Below are positions 1 through 32,525 of a stretch of DNA of 32,525 nt, piece after piece. The translations under genes and the position numbers were made by a program. Under the pieces are notes generated by a model. The model did no database searches. It saw only the letters and a list, made by a program, of their open reading frames with translations, and was not told the DNA's origin. The stretch covers positions 1-32,525 of IMG/VR virus record IMGVR_UViG_3300046746_000245; one strand, written 5' to 3'. Every line of letters begins with the position of its first letter. Position 1 is the first letter of the stretch. The DNA is from a virus.

Positions 1-471
1 AGAGTCTATACGTAGAGTTCAAAGAGTTTGCTTATAGTGTAGTAGAGTAGAACCTATAGTATAGTATAGTAGAGGCCGAAAAAACTGTTTAAGATCATAG
101 TGTTATAGTGTATAGTTGATGTAGTATAGTAGAGGTAATAGTAGAGGCCGGAGGCCTCTGTTATGTTATAACATTACATGCCAAAACCACCAATCTAGAG
201 TGGTTTTATGGTAGCGGAATCATGGATAAACAGTGGTCTACCGTGAACAATAGAGTAATAAGATTACAATTTCACCGTAGAATATATACTAAAAATTTTT
301 TCTTGACCGTGGTGCCGAGAGGTATAGTTCAAATACTTTTACCAATTCTCGTGACTGCTCTATAACCTTCTCTATACCGTAGTCTTAACCTTAGTTCGAA
401 CTCTCTACTATACTATACGAGAGCATCTACTCACAAGATAGCTCTACCTCTACTATACTATAAGAGTGGTT
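1..471. other. non-coding repeat-rich region
   Basis: I see no convincing gene here. The stretch is dominated by variants of TATAGTATAGTAGAGG on the plus strand (60-75, 122-135, 140-148) and by their inverse (403-418 and 447-462). The copy at 60-75 is a perfect 16-bp inverted match to 447-462. It also holds a palindrome AGAGGCC-GGA-GGCCTCT (143-159), a 12-bp palindrome ATGTTATAACAT (163-174) and a terminator-like hairpin (183-207). The motif resembles the -10 and downstream part of the early promoters further right (TATTATAGTAGAGTAG near 2290-2303). It may be a promoter-rich or replication region; its function is unknown. Confidence 0.6.
183..207. terminator. bidirectional terminator-like hairpin
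   Basis: AAAACCAC (183-190), a 9-nt loop and GTGGTTTT (200-207) form a perfect 8-bp stem flanked by A and T runs, so it could work in both directions. It lies downstream of the leftward early gene block. Confidence 0.5.
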
Positions 472-600
472 CTATTCTTTGTCTTCGTCTGTTGTGGGTT
501 TGGGTTGTGGTGTTATCCACTTGCCGAGATCTATCACTTCGATGCTGTCGTGACTGTCGTCTACCTCGTGCTCAGGTAATTTATCTGTTTCGTTATTCAT
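472..600 (-). CDS. small acidic hypothetical protein (42 aa)
   Basis: An ATG at 600 opens a 42-residue frame ending in TAG at 472-474. The protein is very acidic (EHEVDDSHDS, DEDKE) with a short hydrophobic centre around IEVIDLGKWI and no known domain. A TATAAATA late-promoter-like box lies only 8 bp upstream of the ATG, so the message would be nearly leaderless. No clear ribosome binding site is seen. It is the last gene of the leftward block. Function unknown; the main support is the coding-like composition and the promoter. Confidence 0.5.
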   Translation of the reverse strand: MNNETDKLPEHEVDDSHDSIEVIDLGKWITPQPKPTTDEDKE

Positions 601-608
601 AGTAGAAT

Positions 609-616
609 TATTTATA
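609..616 (-). promoter_or_regulatory. late promoter-like box TATAAATA
   Basis: On the minus strand the box reads TATAAATA, the T4 late promoter core. It ends 8 bp upstream of the ATG at 600, so transcription would start at or very near that codon. Confidence 0.5.
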
Positions 617-620
617 CACT

Positions 621-655
621 AACAGCGGGGCCACACACATCACAACAGCGGGGCC
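621..655 (+). repeat. two copies of 12-mer AACAGCGGGGCC
   Basis: The GC-rich word AACAGCGGGGCC occurs at 621-632 and 644-655, separated by 11 bp. Further copies lie at 8322-8333 (first base T), 8770-8781 and 10062-10073, all in the same orientation. The second copy forms the last codons of the minus-strand gene at 640-789. The role of the element is unknown. Confidence 0.7.
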
Positions 656-789
656 TTACGGTCTATAAGATCTAAAACTATGTAGAGTTCATCTATGGTC
701 TTGTCCAGTATACGATGAGTGTCTGCACAATCGTTCTTTGATCGTTCCTCTACTAGCCATTCAATGCGAGTTGCTACATATTTTCTCAC
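640..789 (-). CDS. small hypothetical protein (49 aa), GTG start
   Basis: The frame opens with GTG at 789, just after the stop of the upstream gene (794), and encodes 49 residues ending in TGA. The protein looks helical and charged (IEWLVEERSKND, DKTIDELYIVLDLID). Its last residues (KAPLL) come from a copy of the 12-mer repeat. No Shine-Dalgarno is evident, so translation may depend on coupling to the gene before it. Function unknown. Confidence 0.5.
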   Translation of the reverse strand: MRKYVATRIEWLVEERSKNDCADTHRILDKTIDELYIVLDLIDRKAPLL

Positions 790-793
790 AGGG

Positions 794-1072
794 TTATGTG
801 TCGTCCGGCGCATCAGGCTTTGATCCGTCTATGATACGAAACTGTGGAGGGGTTCGCTTTTCTCTTATCACTTGCACTGGATCACCGTTTTCATCTGTGC
901 CATCCACGACTTCTGTGTTGATCTTTTCAATGCCAAATTCTTCTGCTATGGCATCTGCGATGCTCACAAGAGCTTCGGCTGACTCATCGCTTATCTGAGC
1001 ATCAGCCACTACCATCATACAATTGAGAGCGGCCTCAATCATTTCTTTTACGTCATCATCTACGGGTGTCAT
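794..1072 (-). CDS. acidic hypothetical protein (92 aa)
   Basis: ATG at 1072 has a good ribosome binding site (CGGAG, about 9 bp upstream). The protein is acidic and probably helical in its first half (EMIEAALNCMMVVADAQISD, then SIADAIAEEF) and ends in a polar tail. It overlaps the upstream gene by 17 bp, so the two are likely translationally coupled. No domain recognised. Confidence 0.75.
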   Translation of the reverse strand: MTPVDDDVKEMIEAALNCMMVVADAQISDESAEALVSIADAIAEEFGIEKINTEVVDGTDENGDPVQVIREKRTPPQFRIIDGSKPDAPDDT

Positions 1073-1325
1073 TAACAGGCTCCGGTCGTAGAACTTCTAG
1101 TTCACTGTCTTCTACATGGTGCCAACGGTGACTGCCATCTGGGTTTCTAGTGATAAGAGTTTTGCCTTTGGGATCTGTAACTCTAACTATCGAAGGGTCT
1201 GCGGTAAGAGCCTCTTCTGCGGCTTCACGACTGCTCACAATGCTCTGTGGTGCGCCTTCTCTTACCAGTATCCAACGAGTTCGACTGCCTGGTGTTGAGA
1301 AGTCTCTGCTTAAACGAATGGTCAT
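1056..1325 (-). CDS. hypothetical protein (89 aa)
   Basis: ATG at 1325 follows AAAGGAAAACAA. The protein has a basic N-terminus (TIRLSRDFSTPGSRTRW) and a beta-rich middle (IVRVTDPKGKTLITRNPDG), but no recognised domain. It overlaps its neighbours at both ends (4 bp upstream, 17 bp downstream), placing it in the middle of an early operon. Confidence 0.75.
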   Translation of the reverse strand: MTIRLSRDFSTPGSRTRWILVREGAPQSIVSSREAAEEALTADPSIVRVTDPKGKTLITRNPDGSHRWHHVEDSELEVLRPEPVNDTRR

Positions 1326-1582
1326 TTGTTTTCCTTTGCTCGTGTAATTATCTCTAGAGCCGCAGGGTATTCTGTCATCTCGACTAGTTCTTGTTCGAGG
1401 AAATCCTGTCGAGCAATTTCGTTTAGAACTTCAGTTCTAGCTGAGATGCTCTGCCTCGTAACGCCATCGCTCTGTTCATTGGAGAACTGTTCAAAGTTTT
1501 CAATCTCTGGATTGATATAAACTGTCATAGAAATGTTATAGGGTTGTTGGTTGAGGAAACCGTTGATTTGCTGCCAGCTCAC
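1322..1582 (-). CDS. hypothetical protein (86 aa), GTG start
   Basis: The start is GTG at 1582, four bases overlapping the TGA of the SWIM-finger gene, with AAGGAG placed correctly upstream. An NMTV-like hydrophobic strand near residues 16-22 (ISMTVYI) precedes a helical, glutamate-rich C-terminal half (LNEIARQDFLEQELVEM). No domain recognised; the fit within the operon is the main support. Confidence 0.7.
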   Translation of the reverse strand: MSWQQINGFLNQQPYNISMTVYINPEIENFEQFSNEQSDGVTRQSISARTEVLNEIARQDFLEQELVEMTEYPAALEIITRAKENK

Positions 1583-1803
1583 ACCATTGCTCCTTCTACT
1601 TGGGCTACCACTGCCTTGCTATGCTTACAACGACCGTGATAAGCGAAGCCTGTACATTCACATTCAAAACCCCTGTCGTGTAAGGTAACAAGGTATTCGT
1701 TGCCTTTACTGCCTGCCACAGGCCATTCGATGCCTACCATCCAATGATCCTTGGGATCGAACAGTGTAGGCATCAAATATTTTTTTGCAAAACGCTTAGG
1801 CAC
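1579..1803 (-). CDS. SWIM-type zinc finger protein (74 aa)
   Basis: I start this gene at GTG 1803, which overlaps the stop of the gene at 1796-1972. An ATG at 1893 would give 104 residues but overlap that gene by about 80 bp. The C-terminal half carries a SWIM-like zinc site CxC(8)CxH: C48, C50, C59, H61 (FECECTGFAYHGRCKH). SWIM fingers mediate DNA or protein contacts; in a phage early gene this could be an anti-host or regulatory protein, but that is inference. The first 45 residues look like a small beta domain around WMVGIEWPV. Confidence 0.7.
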   Translation of the reverse strand: MPKRFAKKYLMPTLFDPKDHWMVGIEWPVAGSKGNEYLVTLHDRGFECECTGFAYHGRCKHSKAVVAQVEGAMV

Positions 1804-1972
1804 CGTCGTCCATCTCCAGTTCGTAGTGATCAGGGACATCTTCATCCATCTGTCGTTGGACTTCGTCCCATACATCTGCTTGAGCCACGCCATGTTTGCG
1901 AATGAATACCTCTCGGCTGCACCACACGGCGTCTTCTTGCATTTCTAAAACCCAGTTGCCAATCTTGCTCAT
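1796..1972 (-). CDS. hypothetical protein (58 aa)
   Basis: The ATG at 1972 has GGAG seven bases upstream and is preferred over an in-frame TTG 12 bp earlier, which is itself part of the ribosome binding site. The protein starts MSKIGNWVLEMQED and ends very acidic (QMDEDVPDHYELEMDDGA). No domain recognised. It lies just downstream of the 1974-2264 gene and overlaps the next gene at its stop. Confidence 0.7.
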   Translation of the reverse strand: MSKIGNWVLEMQEDAVWCSREVFIRKHGVAQADVWDEVQRQMDEDVPDHYELEMDDGA

Positions 1973-1973
1973 C

Positions 1974-2264
1974 TTATACTCCAATCGCCAAAGGGGTTAC
2001 CATTGACGCTGTGACTTTCCAGCGTGTTCTAGATTGACTGTCTTCGACTACCAATGTCTTGGTGTTGACTTTGATCACTTTGCCTGTGACAGTTTGACCT
2101 CCACGGCCGTTAAATGAAACAACATCACCTACTCGTACCTTACGAGTGACCGAACGTGCAAGAGCTGTTCGTTTGAGTTTGATCGCTTCGATTGCTTCGT
2201 TCAGCTCATCGTTTGACTGTAGGTTGTAAATTGCTTCAACGGCTTTTGTTACGGTGTTTGACAT
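1974..2264 (-). CDS. hypothetical protein with small beta-barrel-like domain (96 aa)
   Basis: ATG at 2264 is preceded by AGAGGAGC. The N-terminal half is helical (AVEAIYNLQSNDELNEAIEA). The C-terminal half is an SH3/KOW-like barrel: VRVGDVVSFNGRGG, then TVTGKVIKVNTKTLVV. Such barrels often bind nucleic acid or proteins, but I cannot name a family. It is the first gene behind the early promoter at 2298-2325. Confidence 0.75.
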   Translation of the reverse strand: MSNTVTKAVEAIYNLQSNDELNEAIEAIKLKRTALARSVTRKVRVGDVVSFNGRGGQTVTGKVIKVNTKTLVVEDSQSRTRWKVTASMVTPLAIGV

Positions 2265-2297
2265 TTTAATGCTCCTCTAATGTCTATCTACTCTACT

Positions 2298-2325
2298 ATA
2301 ATAACATCTATTCCTAGAGTGTCAA
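2298..2325 (-). promoter_or_regulatory. early sigma70-type promoter
   Basis: Minus strand: TTGACA (2325-2320), 16 bp, TATTAT (2303-2298), followed by AGTAGAGTAG. It drives the leftward operon starting at 2264. The upstream CCAAAAGAGG box shared by the other copies is degenerate here. Confidence 0.8.
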
Positions 2326-2334
2326 CTGAAATGG

Positions 2335-2832
2335 TTAGACCGCTTCCTCTTCTTCTTCCTCTTCATACCCTTCCAGCTGTTCGTCTAGTGCGAACTCATC
2401 TACAAGGTATTCGGGGATATTGTCTCGGATGTTCTTGCTGGTGAACTCATCATACTCATAGTGATCATCAGCGCCTTCGGAGTCCCAACAGCCTACGAAG
2501 CACATGCCTGACTCTTCATACATCAATTGAATATAGCATGAGTCCCAGTCATCTGCAAGAGCTTGGAAAGCGTCAATAGGTGGCGACCAAGCTGATTGGA
2601 ACCATCCTTCAATGGTCGAAGTGCCATCGCCGTTGTCTGTATATTCAAGACCCTCTGTGCTTACATCCCATTTGGTTCCCCATGCTTCAACAGCCGTGCC
2701 AAAGTCCCATTCACCTATGGGCTTGATTGCTTCCAGCAAGCCTTCACCATCTGATTCAATGACCTCTTTGAGTTCTACCAATGTATCAGTTGAACCAGTG
2801 ATGATTAAATTGTTTGAGCACCAATTAGGCAT
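2335..2832 (-). CDS. DUF1281 / YubB-like (Api92-like) protein
   Basis: The opening MPNWCSNNLIITG is the signature of the DUF1281/YubB ferredoxin-like-domain family found on plasmids and phages. Its function is unknown. After the ferredoxin-like N-terminal part comes a tryptophan-rich middle typical of the family (AWGTKWDVS, EGWFQSAWSPP) and a C-terminal poly-glutamate tail (EGYEEEEEEEAV). A GAGGAG sits just upstream of the ATG, and TAATG overlaps the stop of the preceding gene. Length (165 aa) fits the family. Confidence 0.8.
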   Translation of the reverse strand: MPNWCSNNLIITGSTDTLVELKEVIESDGEGLLEAIKPIGEWDFGTAVEAWGTKWDVSTEGLEYTDNGDGTSTIEGWFQSAWSPPIDAFQALADDWDSCYIQLMYEESGMCFVGCWDSEGADDHYEYDEFTSKNIRDNIPEYLVDEFALDEQLEGYEEEEEEEAV

Positions 2833-3002
2833 TATACATTCTCCTCAGTTGAAAAATCGAAACGATCAGGATATTCATTTGCACGAAGCATATCTTTGAC
2901 ATCGTCCATGTTCATATACTTGAGCGCCGCGACCAACATCTGCTGGGCGTCAAAGCCGTTGTCTTCTACCAATTCTATTGCGTAATCTCTGTAGTCAATC
3001 AT
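2832..3002 (-). CDS. hypothetical protein (56 aa)
   Basis: The ATG at 3002 has AGAGGG upstream, and the stop overlaps the next start as TAATG, so the two genes are coupled. The protein looks all-helical and acidic (MIDYRDYAIELVEDNGF; ALKYMNMDDVKDMLRANEYP). No domain recognised. It is the promoter-proximal gene behind 3037-3064. Confidence 0.7.
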   Translation of the reverse strand: MIDYRDYAIELVEDNGFDAQQMLVAALKYMNMDDVKDMLRANEYPDRFDFSTEENV

Positions 3003-3036
3003 GTCATTGCCCTCTGTTTGCTTAACTTACTCTACT

Positions 3037-3064
3037 ATAATAACACCTTTGCCTTAGATGTCAA
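3037..3064 (-). promoter_or_regulatory. early sigma70-type promoter
   Basis: Minus strand: CCAAAAGAGG, then TTGACA (3064-3059), 16 bp, TATTAT (3042-3037), AGTAGAGTA. It drives 3002 leftward. The -35 region lies just after the stop of the upstream gene. Confidence 0.85.
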
Positions 3065-3074
3065 CCTCTTTTGG

Positions 3075-3536
3075 TTAAGACGCTGTGTCTTTCTCTAGAA
3101 CAGTTTCAACAAAATCAAAGATAGGATAACCTGCTTGGTCGTTGTTGCCTACACGATTGACCAACCACTGCTCGCCGTTCCAGACATAGGCATATTCTTC
3201 GCCACAAGTCTCGACCATGTCTTGCAAGTCATCAAATGTCATAGGAGCAACCCGAGCCCAATCCTCACCACGGTCTCGATTATAGGCAAGAGTCCAATTT
3301 GGTGTTAGTGCAAGTTCTGGCTCGTCGTAGTTGCGATCGAAAGGATGTTTTTGTCCAATTTCTTCGCGGAGCGATGAAATCGATCCTAAGTCGATCAACG
3401 ATTGGATCTTTGCTTGATCTGTATAATTTTCGTTGAGCATTGCACCATTATAGGAAGGGTAACCATCCCAGTGACAATAGATTGTCCGGAATTTACCTTC
3501 TTCTGTTTTCATTGCGATTGTTGAACGAGTTGCCAT
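3075..3536 (-). CDS. conserved phage protein (MATRSTIA type)
   Basis: I start at the ATG at 3536, nine bases after GAGGG; an ATG two codons earlier is too close to that site. The opening MATRSTIAMKTEEGKFRTIY, followed by CHWDGYPSYNGAMLNENY, is a pattern I associate with a widespread phage/plasmid protein of unknown function. The rest contains an aromatic core (AYVWNGEQWLVNR). It is a single-gene unit between two early promoters. Confidence 0.75.
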   Translation of the reverse strand: MATRSTIAMKTEEGKFRTIYCHWDGYPSYNGAMLNENYTDQAKIQSLIDLGSISSLREEIGQKHPFDRNYDEPELALTPNWTLAYNRDRGEDWARVAPMTFDDLQDMVETCGEEYAYVWNGEQWLVNRVGNNDQAGYPIFDFVETVLEKDTAS

Positions 3537-3573
3537 TTGCATATTCCCTCTGCAAGTTTCTATCTACTCATAC

Positions 3574-3601
3574 ATAATAACACCTTTGCCTTAGATGTCA
3601 A
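3574..3601 (-). promoter_or_regulatory. early sigma70-type promoter
   Basis: Minus strand: AAAAGAGG, TTGACA (3601-3596), 16 bp, TATTAT (3579-3574), then GTATGAGTAGATAG. The -35 box is inside the last codons of the upstream gene (EVDI-stop). It drives the gene starting at 3536. Confidence 0.85.
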
Positions 3602-3881
3602 CCTCTTTTGAGAAGGTTTCTAGGAATTTTAATTTGGCCATAATCCCTGACACATCTTCGGGCAAAAGACCAGGAATGACGTCATCTGTAGTGTCGTCCT
3701 CATCCTCTGGTATCCCGTGGATGCCTGGAAGTTGGACAAAATCGTCACCTTCGAAGATCGCGACTTCATAGAGTGTCTTCCGTTCTTCTAGTATCACGCT
3801 GAGTTCATACCGTCCGAACTGTTGGACTGCCTGGAAGTGGTTCGGCCTTACTTCTCTAAATACAAGATCCTTAAATGACAT
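3591..3881 (-). CDS. hypothetical protein (96 aa)
   Basis: The chosen start is ATG 3881 (MSFKDLVFREV); an ATG at 3893 would add MSIL but overlap the upstream gene more. A beta-rich first half (ELSVILEERKTLYEVAIFEG) is followed by an acidic stretch (EDEDDTTDD) and a helical end. Its final codons double as the -35 region of the next promoter. No domain recognised. Confidence 0.65.
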   Translation of the reverse strand: MSFKDLVFREVRPNHFQAVQQFGRYELSVILEERKTLYEVAIFEGDDFVQLPGIHGIPEDEDDTTDDVIPGLLPEDVSGIMAKLKFLETFSKEVDI

Positions 3882-4158
3882 TAGAATACTCATTATGTTT
3901 TTTGGTGTACCATTTCTCTTTTACAGGCAAACCAAACTCGTCTTCGTCTACGCAGACAACCACACGAGTCTTCATCACCTGAGCATAACGATAGCCTCGA
4001 TCGCCACATATGCCTTCGCCACCAACCCATACCTTGTGTGGGAAGTCTTCATTCAATCCATTAAGTGGATCGTCATTCAAAGAATATTCAAACCAATTGC
4101 CTGTGTCTTTCTCTTGGAAAGCACCAATTGGATCTTTGGTGTAGGTGTAGTATGCCAT
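3871..4158 (-). CDS. hypothetical protein (95 aa)
   Basis: The ATG at 4158 lies directly after the TAG of the 38-residue gene upstream. The protein is aromatic-rich (MAYYTYTKDPIGAF, GNWFEYSLN) with a beta segment MKTRVVVCVDED. No domain recognised. It belongs to the four-gene run 4633 to 3591. Confidence 0.7.
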   Translation of the reverse strand: MAYYTYTKDPIGAFQEKDTGNWFEYSLNDDPLNGLNEDFPHKVWVGGEGICGDRGYRYAQVMKTRVVVCVDEDEFGLPVKEKWYTKKHNEYSNVI

Positions 4159-4275
4159 CTAGCCTCTCCCTTTGAGCAGAGCGTGGATCAATTTTGCTTC
4201 TTTGCCTTTGATGCGAGGATCTTTCTTAATCTCTTGCTCAACGGCTTTCTCATTGTATTTAGGATCCTGTGACAA
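4159..4275 (-). CDS. small basic hypothetical protein (38 aa), TTG start
   Basis: The frame begins with TTG at 4275, nine bases after GGAG and inside the last codons of the upstream gene (17-bp overlap). The product is MSQDPKYNEKAVEQEIKKDP followed by RIKGKEAKLIHALLKGRG: helical and basic. An alternative ATG frame here gives only 21 residues. Function unknown. Gene density and the ribosome binding site support it. Confidence 0.6.
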   Translation of the reverse strand: MSQDPKYNEKAVEQEIKKDPRIKGKEAKLIHALLKGRG

Positions 4276-4633
4276 GGTCAAAAACTCCTTCACCTATCGC
4301 TTCTAAGTCTTCGATGAAAATATGGTGATCTGGATCACCGTCGCTGTTCTTAGCATTGCGAATGGCAGCATCACATGCCTGCCAAATGTCTGCCCAGCGT
4401 TTACCAATAACTTGGACTTCTGTATTATAGCCCCAAGCCTCGCAACGATTGCGAATTGTCATTGGTAATTTGAATGGATGCTCGTTCTCCATTCGAATGC
4501 CGTCTTCTAGCATTGACCAAACAGTTCTAAAACCACAGGAATCGCCATAGGCACTGAAGTAATCCATTTCGTCAATGAGAGCCTCATGAGCCAATGTTTC
4601 AGCGTCTACGTCTTCAAACCAAATATTTTGCAT
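4259..4633 (-). CDS. hypothetical protein (124 aa)
   Basis: ATG 4633 (MQNIWFEDVDAET) has GGAGGG upstream; an in-frame TTG is part of that site and was rejected. The protein is mixed and acidic, with cysteine/tryptophan-rich stretches (GDSCGFRTVWSM, NRCEAWGYN, RWADIWQACDA). I do not recognise a family. First gene after the promoter at 4667-4694. Confidence 0.7.
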   Translation of the reverse strand: MQNIWFEDVDAETLAHEALIDEMDYFSAYGDSCGFRTVWSMLEDGIRMENEHPFKLPMTIRNRCEAWGYNTEVQVIGKRWADIWQACDAAIRNAKNSDGDPDHHIFIEDLEAIGEGVFDLVTGS

Positions 4634-4666
4634 GGAGCCCTCCAATTGCGTTTCTATTACTTATAT

Positions 4667-4694
4667 ATAATAACACCTTTGCCGTAGATGTCAA
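4667..4694 (-). promoter_or_regulatory. early sigma70-type promoter
   Basis: Minus strand: CCAAAAGTGG, TTGACA (4694-4689), 16 bp, TATTAT (4672-4667). It drives the genes 4633 to 3591. Confidence 0.85.
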
Positions 4695-4708
4695 CCACTT
4701 TTGGTAAC

Positions 4709-4840
4709 TTAATTCAACATCCTCATACAGGTCAAGATAGAATTTTCTCCTAGGCAGTCGTTCCATTGATGAACGATAAGAGCAATCGCAAAACCGATAA
4801 GGACAATGCCTAGGCCGAGCTGAACAACGAGTTTTGTCAT
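4709..4840 (-). CDS. small membrane protein (43 aa)
   Basis: ATG at 4840 overlaps the stop of the upstream gene by 4 bp (ATGA). Residues 4-24 form one clear membrane helix (LVVQLGLGIVLIGFAIALIV), followed by a short tail with two cysteines (C29, C38). Such small early phage membrane proteins often act on host envelope or defence functions, but nothing specific can be said. Confidence 0.65.
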   Translation of the reverse strand: MTKLVVQLGLGIVLIGFAIALIVHQWNDCLGENSILTCMRMLN

Positions 4841-5223
4841 ATTAAGAAGTCTTCCTTCAATCGATCTAACATTCGAAGAGCTTCTGTACGAGCTTGATCA
4901 ATAGCTTCGTCAACCATGTCGTCTATATGACCCTCGCCATCGTTCTTTAGCCACGTCTCGGGTGACTCGCTTACAATAGATCCTAGATATGTTTCACCCA
5001 TTACCTTGTCGTCATATTTGACTTGGACTCTGCAGATCATGTGCTGCCAAACGCCTGACTCTAGATTCTCAATCAATTCAGGGTAGTAATCTGCGTCTGT
5101 ATCAAACAACAGATCCAATTGGGTGTCATCAGGTGCGAACCCAATCTCTACAATGAACTGATCCTTGTCGAACTGTTCTTCGACAATAAAATTATTATTC
5201 TTTTCAAAAAAGGTATGTGTCAT
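4837..5223 (-). CDS. acidic hypothetical protein (128 aa)
   Basis: ATG at 5223 overlaps the preceding stop as TAATG. The protein is strongly acidic, with a beta-rich N-terminal half (NFIVEEQFDKDQFIVEIGF) and a helical C-terminus (DEAIDQARTEALRMLDRLKE). No domain recognised. Middle gene of a three-gene operon 5516-4709. Confidence 0.7.
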   Translation of the reverse strand: MTHTFFEKNNNFIVEEQFDKDQFIVEIGFAPDDTQLDLLFDTDADYYPELIENLESGVWQHMICRVQVKYDDKVMGETYLGSIVSESPETWLKNDGEGHIDDMVDEAIDQARTEALRMLDRLKEDFLI

Positions 5224-5516
5224 TATACTAGTTCCTCTTCGGTAAAGTTCGCATCATCATCGCTGAAGTCTTCTACAAACTCTTCTACTTCACGGCCTTC
5301 TGCGAACAGCATCAACTCTGTTGCCAACATTCGTGCTTGATGCCGTGTCAATTGCAATGAGTTGAAGAACTGGTCGCTTACATCTTTTGACTGACCTTTG
5401 GGTTTACGCTGAGTGACCTGTATGCAAGTCATTCTGTTCTCACCACCCCAGAAGCGAGTCTGAGTCAATTCGTTTTGGAATGTGCAGTCTGGTACGTTTC
5501 TAAGTTCTGTGGACAT
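5223..5516 (-). CDS. hypothetical protein (97 aa)
   Basis: The ATG at 5516 follows a weak GGGG-type site (GAGGGGTTAGACA). Residues 10-35 contain an aromatic/polar segment (DCTFQNELTQTRFWGGENR), then a helix (LQLTRHQARMLATELMLFAE) and an acidic tail (DFSDDDANFTEEELV). Family not recognised. First gene of its operon. Confidence 0.7.
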   Translation of the reverse strand: MSTELRNVPDCTFQNELTQTRFWGGENRMTCIQVTQRKPKGQSKDVSDQFFNSLQLTRHQARMLATELMLFAEGREVEEFVEDFSDDDANFTEEELV

Positions 5517-5549
5517 TGTCTAACCCCTCTAGTGTCTGCCTACTCATAC

Positions 5550-5577
5550 ATAATAACATCTCTCAAGTAGATGTCAA
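5550..5577 (-). promoter_or_regulatory. early sigma70-type promoter
   Basis: Minus strand: CCAAAAGAGG, TTGACA (5577-5572), 16 bp, TATTAT (5555-5550), then GTATGAGTAG. It drives 5516 leftward. Confidence 0.85.
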
Positions 5578-5589
5578 CCTCTTTTGGTG

Positions 5590-6165
5590 TTATTGCGTTT
5601 CTAAAAGACCGTATCCGAGCTTGGTCATCAACGTGTCTGCTAGGTTAGGATAACGAGTGACAATGTCCTCGACGAACTTATCTTGTTCTTTTGCGTTCAT
5701 ACGAGCCACGCTCTCTGCGGCGTCACTGATCGTTGCCTGCTTAGGTAGTTTAACTGCCTTAGGCTTACGAGCGACCTTCTTAGGCTTAGGCTTAGAGCAA
5801 GTATAAGAGTCGCTCCAGCTACCTACTGAAATACTATAGTAGAAGGCAGTGTGGAAATAATCTGTCATTGAATCTGAATCATCAAACCACGCACGACCCC
5901 CTGGAACTGAAGCTGGCGCAGTGTGGATGATCTCTAGCATTTTTTCGAACATCTTTTGATGACGTCCTGTGCGATTCAAATGGTATTGATTGATTTGAGC
6001 GTGTCCTCGCTCATCTGTAATGTCACTGAAGTCTACAGTGCCTGCCTTAATAATAATGTCTACGGATGAATGATGTTGCTTGCGAACGCCGAACTTTAAC
6101 TGTGGAAAAGCCTCTTTTAATTGCTGACGAATTGCACGAACCTCTGGAGTGGAAATATAAGCCAT
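5590..6165 (-). CDS. LPD29-like domain protein (191 aa)
   Basis: ATG at 6165 follows GAGGG. The N-terminal 120 residues resemble the large polyvalent protein-associated domain 29: AIRQQLKEAFPQLKFGVRKQ, then a beta stretch SVDIIIKAG, and FHTAFYYSISVGSW. LPD29 occurs in phage and conjugative-element proteins; its function is unknown. A basic linker (KPKPKKVARKPKAVKLPK, residues 124-141) may contact nucleic acid. The C-terminal part is helical. Single-gene unit between two early promoters. Confidence 0.7.
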   Translation of the reverse strand: MAYISTPEVRAIRQQLKEAFPQLKFGVRKQHHSSVDIIIKAGTVDFSDITDERGHAQINQYHLNRTGRHQKMFEKMLEIIHTAPASVPGGRAWFDDSDSMTDYFHTAFYYSISVGSWSDSYTCSKPKPKKVARKPKAVKLPKQATISDAAESVARMNAKEQDKFVEDIVTRYPNLADTLMTKLGYGLLETQ

Positions 6166-6202
6166 TTTGTAACCCTCTGTCTTTGTTTCTACTTACTCAT
6201 AC

Positions 6203-6230
6203 ATAATAACATCTATCGCTAGGATGTCAA
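6203..6230 (-). promoter_or_regulatory. early sigma70-type promoter
   Basis: Minus strand: CCAAAAAAGG, TTGACA (6230-6225), 16 bp, TATTAT (6208-6203). The -35 overlaps the stop codon of the upstream gene. It drives 6165 leftward. Confidence 0.85.
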
Positions 6231-6415
6231 CCTTTTTTGGCAGGTTTCTTTGGTGGAGTTGCCTTTTTCTTCCTGCCCCTGCCCCACATGGTCATTGTCG
6301 CCATTAGTTCAGGATCTGTTTCTGTCATTGGTGGACAGACAGTAATTTCATTTCCTTTAGCAAGCCATTCGTCAATAAGGCTCTGTTCAGATGATGTCGT
6401 TGGTTCTTTAGGCAT
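6227..6415 (-). CDS. small hypothetical protein with basic tail (62 aa)
   Basis: ATG at 6415 overlaps the upstream stop by one base (TAATG). The first 45 residues are acidic/polar, and the end is strongly basic (GRGRKKKATPPKKPAKKG), which suggests contact with nucleic acid. No domain recognised. Last gene of the four-gene operon starting at 7255. Confidence 0.7.
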   Translation of the reverse strand: MPKEPTTSSEQSLIDEWLAKGNEITVCPPMTETDPELMATMTMWGRGRKKKATPPKKPAKKG

Positions 6416-6624
6416 TAATCAATTTCCTCAATGGTTATCATATAATTTTTTCCGTTGATGTCAGTCACGCCCATTGTCTTTTTTGTAGACATAAAATAAC
6501 CTTTGGTTGGGTGCAGGTCCATGTTGACTGGACCTGTCGCTTTCATCATTGTATCGTTGTCGCTAATCTCGCGATCTAAGAGTGTTTTCACACGACTTGC
6601 AATGTAATCACAATATACCAACAT
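6415..6624 (-). CDS. hypothetical protein (69 aa)
   Basis: I start at ATG 6624, which overlaps the upstream TGA (TGATG); a GTG one codon earlier is possible. The protein has a helical N-terminus (MLVYCDYIASRVKTLLDREI) and a beta-rich C-terminus (GVTDINGKNYMITIEEID). No domain recognised. Confidence 0.7.
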   Translation of the reverse strand: MLVYCDYIASRVKTLLDREISDNDTMMKATGPVNMDLHPTKGYFMSTKKTMGVTDINGKNYMITIEEID

Positions 6625-6980
6625 CACATGCTCCAGTAGGCTTCTGACCTAGGTGACATGTAATTCGGAACGTTCACACCTTCAACAAGTGGCGAGTCCT
6701 TATCCTCATCAAAGATGCTATATGTAGTCCGCTTCTTTTCAATTGTTTTGTGGAAGTATCCTGCTTCTGCTATAGCATAACGGAACTGAGGATTGTTATC
6801 CTGACACTCAGCTGAACCTGGATAGTTCAAATCCTCCTGCCACCATTTGGTCCAGCGTGTGAGTGCTGCCTTGGCAGCTGCCATAGTCTTATAGCTCTTT
6901 CTATGATCTGGACGAACTTCACGTCGTACAGTGTAAGGACCCATTATTAAAGTAGATGATTTTTCGTAGATGTAAAACAT
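6624..6980 (-). CDS. hypothetical protein (118 aa)
   Basis: ATG at 6980 overlaps the stop of the 6980-7255 gene by one base. The protein is aromatic and basic in its first half (YKTMAAAKAALTRWTKWWQE) and looks like a small alpha+beta domain. No family recognised. Tight one-base overlaps on both sides imply coupled translation. Confidence 0.7.
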   Translation of the reverse strand: MFYIYEKSSTLIMGPYTVRREVRPDHRKSYKTMAAAKAALTRWTKWWQEDLNYPGSAECQDNNPQFRYAIAEAGYFHKTIEKKRTTYSIFDEDKDSPLVEGVNVPNYMSPRSEAYWSM

Positions 6981-7255
6981 TATATCGCCTCCGGATAGTA
7001 TTCGCCTAAGTAATTTTCTACGCTAGGATCTAGCTTCAACAGCTCTGCTGCCACTTTATTTAGATTCCGCAATTTCTTCATTGCCTGCGCCTGTGATATT
7101 TCGCCATCGCAATGTAAATTCTCTGGAGACAAGTCACTGTCAATCCGTTGTGCGATTTGGATACGGTCCATATCGTTTGATAAGTCTAAAGCACGGCTGC
7201 CGAATATTGCACTCCAGCCGTTGATTTGTTCTACATATGTTTTTAGATTTTTCAT
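6980..7255 (-). CDS. hypothetical helical protein (91 aa)
   Basis: I start at ATG 7255 (MKNLKTYVEQINGWSAIFGS) with AGAGGG upstream, because the early promoter -10 at 7293-7288 would cut off the longer reading frame. The protein is mostly helical (ISQAQAMKKLRNLNKVAAEL). No domain recognised. First gene of a four-gene operon. Confidence 0.7.
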   Translation of the reverse strand: MKNLKTYVEQINGWSAIFGSRALDLSNDMDRIQIAQRIDSDLSPENLHCDGEISQAQAMKKLRNLNKVAAELLKLDPSVENYLGEYYPEAI

Positions 7256-7287
7256 GTTGCCCTCTGTTTTATTTAATCTACTTATAT

Positions 7288-7316
7288 AGTATAGTCTCAC
7301 TCGTCACATAAGTCAA
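7288..7316 (-). promoter_or_regulatory. early sigma70-type promoter (variant)
   Basis: Minus strand: CCAAAAAAGG, TTGACT (7316-7311), 17 bp, TATACT (7293-7288). It is weaker in match than its neighbours but shares the same upstream box. It drives 7255 leftward. Confidence 0.75.
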
Positions 7317-7458
7317 CCTTTTTTGGATGCTTAATTCGATGATTCTTAATTTTATTTTTGATTGACTTTGGTCTAAATGCCCCGTTGGGATCTCGAACCT
7401 GTTCTGCAAGCCAGTTTCTAGGTTTAGGTGCTTGGGGACGTCTTACGTTCTTTGCCAT
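7297..7458 (-). CDS. small basic hypothetical protein (53 aa)
   Basis: ATG 7458 (MAKNVRRPQAPKPRNW) has CGGAG seven bases upstream. The longer frame to 7551 is rejected because it would include the promoter at 7484-7511. The product is rich in lysine, arginine and proline (KSIKNKIKNHRIKHPKK) and is likely nucleic-acid binding. It is the first gene of the leftward early region. Confidence 0.65.
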   Translation of the reverse strand: MAKNVRRPQAPKPRNWLAEQVRDPNGAFRPKSIKNKIKNHRIKHPKKVDLCDE

Positions 7459-7483
7459 GTCGATTCTCCGTTGCCTATGCTTT

Positions 7484-7511
7484 ATTATAACATCGTCTTT
7501 TCTAGTGTCAA
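7484..7511 (-). promoter_or_regulatory. early sigma70-type promoter
   Basis: Minus strand: CCAAAAAAGG, TTGACA (7511-7506), 16 bp, TATAAT (7489-7484), the best match in the array. It drives 7458 and marks the right border of the leftward early block. Confidence 0.85.
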
Positions 7512-7525
7512 CCTTTTTTGGTAAA

Positions 7526-7533
7526 ATAAATAG
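7526..7533 (+). promoter_or_regulatory. possible late promoter box ATAAATAG
   Basis: ATAAATAG about 40 bp upstream of the ATG at 7572 resembles the late box seen elsewhere in the window. It diverges from the early promoter at 7484-7511. Confidence 0.45.
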
Positions 7534-7571
7534 TATGATGACTTCGGTCACTCACCTAAAGGAGAATTCCA

Positions 7572-7784
7572 ATGACATTGAGAAATATCAGCCTAAACCT
7601 AGAATTAGGCCAAACTATTCTGGTGGGCCAAAAGAATGAGCCAGCCACTATCACAAAGATAGAATTTCATGAGAAAACAGGAGAAGTGAATATAAACACG
7701 ACCAAAGGCCCTCGTAAGGCCTTGACTTTTAGACTGAGTGAAGGCAATACTGCCTTAGAAAACCCTGCAGACAAGTATAGGTGA
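7572..7784 (+). CDS. hypothetical protein (70 aa)
   Basis: ATG at 7572 has AAAGGAG eight bases upstream. The protein looks beta-rich (LNLELGQTILVGQ, ATITKIEFHEKTGEVNINTT) and could be a small barrel. No family recognised. It begins the rightward block. Confidence 0.7.
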   Translation: MTLRNISLNLELGQTILVGQKNEPATITKIEFHEKTGEVNINTTKGPRKALTFRLSEGNTALENPADKYR

Positions 7785-7791
7785 TAAATAC
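7783..7791 (+). promoter_or_regulatory. late promoter box GATAAATAC
   Basis: GATAAATAC ends only 3-4 bp before the ATG at 7795, so any late transcript would start within or beside the start codon. Confidence 0.5.
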
Positions 7792-7794
7792 AAT

Positions 7795-8040
7795 ATGAAG
7801 GTAGACGATATATTATTAACAGAATCAGATGTAGAGGAATGGCAAGCGTCAAAAGAACTCTGCCGTAGTTCTAAACCAAATTCAGCTTTAGGTGCATCAG
7901 CTTTGGCTTCTTGCAAAAGTCAAGGCATGAGAACACGTTCTGGAAAGAAATCACACAAGGTTGGCAAAAAGAGAATTACGGTAGGTGGTAAAAAAATCAA
8001 GGGTAAAGCCCATGGCGGACCACTACCAGCCTATGACTAA
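7795..8040 (+). CDS. basic, probably head-internal protein (81 aa)
   Basis: The N-terminus MKVDDILLTES fits the capsid-targeting pattern of T4 internal proteins: an acidic residue at position 5, then a hydrophobic stretch ending in L-x-E at 8-10. The rest is basic (MRTRSGKKSHKVGKKR, GGKKIKGKAHGG) and could bind DNA. The RSGKK motif recurs in the 25537 protein. Family knowledge: T4 internal proteins are cut after (L/I)xE by the prohead protease. The packaging role is inferred. Its stop overlaps the N-terminal codons of the next gene. Confidence 0.7.
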   Translation: MKVDDILLTESDVEEWQASKELCRSSKPNSALGASALASCKSQGMRTRSGKKSHKVGKKRITVGGKKIKGKAHGGPLPAYD

Positions 8041-8596
8041 TACACTAGGTCGCAAAGGCCAAATTCTTGTCGCTCATCCAAATCTAAGAGATAGAATGTT
8101 CACAAGGTCAGTGGTACTTATCGTTGAGGATAGCGAATCAGGTACCATTGGCTTAGTGGTAAACAAACCTTCAGACTTCTCGGTTAATAAGTTCTTTGCA
8201 CTAAAAGGCCATGAGACTAATTACAGTCCTAAGGATATGGTACGGTGTGCAGGCCCAGTAAACCCACAAGCTATTACGATGATACATGATGATGACTGGT
8301 ATAGCTCGAATACCTATGTGCTACAGCGGGGCCTAGCAGTCAGTAGTGATGAGTTCATGCTCGAAAAAATGATGACAGGAAACGAGCCAAGATATTGGCG
8401 GATGTACACTGGCATGGCTGGATGGGCTCCAGGTCAATTGGATGCAGAAATAAATGGTACATTTCCTTATCAAAGTTACAATGGATGGTTGACATATCCA
8501 GGTGACCGTGCTACAATATTTAGATACGATGAGGAGCAACAATGGGAAAAAGCATTAGAACAATGCACGATGCAAGCAATAGACAGCTGGTTCTAA
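8012..8596 (+). CDS. YqgE/AlgH family protein (UPF0301)
   Basis: The family hallmarks are present. GQILVAHPNLRDRMFTRSVV near the start is followed by GTIGLVVNKPSD, where bacterial YqgE has GAMGIIVNKP. GMAGWAPGQLDAEI in the C-terminal half matches the family's AGW-x-x-GQL-x-x-E motif. About 190 residues is normal. The biochemical role of YqgE/AlgH is not settled. The start could be ATG 7985, 8012 or 8033; homology begins just after 8033, and none has a strong ribosome binding site. AlgH in a phage is uncommon. Likely origin: a bacterial host. Confidence 0.85.
   Translation: MADHYQPMTNTLGRKGQILVAHPNLRDRMFTRSVVLIVEDSESGTIGLVVNKPSDFSVNKFFALKGHETNYSPKDMVRCAGPVNPQAITMIHDDDWYSSNTYVLQRGLAVSSDEFMLEKMMTGNEPRYWRMYTGMAGWAPGQLDAEINGTFPYQSYNGWLTYPGDRATIFRYDEEQQWEKALEQCTMQAIDSWF
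8322..8333 (+). repeat. 12-mer repeat copy (one mismatch)
   Basis: TACAGCGGGGCC, followed by T, lies inside the algH-like gene. It matches the AACAGCGGGGCC element found at 621, 644, 8770 and 10062 except for the first base. Confidence 0.6.
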
Positions 8597-8712
8597 AAAC
8601 CATGCAAATGGAATTAAAGAAGATGAAGGAACATTCAAAGGAATGGCATAGACTTACTATGCAGATAAATGAAATGGTAGCTGAAAACTACCTAAGGTAT
8701 ATTACCAAATAA
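8542..8712 (+). CDS. small hypothetical protein (56 aa) overlapping algH end
   Basis: ATG at 8542 follows GAGGAGCAAC, a good ribosome binding site lying inside the end of the algH-like gene (55-bp overlap in another frame). The product, MGKSIRTMHDASNRQLVLKT onward, is basic and helical, likely a short coiled coil (MQMELKKMKEHSKEW). It fills the gap before the secreted protein at 8726. Function unknown. Confidence 0.65.
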   Translation: MGKSIRTMHDASNRQLVLKTMQMELKKMKEHSKEWHRLTMQINEMVAENYLRYITK

Positions 8713-8725
8713 CTCGGAGAGAAAA

Positions 8726-9106
8726 ATGATTAATAGGTTTATCACAATTTTGCTCTTAGTGATAGGCCTAACAGCGGGGCCTGCACTACTAGCACAAGAG
8801 CAACAACCACCACAGCAAAAAGGCAAGCAATTTTTCACAGTACAATCCTGTGACGATCCTTTTACAATGACTGACCTTATTATTAACAAATATGGTGAAC
8901 AACCTTTGTTTAGAGGACAGGGTTTACAGTTTCATCGTAATGGCCAGGCGTTTGCAAGTGACATGATGTATTTCGTTAACCAAGACTCAGGTACATGGAG
9001 TTTGATTTCATTGTATCCAGATGGAACAGCTTGTATGGTAGCAAACGGAAGAAACTTTGCACCATATAGCGGACCTACCATACCAACTAAGAAGGATGGA
9101 ACATGA
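8726..9106 (+). CDS. secreted hypothetical protein (126 aa)
   Basis: The N-terminus is a clear signal peptide (basic MINR, hydrophobic FITILLLVIGL, likely cleavage after ALLA), so the product is probably periplasmic. The mature part is glutamine-rich at first (QEQQPPQQKGK) and then mixed alpha/beta, with two cysteines. It has CGGAG upstream. The 12-mer repeat encodes part of the signal peptide (TAGPA). No family recognised; the next gene overlaps its stop (ATGA). Confidence 0.75.
   Translation: MINRFITILLLVIGLTAGPALLAQEQQPPQQKGKQFFTVQSCDDPFTMTDLIINKYGEQPLFRGQGLQFHRNGQAFASDMMYFVNQDSGTWSLISLYPDGTACMVANGRNFAPYSGPTIPTKKDGT
8770..8781 (+). repeat. 12-mer repeat copy AACAGCGGGGCC
   Basis: Perfect copy of the element, lying within the signal-peptide codons of the gene at 8726. 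Confidence 0.6.
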
Positions 9107-9336
9107 AGTGGTTTATTATAGTTTTGTTCTATACTATACACGGTGACATTTATGTTTTTACCGATCCTACATTTGATACAAGAGAAGAATGTATAGCAGC
9201 AGTGAAAGATCCACAAAATGTTCCTGCTTATAGTCAAAAACTTGTGTTAGAATATGGTAGACTTTTACCAATTCAGGCTATAAACTGTGTAGATGAAACA
9301 GTCGTTAACAAATTGATGAGTCAAGGGAGCGCATAA
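9103..9336 (+). CDS. small exported/membrane-anchored protein (77 aa)
   Basis: ATG overlaps the previous stop by 4 bp. The hydrophobic N-terminus (MKWFIIVLFYTIHG) may be a short signal or anchor. It is followed by a conserved-looking layout: Y/F-rich strand, TREECIAAV, a second cysteine (INCVDE). The same layout recurs in the next gene, suggesting a diverged tandem pair whose two cysteines could form a disulfide in the periplasm. Function unknown. Confidence 0.7.
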   Translation: MKWFIIVLFYTIHGDIYVFTDPTFDTREECIAAVKDPQNVPAYSQKLVLEYGRLLPIQAINCVDETVVNKLMSQGSA

Positions 9337-9527
9337 TGTGGGCATTGGTTTTTATATACTTCTATGATGCAACTCCTTACATCGAACCTGTTACAGTACA
9401 TAAAAGCATGGTAGAATGTTTCTATGCACGTGAAGCACTTAGTGATGAAGTAGGCAAAGGCGGCGGCTATTTCAAAGCAGGACAGCAAGCACTTTGCATT
9501 AATCTTAGCGAAGACACTAGTACATAA
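9336..9527 (+). CDS. small exported protein, paralogue of 9103 gene (63 aa)
   Basis: TAATG couples it to the gene before. Layout matches the neighbour: hydrophobic MWALVFIYFYDATPYI, then SMVECFYAREAL (compare TREECIAAVKDP) and a second cysteine near the end (ALCINLSED). Probably a periplasmic or membrane-attached small protein. No family recognised. Confidence 0.7.
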   Translation: MWALVFIYFYDATPYIEPVTVHKSMVECFYAREALSDEVGKGGGYFKAGQQALCINLSEDTST

Positions 9528-9531
9528 ATAT
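9523..9531 (+). promoter_or_regulatory. late promoter box CATAAATAT
   Basis: CATAAATAT overlaps the stop of the previous gene and lies about 23 bp upstream of the HNH gene start. Confidence 0.6.
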
Positions 9532-9553
9532 TTCTATACACGAGGAACACAAC

Positions 9554-10063
9554 GTGAGTCAAGTATTATTACTCAACGCAGACGCACAGCCAGTATCATA
9601 TCTACCATTATCCGCTATACAGTGGAAAGAAGCCATTACATATCTTTGGCTCGACAAAGTTACAGTATTAGAATGGTACGATGATTGGGTTGTGAGTAGC
9701 ACAAGTTGGGAAACTAGAGTGCCTGCGGTTATGATGCTAAAAAATATGCAGCGGCGACGGCAACGGCCTAGATTCTCTAAAGTAAACCTATACATCCGCG
9801 ACTTATACACATGCCAATACTGTAACACTCCCTACACAAAAAACAATCTAACACTTGATCACGTAACTCCTATATCCAAAGGCGGAAAAACTTCTTGGAC
9901 AAACATTGTTGCAGCTTGTCAATCATGCAACACCATTAAAGGTAACAAAACGCATATGAAACCTAAGAAAGTCCCATATGCGCCTGATTACTACGAGCTT
10001 GTCAATAAGAGAAAACAACTAGATTTTAATATTGCCCATCCTAGCTGGACAGGCTATATCTAA
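9554..10063 (+). CDS. HNH endonuclease
   Basis: GTG start at 9554 with CGAGGA upstream. The C-terminal half is a zinc-ribbon-containing HNH domain: C87-x2-C90 (CQYC), LDHVTPISKGG with D102-H103 as the catalytic/metal pair, N117 in WTNIVAAC, C122-x2-C125-N126 (CQSCN). The N-terminal 75 residues (QVLLLNADAQPVSYLPL) are typical of the phage/bacterial HNH group related to restriction and homing nucleases. It may act as a free-standing homing endonuclease or a packaging/defence nuclease. A copy of the 12-mer repeat starts inside its stop codon. Confidence 0.9.
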   Translation: MSQVLLLNADAQPVSYLPLSAIQWKEAITYLWLDKVTVLEWYDDWVVSSTSWETRVPAVMMLKNMQRRRQRPRFSKVNLYIRDLYTCQYCNTPYTKNNLTLDHVTPISKGGKTSWTNIVAACQSCNTIKGNKTHMKPKKVPYAPDYYELVNKRKQLDFNIAHPSWTGYI

Positions 10064-10073
10064 CAGCGGGGCC
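10062..10073 (+). repeat. 12-mer repeat copy AACAGCGGGGCC
   Basis: Perfect copy directly at the end of the HNH endonuclease gene, followed by TTA as is the copy at 644-655 (GGGGCCTTA). Confidence 0.6.
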
Positions 10074-10493
10074 TTACTTAAACCAGCCTACCTTTTCTCC
10101 AGCATCTAATCTACGTGTATGCTCTTCAACTGTTCCTGGATACCTCCACGCCCATATTGCAACTAATGCCATAAAGCCTCCGCTCCATATTGCAGCATTG
10201 ATATTATAGGTTGTGAACCATAGGAATGCAAGTGAAGAACTCATTACAATCACCATTGCATATTTGCCTTTTGTTGGAAATACTCTCTTTTGTGTCCAGT
10301 TTGTAAGGAACGGGCCAAAGTATTTGTGATTGTATATCCAGTCGTGCATCTTTTTACTACTTTTTGCAAAACAATAAGCAGCAAACACTAAGAATATACT
10401 GAACGGTATTCCCGGAACAATTACACCAACATATGCCATACCGAGACTCATAAAGCCTAAGCAGAGCCATATATACTTTTTAATTTTATTCAT
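10074..10493 (-). CDS. DUF454 (YbaN-like) inner membrane protein
   Basis: About four membrane segments and the family signature are visible: [19 protein letters not shown] near the start, [27 protein letters not shown], and a lysine-rich TKGKYAM. DUF454/YbaN proteins are inner-membrane proteins of unknown function. The start codon overlaps the end of the 5-aminolevulinate synthase gene by 8 bp, implying co-expression from the late promoter at 11706-11714. The link with heme synthesis is therefore positional. Confidence 0.85.
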
Positions 10494-11682
10494 AAATTAC
10501 CTTTCGTAGTGCATCAACTAGCTGATGCATCATCGCATCTGTATGTAAAGGAGTAGGCGCAATGCGTAAACGTTCTTCTCCAACTGCAACCGTCGGATAG
10601 TTGATCGGTTGAATGTATATACCAAACTCATTTAATAATGTGTCGCTCATAGTTTTGCATCGTTTGGCATCACGAACCATTACAGGCACGATGTGAGTGC
10701 AAGCAACATCAAGAACTTCTATGTCCACCTCGGATAACATTGCTTTTAGTTTATCTGCACGTTCTTGATGTTGCACTCTAAGGTCGTTATGATCCTTAAG
10801 ATATTTAATAGAAGCAAGAGCACCTGCACAAAGTACAGGGCTCATGCTTGTAGTAAAGATGAATCCACTCGCAACAGATCTGATTGCATCAACTACGATG
10901 CTATCTGCGGAAATGTATCCTCCTTGTACTCCATAGGCCTTACCTAAGGTGCCGTTTACTATATCGACTCTATCTTGAATACCTAGCTTTTCAAGGTAGC
11001 CTGCTCCATGGTTCCCATACAATCCTACCGCATGGACTTCATCGATATAGGTCATTGCGCCGTAGGCGTCTGCTAAATCACAGATCGAAGTTACCAGAGA
11101 CACATCGCCATCCATGCTATACACGGACTCAAAGACTATGCAAGGCGTAAGTCCTTTGGCGGAGACTTGACTCAGTTTCTCCTCTAGATCGCTCATGTCA
11201 TTGTGCTGCCATATGATCTTGTCAGCACCACTGTGTCGGATACCCTGTATTAGGCTTGCATGATTATTTGAATCACTCAAAAACACAATGTTGGGAATGA
11301 TTTTGCTTAGAGCTACTAGTGACCATTCATTGGCAACATAAGCTGAAGTAAAAAGGAGAGCAGCTCCTTTGCTATGCAGTCGGGCCAGCTCACTCTCTAA
11401 TGCTACATGATAGTGACTTGTGCCGCCAATGTTTCTTGTTCCGCCTGAACCACTTCCTGTTTGATCCAGTGCAGTATGCATCGCATCTATCACTACCTTA
11501 TGCTGACCCATACCTAGATAGTCGTTACTACACCAGTTCACAATATTCTTTATATTGTAAGGACCGTACCAGATAGCTTCAGGAAAATCTCCACGCTCTC
11601 TTACTATATCATTAAACACTCTGTACTTGCCAGATTGTTTTAATTCGTCTATTGTGTTTTCAAATGGTGTTAGATCTATCAT
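10486..11682 (-). CDS. hemA: 5-aminolevulinate synthase
   Basis: A PLP-dependent alpha-oxoamine synthase that would condense glycine and succinyl-CoA to 5-aminolevulinate, the first step of heme synthesis by the C4 (Shemin) pathway. At 398 residues it is full length. Key residues are present at the Rhodobacter-type positions: D214 and H217 ([10 protein letters not shown]) and the PLP lysine K248 ([10 protein letters not shown]). Also seen are [27 protein letters not shown] and [16 protein letters not shown]. The last two features distinguish ALAS from related AONS/KBL enzymes. The C4 pathway is essentially alphaproteobacterial among bacteria, so the gene points to the host class. It is probably active. 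Confidence 0.93.
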
Positions 11683-11705
11683 TATATACCGTTTTAATCA
11701 GTAAA

Positions 11706-11714
11706 ATATTTATC
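11706..11714 (-). promoter_or_regulatory. late promoter box GATAAATAT
   Basis: Minus strand GATAAATAT lies about 24 bp upstream of the 5-aminolevulinate synthase start and diverges from the plus-strand box at 11777. Confidence 0.65.
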
Positions 11715-11776
11715 AAAAGCTAGGTTAAGTATTCAGTTATTGGTTCTATACGCATTTTATTAAGTGTTCATATGGA

Positions 11777-11785
11777 TTTAAATAC
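11777..11785 (+). promoter_or_regulatory. late promoter box TTTAAATAC
   Basis: TTTAAATAC about 40 bp upstream of the gene at 11826. A small hairpin (CTATC-TTTAT-GATAG) follows in the leader. Confidence 0.5.
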
Positions 11786-11825
11786 TGAGCTATCTTTATG
11801 ATAGTTAAAAGAAGGGAGGAATATC

Positions 11826-12059
11826 ATGGATATTCTAAACAAAGTAAAAGCGTGGGCAGGCGCACTAGCAGAAGTTGGTGTTAGTCTGGCAGCTTTAGTG
11901 ATCATTATGGAAGTTCTAGGGTTAGGCAATATGCCGTTTATGCCTGAAGGACTATCAGTAGTTGAAAACGTATCAGCAATGATTGCGAGCTTAGGTTCGC
12001 AGGGCGTTATGGGCTTGATCGCAGTATGGGTACTATGGGCCATTTGGAACCGTAAGTAA
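11826..12059 (+). CDS. small membrane protein (77 aa)
   Basis: ATG at 11826 follows GGGAGGAATATC. Two hydrophobic segments are visible: residues 12-33 (GALAEVGVSLAALVIIMEVLG) and 53-72 (MIASLGSQGVMGLIAVWVLW), with a basic end (NRK). It is monocistronic, set between a late box and a terminator, which suggests strong and separate expression. A holin or small virion membrane protein is conceivable, but nothing in the sequence decides. Confidence 0.75.
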   Translation: MDILNKVKAWAGALAEVGVSLAALVIIMEVLGLGNMPFMPEGLSVVENVSAMIASLGSQGVMGLIAVWVLWAIWNRK

Positions 12060-12068
12060 GCATATGGG

Positions 12069-12093
12069 GGAAGAAGTCTGATCAACTTCTTCC
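12069..12093 (+). terminator. terminator hairpin
   Basis: GGAAGAAGT (12069-12077), a 7-nt loop and ACTTCTTCC (12085-12093) form a 9-bp stem followed by TTTATCT. It ends the 11826 transcript. Confidence 0.6.
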
Positions 12094-12106
12094 TTTATCT
12101 ACAACG

Positions 12107-12114
12107 ATAAATAT
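12107..12114 (+). promoter_or_regulatory. late promoter box ATAAATAT
   Basis: CGATAAATAT lies about 17 bp upstream of the gene at 12131, directly after the terminator. Confidence 0.65.
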
Positions 12115-12130
12115 ACTGTAGGAGAAAATA

Positions 12131-12358
12131 ATGAGAGCGCAAGATATTATAAGAGCTGTACTTGAACTTATAGATCAAGATGAACAAAAAGATACTGAAC
12201 TTGAAGTTCAGTATCAAGATGATGAACCAACAAGTAGATTTAAACAAATTGTGGCTATGCTAAGTAATCCTACCAGTCCAGAAGCAATGGAGCCTAACGG
12301 AAGTCTAAACGGTCCAAAGCATCCTGCAGATATTAGAGTAAAAGACCCAGGAGTATAA
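12131..12358 (+). CDS. conserved phage hypothetical protein (75 aa)
   Basis: AGGAGAAAATA precedes the ATG. The N-terminus MRAQDIIRAVLELIDQ resembles the amphipathic capsid-targeting-like starts of other proteins here (acidic residue at position 5) but lacks a clean L-x-E. The C-terminus (NGPKHPADIRVKDPG) looks like a conserved marine T4-like phage motif. Probably a small virion-associated protein; this is inferred from the company it keeps. Confidence 0.7.
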   Translation: MRAQDIIRAVLELIDQDEQKDTELEVQYQDDEPTSRFKQIVAMLSNPTSPEAMEPNGSLNGPKHPADIRVKDPGV

Positions 12359-12359
12359 A

Positions 12360-12587
12360 ATGGCAGCTAACGGAATATCAACACTAGCAAACAAAAAACT
12401 TAGACAAGAAGCAAAACTTGCACAAGCTAACGCAGATAGAGCAGCTCGCAATGTAGTTGAGCCAGGACGTTATGCAGATGTCACAGCAGACATTAATCAA
12501 CTACCTACCAAGTATGACACAGACAACAGTCTAATAGACAATGCTAACACAGGCGGCCTCAAACAAGGCAGACCTTGGGCAACATAA
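12360..12587 (+). CDS. conserved phage hypothetical protein (75 aa)
   Basis: The ATG follows CAGGAGTATAAA. The N-terminal helix (ISTLANKKLRQEAKLAQANA) is followed by a polar region ending GLKQGRPWAT. Gene order with the probable structural protein downstream suggests a virion or assembly role. No domain recognised. Confidence 0.7.
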   Translation: MAANGISTLANKKLRQEAKLAQANADRAARNVVEPGRYADVTADINQLPTKYDTDNSLIDNANTGGLKQGRPWAT

Positions 12588-12588
12588 T

Positions 12589-13446
12589 ATGCCTAATCTA
12601 AATCCAAACTCAACCAACTACGTACACACTTCACAGCCAAACACCAACAGTTTGGAAATGGCAATGGACTACAACAGTGTAGGGCAACCTGTTATTAGAA
12701 CTGTAGGTGGAGACATCTACAACAGTATCAATCTACCAGCAGGCTTTGGACAGATACACAAGTTTGGTGCTGTTCCTGCTATGAGTCAAAACACCAACGG
12801 AACTATATGGGACGAAGACGATACCATTTACCCATGGGCAATTATTGACTCAAACGGTGTGCTGACTGTGAGTGTGGTAGCACCCAACAACGAAGCCACA
12901 GCACGAACAACACACGATGGCGACACAGTAGAAATACAAGGGCTGGACAGCAACTACGATCTACAAACAGAAACAGTTACTATATCAGGATCAAGTGCTA
13001 CAACTACCAACAGTTTCAAGCGAGTGTTTAGAGCACGGTATTCTTGCACTGATAACTTTGAACCAAACTCAGAGCGCATCTTAATCAAGTCAGGCACAAC
13101 TATAGTAGCAAAAGTTCTAGAAGGTGTTGGCCAAACTATGATGAGCGTCTACACTATTCCAGCAGGCTTCACAGGCTACTTGATGCGTCTTGATGTTACA
13201 GCACAGGGCACCGCAACAGGCAGTTTCAAACTGTTTGCTCGTCCAGACGGTGTAGGCACGTTCCAAATAAAACACGTTGCAGAAGTAAACGGTGTGGGCG
13301 GACCATACCAATTGGAATATCCTATTCCACAATCATTTACAGAGAAGACAGACATTGATGCACGTATGCACACGTTCTCAAACAACGGACGTTATACTTG
13401 TACATTTGATATCCTATTAGTAGATAATACAGCAGGCACTCCATAA
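12589..13446 (+). CDS. probable virion structural protein (285 aa)
   Basis: I start at ATG 12589 (MPNLNPNSTNYVHTSQPNTN), two bases after the preceding stop; the longer frame from 12541 overlaps that gene. The protein is rich in T, S, N and G with many short beta-strands (TVEIQGLDSNYDLQTETVTI, GYLMRLDVTAQGTATGSFKL), few charged helices, and no signal peptide or catalytic motif. This composition and the late promoter suggest a tail, fibre-associated or capsid surface protein. No specific family recognised. Confidence 0.7.
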   Translation: MPNLNPNSTNYVHTSQPNTNSLEMAMDYNSVGQPVIRTVGGDIYNSINLPAGFGQIHKFGAVPAMSQNTNGTIWDEDDTIYPWAIIDSNGVLTVSVVAPNNEATARTTHDGDTVEIQGLDSNYDLQTETVTISGSSATTTNSFKRVFRARYSCTDNFEPNSERILIKSGTTIVAKVLEGVGQTMMSVYTIPAGFTGYLMRLDVTAQGTATGSFKLFARPDGVGTFQIKHVAEVNGVGGPYQLEYPIPQSFTEKTDIDARMHTFSNNGRYTCTFDILLVDNTAGTP

Positions 13447-13454
13447 AAGATTAA

Positions 13455-13484
13455 CCCCCACGCTATTTCTAACGCAGGGGCTGC
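13455..13484. terminator. weak hairpin between convergent genes
   Basis: CCCCC...GGGG with a short inner GC pair lies between the convergent genes ending at 13446 (+) and 13535 (-). The stem is imperfect, so this is a weak call. Confidence 0.25.
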
Positions 13485-13534
13485 TTGTTTATACTTTTTC
13501 TAAGGACTATGTCCCGATCTAATTATTGTTATTA

Positions 13535-13852
13535 TTATTTACTAGGCTTGCCGTTTACGAACTCGTAAAACTTTTCAGCTGCTTCTAATACAGCATCAGC
13601 ACCTGGTACTTCAGGCATTGTTACTGTAGTTACTACTTCGTCACCGTCTTTAGTAACAGTAGTCTCGAACTGCCCTAATTTTGCGTGATAGTCGTTCCAA
13701 ATATTGTTTTGTGCCATCTCTAGCACTTTGGTACGAATTTCATATCCATTCTTGTTTGTATTAACTTTTGGCATTGCCTGCTTGAACATGTCTGCAATCT
13801 CTTGCGTTTGCTTCAAGATAGTTTCGCCGTATGTTGTTTCCACTTTTGACAT
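13535..13852 (-). CDS. hypothetical protein, phasin-like composition (105 aa)
   Basis: ATG at 13852 with AAGGAGAATATA upstream. The protein is largely helical at both ends (ETILKQTQEIADMFKQAM; DAVLEAAEKFYEFVNGK) with a beta stretch between (VTKDGDEVVTTVTMPEV). The composition recalls phasin-like or small structural proteins, but no signature is decisive. It has its own sigma70-type promoter (13888-13916) with a TGTAAC dyad over the -10. Confidence 0.7.
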   Translation of the reverse strand: MSKVETTYGETILKQTQEIADMFKQAMPKVNTNKNGYEIRTKVLEMAQNNIWNDYHAKLGQFETTVTKDGDEVVTTVTMPEVPGADAVLEAAEKFYEFVNGKPSK

Positions 13853-13881
13853 TATATTCTCCTTGTGTGTCTGTGTGTAGT

Positions 13882-13895
13882 GTTACAATTGTAAC
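13882..13895. promoter_or_regulatory. operator-like palindrome GTTACAATTGTAAC
   Basis: A perfect 14-bp palindrome that contains the -10 box of the leftward promoter at 13888-13916. Related TGTAAC/GTTACA dyads lie near 15833, 16616 and 17008. Confidence 0.55.
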
Positions 13896-13916
13896 ATGGT
13901 ATTTAGTGTTTGTCAA
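13888..13916 (-). promoter_or_regulatory. sigma70-type promoter
   Basis: Minus strand TTGACA (13916-13911), 17 bp, TACAAT (13893-13888). It drives the gene at 13852. The spacer also contains TAAATACC. Confidence 0.7.
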
Positions 13917-14134
13917 CCGCCTGGGACAAAATCTTTTGGACGATACCACACTTTTTGATCGTGTAGCCGTCCTAGCAGTTCTTGTATCTCATGCATTTCG
14001 TCTTTCAACTTTTCAGATACATCGCCTTGAGCAATGGCCATTCCTCTACGGCCGGCCTTTGCTCTTAATGCTTGTTCGATAACCTCAATGTCTCTTACTG
14101 ATAATTCAAAGTTATTATTTGGTTTATTACTCAT
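13913..14134 (-). CDS. hypothetical protein (73 aa)
   Basis: I start at ATG 14134 (MSNKPNNNFELSVRDIEVIE), with GGAAG upstream and the stop of the tiny gene overlapping (TGATGA context). The protein is helical with an arginine-rich centre (RAKAGRRGMA) and a basic/aromatic end (QKVWYRPKDFVPGG). No family recognised. Last gene of the leftward module; its stop overlaps the -35 of the next promoter. Confidence 0.65.
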   Translation of the reverse strand: MSNKPNNNFELSVRDIEVIEQALRAKAGRRGMAIAQGDVSEKLKDEMHEIQELLGRLHDQKVWYRPKDFVPGG

Positions 14135-14211
14135 CGGTCTTCCATTAAACAGGCAAATGTTATCATACCAGCTATCCATCCGTATACAACGATAAAATAG
14201 AGTGCTGTCAT
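14131..14211 (-). CDS. tiny membrane protein (26 aa)
   Basis: ATG at 14211 overlaps the DUF6356 gene's stop by 4 bp (ATGA), and its own stop overlaps the next ATG. The whole product is one membrane helix (ALYFIVVYGWIAGMITFACL) plus MEDR. It is very small, but the double overlap argues for a true coupled gene. Confidence 0.5.
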   Translation of the reverse strand: MTALYFIVVYGWIAGMITFACLMEDR

Positions 14212-14405
14212 TGTTTTCTATCCTTTAGAATACTTTCCATTGTGTCTGTTGCTGTGGTTGTGAAGAAGCGTGGAGCAAAAGCATGAACTACAAGTGCAGG
14301 CACTAATAGCTGAAGTTTTACAGCTACTTTTAGTGCCTTAATCATATGTTCAGGTGCAGATTCTCCTACTGTTTCTAAATGTGCTTTACATTGATTACTA
14401 AACAT
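14208..14405 (-). CDS. DUF6356 family protein
   Basis: At 65 residues the protein has the layout I associate with DUF6356, a short family mostly of alphaproteobacteria: F-x-x-HLETVGES, then EHMIKALKVAVKLQLLVPAL, the conserved HAFAPRFFTTTATD, and a short polar end. One membrane-associated helix (residues 25-42). Function unknown. The ATG at 14405 follows AGGAGAATATA. Confidence 0.7.
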   Translation of the reverse strand: MFSNQCKAHLETVGESAPEHMIKALKVAVKLQLLVPALVVHAFAPRFFTTTATDTMESILKDRKQ

Positions 14406-14414
14406 TATATTCTC

Positions 14415-14639
14415 CTATGGACATTTAAAGTTTTTACATCCGCTTACATTTTGAGGATCATATACACTTCCGTCATATTGTGACCCTGTTTTGTTTTTGC
14501 CTGTTTCTACGCCAAAGTTACAACTTGCTACTGCAAGAAAAAAGGCTAATGATCCCCACACGGTAATTTTTGTCCAACGCATAAACCCTGCAAAGGAACG
14601 TTCAGCTTCTGCTTGTGCTTCTGGTCTTGGATCTGTCAT
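14415..14639 (-). CDS. aa3-type cytochrome oxidase subunit IV-like protein
   Basis: Start ATG 14639, 4-bp overlap with the DoxX gene stop. The first 45 residues (AEAERSFAGFMRWTKITVWG, then LAFFLAVASCN) match the layout of the bacterial aa3-type oxidase subunit IV family: acidic start, F-x-GF-x-R/K, one membrane helix ending A-x-x-N. A short extracytoplasmic tail carries two further cysteines (GCKNFKC). This is a motif-level match, so a plain small membrane protein remains possible. Its placement beside a cupredoxin and DoxX supports a respiratory role. Confidence 0.55.
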   Translation of the reverse strand: MTDPRPEAQAEAERSFAGFMRWTKITVWGSLAFFLAVASCNFGVETGKNKTGSQYDGSVYDPQNVSGCKNFKCP

Positions 14640-15040
14640 GTTCTGTTTCCTCGCAGAGCAAAATACATTCCGCCTACCCAAAGTAGTACATGAAGATTGT
14701 CATACCATAAGACGTCCCAGAAACTTTCAGGTTCGCCTGTCCATATAACACCTGTCATAATACTTGCAATAGTAATGCCACTAAAACGTGTGATGATATC
14801 ACCAAACTCTTTTGTTCGTTTGATATAGTCTGCTAAACCGCCAATTAATAATCCTCCAGCGGCTCCAAGTTCTCCTATTACAACAAAGGACCACACCAGT
14901 AGGGTTAATTCTACTGGCGAGTCTTCAATGTTGATTGGCCACTTGTTCAAACCTTGCTGTAGGAATATAACAATTAATGGAATACGTAGTAGCCAATGAG
15001 TCATACAAAACTCAGGTATTTTATTAACCAAACTTTTCAT
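14636..15040 (-). CDS. DoxX-like membrane protein
   Basis: Four membrane segments; the opening LLRIPLIVIFLQQGLNKWP is the DoxX signature (R-x-x-L-x-x-x-F-x-x-x-G-x-x-K), and a glycine-rich second helix follows (VIGELGAAGGLLIGGLADYI). DoxX proteins are linked to quinone-linked electron transfer and thiol stress, although many are uncharacterised. It overlaps both neighbours by 4 bp and so is part of the pseudoazurin operon. Confidence 0.8.
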   Translation of the reverse strand: MKSLVNKIPEFCMTHWLLRIPLIVIFLQQGLNKWPINIEDSPVELTLLVWSFVVIGELGAAGGLLIGGLADYIKRTKEFGDIITRFSGITIASIMTGVIWTGEPESFWDVLWYDNLHVLLWVGGMYFALRGNRT

Positions 15041-15327
15041 TCCAAATGATCCTCAGCACCATATGCTTCTTGCCAATACTCATGTGTTTGATATGCTGCC
15101 GTAACATAGCCTGCCGCAAACGCAAATAGAACCAATGCTGTAATCTTAAGATTCTTTTTCAGTCCGCCTTTGCCTTTGCTGCGTTTGTATGCTCGCCACA
15201 TCCACCAAAAGCCGCCAATGGTAAGCACTGTGCTGAGTGCAATAATCCAAGGGTTGCTTGCTAGTTGTGCTCCTGTTGCACCAAATATAAGCAATAGAAG
15301 TCCGTTAATGTAACATGCTGGACACAT
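15037..15327 (-). CDS. membrane protein with N-terminal CPxC motif (96 aa)
   Basis: Begins MCPACYINGLLLLIFGATGA. The CPAC pair (C2, C5) resembles a redox or metal-binding CxxC beside the membrane. Three helices are likely: residues 8-22, 27-45 and 60-78 (ITALVLFAFAAGYVTAAY). The start overlaps the pseudoazurin stop by one base. It could pass copper or electrons to its neighbour; that is inference. No family name assigned. Confidence 0.75.
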   Translation of the reverse strand: MCPACYINGLLLLIFGATGAQLASNPWIIALSTVLTIGGFWWMWRAYKRSKGKGGLKKNLKITALVLFAFAAGYVTAAYQTHEYWQEAYGAEDHLE

Positions 15328-15752
15328 TATAGATCAGCCAATAACTCTTTTAGTTTCTTCTTTGATTTGCCACGTACTTTTGCACCTTTAATTGCATCAA
15401 CACCTTCTTGTGTCAACTCACCTACAACAACAATAGCAATCATGCCCATGCTTTTGTGTGGAGTACACTGATACAAGTATACACCTGGTGTATCAAATGT
15501 GATTGTAACTTCTTTTGACAGTTTTGATTTCTTAGGTGCGTCCCATCCATCTGGACCAGCAATGAATTCTACATTGTGACCTTTTGATGTTGGTAGCCAT
15601 GTGATTGAATCTCCTACTTCGATAGTTGAGATATCTTCACTATAAACCATCTTAGCGCCGTCATCACGCTTGTTCAGCATGTCAACGGATATGTCAGCTG
15701 CAAATGCAGGTGCTGCTAAAAACAGAGCAGCGGCTGTGACTAGATTTCGCAT
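15327..15752 (-). CDS. pseudoazurin (type 1 copper protein)
   Basis: I start at ATG 15752 (MRNLVTAAALFLAAPAFA), after AAAGGAAAACAAT; the longer frame would cover the promoter. A signal peptide ends at AFA-AD (about residue 19), so the mature protein is periplasmic. Type 1 copper ligands of the pseudoazurin pattern are all present: H59 (SKGHNVEF), C96, H99 and M104 (YQCTPHKSMGM). A lysine-rich helical tail follows (KVRGKSKKKLKELL), as in pseudoazurins. These proteins carry electrons to denitrification enzymes or oxidases. At 141 residues it is full length and probably functional. Confidence 0.9.
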   Translation of the reverse strand: MRNLVTAAALFLAAPAFAADISVDMLNKRDDGAKMVYSEDISTIEVGDSITWLPTSKGHNVEFIAGPDGWDAPKKSKLSKEVTITFDTPGVYLYQCTPHKSMGMIAIVVVGELTQEGVDAIKGAKVRGKSKKKLKELLADL

Positions 15753-15787
15753 ATTGTTTTCCTTTGTCTGTAAATATGTGTGTAATA

Positions 15788-15816
15788 TATATAGCATGAC
15801 TTAACCTGTTTGTCAA
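15788..15816 (-). promoter_or_regulatory. sigma70-type promoter for pseudoazurin operon
   Basis: Minus strand TTGACA (15816-15811), 17 bp, TATATA (15793-15788), about 35 bp upstream of the pseudoazurin ATG. Confidence 0.7.
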
Positions 15817-15832
15817 GTCATGCTGAGTGTGT

Positions 15833-15855
15833 AATATTGTAGCAGTTACAATATT
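15833..15855. promoter_or_regulatory. perfect inverted repeat AATATTGTA-N5-TACAATATT
   Basis: Two 9-bp arms flank GCAGT, just upstream of the pseudoazurin -35 and overlapping the stop of the 15854 gene. It could be an operator related to the TGTAAC dyads nearby, or a weak terminator for the upstream gene (few T residues follow). Confidence 0.5.
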
Positions 15856-15988
15856 ATGATGTTGGATACATGTTATGTTTGTATTCTGAAATACGCTGTG
15901 CTTCTTTAAACATACCTTTGCTACGCAATTCACGAATTGCCATGCAGTATGAACGATATTCCATTGCTTTCAAAAATCTCTTAAACAT
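15854..15988 (-). CDS. small basic protein (44 aa)
   Basis: ATG at 15988 lies eight bases inside the upstream gene, with GGAGATAAAG as ribosome binding site. The protein reads MFKRFLKAMEYRSYCMAIRE, then LRSKGMFKEAQRISEY. The segment REL-x-S-x-G-x-x-KEA resembles AELSRQGFHKEA in the gene upstream and ELSRLTTHEL in the DUF1127 gene, so these three may share a small helical unit. Function unknown. Confidence 0.65.
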   Translation of the reverse strand: MFKRFLKAMEYRSYCMAIRELRSKGMFKEAQRISEYKHNMYPTS

Positions 15989-16175
15989 CTTTATCTCCTA
16001 GCATCAATGCTTTGGCTTCTTTGTGAAAGCCTTGGCGTGATAGTTCAGCTGCTGCTCTTGCTCTGCCTGCTGATTCTCCAAATGCCCAAACACCCATTGC
16101 AAATGCAACTAGATATTTGCTAAGTGTTTTGATAAACTTTGGTGTTGATACGGGTGTTTCGCCTACTGCTTCCAT
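15981..16175 (-). CDS. small hypothetical protein (64 aa)
   Basis: ATG at 16175 (MEAVGETPVSTPKFIKTLSK) overlaps the DUF1127 stop by one base; GAGAGG is upstream. A moderately hydrophobic helix (LVAFAMGVWAFGESAGRARA) is followed by AAELSRQGFHKEAKALM, a YjiS-like short helical segment. Possibly membrane-associated. Function unknown. Confidence 0.65.
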   Translation of the reverse strand: MEAVGETPVSTPKFIKTLSKYLVAFAMGVWAFGESAGRARAAAELSRQGFHKEAKALMLGDKDV

Positions 16176-16435
16176 TATACCCAACCTCTCAAGTTACGGT
16201 TGATTTCTACAAGTTCACCGTATGCTGATTTTGGATATGACTGGTGTGCTATAAACTTGATATCGCCTCGTGAAAGACCAATGTCGTTTAGTTCATGGGT
16301 TGTAAGTCTTGAAAGCTCATTGATAGTGTGTTTGATGTTTCTGCGTCTTTTGATTTCGGCACCTAGTCTTTTGAAAAAGTTAGCGATGCCGTGAAGTCCA
16401 ACTGTTTCGAATGTGTTTGCTACTAAAGTAGTCAT
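16175..16435 (-). CDS. DUF1127 (YjiS-like) domain protein
   Basis: ATG 16435 with AAAGGAAAATAAC upstream. The C-terminal half carries the DUF1127 motif: basic RRRNIKHTINELSRLTTHEL, then NDIGLSRGDIKFIA. In alphaproteobacteria DUF1127 proteins are small arginine-rich regulators, some tied to phosphate and RNA metabolism. It is set between a structured leader and other mini-proteins and lies 600 bp from a phosphate permease gene, which is suggestive only. Confidence 0.8.
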   Translation of the reverse strand: MTTLVANTFETVGLHGIANFFKRLGAEIKRRRNIKHTINELSRLTTHELNDIGLSRGDIKFIAHQSYPKSAYGELVEINRNLRGWV

Positions 16436-16605
16436 GTTATTTTCCTTTGTATATATGTGTGTGTGATTTCTAAGGTTCGTCACGTACCCCGGTCTCTTCC
16501 GGCGTCACCTTTGTATGGCATAGGACATGCCCTTCATCATTTTTATAGAGCTGAAGACGCTCTAGTAGTTTGAAATAGGACAGTCTGACTGCCCTATCTC
16601 GCTTT
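16436..16605 (-). ncRNA. structured leader / candidate small RNA
   Basis: No gene fits here. Read on the minus strand, the leader of the DUF1127 gene can fold into four hairpins: GGGCAG-loop-CTGTCC (near 16594-16579), TAGAGC-GTCTTCA-GCTCTA (near 16564-16546), GGCAT-GTCCT-ATGCC (16533-16519) and CCGG-AAGAGA-CCGG (near 16502-16489). It could be an attenuator, a riboswitch or a processed RNA. It matches no riboswitch class I know. Confidence 0.4.
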
Positions 16606-16613
16606 TATTTATA
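16606..16613 (-). promoter_or_regulatory. late promoter box TATAAATA
   Basis: TATAAATA on the minus strand, three bases downstream of the sigma70 -10 of the same transcript, so the DUF1127 unit may be read both early and late. Confidence 0.6.
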
Positions 16614-16615
16614 GT

Positions 16616-16644
16616 AATGTAACACTGTTATGCACGAAAATCAA
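16616..16644 (-). promoter_or_regulatory. sigma70-type promoter
   Basis: Minus strand TTGATT (16644-16639), 17 bp, TACATT (16621-16616) inside a TGTTACATT context like that of the 13888 promoter. It drives the structured leader and the DUF1127 gene. Confidence 0.5.
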
Positions 16645-16694
16645 CCGTTTTAGTCAACATCTATGTGCATTGCCGTTATGCGTTAACCGCAACT

Positions 16695-16871
16695 CTACAC
16701 TATGTTTCGACGATCGATAGGATCACCACGTAGCATACATTCCATTACGTATGCTCTATCATGTTCTTGAAACTCTGTCTTAACATAGTTTTCAAGATTT
16801 CTCATTCTCATGTCTCTTGGTAGTCTGACCGCAGTCATTACACTACCAAGCAAGTTTGCTATAGTTGTCAT
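16695..16871 (-). CDS. small hypothetical protein (58 aa)
   Basis: ATG 16871 (MTTIANLLGSVMTAVRLPRD) follows TTGGAGAAAACA. A hydrophobic start is followed by an arginine-rich helical part (MRMRNLENYVKTEF) and MECMLRGDPIDRRN. The opening MTT-x-x-AN resembles the start of the DUF1127 protein (MTTLVANTF), so the two may be distant relatives. Function unknown. Confidence 0.6.
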   Translation of the reverse strand: MTTIANLLGSVMTAVRLPRDMRMRNLENYVKTEFQEHDRAYVMECMLRGDPIDRRNIV

Positions 16872-16972
16872 TGTTTTCTCCAATATGTAATGCTGTCTTA
16901 TATGGCGGACGCCCGTTGTCTTTTCAACGTGTCAGGTCGAAGGTGTGAATCACTTCTCTTTTCTGGCCGTTT

Positions 16973-16980
16973 TATTTATC
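16973..16980 (-). promoter_or_regulatory. late promoter box GATAAATA
   Basis: Minus strand GATAAATA about 100 bp upstream of the gene at 16871, with a leader that includes a small GTTG-AAAAGA-CAAC hairpin. Confidence 0.5.
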
Positions 16981-16986
16981 TATAGG

Positions 16987-17015
16987 TTGACAAATGATAA
17001 TTAAAATTGTAACAT
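16987..17015 (+). promoter_or_regulatory. sigma70-type promoter for PiT-like gene
   Basis: TTGACA (16987-16992), 17 bp, TAACAT (17010-17015). The -10 is weak and embedded in the dyad TGTAAC-N8-GTTACA (17008-17027), which suggests regulation. Confidence 0.5.
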
Positions 17016-17027
17016 ATAATAGTTACA
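17008..17027. promoter_or_regulatory. operator-like dyad TGTAAC-N8-GTTACA
   Basis: Perfect 6-bp half sites overlap the -10 of the permease promoter and recall the palindrome at 13882-13895. Confidence 0.5.
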
Positions 17028-17070
17028 TTTGTGAGCGACGGGGTAAAGCCGTCAAGCAAAGGAGAAAGAA

Positions 17071-18042
17071 ATGGACGCACTCACCTTATGGAGCCTACTT
17101 GGCTTCTTATTAGCTGCCTATGCAGTTATAGCAAACGATTCAGTACAGACTCTCGGTACATGGATGGCATCAAACAATGAGAGATTCAACTATAAAGTAT
17201 TATGGGCAGCAGCAAGTGCAGTATTACTTGCAACACTATGGTATGGTTGGAGTGTAAATGGTGGAGACATCAGTTACGGCAGATTAAACAAAATCCCATG
17301 GCAAGAGGTACAATGGTATCACGCAGCCGCACCTGCTATTCTTGTAGCACTTACAAGGATGGGCGTACCAGTTAGCACAAGTTTCTTAGTGCTGTCAGTA
17401 TTTGCTAGTACCTTTGTACTAGAGAAGATGCTTATGAAATCAATCATGGGCTATGGTGTTGCAGCCGCATTTGCATATGCAGTATGGTTTGCAATACACA
17501 AGTACTTCGGTAGATGGTATGATGAAACTGAAAAGGTTGCTGAAAAGAACAAGAAGTTTTGGCGTGTAGCACAATGGGTAGCAACAGGCGGCTTGTGGTG
17601 GACTTGGTTGTCACATGACATGGCAAACATTGCAGTGTTCCTTCCACGTGAAGTTCCGCTGGACCTAATGTTCCTAGTCAGCGCAGTGTTCGTAGGCGGC
17701 TTGTTCTTTATGTTTAGAGAACGAGGCGGCAAGATACAACAGATTGTACTAGAGAAACACAACACAAGATATGTGCGTAGTGCAACGTTGATTGACTTGT
17801 TCTACTGGCTATGCTTATACTTCTTTAAAGAGCTCAACGATATTCCAATGTCAACAACATGGGTGTTCGTAGGCTTGTTAGCAGGACGTGAGTTGGCTAT
17901 GGCAACCTACTTTGGCAAGAAGAAAACCAAATCAGTGTTTCCACTAGTGGCAAAAGACTTTGGTAAGATGATGGTAGGACTAGGCGCAAGTGTCGCACTT
18001 GTTCTAATGATCCATTATATTATTGTACCAAACGGACTATAA
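17071..18042 (+). CDS. PiT-family-like inorganic phosphate permease
   Basis: A 323-residue integral membrane protein with about eight or nine helices and the internal duplication of PiT/PHO4 transporters: ANDSVQTLGT (21-30) paired with HDMANIAVFLPR (182-193), and GVPVSTSF (98-105) paired with DIPMSTTWVF (257-266). PiT proteins take up phosphate (or metal-phosphate) with a cation. GGAGAAAGAA precedes the ATG. It is shorter than typical bacterial PitA (about 500 residues) and lacks the long central loop. Own regulated promoter and terminator; likely boosts phosphate uptake for phage DNA synthesis. Confidence 0.8.
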   Translation: MDALTLWSLLGFLLAAYAVIANDSVQTLGTWMASNNERFNYKVLWAAASAVLLATLWYGWSVNGGDISYGRLNKIPWQEVQWYHAAAPAILVALTRMGVPVSTSFLVLSVFASTFVLEKMLMKSIMGYGVAAAFAYAVWFAIHKYFGRWYDETEKVAEKNKKFWRVAQWVATGGLWWTWLSHDMANIAVFLPREVPLDLMFLVSAVFVGGLFFMFRERGGKIQQIVLEKHNTRYVRSATLIDLFYWLCLYFFKELNDIPMSTTWVFVGLLAGRELAMATYFGKKKTKSVFPLVAKDFGKMMVGLGASVALVLMIHYIIVPNGL

Positions 18043-18049
18043 TATTTGG

Positions 18050-18078
18050 AAAGGCTGTGTTTTATAATGCAGCCTTTT
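18050..18078 (+). terminator. rho-independent terminator
   Basis: AAAGGCTG (18050-18057), a 12-nt loop, CAGCCTTT (18070-18077), then TTCT. It ends the permease transcript. Confidence 0.75.
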
Positions 18079-18081
18079 CTC

Positions 18082-18109
18082 TTGACTAAATTATCAACGA
18101 TGCTATAAT
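18082..18109 (+). promoter_or_regulatory. sigma70-type promoter, leaderless start
   Basis: TTGACT (18082-18087), 16 bp, TATAAT (18104-18109). The expected start point, 6-7 bp on, falls on the ATG at 18116. Confidence 0.75.
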
Positions 18110-18115
18110 TACAGT

Positions 18116-18868
18116 ATGAAGATAGGAATAGCAGGTTACGGATTTGTAGGTAAAGCACACGAAGGTGCTTTGAAAGATTATCATGACTTAATTATATATG
18201 ATCCTGCACTTGGACACTACGGTGATCTAAGACATGCAGATGCAATTATTGTTTGTGTTAGTACGCCTCAAGGTTCACACGGCGGATGTCATATGGATAA
18301 TGTGTATGATGTTGTCAACAACAATTCTAATGTACCAATATTAATAAAAAGTACAATTAGTATCGAAGGATGGGACATGTTGAAACATGTATTTCCTTTT
18401 ACAAGTATAACATTTTCTCCGGAGTTCTTAAGAGCAGCATCAGCACTAGAAGACTTTCAAAACACCGACACAATATTATTAGGCGGTGGTAACACAGGCT
18501 TTTGGGCTGATATCTTTATTACAGCAATGGGTAAAATTAATGTTAACATAGCAAATCCAAAAGAACTTATTGTAACAAAGTATGCTCGCAATAGTTTCTT
18601 GGCACTCAAGGTTGCATACTTCAATCAAATAAATGACCTGTGTAAGGATGCAGGTGTTGACTATGAGCAAGTAAGAATGTATACTACACTAGACAATAGG
18701 ATAGGTGAAAGCCATACTACAATAACAGATGAACGTGGGTTTGGCGGACATTGCTTTCCTAAAGACACAGGTGCATTTATTGTGTCAGGAAAAAAGTACG
18801 GCGAACATCTATCAATATTAGAAGAAGCAATAAAATATAACCATCGGGTCAGAAAGGATGACACTTGA
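18116..18868 (+). CDS. UDP-glucose/nucleotide-sugar dehydrogenase-like protein
   Basis: The N-terminal Rossmann motif [11 protein letters not shown] (residues 4-14), [11 protein letters not shown] with E103, the [18 protein letters not shown] segment with K165, and the catalytic cysteine C213 in [11 protein letters not shown] are all present. These enzymes oxidise a UDP-sugar to the uronic acid with two NAD. At 250 residues it stops after the catalytic cysteine domain and lacks the C-terminal UDP-binding domain (usual length about 390-450). Its activity is therefore uncertain, but the same short form could be a phage-adapted version. Possible use: capsule or glycan change. Confidence 0.8.
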
Positions 18869-18870
18869 AA

Positions 18871-19803
18871 ATGAAGATTATCACAGGAAACGCTAATCCT
18901 AAATTAGCAAACGAGATTGCTGAACATTGTTTTAGCGACCTTGTTCCAGCCAAAGTCACTACCTTTGCAGATGGTGAAACAAGCGTAGAGTTCCAAGAAA
19001 ATATACGAGGAGAAGATGTTTTTATTATCCAAAGCACAGCAACTCCTGTTAATGATAGTCTTATGGAATTAATGATTATGATTGATGCTGCCAAGCGCAG
19101 CAGTGCAAAACGTATAACCGCAGTAATACCTTATTTTGGATATGCACGACAAGATCGTAAAAGTGCAAGTCGTACTCCTATCACAGCAAAACTTGTTGCA
19201 AATTTAATTACAACATCAGGTGCTGATAGAATACTTACTATGGATTTACATGCCGGACAGATACAAGGTTTCTTTGACATCCCTGTGGATGATTTAACAA
19301 GCCGTGTAGTCTTTGCTAAAGACATCAAACGTAATGTAGGTACAGATGATGGCACTGTGTTTGTATCACCTGATGCAGGCGGTGCTGTTAGAGCCCGTAA
19401 GTTTGCAGACATGTTTGGTGGTGACATTGCTATTGTAGACAAACGTAGGCCTGAAGCAGGCAAGAGTGAAGTAATGGCCCTAATTGGTGATGTTAAAGGA
19501 AAACATGCTATCCTGGTAGATGACATTGTTGACTCAGGCGGAACACTCTGTAGTGCAGCCAAAGCAATTATGGACGCAGGTGCATTGTCAGTTCGTGCAT
19601 ACATTACACACGGTGTATTGTCAGGAGAAGCATGTCAAAAAGTTGAGAAGAGTGTGCTAGAAGAACTAGTAATCACTGACAGCATTGCAGATCGTTGTCC
19701 TAGGAACTGCAAAAAGACACGACAGGTTAGTGTCGCGCCTTTGTTTGGTGAAGCGATACGCAGAGTAACTAACGAAGAGTCAGTGAGTAGTTTGTTTGTA
19801 TGA
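18871..19803 (+). CDS. prs: ribose-phosphate pyrophosphokinase
   Basis: Makes PRPP from ribose-5-phosphate and ATP, feeding nucleotide and NAD synthesis. Recognised by [11 protein letters not shown] (88-98), the metal site [12 protein letters not shown] (D125, H127), the [13 protein letters not shown] loop (190-202) and the PRPP loop [12 protein letters not shown] (214-225). At 310 residues it is full length. I start at ATG 18871 ([12 protein letters not shown]), not the TTG two codons earlier. It directly follows the dehydrogenase gene in one operon and overlaps the small gene after it by 4 bp. Confidence 0.93.
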
Positions 19804-19955
19804 ACAAGATACCTATGAAAGGCGGAGATGAATACGATGGCTTAACCAAAGCACGTAAGTTCTATTCCTGGAGTAAAGGACAACTCAAAAAGATTAAACG
19901 AGGTTATAATAAACGACTTCGTAAAACAGGAAAGAACTTAAATGAGGATTCTTAG
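19800..19955 (+). CDS. small basic conserved protein (51 aa)
   Basis: ATG at 19800 overlaps the prs stop (ATGA). The product is lysine/arginine-rich and helical: [19 protein letters not shown], then [18 protein letters not shown]. Basic character suggests RNA or DNA binding. I have the impression of similar short proteins in other marine phages, but no function is known. The stop overlaps the convergent lipase gene by 4 bp. Confidence 0.7.
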
Positions 19956-20710
19956 TCTAGTTTACTAATGTGTTTGATATACTCGACCATCGAATGATCG
20001 CCAAAGCTATCTATCTTACCTTTCTTTAGACCCATCCATATACCACGCCATCTATCTTTGATCATTTGCCATCCAGTAGGTTTTCTATACTTACCATAGG
20101 CATTAAGATAATGCTGGGTACCATGATGAATGTAGCCCATAAGAGCAAGAGGAACAGTCGTTACAATATCATTATTGTTCTTCCAACGATGATGTACAAC
20201 ATTCAGACTATTGCAATACTTTTTCCAACCTACACGTGGTGAACCAAATGTATACAACTCAACTGGATCGTTTAATTCTATATCGTGCATACAACGGCTT
20301 GCCATAATAGTTGCCATTGCCGCACCCAAGCTATGTCCGCAGAACCATAATGTTTTACCTAAGTTTGCTTTACGGGCAATGTCTTCAGATATCATTGGCC
20401 ATAGTTCGTCAACTTCTGCTTTGAATCCTCTGTGTACTCTACTAACAGTTTCTGCCATTACTGGCATTGCCTTTAGGTCTGCACTTATATCATTGAACTC
20501 AGTTGGCTGTGTTCCGCGACATGCAATTACTAAATCGTGTTTGTTCATAAAACGATATGCTTGAGCACCGTCTCTTTCATAAAATTCTGTTGTTGTAAAT
20601 CCTAATTTTTTTGCTTGCTTTGTAGCATCTTTGATGTTACTATATGCTATACTAGCCAAATTTGCAAATAATAAGGATCGTTCTTTGAAATTCATTTTTT
20701 CTATTGACAT
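19952..20710 (-). CDS. class 3 lipase / alpha/beta hydrolase
   Basis: The lipase_3 pattern is clear. LVIACRGTQ (oxyanion region, residues 60-68), DLKAMPV, VHRGFKAEVDELWP, the nucleophile elbow GHSLGAAMA with S127, YTFGSPRVG (153-161), then D181 (NNNDIVTTVP) and H239 (FGDHSMVEY) complete the triad. Start ATG 20710 has GGGGAGGG upstream and is preferred to a longer frame that would include the late box at 20734. No signal peptide, so it would act inside the cell: perhaps on host membrane lipids at lysis or for precursor recycling. Monocistronic. Confidence 0.9.
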   Translation of the reverse strand: MSIEKMNFKERSLLFANLASIAYSNIKDATKQAKKLGFTTTEFYERDGAQAYRFMNKHDLVIACRGTQPTEFNDISADLKAMPVMAETVSRVHRGFKAEVDELWPMISEDIARKANLGKTLWFCGHSLGAAMATIMASRCMHDIELNDPVELYTFGSPRVGWKKYCNSLNVVHHRWKNNNDIVTTVPLALMGYIHHGTQHYLNAYGKYRKPTGWQMIKDRWRGIWMGLKKGKIDSFGDHSMVEYIKHISKLD

Positions 20711-20733
20711 AAGTGCCCTCCCCTTTACTAAAC

Positions 20734-20741
20734 TATTTATA
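20734..20741 (-). promoter_or_regulatory. late promoter box TATAAATA
   Basis: Perfect TATAAATA on the minus strand 24 bp upstream of the lipase ATG, back to back with the plus-strand box at 20752. Confidence 0.75.
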
Positions 20742-20751
20742 AACACGCAAC

Positions 20752-20760
20752 GCTAAATAC
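20752..20760 (+). promoter_or_regulatory. late promoter box GCTAAATAC
   Basis: CTAAATAC 20 bp upstream of the ATG at 20780; it would drive the 20780-24347 operon. Confidence 0.65.
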
Positions 20761-20779
20761 AATATGGAGTTGTAATACA

Positions 20780-21028
20780 ATGAAAAAACAAACACGAAGT
20801 ATTTTGCAAGAGTTAAGCAACTTAGGTTCTAATGATAATGATTTTTTAATTGAGTCTAGTGCAAACAATATAATAGAAAGTGCTATTAATCTTATGAATA
20901 GGATTAATAGAAACTATGATCCTGTGACAGCTAGTGAACTTGAACGTAGATTTATTAACTCCATCAAGTCAGGCGATCCACGTAAATTTAAACGCGGTAT
21001 CAGTAAAGTTATTGAGAGCAAAAAATGA
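20780..21028 (+). CDS. hypothetical late protein with capsid-targeting-like start (82 aa)
   Basis: Begins MKKQTRSILQELSNLG, with L-x-E at residues 9-11 as in T4 capsid-targeting sequences. Two helical segments follow (NNIIESAINLMNRINRNY; ASELERRFINSIKS), then a basic end (RKFKRGISKVIESKK). It is coupled by a 4-bp overlap to the nucleotidyltransferase-like gene. No family recognised; packaging is inferred. Confidence 0.7.
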   Translation: MKKQTRSILQELSNLGSNDNDFLIESSANNIIESAINLMNRINRNYDPVTASELERRFINSIKSGDPRKFKRGISKVIESKK

Positions 21029-21843
21029 TTTTAAAAGAAGGCGGCAACGTATTTAAAACTGAACCTGACAAGAAACTTATTGCATCAAGAATCGCAACAG
21101 TTGATGTAAAGCCTACTATTGATTGGCTTAATTCTACATTTGGATTTAAGTTTACTCCAAAGGAATTTTTAGGAACTACTGGTACAAAAACACATCCAGA
21201 CGGAACATTCGAAAAGAACTCATCTGGTGACCTAGATCTTAATACTGATACTAGAGAGTTACCTAAGGAAGAAATAATTGCAAAACTTAGTGCGTGGTGT
21301 CAAAAGCAAGGCATCCCTGATTTAGAGATTATGAACAAGGGCAGAACATTTGAAGCAGGTTGGGTAAAAGATGCTGGGTTGCAGGTACACTTCCGCACAC
21401 CTATAAAGGGTGATCCTAAAAACGGTTTTGTTCAAACAGATTTTATGCTTACAGACAATCCAGATTTACAACGTGGAGCCAAGCGTGGTGGCAGTGAAAA
21501 CTTTACTGGTGCTGATAGAGCTGTACTACTTTCTAGTCTTGCTAGAGGTAGAGGATATAAGTTTAGTCCAACCAAAGGTATAGTTGATCCTAACAATGGC
21601 GATGCAGTAGTTGCCAACAACTGGGACGAGATTGCTGAGATACTATTAGGCAAAGGTGCTAAAGAACCAGACACCCATAGTGTTGAAAGTATGCTTGCAA
21701 AACTAAAAGGCGATCCTAACTACGATACACTAGTTGGTCCATTTAGAGATAATATGGAAAAGGTAGGCAAAACATTACCTGAAGCAGTAGTTGAAACACT
21801 TGCTGACAAACATTTAAGTAGGCTAAAGGAATTATTACCGTGA
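21025..21843 (+). CDS. nucleotidyltransferase-like phage protein (272 aa)
   Basis: The opening MILKEGG has L-K-E at residues 3-5. A possible nucleotidyltransferase (pol beta/MNT-type) active site is visible: a GTTG turn (50-53), SGDLDLN with D69 and D71, and a third carboxylate D139 in GFVQTDFML, each at the end of a predicted strand. These would bind metal and NTP. No family name can be given, so the call rests on three acidic residues in a fitting order. The 4-bp overlap with the ligase-like gene downstream (GTGA) suggests a functional pair. Confidence 0.55.
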   Translation: MILKEGGNVFKTEPDKKLIASRIATVDVKPTIDWLNSTFGFKFTPKEFLGTTGTKTHPDGTFEKNSSGDLDLNTDTRELPKEEIIAKLSAWCQKQGIPDLEIMNKGRTFEAGWVKDAGLQVHFRTPIKGDPKNGFVQTDFMLTDNPDLQRGAKRGGSENFTGADRAVLLSSLARGRGYKFSPTKGIVDPNNGDAVVANNWDEIAEILLGKGAKEPDTHSVESMLAKLKGDPNYDTLVGPFRDNMEKVGKTLPEAVVETLADKHLSRLKELLP

Positions 21844-22991
21844 GGTTTAGAGAGTTTAGATTATTTGAATCAAAAGAAATATTAACTGAAGGTGCTCGCA
21901 TCGACCATGCAGAAGACATTGTTTTCTGGGAAGGTAGTAGAGGAGCTCTTCGTGCATTGGCTGCATTAGAAAGCCTTGAGCAAGGAGGACACAAAGATGT
22001 CACACTCAAATGGGACGGCTCCCCCGCAATCATATTTGGTCGCGATGAAACCGGAGAGTTTATACTTACAGACAAATCTGGATTCACAGCAAAAGGGTAC
22101 GATGGCAAGCCAAAAAGCGGGAAGGACCTTGCGAACATGCTCGGCGCCCGAAAGACCCGTAAAGGGCAGGAGATTGACAGTAAACAAGCGGCCTTCATGA
22201 GTAATATGGAAAGCATATTTGATTATTATGAAAAGGCAACGCCTGCTACATTTAGAGGTTTCTTCAAAGGAGACCTGTTATACTATCAAAGACCGCAACT
22301 AAAAAATGATAAGTTCATGTTTACTCCTAACATAGTTTCATACTTTGTAGATTCTAAAAGCGAACTTGGAATGAAAATAGGATTAAGCACAACTGGTGTT
22401 GTAGTGCATCGCTACATAGACTTAAACGGAAACGAATCACAAGTAACACAAGAGCAACTAGATGTTATGCAAGGAAGAGATGTCCTTGTTGTGCCGCCTG
22501 TGTATACACAAAAGCCTGTCGCAGTTGATAATAAAAACATTGCACAACTAGAAACAATGGTTAAACAACACGCAGGCAAAATAGATGAATTATTAAATAA
22601 AGATGAACTTCGCCAAAAGCAGTTGACAAACCTATCGGATATACTGTATACTTATGTTAATAAGAAAGTAGACAGTTCACTAGCTAATCTAGGTGCAGAC
22701 TTTTCGCAATGGATTACAACAACGAAGCTAAGTAAAAAGAAGCAGGACAATGTCCTTTCACACATCGCAGAACATCCTATTGCGTTTGACAGTTTATGGA
22801 AAGTAGTAAGTGGTATCATTAAAATTAAAGATGCTATTATTAATCAACTTGACTCGCATGAGGCAGAAGTAACACAAAAGATAGGTACACAGAGCGGTGG
22901 CGAAGGCTACGTAATGAAACATAAGAATGGGGATATCAAACTAGTACCCCGTGAAGTATTCAGTAAAGCAAACAGAGCAAAACAACGCTAA
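21840..22991 (+). CDS. DUF6267 protein, divergent ATP-ligase-like
   Basis: GTG start overlapping the previous stop; begins MRFREFRLFESKEIL with L-F-E at 8-10. IDHAEDIVFWEGSRGALRAL and DVTLKWDGSPAIIFGRDE mark it as the DUF6267 phage family. I also see the order of covalent nucleotidyltransferase motifs: motif I K57-WDG, motif III-like FFKGDLLYY (141-149), motif IV E355-GYVMK and motif V IKLV (366-369). If real, K57 would carry AMP or GMP, as in DNA/RNA ligases and capping enzymes. No OB domain is evident. The stretch encoding motif I (about 22000-22200) has unusual codon use. Confidence 0.65.
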   Translation: MRFREFRLFESKEILTEGARIDHAEDIVFWEGSRGALRALAALESLEQGGHKDVTLKWDGSPAIIFGRDETGEFILTDKSGFTAKGYDGKPKSGKDLANMLGARKTRKGQEIDSKQAAFMSNMESIFDYYEKATPATFRGFFKGDLLYYQRPQLKNDKFMFTPNIVSYFVDSKSELGMKIGLSTTGVVVHRYIDLNGNESQVTQEQLDVMQGRDVLVVPPVYTQKPVAVDNKNIAQLETMVKQHAGKIDELLNKDELRQKQLTNLSDILYTYVNKKVDSSLANLGADFSQWITTTKLSKKKQDNVLSHIAEHPIAFDSLWKVVSGIIKIKDAIINQLDSHEAEVTQKIGTQSGGEGYVMKHKNGDIKLVPREVFSKANRAKQR

Positions 22992-23001
22992 GGAGAAGCA
23001 A

Positions 23002-23394
23002 ATGAGAGCTAAAGAATTTATCAAAGAAGCAGACATTCCACAGAACTTTGATCTTACGCCAGAGCAGCGTAAGGCAGCACAAATGGGTTGGACTTTAAAA
23101 GACAGGGCAGCAAAAGTAAACGACGACAGATTGTCTGTTGCTATGGCACGAGTAGGTGACGAACTTACAGACTGGAAGAAAGGTGCCTATGGTGCTAAGA
23201 CTCTTGAAGAACTGGCAAAGAAGTCAATGGTTCCACTAGAGTTGGTGAAAAAACTTATTAAGTTTGCATCAGAGCAAAAAAGTACAATGCCTGACAAATC
23301 AACTGTACAGCCAGATAAAGATGACGACAGTGAATTTGCTGCACCAAGCGACCGCGATGTTGATCGTGATGCAAAAGATTTTGCAAGAGGATAA
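23002..23394 (+). CDS. late protein with capsid-targeting-like start (130 aa)
   Basis: ATG 23002 follows AAGGAGAAGCAA; the longer frame from 22951 overlaps the previous gene. MRAKEFIKEADIP is almost the T4 internal-protein leader (E5, F6, I7-K-E9). The body is helical and charged (DELTDWKKGAYGAKTLEELA), with an acidic tail (DKDDDSEFAAPSDRDVDRD). No domain recognised. Packaging is inferred. Confidence 0.75.
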   Translation: MRAKEFIKEADIPQNFDLTPEQRKAAQMGWTLKDRAAKVNDDRLSVAMARVGDELTDWKKGAYGAKTLEELAKKSMVPLELVKKLIKFASEQKSTMPDKSTVQPDKDDDSEFAAPSDRDVDRDAKDFARG

Positions 23395-23399
23395 TATCT

Positions 23400-24347
23400 T
23401 TGGAACGTTATACTGCATCACAGTGGGCAGAGATAGAAGGCGGACATGAAGTAACTCCTGAGAAGGAAGAAGGCTTTTCTTTCTTAAAGGAACTGCAAGA
23501 AGGTCGTATGACTAGAGATGCAAACGATGCCCGTAAACTTACCTATACAGATTGTAAACGTAATTTGTATCTGACTATGATGTGTTTGGAACTTCTAAGG
23601 CAATTTCCTACATATGCTGAAAATGCAATGCAATATGCAAGACGTAGTTCAGGGTATAGACAATACAGTAAGTTTCGTCCTGCTTCTACTGATATGTATA
23701 ACTTTATGTATTTTGTAAATGGCGATGAAGCAGCAATTAGTGCGTTAAAAGATCCACAGGCAGCAGCCCGTGAACGTGCTAGTACAAATGTTCCTACTCG
23801 TCAAATACATTATTACATTAAAACATTAGGTGCTGGTCAACCTCCTAGCAATGTTATGCAAACATTCACTGCTATGGAAAGAGCATTTAATATAACTGAT
23901 TCTAGTTACAAAGCAACACGTAGACGCATTGTAAACTTTGCAGAATTAAATGGTATGGATAAAAAAGTAGCAGTTACAACGCTTCTCTTAGCTGCTCGTA
24001 CTCATTTAAGAGCAAGTGATATTATAGATGATCTTAGCAAAGCGGTTGCAAAGTATAACTTAGAAACAACAACAGTACGTGATAATAATCCTACTGTTAG
24101 TGATCCTGATATCGGCTTTGACGATAGAGACTTATTGCTGTATAGATATATTGTAGGTAATAAGAATCTAGCGCAAACAAGATTGTTCTTAAAGAAAGCA
24201 CAGAACGGTGAAAGTGTTCCTAGTACAGCAGTAAAAGCATATCAGCCTGCTGTAAAAATGCTTAACGATATAGTTCAAGCAGGGCCTGGATTTGTACAAC
24301 AATTAAGATTATTGCACAGCAGATCTAAGAAATATACAAAGAAGTAA
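23400..24347 (+). CDS. hypothetical late protein (315 aa), TTG start
   Basis: TTG at 23400 lies about nine bases after GAGG and five after the previous stop; the first in-frame ATG (23508) would cut 36 residues. The protein is helical and basic, with an early FSFLKELQEGR segment, a tyrosine-rich middle (YARRSSGYRQYSKF, DMYNFMYFVNG), a possible helical array (RRRIVNFAELNGMDKKVAVT) and a basic end (LLHSRSKKYTKK). I do not recognise a family. It closes the 20780 operon. Confidence 0.7.
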   Translation: MERYTASQWAEIEGGHEVTPEKEEGFSFLKELQEGRMTRDANDARKLTYTDCKRNLYLTMMCLELLRQFPTYAENAMQYARRSSGYRQYSKFRPASTDMYNFMYFVNGDEAAISALKDPQAAARERASTNVPTRQIHYYIKTLGAGQPPSNVMQTFTAMERAFNITDSSYKATRRRIVNFAELNGMDKKVAVTTLLLAARTHLRASDIIDDLSKAVAKYNLETTTVRDNNPTVSDPDIGFDDRDLLLYRYIVGNKNLAQTRLFLKKAQNGESVPSTAVKAYQPAVKMLNDIVQAGPGFVQQLRLLHSRSKKYTKK

Positions 24348-24394
24348 TTTTTTCCATCGTTTTATGCTAATATCAAGCGTTTTTCTATTATAGA

Positions 24395-24403
24395 ACTAAA
24401 TAC
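24395..24403 (+). promoter_or_regulatory. late promoter box ACTAAATAC
   Basis: ACTAAATAC about 57 bp upstream of the ATG at 24460; its leader is the longest of the late genes. Confidence 0.65.
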
Positions 24404-24459
24404 AAAGTAAGAAACTCCACAGAGTGTGGAGAGACCATTTAAGATATAGGAGAAATAAA

Positions 24460-24771
24460 ATGGCTGGAATCGGATTCGGAACTAACTACGATGTTAAACT
24501 AGGCAACGGACTAGGTGCAAACACACAAATCGTAAAATTTGCAAAAACTGACATCACACAAGCAGAGCTAGATACTGCTGCTCAAGAGCTAATGCTAACA
24601 CACACAATCGCAGGTGTAGGTACAGCAGACGGCTCAGCATTTGCAACAGGAACAACTGACGTAGTATATTTTGCTGTGCAAGGACCAGTATTAGCTGCTG
24701 ACGCATCAAACGCACTAGGCGTAACAGGTGCTGCTACAACTATCGAAGCAACATTTAACGCTGCAAAGTAA
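24460..24771 (+). CDS. probable small abundant virion protein (103 aa)
   Basis: ATG 24460 (MAGIGFGTNYDVKLGNGLGA) follows AGGAGAAATAAA. The protein is rich in A, G and T with beta-strand-like segments and one helix (QAELDTAAQELMLTHTI), and has no cysteine, as expected for a small capsid or tail surface protein. It is alone between a late promoter and a strong terminator, which suggests high independent expression. No family recognised. Confidence 0.7.
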   Translation: MAGIGFGTNYDVKLGNGLGANTQIVKFAKTDITQAELDTAAQELMLTHTIAGVGTADGSAFATGTTDVVYFAVQGPVLAADASNALGVTGAATTIEATFNAAK

Positions 24772-24796
24772 TTAGTTTACTAATTAATAGAAGAAG

Positions 24797-24824
24797 GAGC
24801 CACTTTTACAGTGGCTCTTTTTTT
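24797..24824 (+). terminator. strong rho-independent terminator
   Basis: GAGCCACT (24797-24804), TTTAC loop, AGTGGCTC (24810-24817), then seven T residues. Confidence 0.9.
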
Positions 24825-24830
24825 ATGGCC

Positions 24831-24838
24831 GTAAATAC
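24831..24838 (+). promoter_or_regulatory. late promoter box GTAAATAC
   Basis: GTAAATAC ends three bases before the ATG at 24842, another near-leaderless arrangement. Confidence 0.5.
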
Positions 24839-24841
24839 TGC

Positions 24842-25228
24842 ATGGATAGTTTTACCATTTACACCCTTGTGGACGTTACAGAAACCAATGCTCGCAGGGG
24901 CGAAAGCACACTTGCTCATAATCAACAGGCTAACTTTATGAGTGTTTACCAAACTATAGGACTTAGATCTAATCCTACAAATTTTAAAGTAGAAAAGATT
25001 AAAGATAATAAAAAGTTTGGTTCAACTTTTAAAAACGTAAATCATTATTGGAAAATGACTTTTGATATTGAACAATCAGATAGCCTTACACTTGAAATGT
25101 TATTAGATGACTTTGAACTTGTTCCTTTTATAAGTGGACTAGAAGAGTGTGTGACATTTAAAGAATGTATCTTTTTTACAAAACATAAAGGAAAAACTAA
25201 CATTATATTCGAGAAGAATGATAAATAG
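24842..25228 (+). CDS. conserved phage hypothetical protein (128 aa)
   Basis: Starts MDSFTIYTLVDVTETNARRG and continues HNQQANFMSVYQTIGLRSNP, a pattern I associate with a conserved protein of marine T4-like phages. The rest is alpha/beta (YWKMTFDIEQSDSLTLEMLL). No ribosome binding site is seen; the late box lies directly before the ATG. The next late box overlaps its stop. Function unknown. Confidence 0.7.
   Translation: MDSFTIYTLVDVTETNARRGESTLAHNQQANFMSVYQTIGLRSNPTNFKVEKIKDNKKFGSTFKNVNHYWKMTFDIEQSDSLTLEMLLDDFELVPFISGLEECVTFKECIFFTKHKGKTNIIFEKNDK
25220..25228 (+). promoter_or_regulatory. late promoter box TGATAAATAG
   Basis: GATAAATAG overlaps the stop codon of the previous gene and lies about 62 bp before the ATG at 25290. 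Confidence 0.55.
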
Positions 25229-25289
25229 TTATACAAGGCAAAACCATAGGCATTTAGGGCAACTACGAGTTTACTAAACGGAGAATTAA

Positions 25290-25520
25290 ATGGCAACTGC
25301 CTTAGAACGAGAAAATCTCGAAGCACATGTAGATCTATGCGAACAACGCTATATAGCGTTGGAAGGTCGTATCGTTAAAGTTGAAGAAAAACTAGACGGC
25401 ATTGCTGAACAAATGGCATCAGGCCAACAAAGCCTCGTTAAAGTTATTATTGGTGCAGCTGGCACAATAGTAGCAGGATTATTATCCACTATCATCGTTA
25501 TACTGATGAACCTTTCCTAA
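25290..25520 (+). CDS. coiled-coil plus membrane-helix protein (XhlA/holin-like)
   Basis: CGGAGAATTAA precedes the ATG. Residues 5-45 form a heptad-rich helix (ALEGRIVKVEEKLDGIAEQM), and residues 50-74 a single C-terminal membrane helix (VIIGAAGTIVAGLLSTIIVI). This is the layout of haemolysin XhlA-type proteins, which assist holins, and of some tail-anchored phage proteins. A role in lysis is plausible but not proven; no endolysin lies beside it. Confidence 0.7.
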   Translation: MATALERENLEAHVDLCEQRYIALEGRIVKVEEKLDGIAEQMASGQQSLVKVIIGAAGTIVAGLLSTIIVILMNLS

Positions 25521-25524
25521 AAAA

Positions 25525-25533
25525 TATAAATAC
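25525..25533 (+). promoter_or_regulatory. late promoter box TATAAATAC
   Basis: The best late box on the plus strand, TATAAATAC, ending three bases before the ATG at 25537. Confidence 0.7.
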
Positions 25534-25536
25534 TGT

Positions 25537-25815
25537 ATGTTGTTAAGAGAACTAATAACTGAAAGACAAGTCTGGGCACGTTCTGGAAAGAAAGTGGTAC
25601 GCAAGTATCGCTGTAGTTCGGGCAGTCGAAAGGGAAGAACTGTTGCTAGTGCAGCACAATGTTTCAAAGCACCAGACCCAAAAAAGAGAGCAATATTTAA
25701 AAGAACAAAAGCAAGACTAGGATCTAGAATTGCTAGAAAAGCCAAGAGAACAAAGCGTATCAATGTAGCAAGTAAGAGAGTACAGGCATTGAATAAAGCA
25801 GGGCGTAAGAGATGA
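25537..25815 (+). CDS. basic, probably head-internal protein A (92 aa)
   Basis: MLLRELITER fits the capsid-targeting leader (E5, then I7-T-E9). The rest is extremely basic, with RSGKKVVRKYRCSSGSRKGR and repeated RTKA/RTKR. Two cysteines frame a block (YRC...QC) that is conserved in the next gene, so the pair arose by tandem duplication. Likely a DNA-condensing or injected internal protein, inferred from composition and leader. Nearly leaderless behind the TATAAATAC box. Confidence 0.75.
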   Translation: MLLRELITERQVWARSGKKVVRKYRCSSGSRKGRTVASAAQCFKAPDPKKRAIFKRTKARLGSRIARKAKRTKRINVASKRVQALNKAGRKR

Positions 25816-26096
25816 ACTTAGGTGAGATAATAAGAGAATCTGTCACACAAATTTGGAGTCGTAAAGGCGGCAAGAGTGTTCGTAAGTATCGTTGCACAAG
25901 TGGAACGAGAAAAGGACGTATTGTCGCAAATCCAAGTACGTGTACAAAACCTAAGAACTTAAAAAAAGCAGCAAGTCTTAAAAGAACAAAAGCCATGAAA
26001 GGCAGTAGTTTAAAGATCAAATCTGCAAGAACAAAAAGAGCCAACCCGGCAGCTAAAAAGTTGCGCAGGGTAAACCTAAAACCAAGGAAGATGTAG
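25812..26096 (+). CDS. basic, probably head-internal protein B (94 aa)
   Basis: Tandem paralogue of the preceding gene, with a 4-bp overlap. The leader MNLGEIIRES has E5 and I7-R-E9. The shared core is W-S-R-KGGKSVRKYRC-TSGTRKGRIVA, the second cysteine (TCTKP), then KRTKAMKGSS and ARTKRANPAAKK. Very basic, so it probably binds DNA inside the capsid or after injection. Confidence 0.75.
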   Translation: MNLGEIIRESVTQIWSRKGGKSVRKYRCTSGTRKGRIVANPSTCTKPKNLKKAASLKRTKAMKGSSLKIKSARTKRANPAAKKLRRVNLKPRKM

Positions 26097-26097
26097 C

Positions 26098-26337
26098 ATG
26101 AAGATTATTGAATTATTAGCAGAGCAAAATATGCAACTGCAAGTTTTGGACGATAACGATGACGAAACAACACTTCAAGATCCTGCTACAAAAATAAAAA
26201 CCGTAGTCCCCAAAGACCCTAAAAAACCTGGGATGATTTCAAAAGACCAAACCGGTAAGTTAAGTTTGAATACTAAAACTACAGGACCAGTTGACAGAGG
26301 AATCAAACCAGGAGATGTGGTACAGGTACAGAGATGA
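26098..26337 (+). CDS. late protein with capsid-targeting-like start (79 aa)
   Basis: MKIIELLAEQNM has E5 and L7-A-E9. After possible cleavage the body is polar and largely disordered-looking (DDNDDETTLQDP, PKDPKKPGMISKDQ), ending in a barrel-like strand IKPGDVVQVQR. One base separates it from the previous stop (TAGC-ATG). Function unknown. Confidence 0.7.
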   Translation: MKIIELLAEQNMQLQVLDDNDDETTLQDPATKIKTVVPKDPKKPGMISKDQTGKLSLNTKTTGPVDRGIKPGDVVQVQR

Positions 26338-26552
26338 AGTATGGTGATCTCACAGTTAGAACTATTCTAACAAATGAAGAAGCAGAGGTGTTGGATAAAA
26401 CATTCGGCGCAAAGCCTATGCACATCTTTACAGAACGTGAGCAAACCATAATTCAAAACCTCATACGCAAGGACATGGTAACTAAAGTAACACATAAAGG
26501 TGTATGTATGGTTGTAGGTTATGGACAGTCAAAAGATCAAGAAAGAGTTTGA
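26334..26552 (+). CDS. hypothetical protein (72 aa)
   Basis: 4-bp overlap (ATGA) with the previous gene. Small alpha/beta protein (LTNEEAEVLDKTFG; EREQTIIQNLIRKDMVTKVT) with one cysteine and a C-terminus VVGYGQSKDQERV. The central helix-turn segment could be a winged-helix-like fold, but this is only an impression. It overlaps the next gene by 32 bp. Confidence 0.65.
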   Translation: MKYGDLTVRTILTNEEAEVLDKTFGAKPMHIFTEREQTIIQNLIRKDMVTKVTHKGVCMVVGYGQSKDQERV

Positions 26553-26946
26553 AGAAATAATACTATCTGGATTGGCAAAGACACCTTTGCCATATGTTCA
26601 GCACGACAGTATTAGAATAGGTAAAGTAGTTATTACTCCGAAGTCTGATGGCTATAGTGTTTATAATCTTACTACCAAACAACGATTAGGAAAAACTCTT
26701 AGCAAACGCGGCGCTCTTGCTCTAGCAAAAGTTTGCAGCAGCCGATGTACTTCTGAACAAGTCCAGAGTATACTAGACTTAGACAGAGGATATAATAAGT
26801 ACGAAGCGGACTGTGTATTTTATTTGCACACTATCCGTAAAACAAAAGATGATTTTAAAAGAGAAATGACAGAGATGCGTTACCATGATGCAACGGATCG
26901 ACGTGATACCTATGCTGAAAAAATAAATAAATTTATCTTCTCGTGA
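26521..26946 (+). CDS. hypothetical protein (141 aa)
   Basis: ATG 26521 with a weak TAGG site. Pattern: helical start (KKEFEEIILSGLAKTP), a beta-hairpin (IRIGKVVITPKSDGYSVYNL), a helix with two cysteines (ALAKVCSSRCTSEQVQSIL) and a charged helical end (YEADCVFYLHTIRKTKDDF). No family recognised. It ends the small late operon; a late box overlaps its stop. Confidence 0.7.
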   Translation: MDSQKIKKEFEEIILSGLAKTPLPYVQHDSIRIGKVVITPKSDGYSVYNLTTKQRLGKTLSKRGALALAKVCSSRCTSEQVQSILDLDRGYNKYEADCVFYLHTIRKTKDDFKREMTEMRYHDATDRRDTYAEKINKFIFS

Positions 26947-26953
26947 TAAATAC
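26945..26953 (+). promoter_or_regulatory. late promoter box TGATAAATAC
   Basis: GATAAATAC overlaps the stop of the previous gene and lies about 38 bp upstream of the scaffold-like gene at 26991. Confidence 0.65.
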
Positions 26954-26990
26954 AAAGTAACAATGCGGAGCGCATATAGGGAAAGAAACC

Positions 26991-27917
26991 ATGATTATTA
27001 GTGAAATTGCAAAAAAAATTACTGCTGATATGCTAAATGAAAACTTAGCTAAGAAATTCGGCCAGCGTATTAACTTAGAACAGTTTACGTTAGAGCAACT
27101 ACAAGATGCTCGTAATAAAATTAGAACAACACTTAGTCAAGTTGAGACAAACGAAAGTTTCAATGCTGTAGCTAACGAAAACTATCAAAAGTCTAAGATG
27201 TACCTAGATGTGCTTAACCAAGCAATTAAAGAGCGTCAGTCAATCGAAGAAAAGAAAAAGCCAGATACAAATAAGAATGGTATTCCTGATTATGCAGAAG
27301 ACGGCAAAGGTCCAAACGATCTTGCTAAAGGCAAAAAAGGTAGCAAGCCTAAAAAAGGCGAAGTACCTCCACAGTTTAAAAAGAAGAACGAAAGTATTGT
27401 TAAAGAAGGTGCTGAAGATAGTGCTGAACTAGTAATGGCTGCAAAAGATATGGTTGACCGTGTTACAGGTTGGATGGAAGATACAGCAGAGATGCAAACA
27501 GAATCAATGTTAGAACTAGCAGACGCAATCCGTGATGAAATGGGTAGCGAAGCAAGTGAAGCATTTGTTAATACTGTTAAGCCAGGACTAGAAGCAATGT
27601 ACACTGCAATGGAAGGCACACGTCAATCATTAACAGCGGGTGTTGGACAGCTTACAGGCGAAGGCGAGCCTATGGATACAATGGGTGGTGACGACATGGA
27701 CATGGATATGGACATGGAACCAACAACAGATATGGATGCAGATGATGCAGGCATGGATGACATTGACATGGCAGCAGCAGATGATGCAGGTGACGACTTT
27801 GGAGCAGACGCAGCAGCAACAGGCGGCGAAGAAGAAGCAGGCAGAGCAAAACGTGAAAGTGTACAACGTTCACGTAAGCTAGGTAAAATACTTGCTAAAG
27901 AGTCAAAAAAAAAATAA
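26991..27917 (+). CDS. acidic scaffold/prohead-core-like protein (308 aa)
   Basis: Leader MIISEIAKKITADMLNEN has E5 and L15-N-E17. Then come a helical domain (INLEQFTLEQLQDARNKI), a lysine-rich linker, a calcium-binding-like loop DTNKNGIPDYAED (residues 92-104), a second helical domain (AADKMVDRV type) and a D/M-rich tail made of GAC-ATG codon repeats (MDMDMDME). A last basic tip reads LGKILAKESKKK. The composition suits a prohead core or scaffold component that is later cleaved. Its stop lies inside an A10 run, beyond which the -1 frame stays open for 105 codons. Confidence 0.7.
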   Translation: MIISEIAKKITADMLNENLAKKFGQRINLEQFTLEQLQDARNKIRTTLSQVETNESFNAVANENYQKSKMYLDVLNQAIKERQSIEEKKKPDTNKNGIPDYAEDGKGPNDLAKGKKGSKPKKGEVPPQFKKKNESIVKEGAEDSAELVMAAKDMVDRVTGWMEDTAEMQTESMLELADAIRDEMGSEASEAFVNTVKPGLEAMYTAMEGTRQSLTAGVGQLTGEGEPMDTMGGDDMDMDMDMEPTTDMDADDAGMDDIDMAAADDAGDDFGADAAATGGEEEAGRAKRESVQRSRKLGKILAKESKKK

Positions 27918-27940
27918 TTGAAACCTTAGATACTTCTAAG
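27905..27940 (+). promoter_or_regulatory. candidate -1 frameshift / slippage signal
   Basis: Ten A residues (27905-27914) directly precede the TAA of the scaffold-like gene. Ten bases further, CTTAGA-TACT-TCTAAG (27925-27940) forms a 6-bp hairpin. A slip of one base back at the run would join the 308-residue frame to the downstream frame (27914-28231). Confidence 0.55.
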
Positions 27941-28231
27941 TTACTACAAGTTCTACTCACAAAAGCTAAAGACGAAGAGTCAGTTAAGATCACATTTGAT
28001 GATCTTAACGCCATCATGATGCGCATGGGTAACCAACAGTTTGACTATGATGTTTTTAAAGCAGCATATGATATGGATGATAGAGTGCAAGGTATAACAA
28101 AGAACTTTGACAAAGATATGATCGAACTTGTAAGCAATAACGATTTTGAAGCACCACAAGGGGGAGCAGATCCCGAAGCAGATGTTAGTAATATGGCAAA
28201 ACGTGCTACTGATGTAGGTGCAAAACTTTAA
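27914..28231 (+). CDS. -1 frame extension of scaffold-like protein, or separate small protein
   Basis: The frame is open from the A10 run to TAA at 28229-28231. The first ATG is at 28016, giving 71 residues with no ribosome binding site. The upstream part is clearly protein-like (IETLDTSKLLQVLLTKAKDE, then VKITFDDLNAIMMRMG), so a start at 28016 would discard a coding stretch. The C-terminal part is acidic and helical (YDVFKAAYDMDDRVQGI, ADPEADVSNMAKRATDVG). It is therefore either expressed by frameshifting or slippage, or a rare ATT start at 27917 is used, or an indel in the A-run is an assembly error. Confidence 0.6.
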   Translation: MIETLDTSKLLQVLLTKAKDEESVKITFDDLNAIMMRMGNQQFDYDVFKAAYDMDDRVQGITKNFDKDMIELVSNNDFEAPQGGADPEADVSNMAKRATDVGAKL

Positions 28232-28232
28232 C

Positions 28233-28261
28233 TTGACAACTAAAAGATTTCATGTTAATAT
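28233..28261 (+). promoter_or_regulatory. sigma70-type promoter
   Basis: TTGACA (28233-28238), 17 bp, TAATAT (28256-28261), directly after the preceding stop and 20 bp before the nuclease gene. It allows early expression within a late region. Confidence 0.7.
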
Positions 28262-28281
28262 AATTTAACAGTGGAGATCTT

Positions 28282-28962
28282 ATGAGTTTAATTACAAAAG
28301 TTTATGAATATAAAGAAATTAAGCGTAAGTCAGTAGATGGCAAGCGCAAGTATCTAACACCTGACGGCAATGCTGTTGCTAGTGTTACAACTATACTAGA
28401 TAATACAAAAGATAAAACTCACCTTATCGCCTGGCGTAAACGTGTAGGTGAAAAGAAAGCACAAGAAATTACAACTGAAGCAGCAGGTGTAGGAACACGT
28501 ATGCACAAGTACTTAGAAGATTATGTCGACTATGGTACGTGGGCAGAACCTGGAAGTAATCCTTATGCTAAACAAGCACACATGATGGCTACACAGGTAA
28601 GAGAACATGCTATGGTTCACGTGGATGAAATATGGGGTAGCGAAGTTGCATTATATGTTCCACAGATGTATGCCGGCACAACTGACCTTGTAGGCAAATA
28701 CAAAGGTAATCCCTGCATAATGGATTTTAAACAAACCAACAAGCCAAAGAAATTAGAATGGGTTGAAGATTACTTCCTACAGCTTACAGCATATGCAATT
28801 GCACATAATGAAGTTTATGGTACTGATATCCGTGAAGGACATATTTTTATGTGCAGTCGTGCAGGAGAGTATCAACAGTTTGATCTATGGCCACACGAGT
28901 TTGAAGAATGGGAACAAGAATGGTGGAAAAGAGTCTATGCATATTATGAGAAGCATGGATGA
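28282..28962 (+). CDS. PD-(D/E)XK exonuclease, MGME1/RecB-like
   Basis: Metal-dependent DNase fold with motifs in order: GTRMHKYLED (H75), GSEVALY (E121), AGTTDLVGKY (D135), CIMDFKQTNKP with D148 and K150, and QLTAYAIAHN (Q167). The same set is found in mitochondrial MGME1 and phage RecB-like exonucleases, which trim DNA ends in replication, recombination or host DNA degradation. TGGAG lies before the ATG and a sigma70 promoter upstream, so it may be made before late proteins. Overlaps the next gene by 4 bp. Confidence 0.85.
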   Translation: MSLITKVYEYKEIKRKSVDGKRKYLTPDGNAVASVTTILDNTKDKTHLIAWRKRVGEKKAQEITTEAAGVGTRMHKYLEDYVDYGTWAEPGSNPYAKQAHMMATQVREHAMVHVDEIWGSEVALYVPQMYAGTTDLVGKYKGNPCIMDFKQTNKPKKLEWVEDYFLQLTAYAIAHNEVYGTDIREGHIFMCSRAGEYQQFDLWPHEFEEWEQEWWKRVYAYYEKHG

Positions 28963-29525
28963 TTAATTTACAATTATATTTTCCTACAGTGATAGGAAAT
29001 AGTTATCAACATGAACTAAGGAACGAGTTACTGCCTATCGTTAAGGACATACTCTCAAATGACGATAACATAACAAATGAATGGGGTTATAAAAATACCT
29101 ATAACGGACATGAAGGTTTAGAAAAGTTATCTTCAATGCAGCCTTTTAATGATTTTATTAAAGAAGCAGGTAGTAATTATCTGCAACAGTTGGGCTACGC
29201 TGATATTGAAATAAATCCTGTAATCTTTGCAAGTGAAATGCACAAAGGAGATAGCCATGATAGGCACTGTCATCCAGGTGCATTGTTGTCAGGAGTGTTT
29301 TATTTAGATTGTCCTATAGGTTCAAGTGACATTAATTTTTACGATCCTCGATCTTTCCGTGATGTTAGAGCATTAGAGCGTGTTGACACTAATATATTCA
29401 CTAGCGACTCTGCAATCTATACTCCAGAAAATGGTTTGTTTTTAATATGGGAGTCTTGGATACATCACCAAGTTTCTGTAAACAATAGCGACACTGGAAG
29501 AATTACATTAGTGTTCAACGCATAA
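28959..29525 (+). CDS. 2OG-Fe(II) oxygenase-like protein
   Basis: The layout fits the putative 2OG-Fe(II) oxygenase group of marine phages: an aromatic N-terminus (LYFPTVIGNSYQH), the iron-site HDRHCHPGALLSGVFYLDCP (H103/H105), NFYDPR (D129), and the distal ESWIHHQVSVN (H169/H170) followed by R181 for 2-oxoglutarate. Such enzymes hydroxylate proteins or nucleic acids. Substrate unknown; its position just upstream of the tail spike gene could mean virion protein modification, which is inference. Confidence 0.8.
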   Translation: MINLQLYFPTVIGNSYQHELRNELLPIVKDILSNDDNITNEWGYKNTYNGHEGLEKLSSMQPFNDFIKEAGSNYLQQLGYADIEINPVIFASEMHKGDSHDRHCHPGALLSGVFYLDCPIGSSDINFYDPRSFRDVRALERVDTNIFTSDSAIYTPENGLFLIWESWIHHQVSVNNSDTGRITLVFNA

Positions 29526-29529
29526 ATAT
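29521..29529 (+). promoter_or_regulatory. late promoter box CATAAATAT
   Basis: CATAAATAT overlaps the previous stop, 17 bp before the tail spike ATG. Confidence 0.6.
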
Positions 29530-29545
29530 GTTATAGGAGATCGAA

Positions 29546-31243
29546 ATGGCTGTAGTTCAAATATCACGTATACAAGTTCGTAGAGGACAAAAGAATCAAG
29601 GCACTGGCATACCTCAACTAGCAAGTGGAGAACTTGGTTGGGCAGTAGATAGCCAAGAGCTTTATATAGGTAACGGAAGTGTAAGTGAAGGTTCACCTGC
29701 TGTAGGTAATACAAAAATACTAACGCAAAATGAAAATATATTTGATTTTGCCAATGACTATGAATACAAAACACTTGATCCAACTATCACAACAGGCAAA
29801 GATAGTAACAGCCCTGTTCAAAGAACACTACAAAGTAAAATGGATGACTGGGTGAACGCAGAAGACTTTGGTGTTATACCGGGTGTAAACTGTACACGTG
29901 AGTTACAAAATGCTTTATTACAATTATATCCTAGTGACATACAGAATACTTCAACAGCAAAACGTGTAAACCTGTTTATAAAGCCAGGAGTGTATTCACT
30001 TTCAAGCACAATTTACATTCCTAGTAATGTAACACTTATTGGTGCAGGTAAAGAAAATACAAAGTTTGAATCAACTGCTAATGTTGCTTTTCAAATAATT
30101 AACTCATATGATGTCAACAATGGCGGCGCACAAGTTTCAATTGATTGGGCATTGACTGCACAAGCAGCTACCTATACCAGTGTAACAGGTGCAGGACTAC
30201 CTACTACAACTGCAAGCAATCGTCCACGTAATATCAACTTACAAGGCTTTACTTTAAAATCAATGATAAATGATTGTGTTTTGATACAGATGGATGCACC
30301 AATGTTTTGTAAAATTTATGACGTTGCTCTAGAAGGTATTTGGGCAATGAACGATCCATTATATGCTTCAAAGGCAGCAGTCGTTATCACAGCAGAAAAC
30401 AATACTGATACAACAAACTTATCATTTACTGAAGTAGACTTTAAAAATACCAACGTAGGTATTTTGTCTAATTATGATGCACATAAAATACATTGCTCAG
30501 GTTGTAAGTTTAGCACACATAGCAGAGCAATTATATTTGGACAGACAATCACTAACGTAGCTGGTAGTACAAATGGTCCACAAGATGCACTAATTGAACA
30601 CAGTCATTTTGAAAACACTAACTTAGAAGCAATCCTAGTTGACAAAGGTAGCAACAATAGAAGTAAGGAAAATACTTTTGTGACCTGCGGTAACAATGGG
30701 GGCAATGAACTTAACCAAGCACATCCTGTTATTAAGTTTACAACACCTAGCAATGAAAGCTCCCTAGATTGGTTTGGTAGAACAGACAGTGCAGGTGATA
30801 CAACATCGTTCCTTAGTATTGATTATATACCTGAAGTAAGTGGCCCTGGTCGTCATACACAAAGGCGTAACACACATAAGTTTATGATTGAAAATCTATC
30901 ATCAACAACTAAGGTAGACTTTATAAGATTACCAGGTGATGCTAATCGCACAGCAATTATTGATTATGATTATAGTTCACAAGCAGAAGATGCAAGACGC
31001 AACGGACGCTTGGTTGTAACTTACGATGCAGTTGATAATAGCATTTATTTAGAAGACGATCATCACATTGTCGGAGCAAGTGCTTTAGATGGTGTAACTA
31101 GTTTACCAAAACTCAGATTCTTTACACGATATGATGCTAATATTAATACAGTAATAATAACATATCAGAATCAACTAGACGAAAGAGTAGGATCAACCTA
31201 CGATGGTGCAAACTTTAACTTTAAACTAACTTATGTGAATTAA
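29546..31243 (+). CDS. tail fibre/spike with pectate-lyase-like beta-helix
   Basis: AGGAGATCGAA precedes the ATG. Residues 6-45 (RIQVRRGQKNQG, then LASGELGWAVDSQELYIGNG) match the N-terminal domain of phage tropism determinants and short fibres. From about residue 103, AEDFGVIPG and CTRELQNALLQLYP mark the start of a pectate-lyase-superfamily right-handed beta-helix, and repeated strands follow to about 430 (INLQGFTLKSM, VDFKNTNVGILS, HSHFENTNLEAIL). A distinct C-terminal beta domain ends the protein. It probably binds, and might cleave, a host surface glycan. No catalytic residues can be assigned by eye. Confidence 0.85.
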   Translation: MAVVQISRIQVRRGQKNQGTGIPQLASGELGWAVDSQELYIGNGSVSEGSPAVGNTKILTQNENIFDFANDYEYKTLDPTITTGKDSNSPVQRTLQSKMDDWVNAEDFGVIPGVNCTRELQNALLQLYPSDIQNTSTAKRVNLFIKPGVYSLSSTIYIPSNVTLIGAGKENTKFESTANVAFQIINSYDVNNGGAQVSIDWALTAQAATYTSVTGAGLPTTTASNRPRNINLQGFTLKSMINDCVLIQMDAPMFCKIYDVALEGIWAMNDPLYASKAAVVITAENNTDTTNLSFTEVDFKNTNVGILSNYDAHKIHCSGCKFSTHSRAIIFGQTITNVAGSTNGPQDALIEHSHFENTNLEAILVDKGSNNRSKENTFVTCGNNGGNELNQAHPVIKFTTPSNESSLDWFGRTDSAGDTTSFLSIDYIPEVSGPGRHTQRRNTHKFMIENLSSTTKVDFIRLPGDANRTAIIDYDYSSQAEDARRNGRLVVTYDAVDNSIYLEDDHHIVGASALDGVTSLPKLRFFTRYDANINTVIITYQNQLDERVGSTYDGANFNFKLTYVN

Positions 31244-31668
31244 TGTTCAATCAAAAATACGAAGATAGGTTACAGATGTGGTCTGTCTTTAGACAATCAT
31301 TGGAAACAAGTGTAGATCCATTACAAGATGTAGTAGCTAATTATGGACAGGCTCCTACAGTTAGTATCCATACGGATGCTTACAACAAAGACACATGGCC
31401 TACACCTTGGGAGTTAATTCAAGAGAACCAGTACTGCGAGTTCTGTATCGTACTAGGTCAATGTTATTCTTTACAGTTAACCGAACGCTTTAAAGGGGTT
31501 GACTTTGAGATACATATCAGTGTAGATAAGGAAAAAGCAAAAGATTTTTATCTACTTCACACGCAAGAAAGGGTAATAGGATATGACAAGTATAAGCACG
31601 TTTGTAAGAACGAATTACCCAAAACAATCGAAACTCAGATTAAATATCCTATGCCCAAAATCCAATAA
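31243..31668 (+). CDS. conserved phage hypothetical protein (141 aa)
   Basis: ATG overlaps the tail spike stop by one base (TAATG). The protein has an aromatic, cysteine-containing core (WELIQENQYCEFCIVLGQCY, SLQLTERFKGVDFEI) and a charged end (KYKHVCKNELPKTI). The one-base overlap suggests a role linked to the spike, perhaps a chaperone or tail accessory; this is inference. No family recognised. Confidence 0.7.
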   Translation: MFNQKYEDRLQMWSVFRQSLETSVDPLQDVVANYGQAPTVSIHTDAYNKDTWPTPWELIQENQYCEFCIVLGQCYSLQLTERFKGVDFEIHISVDKEKAKDFYLLHTQERVIGYDKYKHVCKNELPKTIETQIKYPMPKIQ

Positions 31669-31672
31669 ATAT
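31664..31672 (+). promoter_or_regulatory. late promoter-like box AATAAATAT
   Basis: AATAAATAT overlaps the previous stop, 36 bp before nrdA. A late box on a nucleotide metabolism gene would be unusual; it may be chance or a second promoter. Confidence 0.4.
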
Positions 31673-31707
31673 CAGATACAATAACAAAGAGAAAGAGGAG
31701 TGTCAAT

Positions 31708-32525
31708 ATGGCCAACGGTATCCATATCATTAAACGAAATGGCAACAAAGAATTATTAAACATCGACAAGATACATTTCGTTGTTGAAGAAGCATGTAAC
31801 GGACTAGCAGGCGTGAGCAGCAGTCAAATTGAAATGAATGCTAACCTACAATTTTATGATGGTATGAGTACAGGCGAGATCCAAGAAGTGCTAGTACGCA
31901 GCGCAAATGATCTTATTTCATTAGACGCTCCGAATTATCAATATGCTGCTGCACGTTTATTAAGCTACGGTCTATATAAAGAAGTGTTTGGTCAATACGA
32001 ACACATTTCTTTAGGTGATATGATTCATAAAAATATTGAGCGCGGACTGTATGATACTACTATACTAGATTCCTATACGCAAGATGAAATTGCAACACTT
32101 GATGGTTACATTAGACACAAGCGTGATGAAAACTTTACCTATGCAGGATTACGCCAAGTAGTTGACAAATATCTTGTACAGGATCGTTCTACAAATGAGA
32201 TATTCGAAACTCCTCAGTTCATGTATATGCTGATCGCGGCAACATTATTTGCACAGTATCCAAAAGAAGATAGATTATATTATGTAAGGAGATACTACGA
32301 TGCTACATCACTTTTCAAAATCAATATCCCAACCCCAGTCATGGCGGGGGTGCGCACTCCAGTCAGACAGTTTGCCTCCTGTGTCCTCGTTGATTCGAAT
32401 GACACGCTTGATTCCATTTTTGCCAGTGATATGTCTATTGGACGTTACACAGCGCAGAGAGCTGGCATCGGCATTAACGCAGGGCGCATCAGAGGAGTTA
32501 ATTCAAAAATTCGAGGAGGCGAAGT
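31708..32525 (+). CDS. nrdA: ribonucleotide reductase class I alpha subunit (5' part)
   Basis: Starts at ATG 31708 after GAGGAG and runs off the window; 272 codons are visible of roughly 750. An ATP-cone (residues 4-95: IHIIKRNGNKELLNIDKIHF) is followed by the R1 N-terminal domain and the start of the barrel: NIPTPVMAGVRTPVRQFASC with redox cysteine C225 at the E. coli position, and RAGIGINAGRIRG. The enzyme reduces ribonucleotides to dNTPs. The last 200 bp use C- and G-ending codons more than the earlier part of the gene. It opens a new operon, likely with nrdB beyond the window. Confidence 0.93.
   Translation, partial: MANGIHIIKRNGNKELLNIDKIHFVVEEACNGLAGVSSSQIEMNANLQFYDGMSTGEIQEVLVRSANDLISLDAPNYQYAAARLLSYGLYKEVFGQYEHISLGDMIHKNIERGLYDTTILDSYTQDEIATLDGYIRHKRDENFTYAGLRQVVDKYLVQDRSTNEIFETPQFMYMLIAATLFAQYPKEDRLYYVRRYYDATSLFKINIPTPVMAGVRTPVRQFASCVLVDSNDTLDSIFASDMSIGRYTAQRAGIGINAGRIRGVNSKIRGGE

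Follow-up and report, generated by a model that had tools for sequence, protein, structure and literature searches.

A phage gene cassette with a pseudoazurin-type copper protein probably supplies electrons to the aa3-type oxidase of its host

The window, i.e., the whole 32,525-nt stretch of virus record IMGVR_UViG_3300046746_000245 that was analysed, carries on its minus strand a tightly packed run of genes for a pseudoazurin-type protein, a CPAC protein, a DoxX-like protein, a protein related to subunit IV of aa3 cytochrome c oxidase, a DUF6356 protein, and small proteins (Table 1). This cassette probably encodes a phage respiratory electron carrier that feeds an aa3-type oxidase of the host. 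The initial annotation of this DNA had proposed a phage electron-transport module serving respiration or denitrification. Its respiratory electron-transfer part is supported by the replacement of the carrier by cytochrome c in other phages, kinship of one partner with aa3 subunit IV, conservation among phages, and CuA oxidase neighbours in six bacterial loci, whereas denitrification and the CPxC protein as a core part are not supported.

Layout of the cassette

All genes named in the initial annotation (secreted pseudoazurin, CPxC, DoxX, subunit-IV-like, DUF6356, and the 26-residue protein) are present on the minus strand. The pseudoazurin and CPAC genes overlap by TAATG, and ATGA overlaps are seen at the CPAC/DoxX, DoxX/subunit IV, and DUF6356/26-residue protein junctions. 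Related genes reach upstream of pseudoazurin to ~16435. The DUF6356 protein scores 43.8 bits, over the Pfam threshold for PF19883 (24.4). A 5-aminolevulinate synthase gene, which among 56 distinct loci lies no more than 3.5 kb from the carrier in 8, is possibly linked to the cassette. The T4 late promoter word TATAAATA occurs 4 times vs 2.6 expected, a count that lends no support to T4 late promoters.

Table 1. Features of the cassette and its surroundings in the window (L320 is a cytochrome c locus of another phage)
Feature	Position	Strand	Evidence
Pseudoazurin-type blue-copper protein, 141 aa, secreted	15327..15752	-	PF00127, 3.1e-15
CPAC (MCPACYIN) small membrane protein	15037..15327	-	No family over cut-off
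DoxX-like four-helix membrane protein	14636..15040	-	PF07681 via family rows
Relative of aa3 cytochrome c oxidase subunit IV, conserved C-terminal tail	14415..14639	-	PF07835 via family rows
DUF6356 protein, 65 aa	14208..14405	-	PF19883, 2.8e-11
26-residue membrane protein	14131..14211	-	ORF, ATGA overlap with DUF6356
Small protein, start probably 14134 (from relatives)	13913..14134	-	21/56 distinct loci in neighbourhood
44-aa protein upstream of carrier, in pseudoazurin and cytochrome c loci	15854..15988	-	84% identity in L320
67-aa protein, carrier neighbourhood	15981..16184	-	77% identity in L320
DUF1127 protein, carrier neighbourhood	16175..16435	-	PF06568, 6.6e-12; 48% identity in L320
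5-aminolevulinate synthase, heme precursor	10486..11682	-	TIGR01821, 1.5e-170

The carrier and its partners

According to PF00127 (Copper-bind), the carrier scores 56.8 bits, over the cut-off of 21.2. For the TIGR02375 pseudoazurin equivalog it reaches 105.3 bits (E 1.5e-30), narrowly under the NCBIfam cut-off of 109.85, and it is therefore named pseudoazurin-type. The phage family profile matches PDB pseudoazurins from E 4.8e-33, and the window protein also matches PHROG 515 PetE (1.9e-9). The type 1 copper ligands H59, C96, H99, and M104 are invariant in 25/25 aligned rows, and the signal peptide, judged by eye, ends in AFA, followed by AD. The family has a median dN/dS of 0.145. Its bacterial relatives are found in alphaproteobacteria, and we infer an alphaproteobacterial host.

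As for the DoxX-like protein, the window sequence stays under the Pfam threshold for PF07681 (15.5 bits vs 23.6); the family is matched in 20/20 rows (best E 2e-8), with relatives L031 and L070 exceeding the cut-off (32.9 and 29.5 bits, respectively). The predicted model has four long helices (pLDDT 81, pTM 0.75). Foldseek reported no match to it under E 0.58, and a second fold comparison returned generic four-helix bundles with Z up to 10; quinone-binding DsbB, at Z 6.2, is not counted as evidence. Median dN/dS is 0.134, and COQ7, a ubiquinone-synthesis gene, adjoins DoxX in 3/3 COQ7 loci.

The subunit-IV-like protein of the window is likewise under the Pfam threshold (15.1 bits vs 22 for PF07835), so that it is described as related to this family and is not filed as a member. 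Of the 23 family rows, 22 match PF07835 (best E 3.6e-6), and one relative, L064, exceeds the cut-off with 26.1 bits. The phage family profile reaches PDB chains of aa3 subunit IV at E 0.08–0.9 and matched 3 of 12 bacterial genomes, every match being a PF07835 gene. After the helix the phage proteins have a conserved tail of ~30 residues, which is absent from the aligned bacterial subunits; median dN/dS is 0.275. Electrostatic docking of the carrier onto this tail was considered and dropped, the net charges being near neutral.

The initial annotation had counted the oxidase-like and CPxC genes as parts of one module. The former does have respiratory kin, namely aa3 subunit IV (PF07835), and the latter was found to have none: no family scores over cut-off and family-profile searches give no respiratory relation by sequence. 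The 47 relatives of the CPAC protein in IMG/VR have many contexts; among 17 distinct CPxC loci (2 kb on each side), pseudoazurin lies nearby in just 2. This gene moves independently of the cassette, and its place as a core part is not supported. The refuting case named in the initial annotation, lack of both respiratory kinship and conservation, holds for the CPxC gene but not for the oxidase-like gene or the cluster.

Recurrence among phages

IMG/VR contains 339 relatives of the pseudoazurin and 478 of the DoxX-like protein. Each scan contributed its best 80 loci by similarity rank, a choice that favours close relatives; duplicates were merged by identical gene DNA, phage relatedness not being the criterion. 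Related phages keep the cluster: in the 60 distinct pseudoazurin loci from these best-80 scans, DoxX is near in 46 and the subunit-IV-like gene in 40 (2 kb on each side). Their lack in 14 and 20 of the 60 loci, respectively, counts against the cassette reading. In the counts with 2 kb flanks, loci L083 and L102, viral-looking though from bacterial genome bins, are grouped with the phages. Starting from DoxX, pseudoazurin is found in 45 and the subunit-IV-like gene in 35 of 51 distinct loci (≤3 kb, same strand), these counts being not fully independent because the DoxX profile was built from pseudoazurin-found loci plus one contig row. No partner accompanies the carrier more constantly than the DoxX-like protein. 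Purifying selection acts on all four families tested (dN/dS medians 0.13–0.28). TM119, a family from the conserved neighbourhood elsewhere, has a poor model (pLDDT 66) and no Pfam family.

Among 50,697 phage records, no match was found that would give a cultured relative for the pseudoazurin, DoxX, or cytochrome c proteins, nor for the transporter and a structural-region protein. One window protein matched 23 phage records, mostly T4-like cyanophages, at <26% identity. Of the records searched, all 3 with cytochrome c and 2 of the 7 large pseudoazurin-related virus records have a Gp23-type (T4-type) major capsid protein; it is not in the 32.5-kb window fragment. A phage-borne oxidase was rejected, with COX2 over cut-off in 0/11 large phage records, and the oxidase partner must therefore be that of the host.

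Exchange of the copper carrier for a heme carrier

In other phages, probably of the T4 type, the place of pseudoazurin is taken by a class I cytochrome c, i.e., a copper carrier is exchanged for a heme carrier at one genomic place. The gene order is DUF1127, 67 aa, 44 aa, pseudoazurin, CPAC, and DoxX in the window vs DUF1127, 67 aa, 44 aa, cytochrome c, and DoxX in L320, where DoxX is 65% identical to that of the window (for the other three see Table 1). The phage cytochrome c matches PF00034 (7.6e-10), and its closest PDB protein is a mitochondrial-type cytochrome c. Both carriers together occur in no fetched phage locus. Only L320 and L321, whose stretches are identical, retain the three upstream genes together with the exchange. 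Cytochrome c loci are scarce: 6 distinct ones have 2 kb on each side, and 2 of these lack DoxX. The search for them used one query sequence, so that other cytochromes are missed. The subunit-IV-like gene is near 0 of these 6 loci vs 40/60 for pseudoazurin (Fisher p 0.0025, relatedness ignored).

Bacterial context

Among 80 fetched bacterial pseudoazurin loci, 6 have a divergent COX3-COX1-COX2 cluster on one side (families tested in a sample), and CtaG/Cox11 lies on the other side (4 of 6 tested). The CuA motif is present in COX2 of all 6, and the six genomes are alphaproteobacterial. In 12 draft genomes bearing related pseudoazurins, COX1 was found in 9 and aa3 subunit IV in 10, vs none with NirK or NosZ over the curated cut-offs; Photo_RC is found in 0 of the 12.

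Proposed function and alternatives

In the proposed mechanism, the phage would supply the periplasm with a one-electron carrier, i.e., the copper protein pseudoazurin here and a class I cytochrome c in relatives. This carrier would pass its electrons on to the CuA site in the aa3-type cytochrome c oxidase of the host, which would allow oxygen respiration and proton pumping to continue during the loss of host gene expression. The DoxX-like protein would be the constant membrane partner, probably on the quinone side or in reduction of the carrier. The subunit-IV-like protein, which would go with the copper carrier only, probably enters the host oxidase or replaces subunit IV in it. We infer the direction of electron flow, oxidase binding, DoxX function, and the benefit to the phage. 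Possible, though doubtful, is a bolder version with an exchangeable copper-or-heme carrier socket by DoxX, in which the subunit-IV-like protein of the copper version is built into the host aa3 oxidase and retunes its acceptance to the phage copper carrier, which would be a viral rewiring of the terminal oxidase.

Redirection instead of upkeep is rather unlikely. Here the carrier and the subunit-IV-like protein would alter oxidase acceptance and draw electrons away from cytochrome c so that the phage carrier dominates, e.g., under iron shortage. The absence of the subunit-IV-like gene from the cytochrome c loci and the conserved tail after its helix speak for such an effect; however, there are just six cytochrome c loci and they are related, and simple electrostatic docking is not suggested by the net charges of carrier and tail. 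An improbable reading gives the cassette no respiratory role and makes pseudoazurin a copper sink, with DoxX and CPAC in thiol redox. In some bacteria DoxX proteins have a link to redox stress, and CPAC is a metal/thiol-like motif, but CPAC is not a steady partner of the carrier, and copper handling is disfavoured because a heme carrier, which binds no copper, takes the place of pseudoazurin.

Feeding of host nitrite or N2O reductase at low oxygen, as in the denitrification reading, is very improbable given the NirK, NosZ, COX1, and subunit IV counts for the 12 draft genomes and the oxidase type of the partner gene in the cassette. In its favour, phages with nirK/norB are described (PMC8115048), and Paracoccus denitrificans produces its pseudoazurin under anaerobic conditions, the protein being a donor to nitrite, NO, and N2O reductases (PMC12848317); such service in known denitrifiers counts against oxidase donation. 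Finally, that the carrier feeds the photosynthetic reaction centre of aerobic anoxygenic phototrophs is scarcely credible: the 5-aminolevulinate synthase in the same phage and the cyanophage parallels would fit, but the genomes with related pseudoazurins lack Photo_RC. Delivery of electrons to a host aa3-type oxidase is the reading that we prefer. It opens a direct test, namely whether the phage carrier reduces host oxidase and whether the subunit-IV-like protein is found inside the oxidase.

Comparison with known systems

In comparison with pseudoazurins of denitrifiers, the window protein has the same copper ligands, a similar length, and whole-length similarity. In contrast to them, it is phage-encoded, just under the NCBIfam cut-off, and accompanied by oxidase-type partners, with NirK and NosZ absent in the genomes of related proteins. 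The subunit-IV-like protein shares with aa3 subunit IV (PF07835) the N-terminal stretch and the single helix, but has its tail of ~30 residues and is encoded away from catalytic subunits. Viral oxidase genes have been claimed before, namely a cbb3-type oxidase subunit I in Indian Ocean viral fractions (PMC3474794), and the title of another paper warns of cellular contamination in data of this kind (PMC3877843). As for phage 5-aminolevulinate synthase (valaS), the same kind of gene is present in the window phage; its authors suggest upkeep of heme respiration (PMC11480375), and the main text of that paper does not contain the words "azurin", "DoxX", or "plastocyanin".

Among the papers listed by searches of open-access PMC, none dealt with a pseudoazurin, DoxX, or subunit IV from phages. 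Cyanophages are known to encode electron carriers, which in their case serve photosynthetic chains. Cyanophage plastocyanin (petE) is, like the window protein, a phage-borne small blue-copper electron carrier, and it has been suggested as a donor to cytochrome oxidase (PMC5083919). A study of viral nitrogen genes reports that no such electron carriers were seen in its phages (PMC8115048). Unlike petE, the window has a pseudoazurin type with alphaproteobacterial relatives, DoxX and subunit-IV-like partners, and replacement by cytochrome c elsewhere. If the proposed function is true, a widespread cassette of this kind in phages of heterotrophic marine bacteria would mean that viruses also intervene in the final step of oxygen respiration of the cells they infect, and the choice between copper and heme iron could follow ocean metal supply. 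The cassette may be read as comparable to cyanophage plastocyanin, but for heterotrophs.

Gene run and protein identities

The IMG/VR virus record comprises 32,525 bases, and its pseudoazurin-type gene belongs to a compact run. The pseudoazurin gene overlaps, at its stop codon, with the beginning of the gene for CPAC (a small membrane protein), which overlaps the DoxX-like gene, and this in turn overlaps the subunit-IV-like gene; the gene of a 26-residue protein is overlapped by the DUF6356 gene. Such chained overlaps make co-translation of the run very likely. Similar leaders precede the starts of the pseudoazurin and DUF1127 genes, and the interval separating the 44-aa gene from the pseudoazurin gene contains a hairpin. 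The PiT-like gene, assigned by eye, adjoins UDP-glucose dehydrogenase and PRPP synthetase genes and is kept beside the cassette in many related phages.

Locations of the features discussed
Feature	Record	Position	Strand	Remarks
Compact gene run	window	~16435 down to 13913	minus	
Pseudoazurin-type protein	window	15327-15752	minus	signal peptide; copper ligands H59, C96, H99, M104
CPAC gene	window	15037-15327		MCPACYIN start
DoxX-like gene	window	14636-15040		related to PF07681
Subunit-IV-like gene	window	14415-14639		related to PF07835
Similar leaders	window	15740-15790 and 16436-16465	minus	ACACACATAT..ACAAAGGAAAA
PiT-type phosphate transporter-like gene	window	17071-18042	plus	membrane protein
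5-aminolevulinate synthase, overlapping DUF454 membrane protein	window	10074-11682	minus	TIGR01821 1.5e-170; PF04304 1.7e-29
TM119 example	L053	5061-5420		alignment A4
COQ7 adjoining DoxX	L301	2719-4291		CPAC gene adjoins

The copper protein scores above the Pfam cut-off for blue-copper proteins and narrowly below the NCBIfam cut-off for pseudoazurin, and PDB pseudoazurins are the top matches (from 4.8e-33) of a carrier profile built on 25 sequences (20 from phages, 5 from bacteria). As for the initial annotation's weak DoxX and oxidase subunit IV-like assignments, both hold when checked on families rather than single proteins: 20/20 rows match DoxX (best 2e-8) and 22/23 match aa3 oxidase subunit IV (best 3.6e-6). 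Since the window's own two proteins fall below the Pfam cut-offs, they are termed related to these families, not members. Against PDB, five of the six matches of the subunit-IV-like profile are subunit IV chains, each weak (E-value 0.08 to 0.9), and its three matches in 12 bacterial genomes are all the gene found there by PF07835. After the helix, the phage proteins share a tail (CN.GVE...Y.G..Y.P) that is conserved across 23 rows; the bacterial subunit IV chains aligned with them lack it.

Conservation in other phages

IMG/VR scans yield 409 candidate pseudoazurin stretches, 339 of them confirmed, and 478 DoxX relatives in 504 stretches. The best 80 confirmed pseudoazurin stretches, with 56 distinct pseudoazurin DNAs, were fetched; the 80 DoxX relatives kept represent 51 distinct loci, where same-strand neighbours were counted up to a distance of 3 kb. 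Pseudoazurin lies near 45 of the 51, subunit-IV-like near 35 and TM119 near 23, with TM119, subunit-IV-like, pseudoazurin, DoxX as the commonest order (19/51). With at least 2 kb required on both flanks, the fetched phage loci include 60 distinct ones with pseudoazurin, and DoxX is nearby in 46 of these. Low median dN/dS values for carrier, DoxX, subunit-IV-like and TM119 (0.145, 0.134, 0.275, and 0.173, respectively) indicate that all four are working proteins.

TM119, a three-helix protein that has conserved histidines and ends in GGEHE, matches no family in a Pfam search; many phages carry it near their pseudoazurin gene, and 4/12 alphaproteobacterial genomes have it as an isolated gene. 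Two contigs, L083 and L102, come from Muricauda and Rhodobacteraceae bins, yet resemble pieces of these phages: their pseudoazurin is of phage type and is surrounded by phage-like structural genes.

The CPAC protein, which the initial annotation had counted as part of the module, is evidently an independent gene and a recent insertion. Nearly all of its 47 IMG/VR relatives have the MCPACYIN start, they occupy many unrelated places, and pseudoazurin is near only 2/17 distinct loci; some contigs combine a CPAC protein 100% identical to that of the window with a pseudoazurin of only 75% identity. The family (L266-L310) abuts its neighbours tightly in many marine phages.

Bacterial counterparts and likely host

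Of the 12 bacterial genomes, 2 contain close DoxX relatives, 4 TM119 relatives and 10 subunit IV, and none of these adjoins pseudoazurin where inspected. Judging from these few genomes, the phages seem to have assembled genes that the bacteria keep separate. A poorly resolved tree of 151 pseudoazurins (116 columns) groups the phage proteins with Paracoccaceae, not SAR11 or SAR116. Together with DUF1127, DUF6356 and PF07835, whose control search matches only in Caulobacter, this origin makes an alphaproteobacterial host likely.

Six of the 80 fetched bacterial pseudoazurin loci, all marine alphaproteobacterial, share a divergent arrangement, in which COX2, COX1 and COX3-like genes point away from pseudoazurin and another gene follows it. 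Family checks confirm COX1 in 5/6, CtaG/Cox11 in 4/4 tested, COX2 in 2/2 tested and COX3 in 1/2 tested, the other giving no family match. The CuA motif is present in each of the six COX2 proteins, so these oxidases receive electrons from a soluble carrier, not quinol. In 3 other loci of the 80, pseudoazurin adjoins 5-aminolevulinate synthase, a heme-precursor enzyme.

Functional interpretation

Pseudoazurin is missing from 6 of the 51 distinct DoxX loci among the 80 kept. In one, L235, a secreted class I cytochrome c gene (PF00034 7.6e-10), closest in PDB to mitochondrial-type cytochromes c, overlaps the DoxX end; a scan for this type gives 21 loci, many with DoxX adjoining on either side. The clearest exchange is L320, whose record of 299,910 bases also has a T4-type Gp23 capsid gene: DUF1127, 67-residue and 44-residue proteins, arranged as in the window (48, 77, and 84% identity to it), are followed by cytochrome c, in pseudoazurin's place, and DoxX (65%). 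None of the fetched phage loci holds both carriers. Copper and heme carriers have little in common except one-electron transfer in the periplasm, which makes this exchange the most telling of all the observations on function, and it speaks for a carrier role. Copper storage as the job of the phage pseudoazurin is argued against by the same replacement, because a heme protein stands at that place in other phages.

DoxX is the partner common to pseudoazurin loci, cytochrome c loci and a third group (3/3: L301, L333, L334), where it adjoins a phage-borne COQ7 (PF03232 1.7e-38), the hydroxylase of ubiquinone synthesis. This sharing suggests that DoxX acts on the quinone side, perhaps handing electrons from quinol to the carrier. 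We know of no cofactor site in DoxX, and fold comparison did not help in assigning its role.

The initial annotation had proposed an electron-transport module upholding host respiration or denitrification, or redirecting electrons. The observation is real and the interpretation roughly right, except for denitrification: among 12 draft genomes with related pseudoazurins, COX1 occurs in 9 and subunit IV in 10, and neither NirK over the cut-off, NosZ nor photosynthetic reaction centres occur in any. Absence from any one draft means little; the pattern across all 12 counts against denitrification. The best-supported account, which we hold to be reasonably probable, is that the phage carries a cassette for a respiratory electron carrier, which serves the host aa3-type oxidase. 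The subunit-IV-like gene is near 40/60 pseudoazurin loci versus 0/6 cytochrome c loci (p 0.0025, relatedness of loci ignored), and this tie to the copper carrier alone opens a bolder reading, in which the phage would retune the host oxidase.

Like the three bacterial loci mentioned, the window phage carries 5-aminolevulinate synthase; its pairing with DUF454 recurs in related phages. Phage 5-aminolevulinate synthase is already described in an earlier paper (PMC11480375).

What the first reader, a model, noticed from the sequence alone, without database searches (positions are those of the whole stretch)
21025..22991. Coupled nucleotidyltransferase-like and ATP-ligase-like genes: possible injected nucleic-acid repair or modification pair
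Seen: the DUF6267 protein has KWDG (K57), FFKGDLLYY, EGYVMK and IKLV in the order of motifs I, III, IV and V of DNA/RNA ligases and capping enzymes. The gene just before it (4-bp overlap) has GTTG...SGDLDL plus a later D139, like pol-beta-type nucleotidyltransferases. Known: motif I lysine forms a covalent nucleotide adduct. Inferred: the pair could ligate, cap or nucleotide-modify RNA, DNA or protein, perhaps at the start of infection since both carry packaging-like leaders. I know of no described activity for DUF6267.
Basis: partly seen in the sequence, partly recalled or inferred. Interest (0 to 1): 0.8.

Follow-up and report, generated by a model that had tools for sequence, protein, structure and literature searches.

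The report
Phage-packaged polymerase-beta-like and ligase-like pair
Marine T4-like viruses of bacteria carry a tightly linked pair of enzymes, one shaped like a nucleotide-adding polymerase and one like an RNA ligase, that both appear to be tagged for packing inside the virus head, so they probably mend cut nucleic acids (most likely RNA) as infection starts.

Summary
The two ORFs overlap by 4 bp and carry the stated motifs. K57, E355 and K367 of the DUF6267 protein are invariant in 99 diverse homologues; the Pol-beta triad of its partner is invariant in 81. AlphaFold models are confident (pLDDT 92-93). The partner resembles family X polymerases. The DUF6267 model finds other DUF6267 proteins, then the Atu_ph07 "RNA ligase", then other RNA ligases and capping enzymes; direct profile matches to T4 Rnl1 and Rnl2 are not significant.

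The pair is real: 276 of 293 fetched loci hold both genes, adjacent or fused in either order. Two contigs fuse them to HAD (polynucleotide-kinase-like), HD or cytidylyltransferase domains. Jumbo phages Atu_ph07 and Phosso place the same transferase beside an RNA-ligase-like gene.

Packaging is well supported but unproven. Both proteins have a short leader ending in the T4 gp21 motif L/I-x-E (141/142 and 145/155). Leaderless homologues start at the predicted cleavage point, and neighbouring non-virion genes lack the motif.

Best reading: a virion-packaged end-restoring transferase plus ligase that repairs cut RNA, a new variant of the RNA ligase/RlaP theme. The substrate (RNA, DNA or other) is not established.

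The parts
20780..21028 (+). 82-aa gene at the head of the operon; homologues annotated as virion structural protein in jumbo phages
   Evidence: phrog_11854 (head and packaging) E 7e-15; tblastn to PA5oct, Erwinia and other jumbo phages; conserved upstream of NT in 224 loci of the set
21025..21843 (+). NT: Pol-beta-fold nucleotidyltransferase, 272 aa
   Evidence: AF2 pLDDT 93.4, all top-50 PDB hits family X polymerases; catalytic signature invariant 81/81
21025..21039 (+). NT leader MILKE with predicted prohead-protease cut before GGNVF
   Evidence: [LVI]xE directly before GG in 141/142 distinct sequences; Atu_ph07 and Phosso homologues start M-GG
21172..21183 (+). NT residues 50-53 GTTG, nucleotide-binding turn
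   Evidence: alignments A2 and A4
21223..21240 (+). NT residues 67-72 SGDLDL, metal-binding D69 and D71
   Evidence: invariant 81/81
21433..21447 (+). NT residues 137-141 QTDFM, third carboxylate D139
   Evidence: Q137, D139 and M141 invariant in 81
21840..22991 (+). LIG: DUF6267 ligase-superfamily protein, 383 aa, GTG start
   Evidence: PF19782 E 1.7e-34; AF2 pLDDT 92.3; BFVD neighbours RNA ligases
21840..21890 (+). LIG leader, residues 1-17 MRFREFRLFESKEILTE, with L-x-E at 8-10 and 15-17; predicted cut before G18
   Evidence: residues 1-19 disordered in the model; site in 145/155 distinct N-termini; gp21 rule L/I-X-E and 10-residue targeting leaders (PMC9026906)
22008..22019 (+). LIG motif I K57-W-D-G
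   Evidence: K57, D59, G60 invariant 99/99 and in distant DUF6267 proteins
22269..22286 (+). LIG motif III G144-D145-L-L-Y-Y
   Evidence: D145 99/99
22902..22913 (+). LIG motif IV E355-G-Y-V
   Evidence: E355, G356 99/99
22938..22952 (+). LIG motif V K367-L-V-P-R371
   Evidence: K367, R371 99/99; second lysine of KxK absent
23002..23394 (+). next gene, start MRAKEFIKE|A resembling a T4-type capsid-targeting leader
   Evidence: clusters 14 and 15, leader site in 71%; ribosome-binding site before 23002
23400..24347 (+). conserved downstream gene, function unknown; homologue follows NT in Atu_ph07 and, by eye, Phosso
   Evidence: cluster 3 in 219 loci; leader site in 71%; Atu_ph07 match E 1e-3

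Best explanation
The two genes encode a working pair. NT is a Pol-beta-fold nucleotidyltransferase. LIG (DUF6267) is a divergent, single-domain member of the covalent nucleotidyltransferase (ligase) superfamily whose K57 would take an AMP (or GMP) from a cofactor. Both are made with short leaders that draw them into the prohead and are cut off after L-x-E by the phage's S77 (gp21-like) protease, so the mature enzymes are ejected with the DNA. In the new host NT restores or adds nucleotides at a damaged end and LIG seals the break, most likely on RNA such as tRNA cut by host defence nucleases. Shown here: motifs, conservation, model-level folds, coupling, leader statistics, and the protease gene in relatives. 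Inferred: packaging, ejection, chemistry, order of steps, RNA as substrate.
For: Invariant catalytic residues. NT fold = family X polymerases. LIG's nearest non-DUF6267 models are RNA ligases, first Atu_ph07 gp66. Both genes in 276 of 293 loci, with fusions in both orders. Fusion to HAD/PNK-like, HD and cytidylyltransferase-like domains, typical of RNA end repair. Atu_ph07 and Phosso pair NT with an RNA-ligase-like gene. Leaders ending L/I-x-E in 141/142 NT and 145/155 LIG but 0-8% in lipase, PRPP synthetase, dehydrogenase and helicase neighbours. S77 protease and a gp23 with a YLAE site in relatives. The Atu_ph07 pair (CDS 65 and 66) lies within the gene cluster CDS 31-76, where 29 proteins were found in virions. 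Transferase-plus-ligase RNA repair is established in phages (PMC7824862).
Against: No activity or virion spectrum was seen for NT or LIG. Direct profile comparison with Rnl1 and Rnl2 is not significant. PDB structure matches of LIG are weak and of low TM. Motif III has D instead of E and motif V lacks its second lysine. NT's best folds are DNA polymerases. Cyanophage P-RSM6 DUF6267 has no leader, and PA5oct gp256 is not flagged as MS-detected. Six NT-only loci exist.
Confidence: 0.5

Rival explanations
1. DNA end repair: NT fills short gaps and LIG seals nicks in the incoming phage genome, as African swine fever virus is thought to do with PolX and its ligase (comparison from own knowledge).
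For: All top-50 PDB hits of NT are family X DNA polymerases, ASFV PolX among them; the locus follows primase and helicase genes.
Against: LIG ends 16 residues after motif V, so it lacks the OB domain of DNA ligases and capping enzymes; its model's nearest named neighbours are RNA ligases; the fused HAD and HD domains fit RNA end healing better.
Confidence: 0.2
2. Nucleotide modification of another target: NT and LIG add nucleotides to a protein, a tRNA end or a small molecule (for example in NAD or nucleotide signalling) rather than repair broken strands.
For: Partner swapping with cytidylyltransferase-like (HIGH) enzymes in cyanophages and in L012; altered motif III and V; Pol-beta folds include protein-modifying enzymes (own knowledge).
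Against: Ligase-type motif I, IV and V are all kept; NT pairs with an RNA-ligase-like protein in two jumbo phages.
Confidence: 0.18
3. The leaders are not packaging signals: L-x-E before GGN or GAR is a structural or translational feature, and both enzymes act only after being made in the infected cell.
For: P-RSM6 DUF6267, Atu_ph07 NT and Phosso NT lack a leader; no mass spectrum in hand.
Against: P3 and P1 of the site are fixed while P2 varies (LKE, LNE, LFE, LSE, LLE); the LIG leader is disordered; sites recur at domain joints in L012 and L015 and non-virion neighbours lack them.
Confidence: 0.25

Closest known systems
[quoted passage not shown]
   Same: A Pol-beta-fold transferase and a ligase-superfamily enzyme encoded together in phages, with kinase/phosphatase, HAD or HD healing domains nearby.
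   Different: NT does not match the RlaP family (PF10127) and LIG does not match Rnl1 or Rnl2; here both carry packaging-like leaders and are fused in some phages.
T4 RNA ligase 1 (RnlA)
   Same: KxDGS motif I and an EGYV...K motif IV-V with nearly the same spacing.
   Different: No significant profile match; DUF6267 has a helical insertion before motif IV, D in motif III, no KxK and no C-terminal domain.
Atu_ph07 gp66 (UniProt A0A2L0UZB7, RNA ligase)
   Same: Nearest named structural neighbour outside DUF6267 and encoded next to an NT homologue.
   Different: Sequence-level profile match to DUF6267 not significant; uncharacterised itself.
T4 internal head proteins and Alt (PMC9026906)
   Same: Short N-terminal leader ending L/I-x-E; packaged proteins delivered at infection.
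   Different: Cargo is a putative repair pair, not an ADP-ribosyltransferase or nuclease inhibitor; packaging here is predicted only.

Membership tests
DUF6267 (PF19782) | Match over the curated cut-off | tested here: met
   120.2 bits against 27
Covalent nucleotidyltransferase superfamily (ligases, capping enzymes) | Motif I lysine, KxDG | tested here: met
   K57, D59, G60 99/99 and in distant members
Covalent nucleotidyltransferase superfamily (ligases, capping enzymes) | Motif III acidic residue | tested here: inconclusive
   D145 99/99 instead of the usual E
Covalent nucleotidyltransferase superfamily (ligases, capping enzymes) | Motif IV EGhV | tested here: met
   E355, G356 99/99
Covalent nucleotidyltransferase superfamily (ligases, capping enzymes) | Motif V KxK | tested here: not met
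   K367-L-V-x-R371; first lysine 99/99, second position V 98/99
Covalent nucleotidyltransferase superfamily (ligases, capping enzymes) | Ligase-type core fold | tested here: inconclusive
   BFVD: Atu_ph07 RNA ligase E 6.5e-4, prob 0.99 but TM 0.3; PDB best prob 0.47
Covalent nucleotidyltransferase superfamily (ligases, capping enzymes) | Covalent lysyl-nucleotide adduct | not testable with these tools
   needs an assay
DNA ligase or mRNA capping enzyme | C-terminal OB domain after motif V | tested here: not met
   protein ends 16 residues after K367; last element a helix 371-382
T4 Rnl1 or Rnl2 RNA ligase families | Significant profile match | tested here: not met
   hhalign E 0.09 (Rnl1) and 0.04 (Rnl2), negligible probabilities; no Pfam match
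Pol-beta nucleotidyltransferase superfamily | G-G/S turn, DxD and third carboxylate | tested here: met
   G53, D69, D71, D139 81/81
Pol-beta nucleotidyltransferase superfamily | Pol-beta-type fold | tested here: met
   Foldseek prob 1.00, E 9.4e-4, TM about 0.4
RlaP (PF10127) | Family profile match | tested here: not met
   no hit in related contigs; hits a different Atu_ph07 gene; hhalign E 0.25
T4-type packaged internal protein | N-terminal leader ending L/I-x-E | tested here: met
   141/142 NT, 145/155 LIG
T4-type packaged internal protein | S77 prohead protease in the same phages | tested here: met
   in both relatives whose contigs also hold gp23, and in four named phages; the window itself is a fragment
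T4-type packaged internal protein | Protein present and processed in the virion | not testable with these tools
   no spectra or supplementary tables accessible

The most novel reading that the evidence does not exclude
DUF6267, present in hundreds of sequenced cyanophages and many uncultured T4-like marine phages, is an unrecognised ligase family. In leader-bearing phages it is delivered in the virion with a Pol-beta transferase as a ready-made nucleic-acid repair kit, in a few phages as a polyprotein (HAD, HD, transferase, ligase) that the head-maturation protease cuts into separate enzymes.
Probability: 0.35. Interest if true: 0.85.

Novelty: new variant of a known kind. Interest (0 to 1): 0.66.

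Why it matters
It would give a function to a Pfam domain of unknown function whose relatives were found in 468 phage records, mostly cyanophages, and in many uncultured marine T4-like phages. It would show nucleic-acid repair enzymes delivered with the genome instead of being made after infection, when translation may already be under attack. The leader rule also gives a simple way to list candidate packaged enzymes in uncultured T4-like phages.

Tried and rejected
Sequence search of PDB with both profiles: nothing useful. DNA-level search of phage records: no match. Profile-profile of DUF6267 with T4 Rnl1 and Rnl2: not significant. RlaP and CCA enzymes as NT's family: rejected. PA5oct gp257 and gp258 (MS-identified virion proteins beside the 82-aa homologue) as the pair: rejected after translation, they are unrelated. 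Search for more copies of the L015 polyprotein: only itself. PF09414 in related large contigs: one sub-threshold hit only. Bacterial genomes: DUF6267 only in three contigs of two MAGs, probably phage. No paper of the library mentions DUF6267. That the protein upstream of DUF6267 in cyanophages is a PD-(D/E)XK nuclease was guessed by eye and not supported by Pfam.

Full report
WHAT IS THERE. The window is a 32.5-kb virus record, probably a fragment. Three genes overlap by 4 bp each in one direction: an 82-aa protein (20780-21028), NT (21025-21843, 272 aa) and LIG (21840-22991, 383 aa). LIG is DUF6267 (PF19782, E 1.7e-34); NT has no Pfam or PHROG match. Two details differ from canonical ligases: D145 in motif III and KLVPR in motif V.

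CONSERVATION. Homologues were fetched from viral contigs. In a 99-sequence alignment K57, D59, G60, R68, D145, H190, E355, G356, K367 and R371 are invariant; in an 81-sequence alignment of NT G53, S67, G68, D69, D71, Q137 and D139 are invariant. The ligase motifs hold in cyanophage, Stenotrophomonas, Vibrio and Methylophilales phage DUF6267 proteins, which are only about 20-25% identical to the window protein where compared.

FOLDS. NT models at pLDDT 93.4; all top-50 PDB hits are family X DNA polymerases (beta, lambda, mu, TdT, ASFV PolX), best E 9.4e-4, probability 1.00, but TM only about 0.4. LIG models at pLDDT 92.3 with residues 1-19 disordered and a largely helical stretch at 231-339 before motif IV. 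Against predicted viral structures its hits are DUF6267 proteins and cytidyltransferase fusions, then 'RNA ligase' of Agrobacterium phage Atu_ph07 (E 6.5e-4, prob 0.99), then ICP46/RNA ligase, CcrBL9 RNA ligase, RnlA, a PNK/ligase and a capping enzyme. Against PDB the best is the adenylyltransferase domain of a fungal tRNA ligase (E 0.01, prob 0.47), with DNA ligases and capping enzymes making up much of the list, all at low TM. I read this as a divergent ligase core, not as a close member of a named family. Direct profile comparison with T4 Rnl1 and Rnl2 sets is not significant; with the jumbo-phage ligase-like set it gives E 1e-3 over motifs IV-V only, against 0.23 for a reversed control. 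T4 RnlA's EGYVAVMKDGSHFKIK and LIG's EGYVMKHKNGDIKLVPR have nearly the same spacing.

COUPLING. 276 of 293 loci contain both genes (many loci are redundant, and two of the fetches were with NT). Counted on distinct sequences, 133 pairs overlap by 4 bp, 17 by 1 bp, 6 otherwise overlap, 2 are within 30 bp, 14 are further apart and 13 are fused. Fusions occur as NT-LIG and as LIG-x-NT (992 aa). Two contigs have giant fusions: L012 (cytidylyltransferase-like, HAD with similarity to a polynucleotide-kinase PHROG, NT, LIG) and L015 (HAD, HD domain, NT, LIG). In Atu_ph07 an NT homologue (hhalign E 1e-24) sits beside gp66, a weak PF09414 RNA_ligase match (E 0.002); Phosso has the same order. The locus order primase, helicase, 82-aa gene, then ligase and transferase recurs in Phosso, and a primase-like and helicase-like gene stand before the 82-aa gene in several marine contigs; PA5oct has primase, helicase, 82-aa gene and a ligase-like gene but no NT was found there. 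In cyanophages DUF6267 is instead beside or fused to a cytidylyltransferase-like protein; PHROG 455 is this composite.

PACKAGING. T4 gp21 cuts after L/I-X-E, and the 10-residue leader of IPIII suffices to target proteins into the head (PMC9026906). NT has [LVI]xE directly before GG in 141 of 142 distinct sequences, with the middle residue free; LIG has [LIV]xE[GASDE] within 25 aa before HxED in 145 of 155. The 82-aa gene scores 91% and the next genes about 71%, while nearby lipase, PRPP synthetase, dehydrogenase and helicase clusters score 0-8%. NT of Phosso and Atu_ph07 begins M-GG, that is, at the predicted mature end. In L015 the seven [LIV]xE[GAS] sites fall at or between predicted domains, including just before the HAD, HD, NT and LIG domains. 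An S77 protease and a gp23 with a YLAE site are present in the two relatives that cover the head genes. Against it: P-RSM6 DUF6267 has no leader, PA5oct gp256 is not flagged as MS-detected, and no spectrum for NT or LIG was available to me. The Atu_ph07 pair, CDS 65 and 66 by count, lies inside the gene cluster CDS 31-76, in which 29 proteins were identified in virions, but I could not see whether these two are among them.

MECHANISM AND SUBSTRATE. Transferase plus ligase repair, with kinase, HAD and HD-like healing enzymes, is an established phage answer to RNase-based defence (PMC7824862). The RNA-ligase neighbours, the end-healing fusions and the missing OB domain favour RNA; NT's likeness to DNA polymerases and the position after replication genes keep DNA repair open. 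I put RNA end repair by a packaged pair at 0.5, DNA repair at 0.2, nucleotide modification of another target at 0.18. The rival that the leaders are not packaging signals (0.25) cuts across these.

NOVELTY. DUF6267 is mentioned in no paper of the library. The pair is best called a new variant of a known kind: it may work like RNA ligase plus RlaP, but neither protein can be filed in Rnl1, Rnl2 or RlaP.

Noticed in passing
L012:3634-7101 and L015:3-4286: Giant fused ORFs (1156 and 1428 aa) join cytidylyltransferase-like, HAD, HD, NT and LIG domains, with prohead-protease-like L-x-E sites at the joints, suggesting a packaged polyprotein cut during head maturation.
   Followed up: partly
L207:3912-6887 and similar (L208, L210-L212, L214, L216, L218): 992-aa proteins carry LIG, then a middle region with a second GSAG...GDIDV transferase-like signature (weak profile match), then a C-terminal NT.
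   Followed up: partly
L084, L085, L086, L228, L256, L260: Six loci keep NT but have no LIG although there is room downstream; the next conserved genes follow directly.
   Followed up: no
L301:8240-9133 and L329:5998-6858: Sinorhizobium phage Phosso has two NT paralogues, one beside the ligase-like gene and one alone elsewhere.
   Followed up: no
phage records; L397, L400, L402: In cyanophages DUF6267 sits after the gp41 helicase and MazG genes and is beside or fused to cytidylyltransferase-like proteins; PHROG 455 mixes the two domains. Some members (Syn9 gp183, S-RIM14) are about 100 residues shorter but keep the ligase motifs.
   Followed up: partly
window 18116-19803: A UDP-glucose dehydrogenase-like gene and a ribose-phosphate pyrophosphokinase-like gene; the second could bear on nucleotide or NAD supply.
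   Followed up: no
window 19952-20746 (-): A class 3 lipase on the opposite strand just upstream of the operon, conserved in most related loci (cluster 5, 173 loci).
   Followed up: no
window 5590-6165 (-) and 10486-11682 (-): A protein with a large-polyvalent-protein-associated domain (LPD29) and a class I/II aminotransferase.
   Followed up: no
window 28282-31243: A PD-(D/E)XK nuclease-like gene, a 2OG-Fe(II) oxygenase and a protein with an Mtd N-terminal domain and pectate-lyase-like region (tail-fibre candidate).
   Followed up: no
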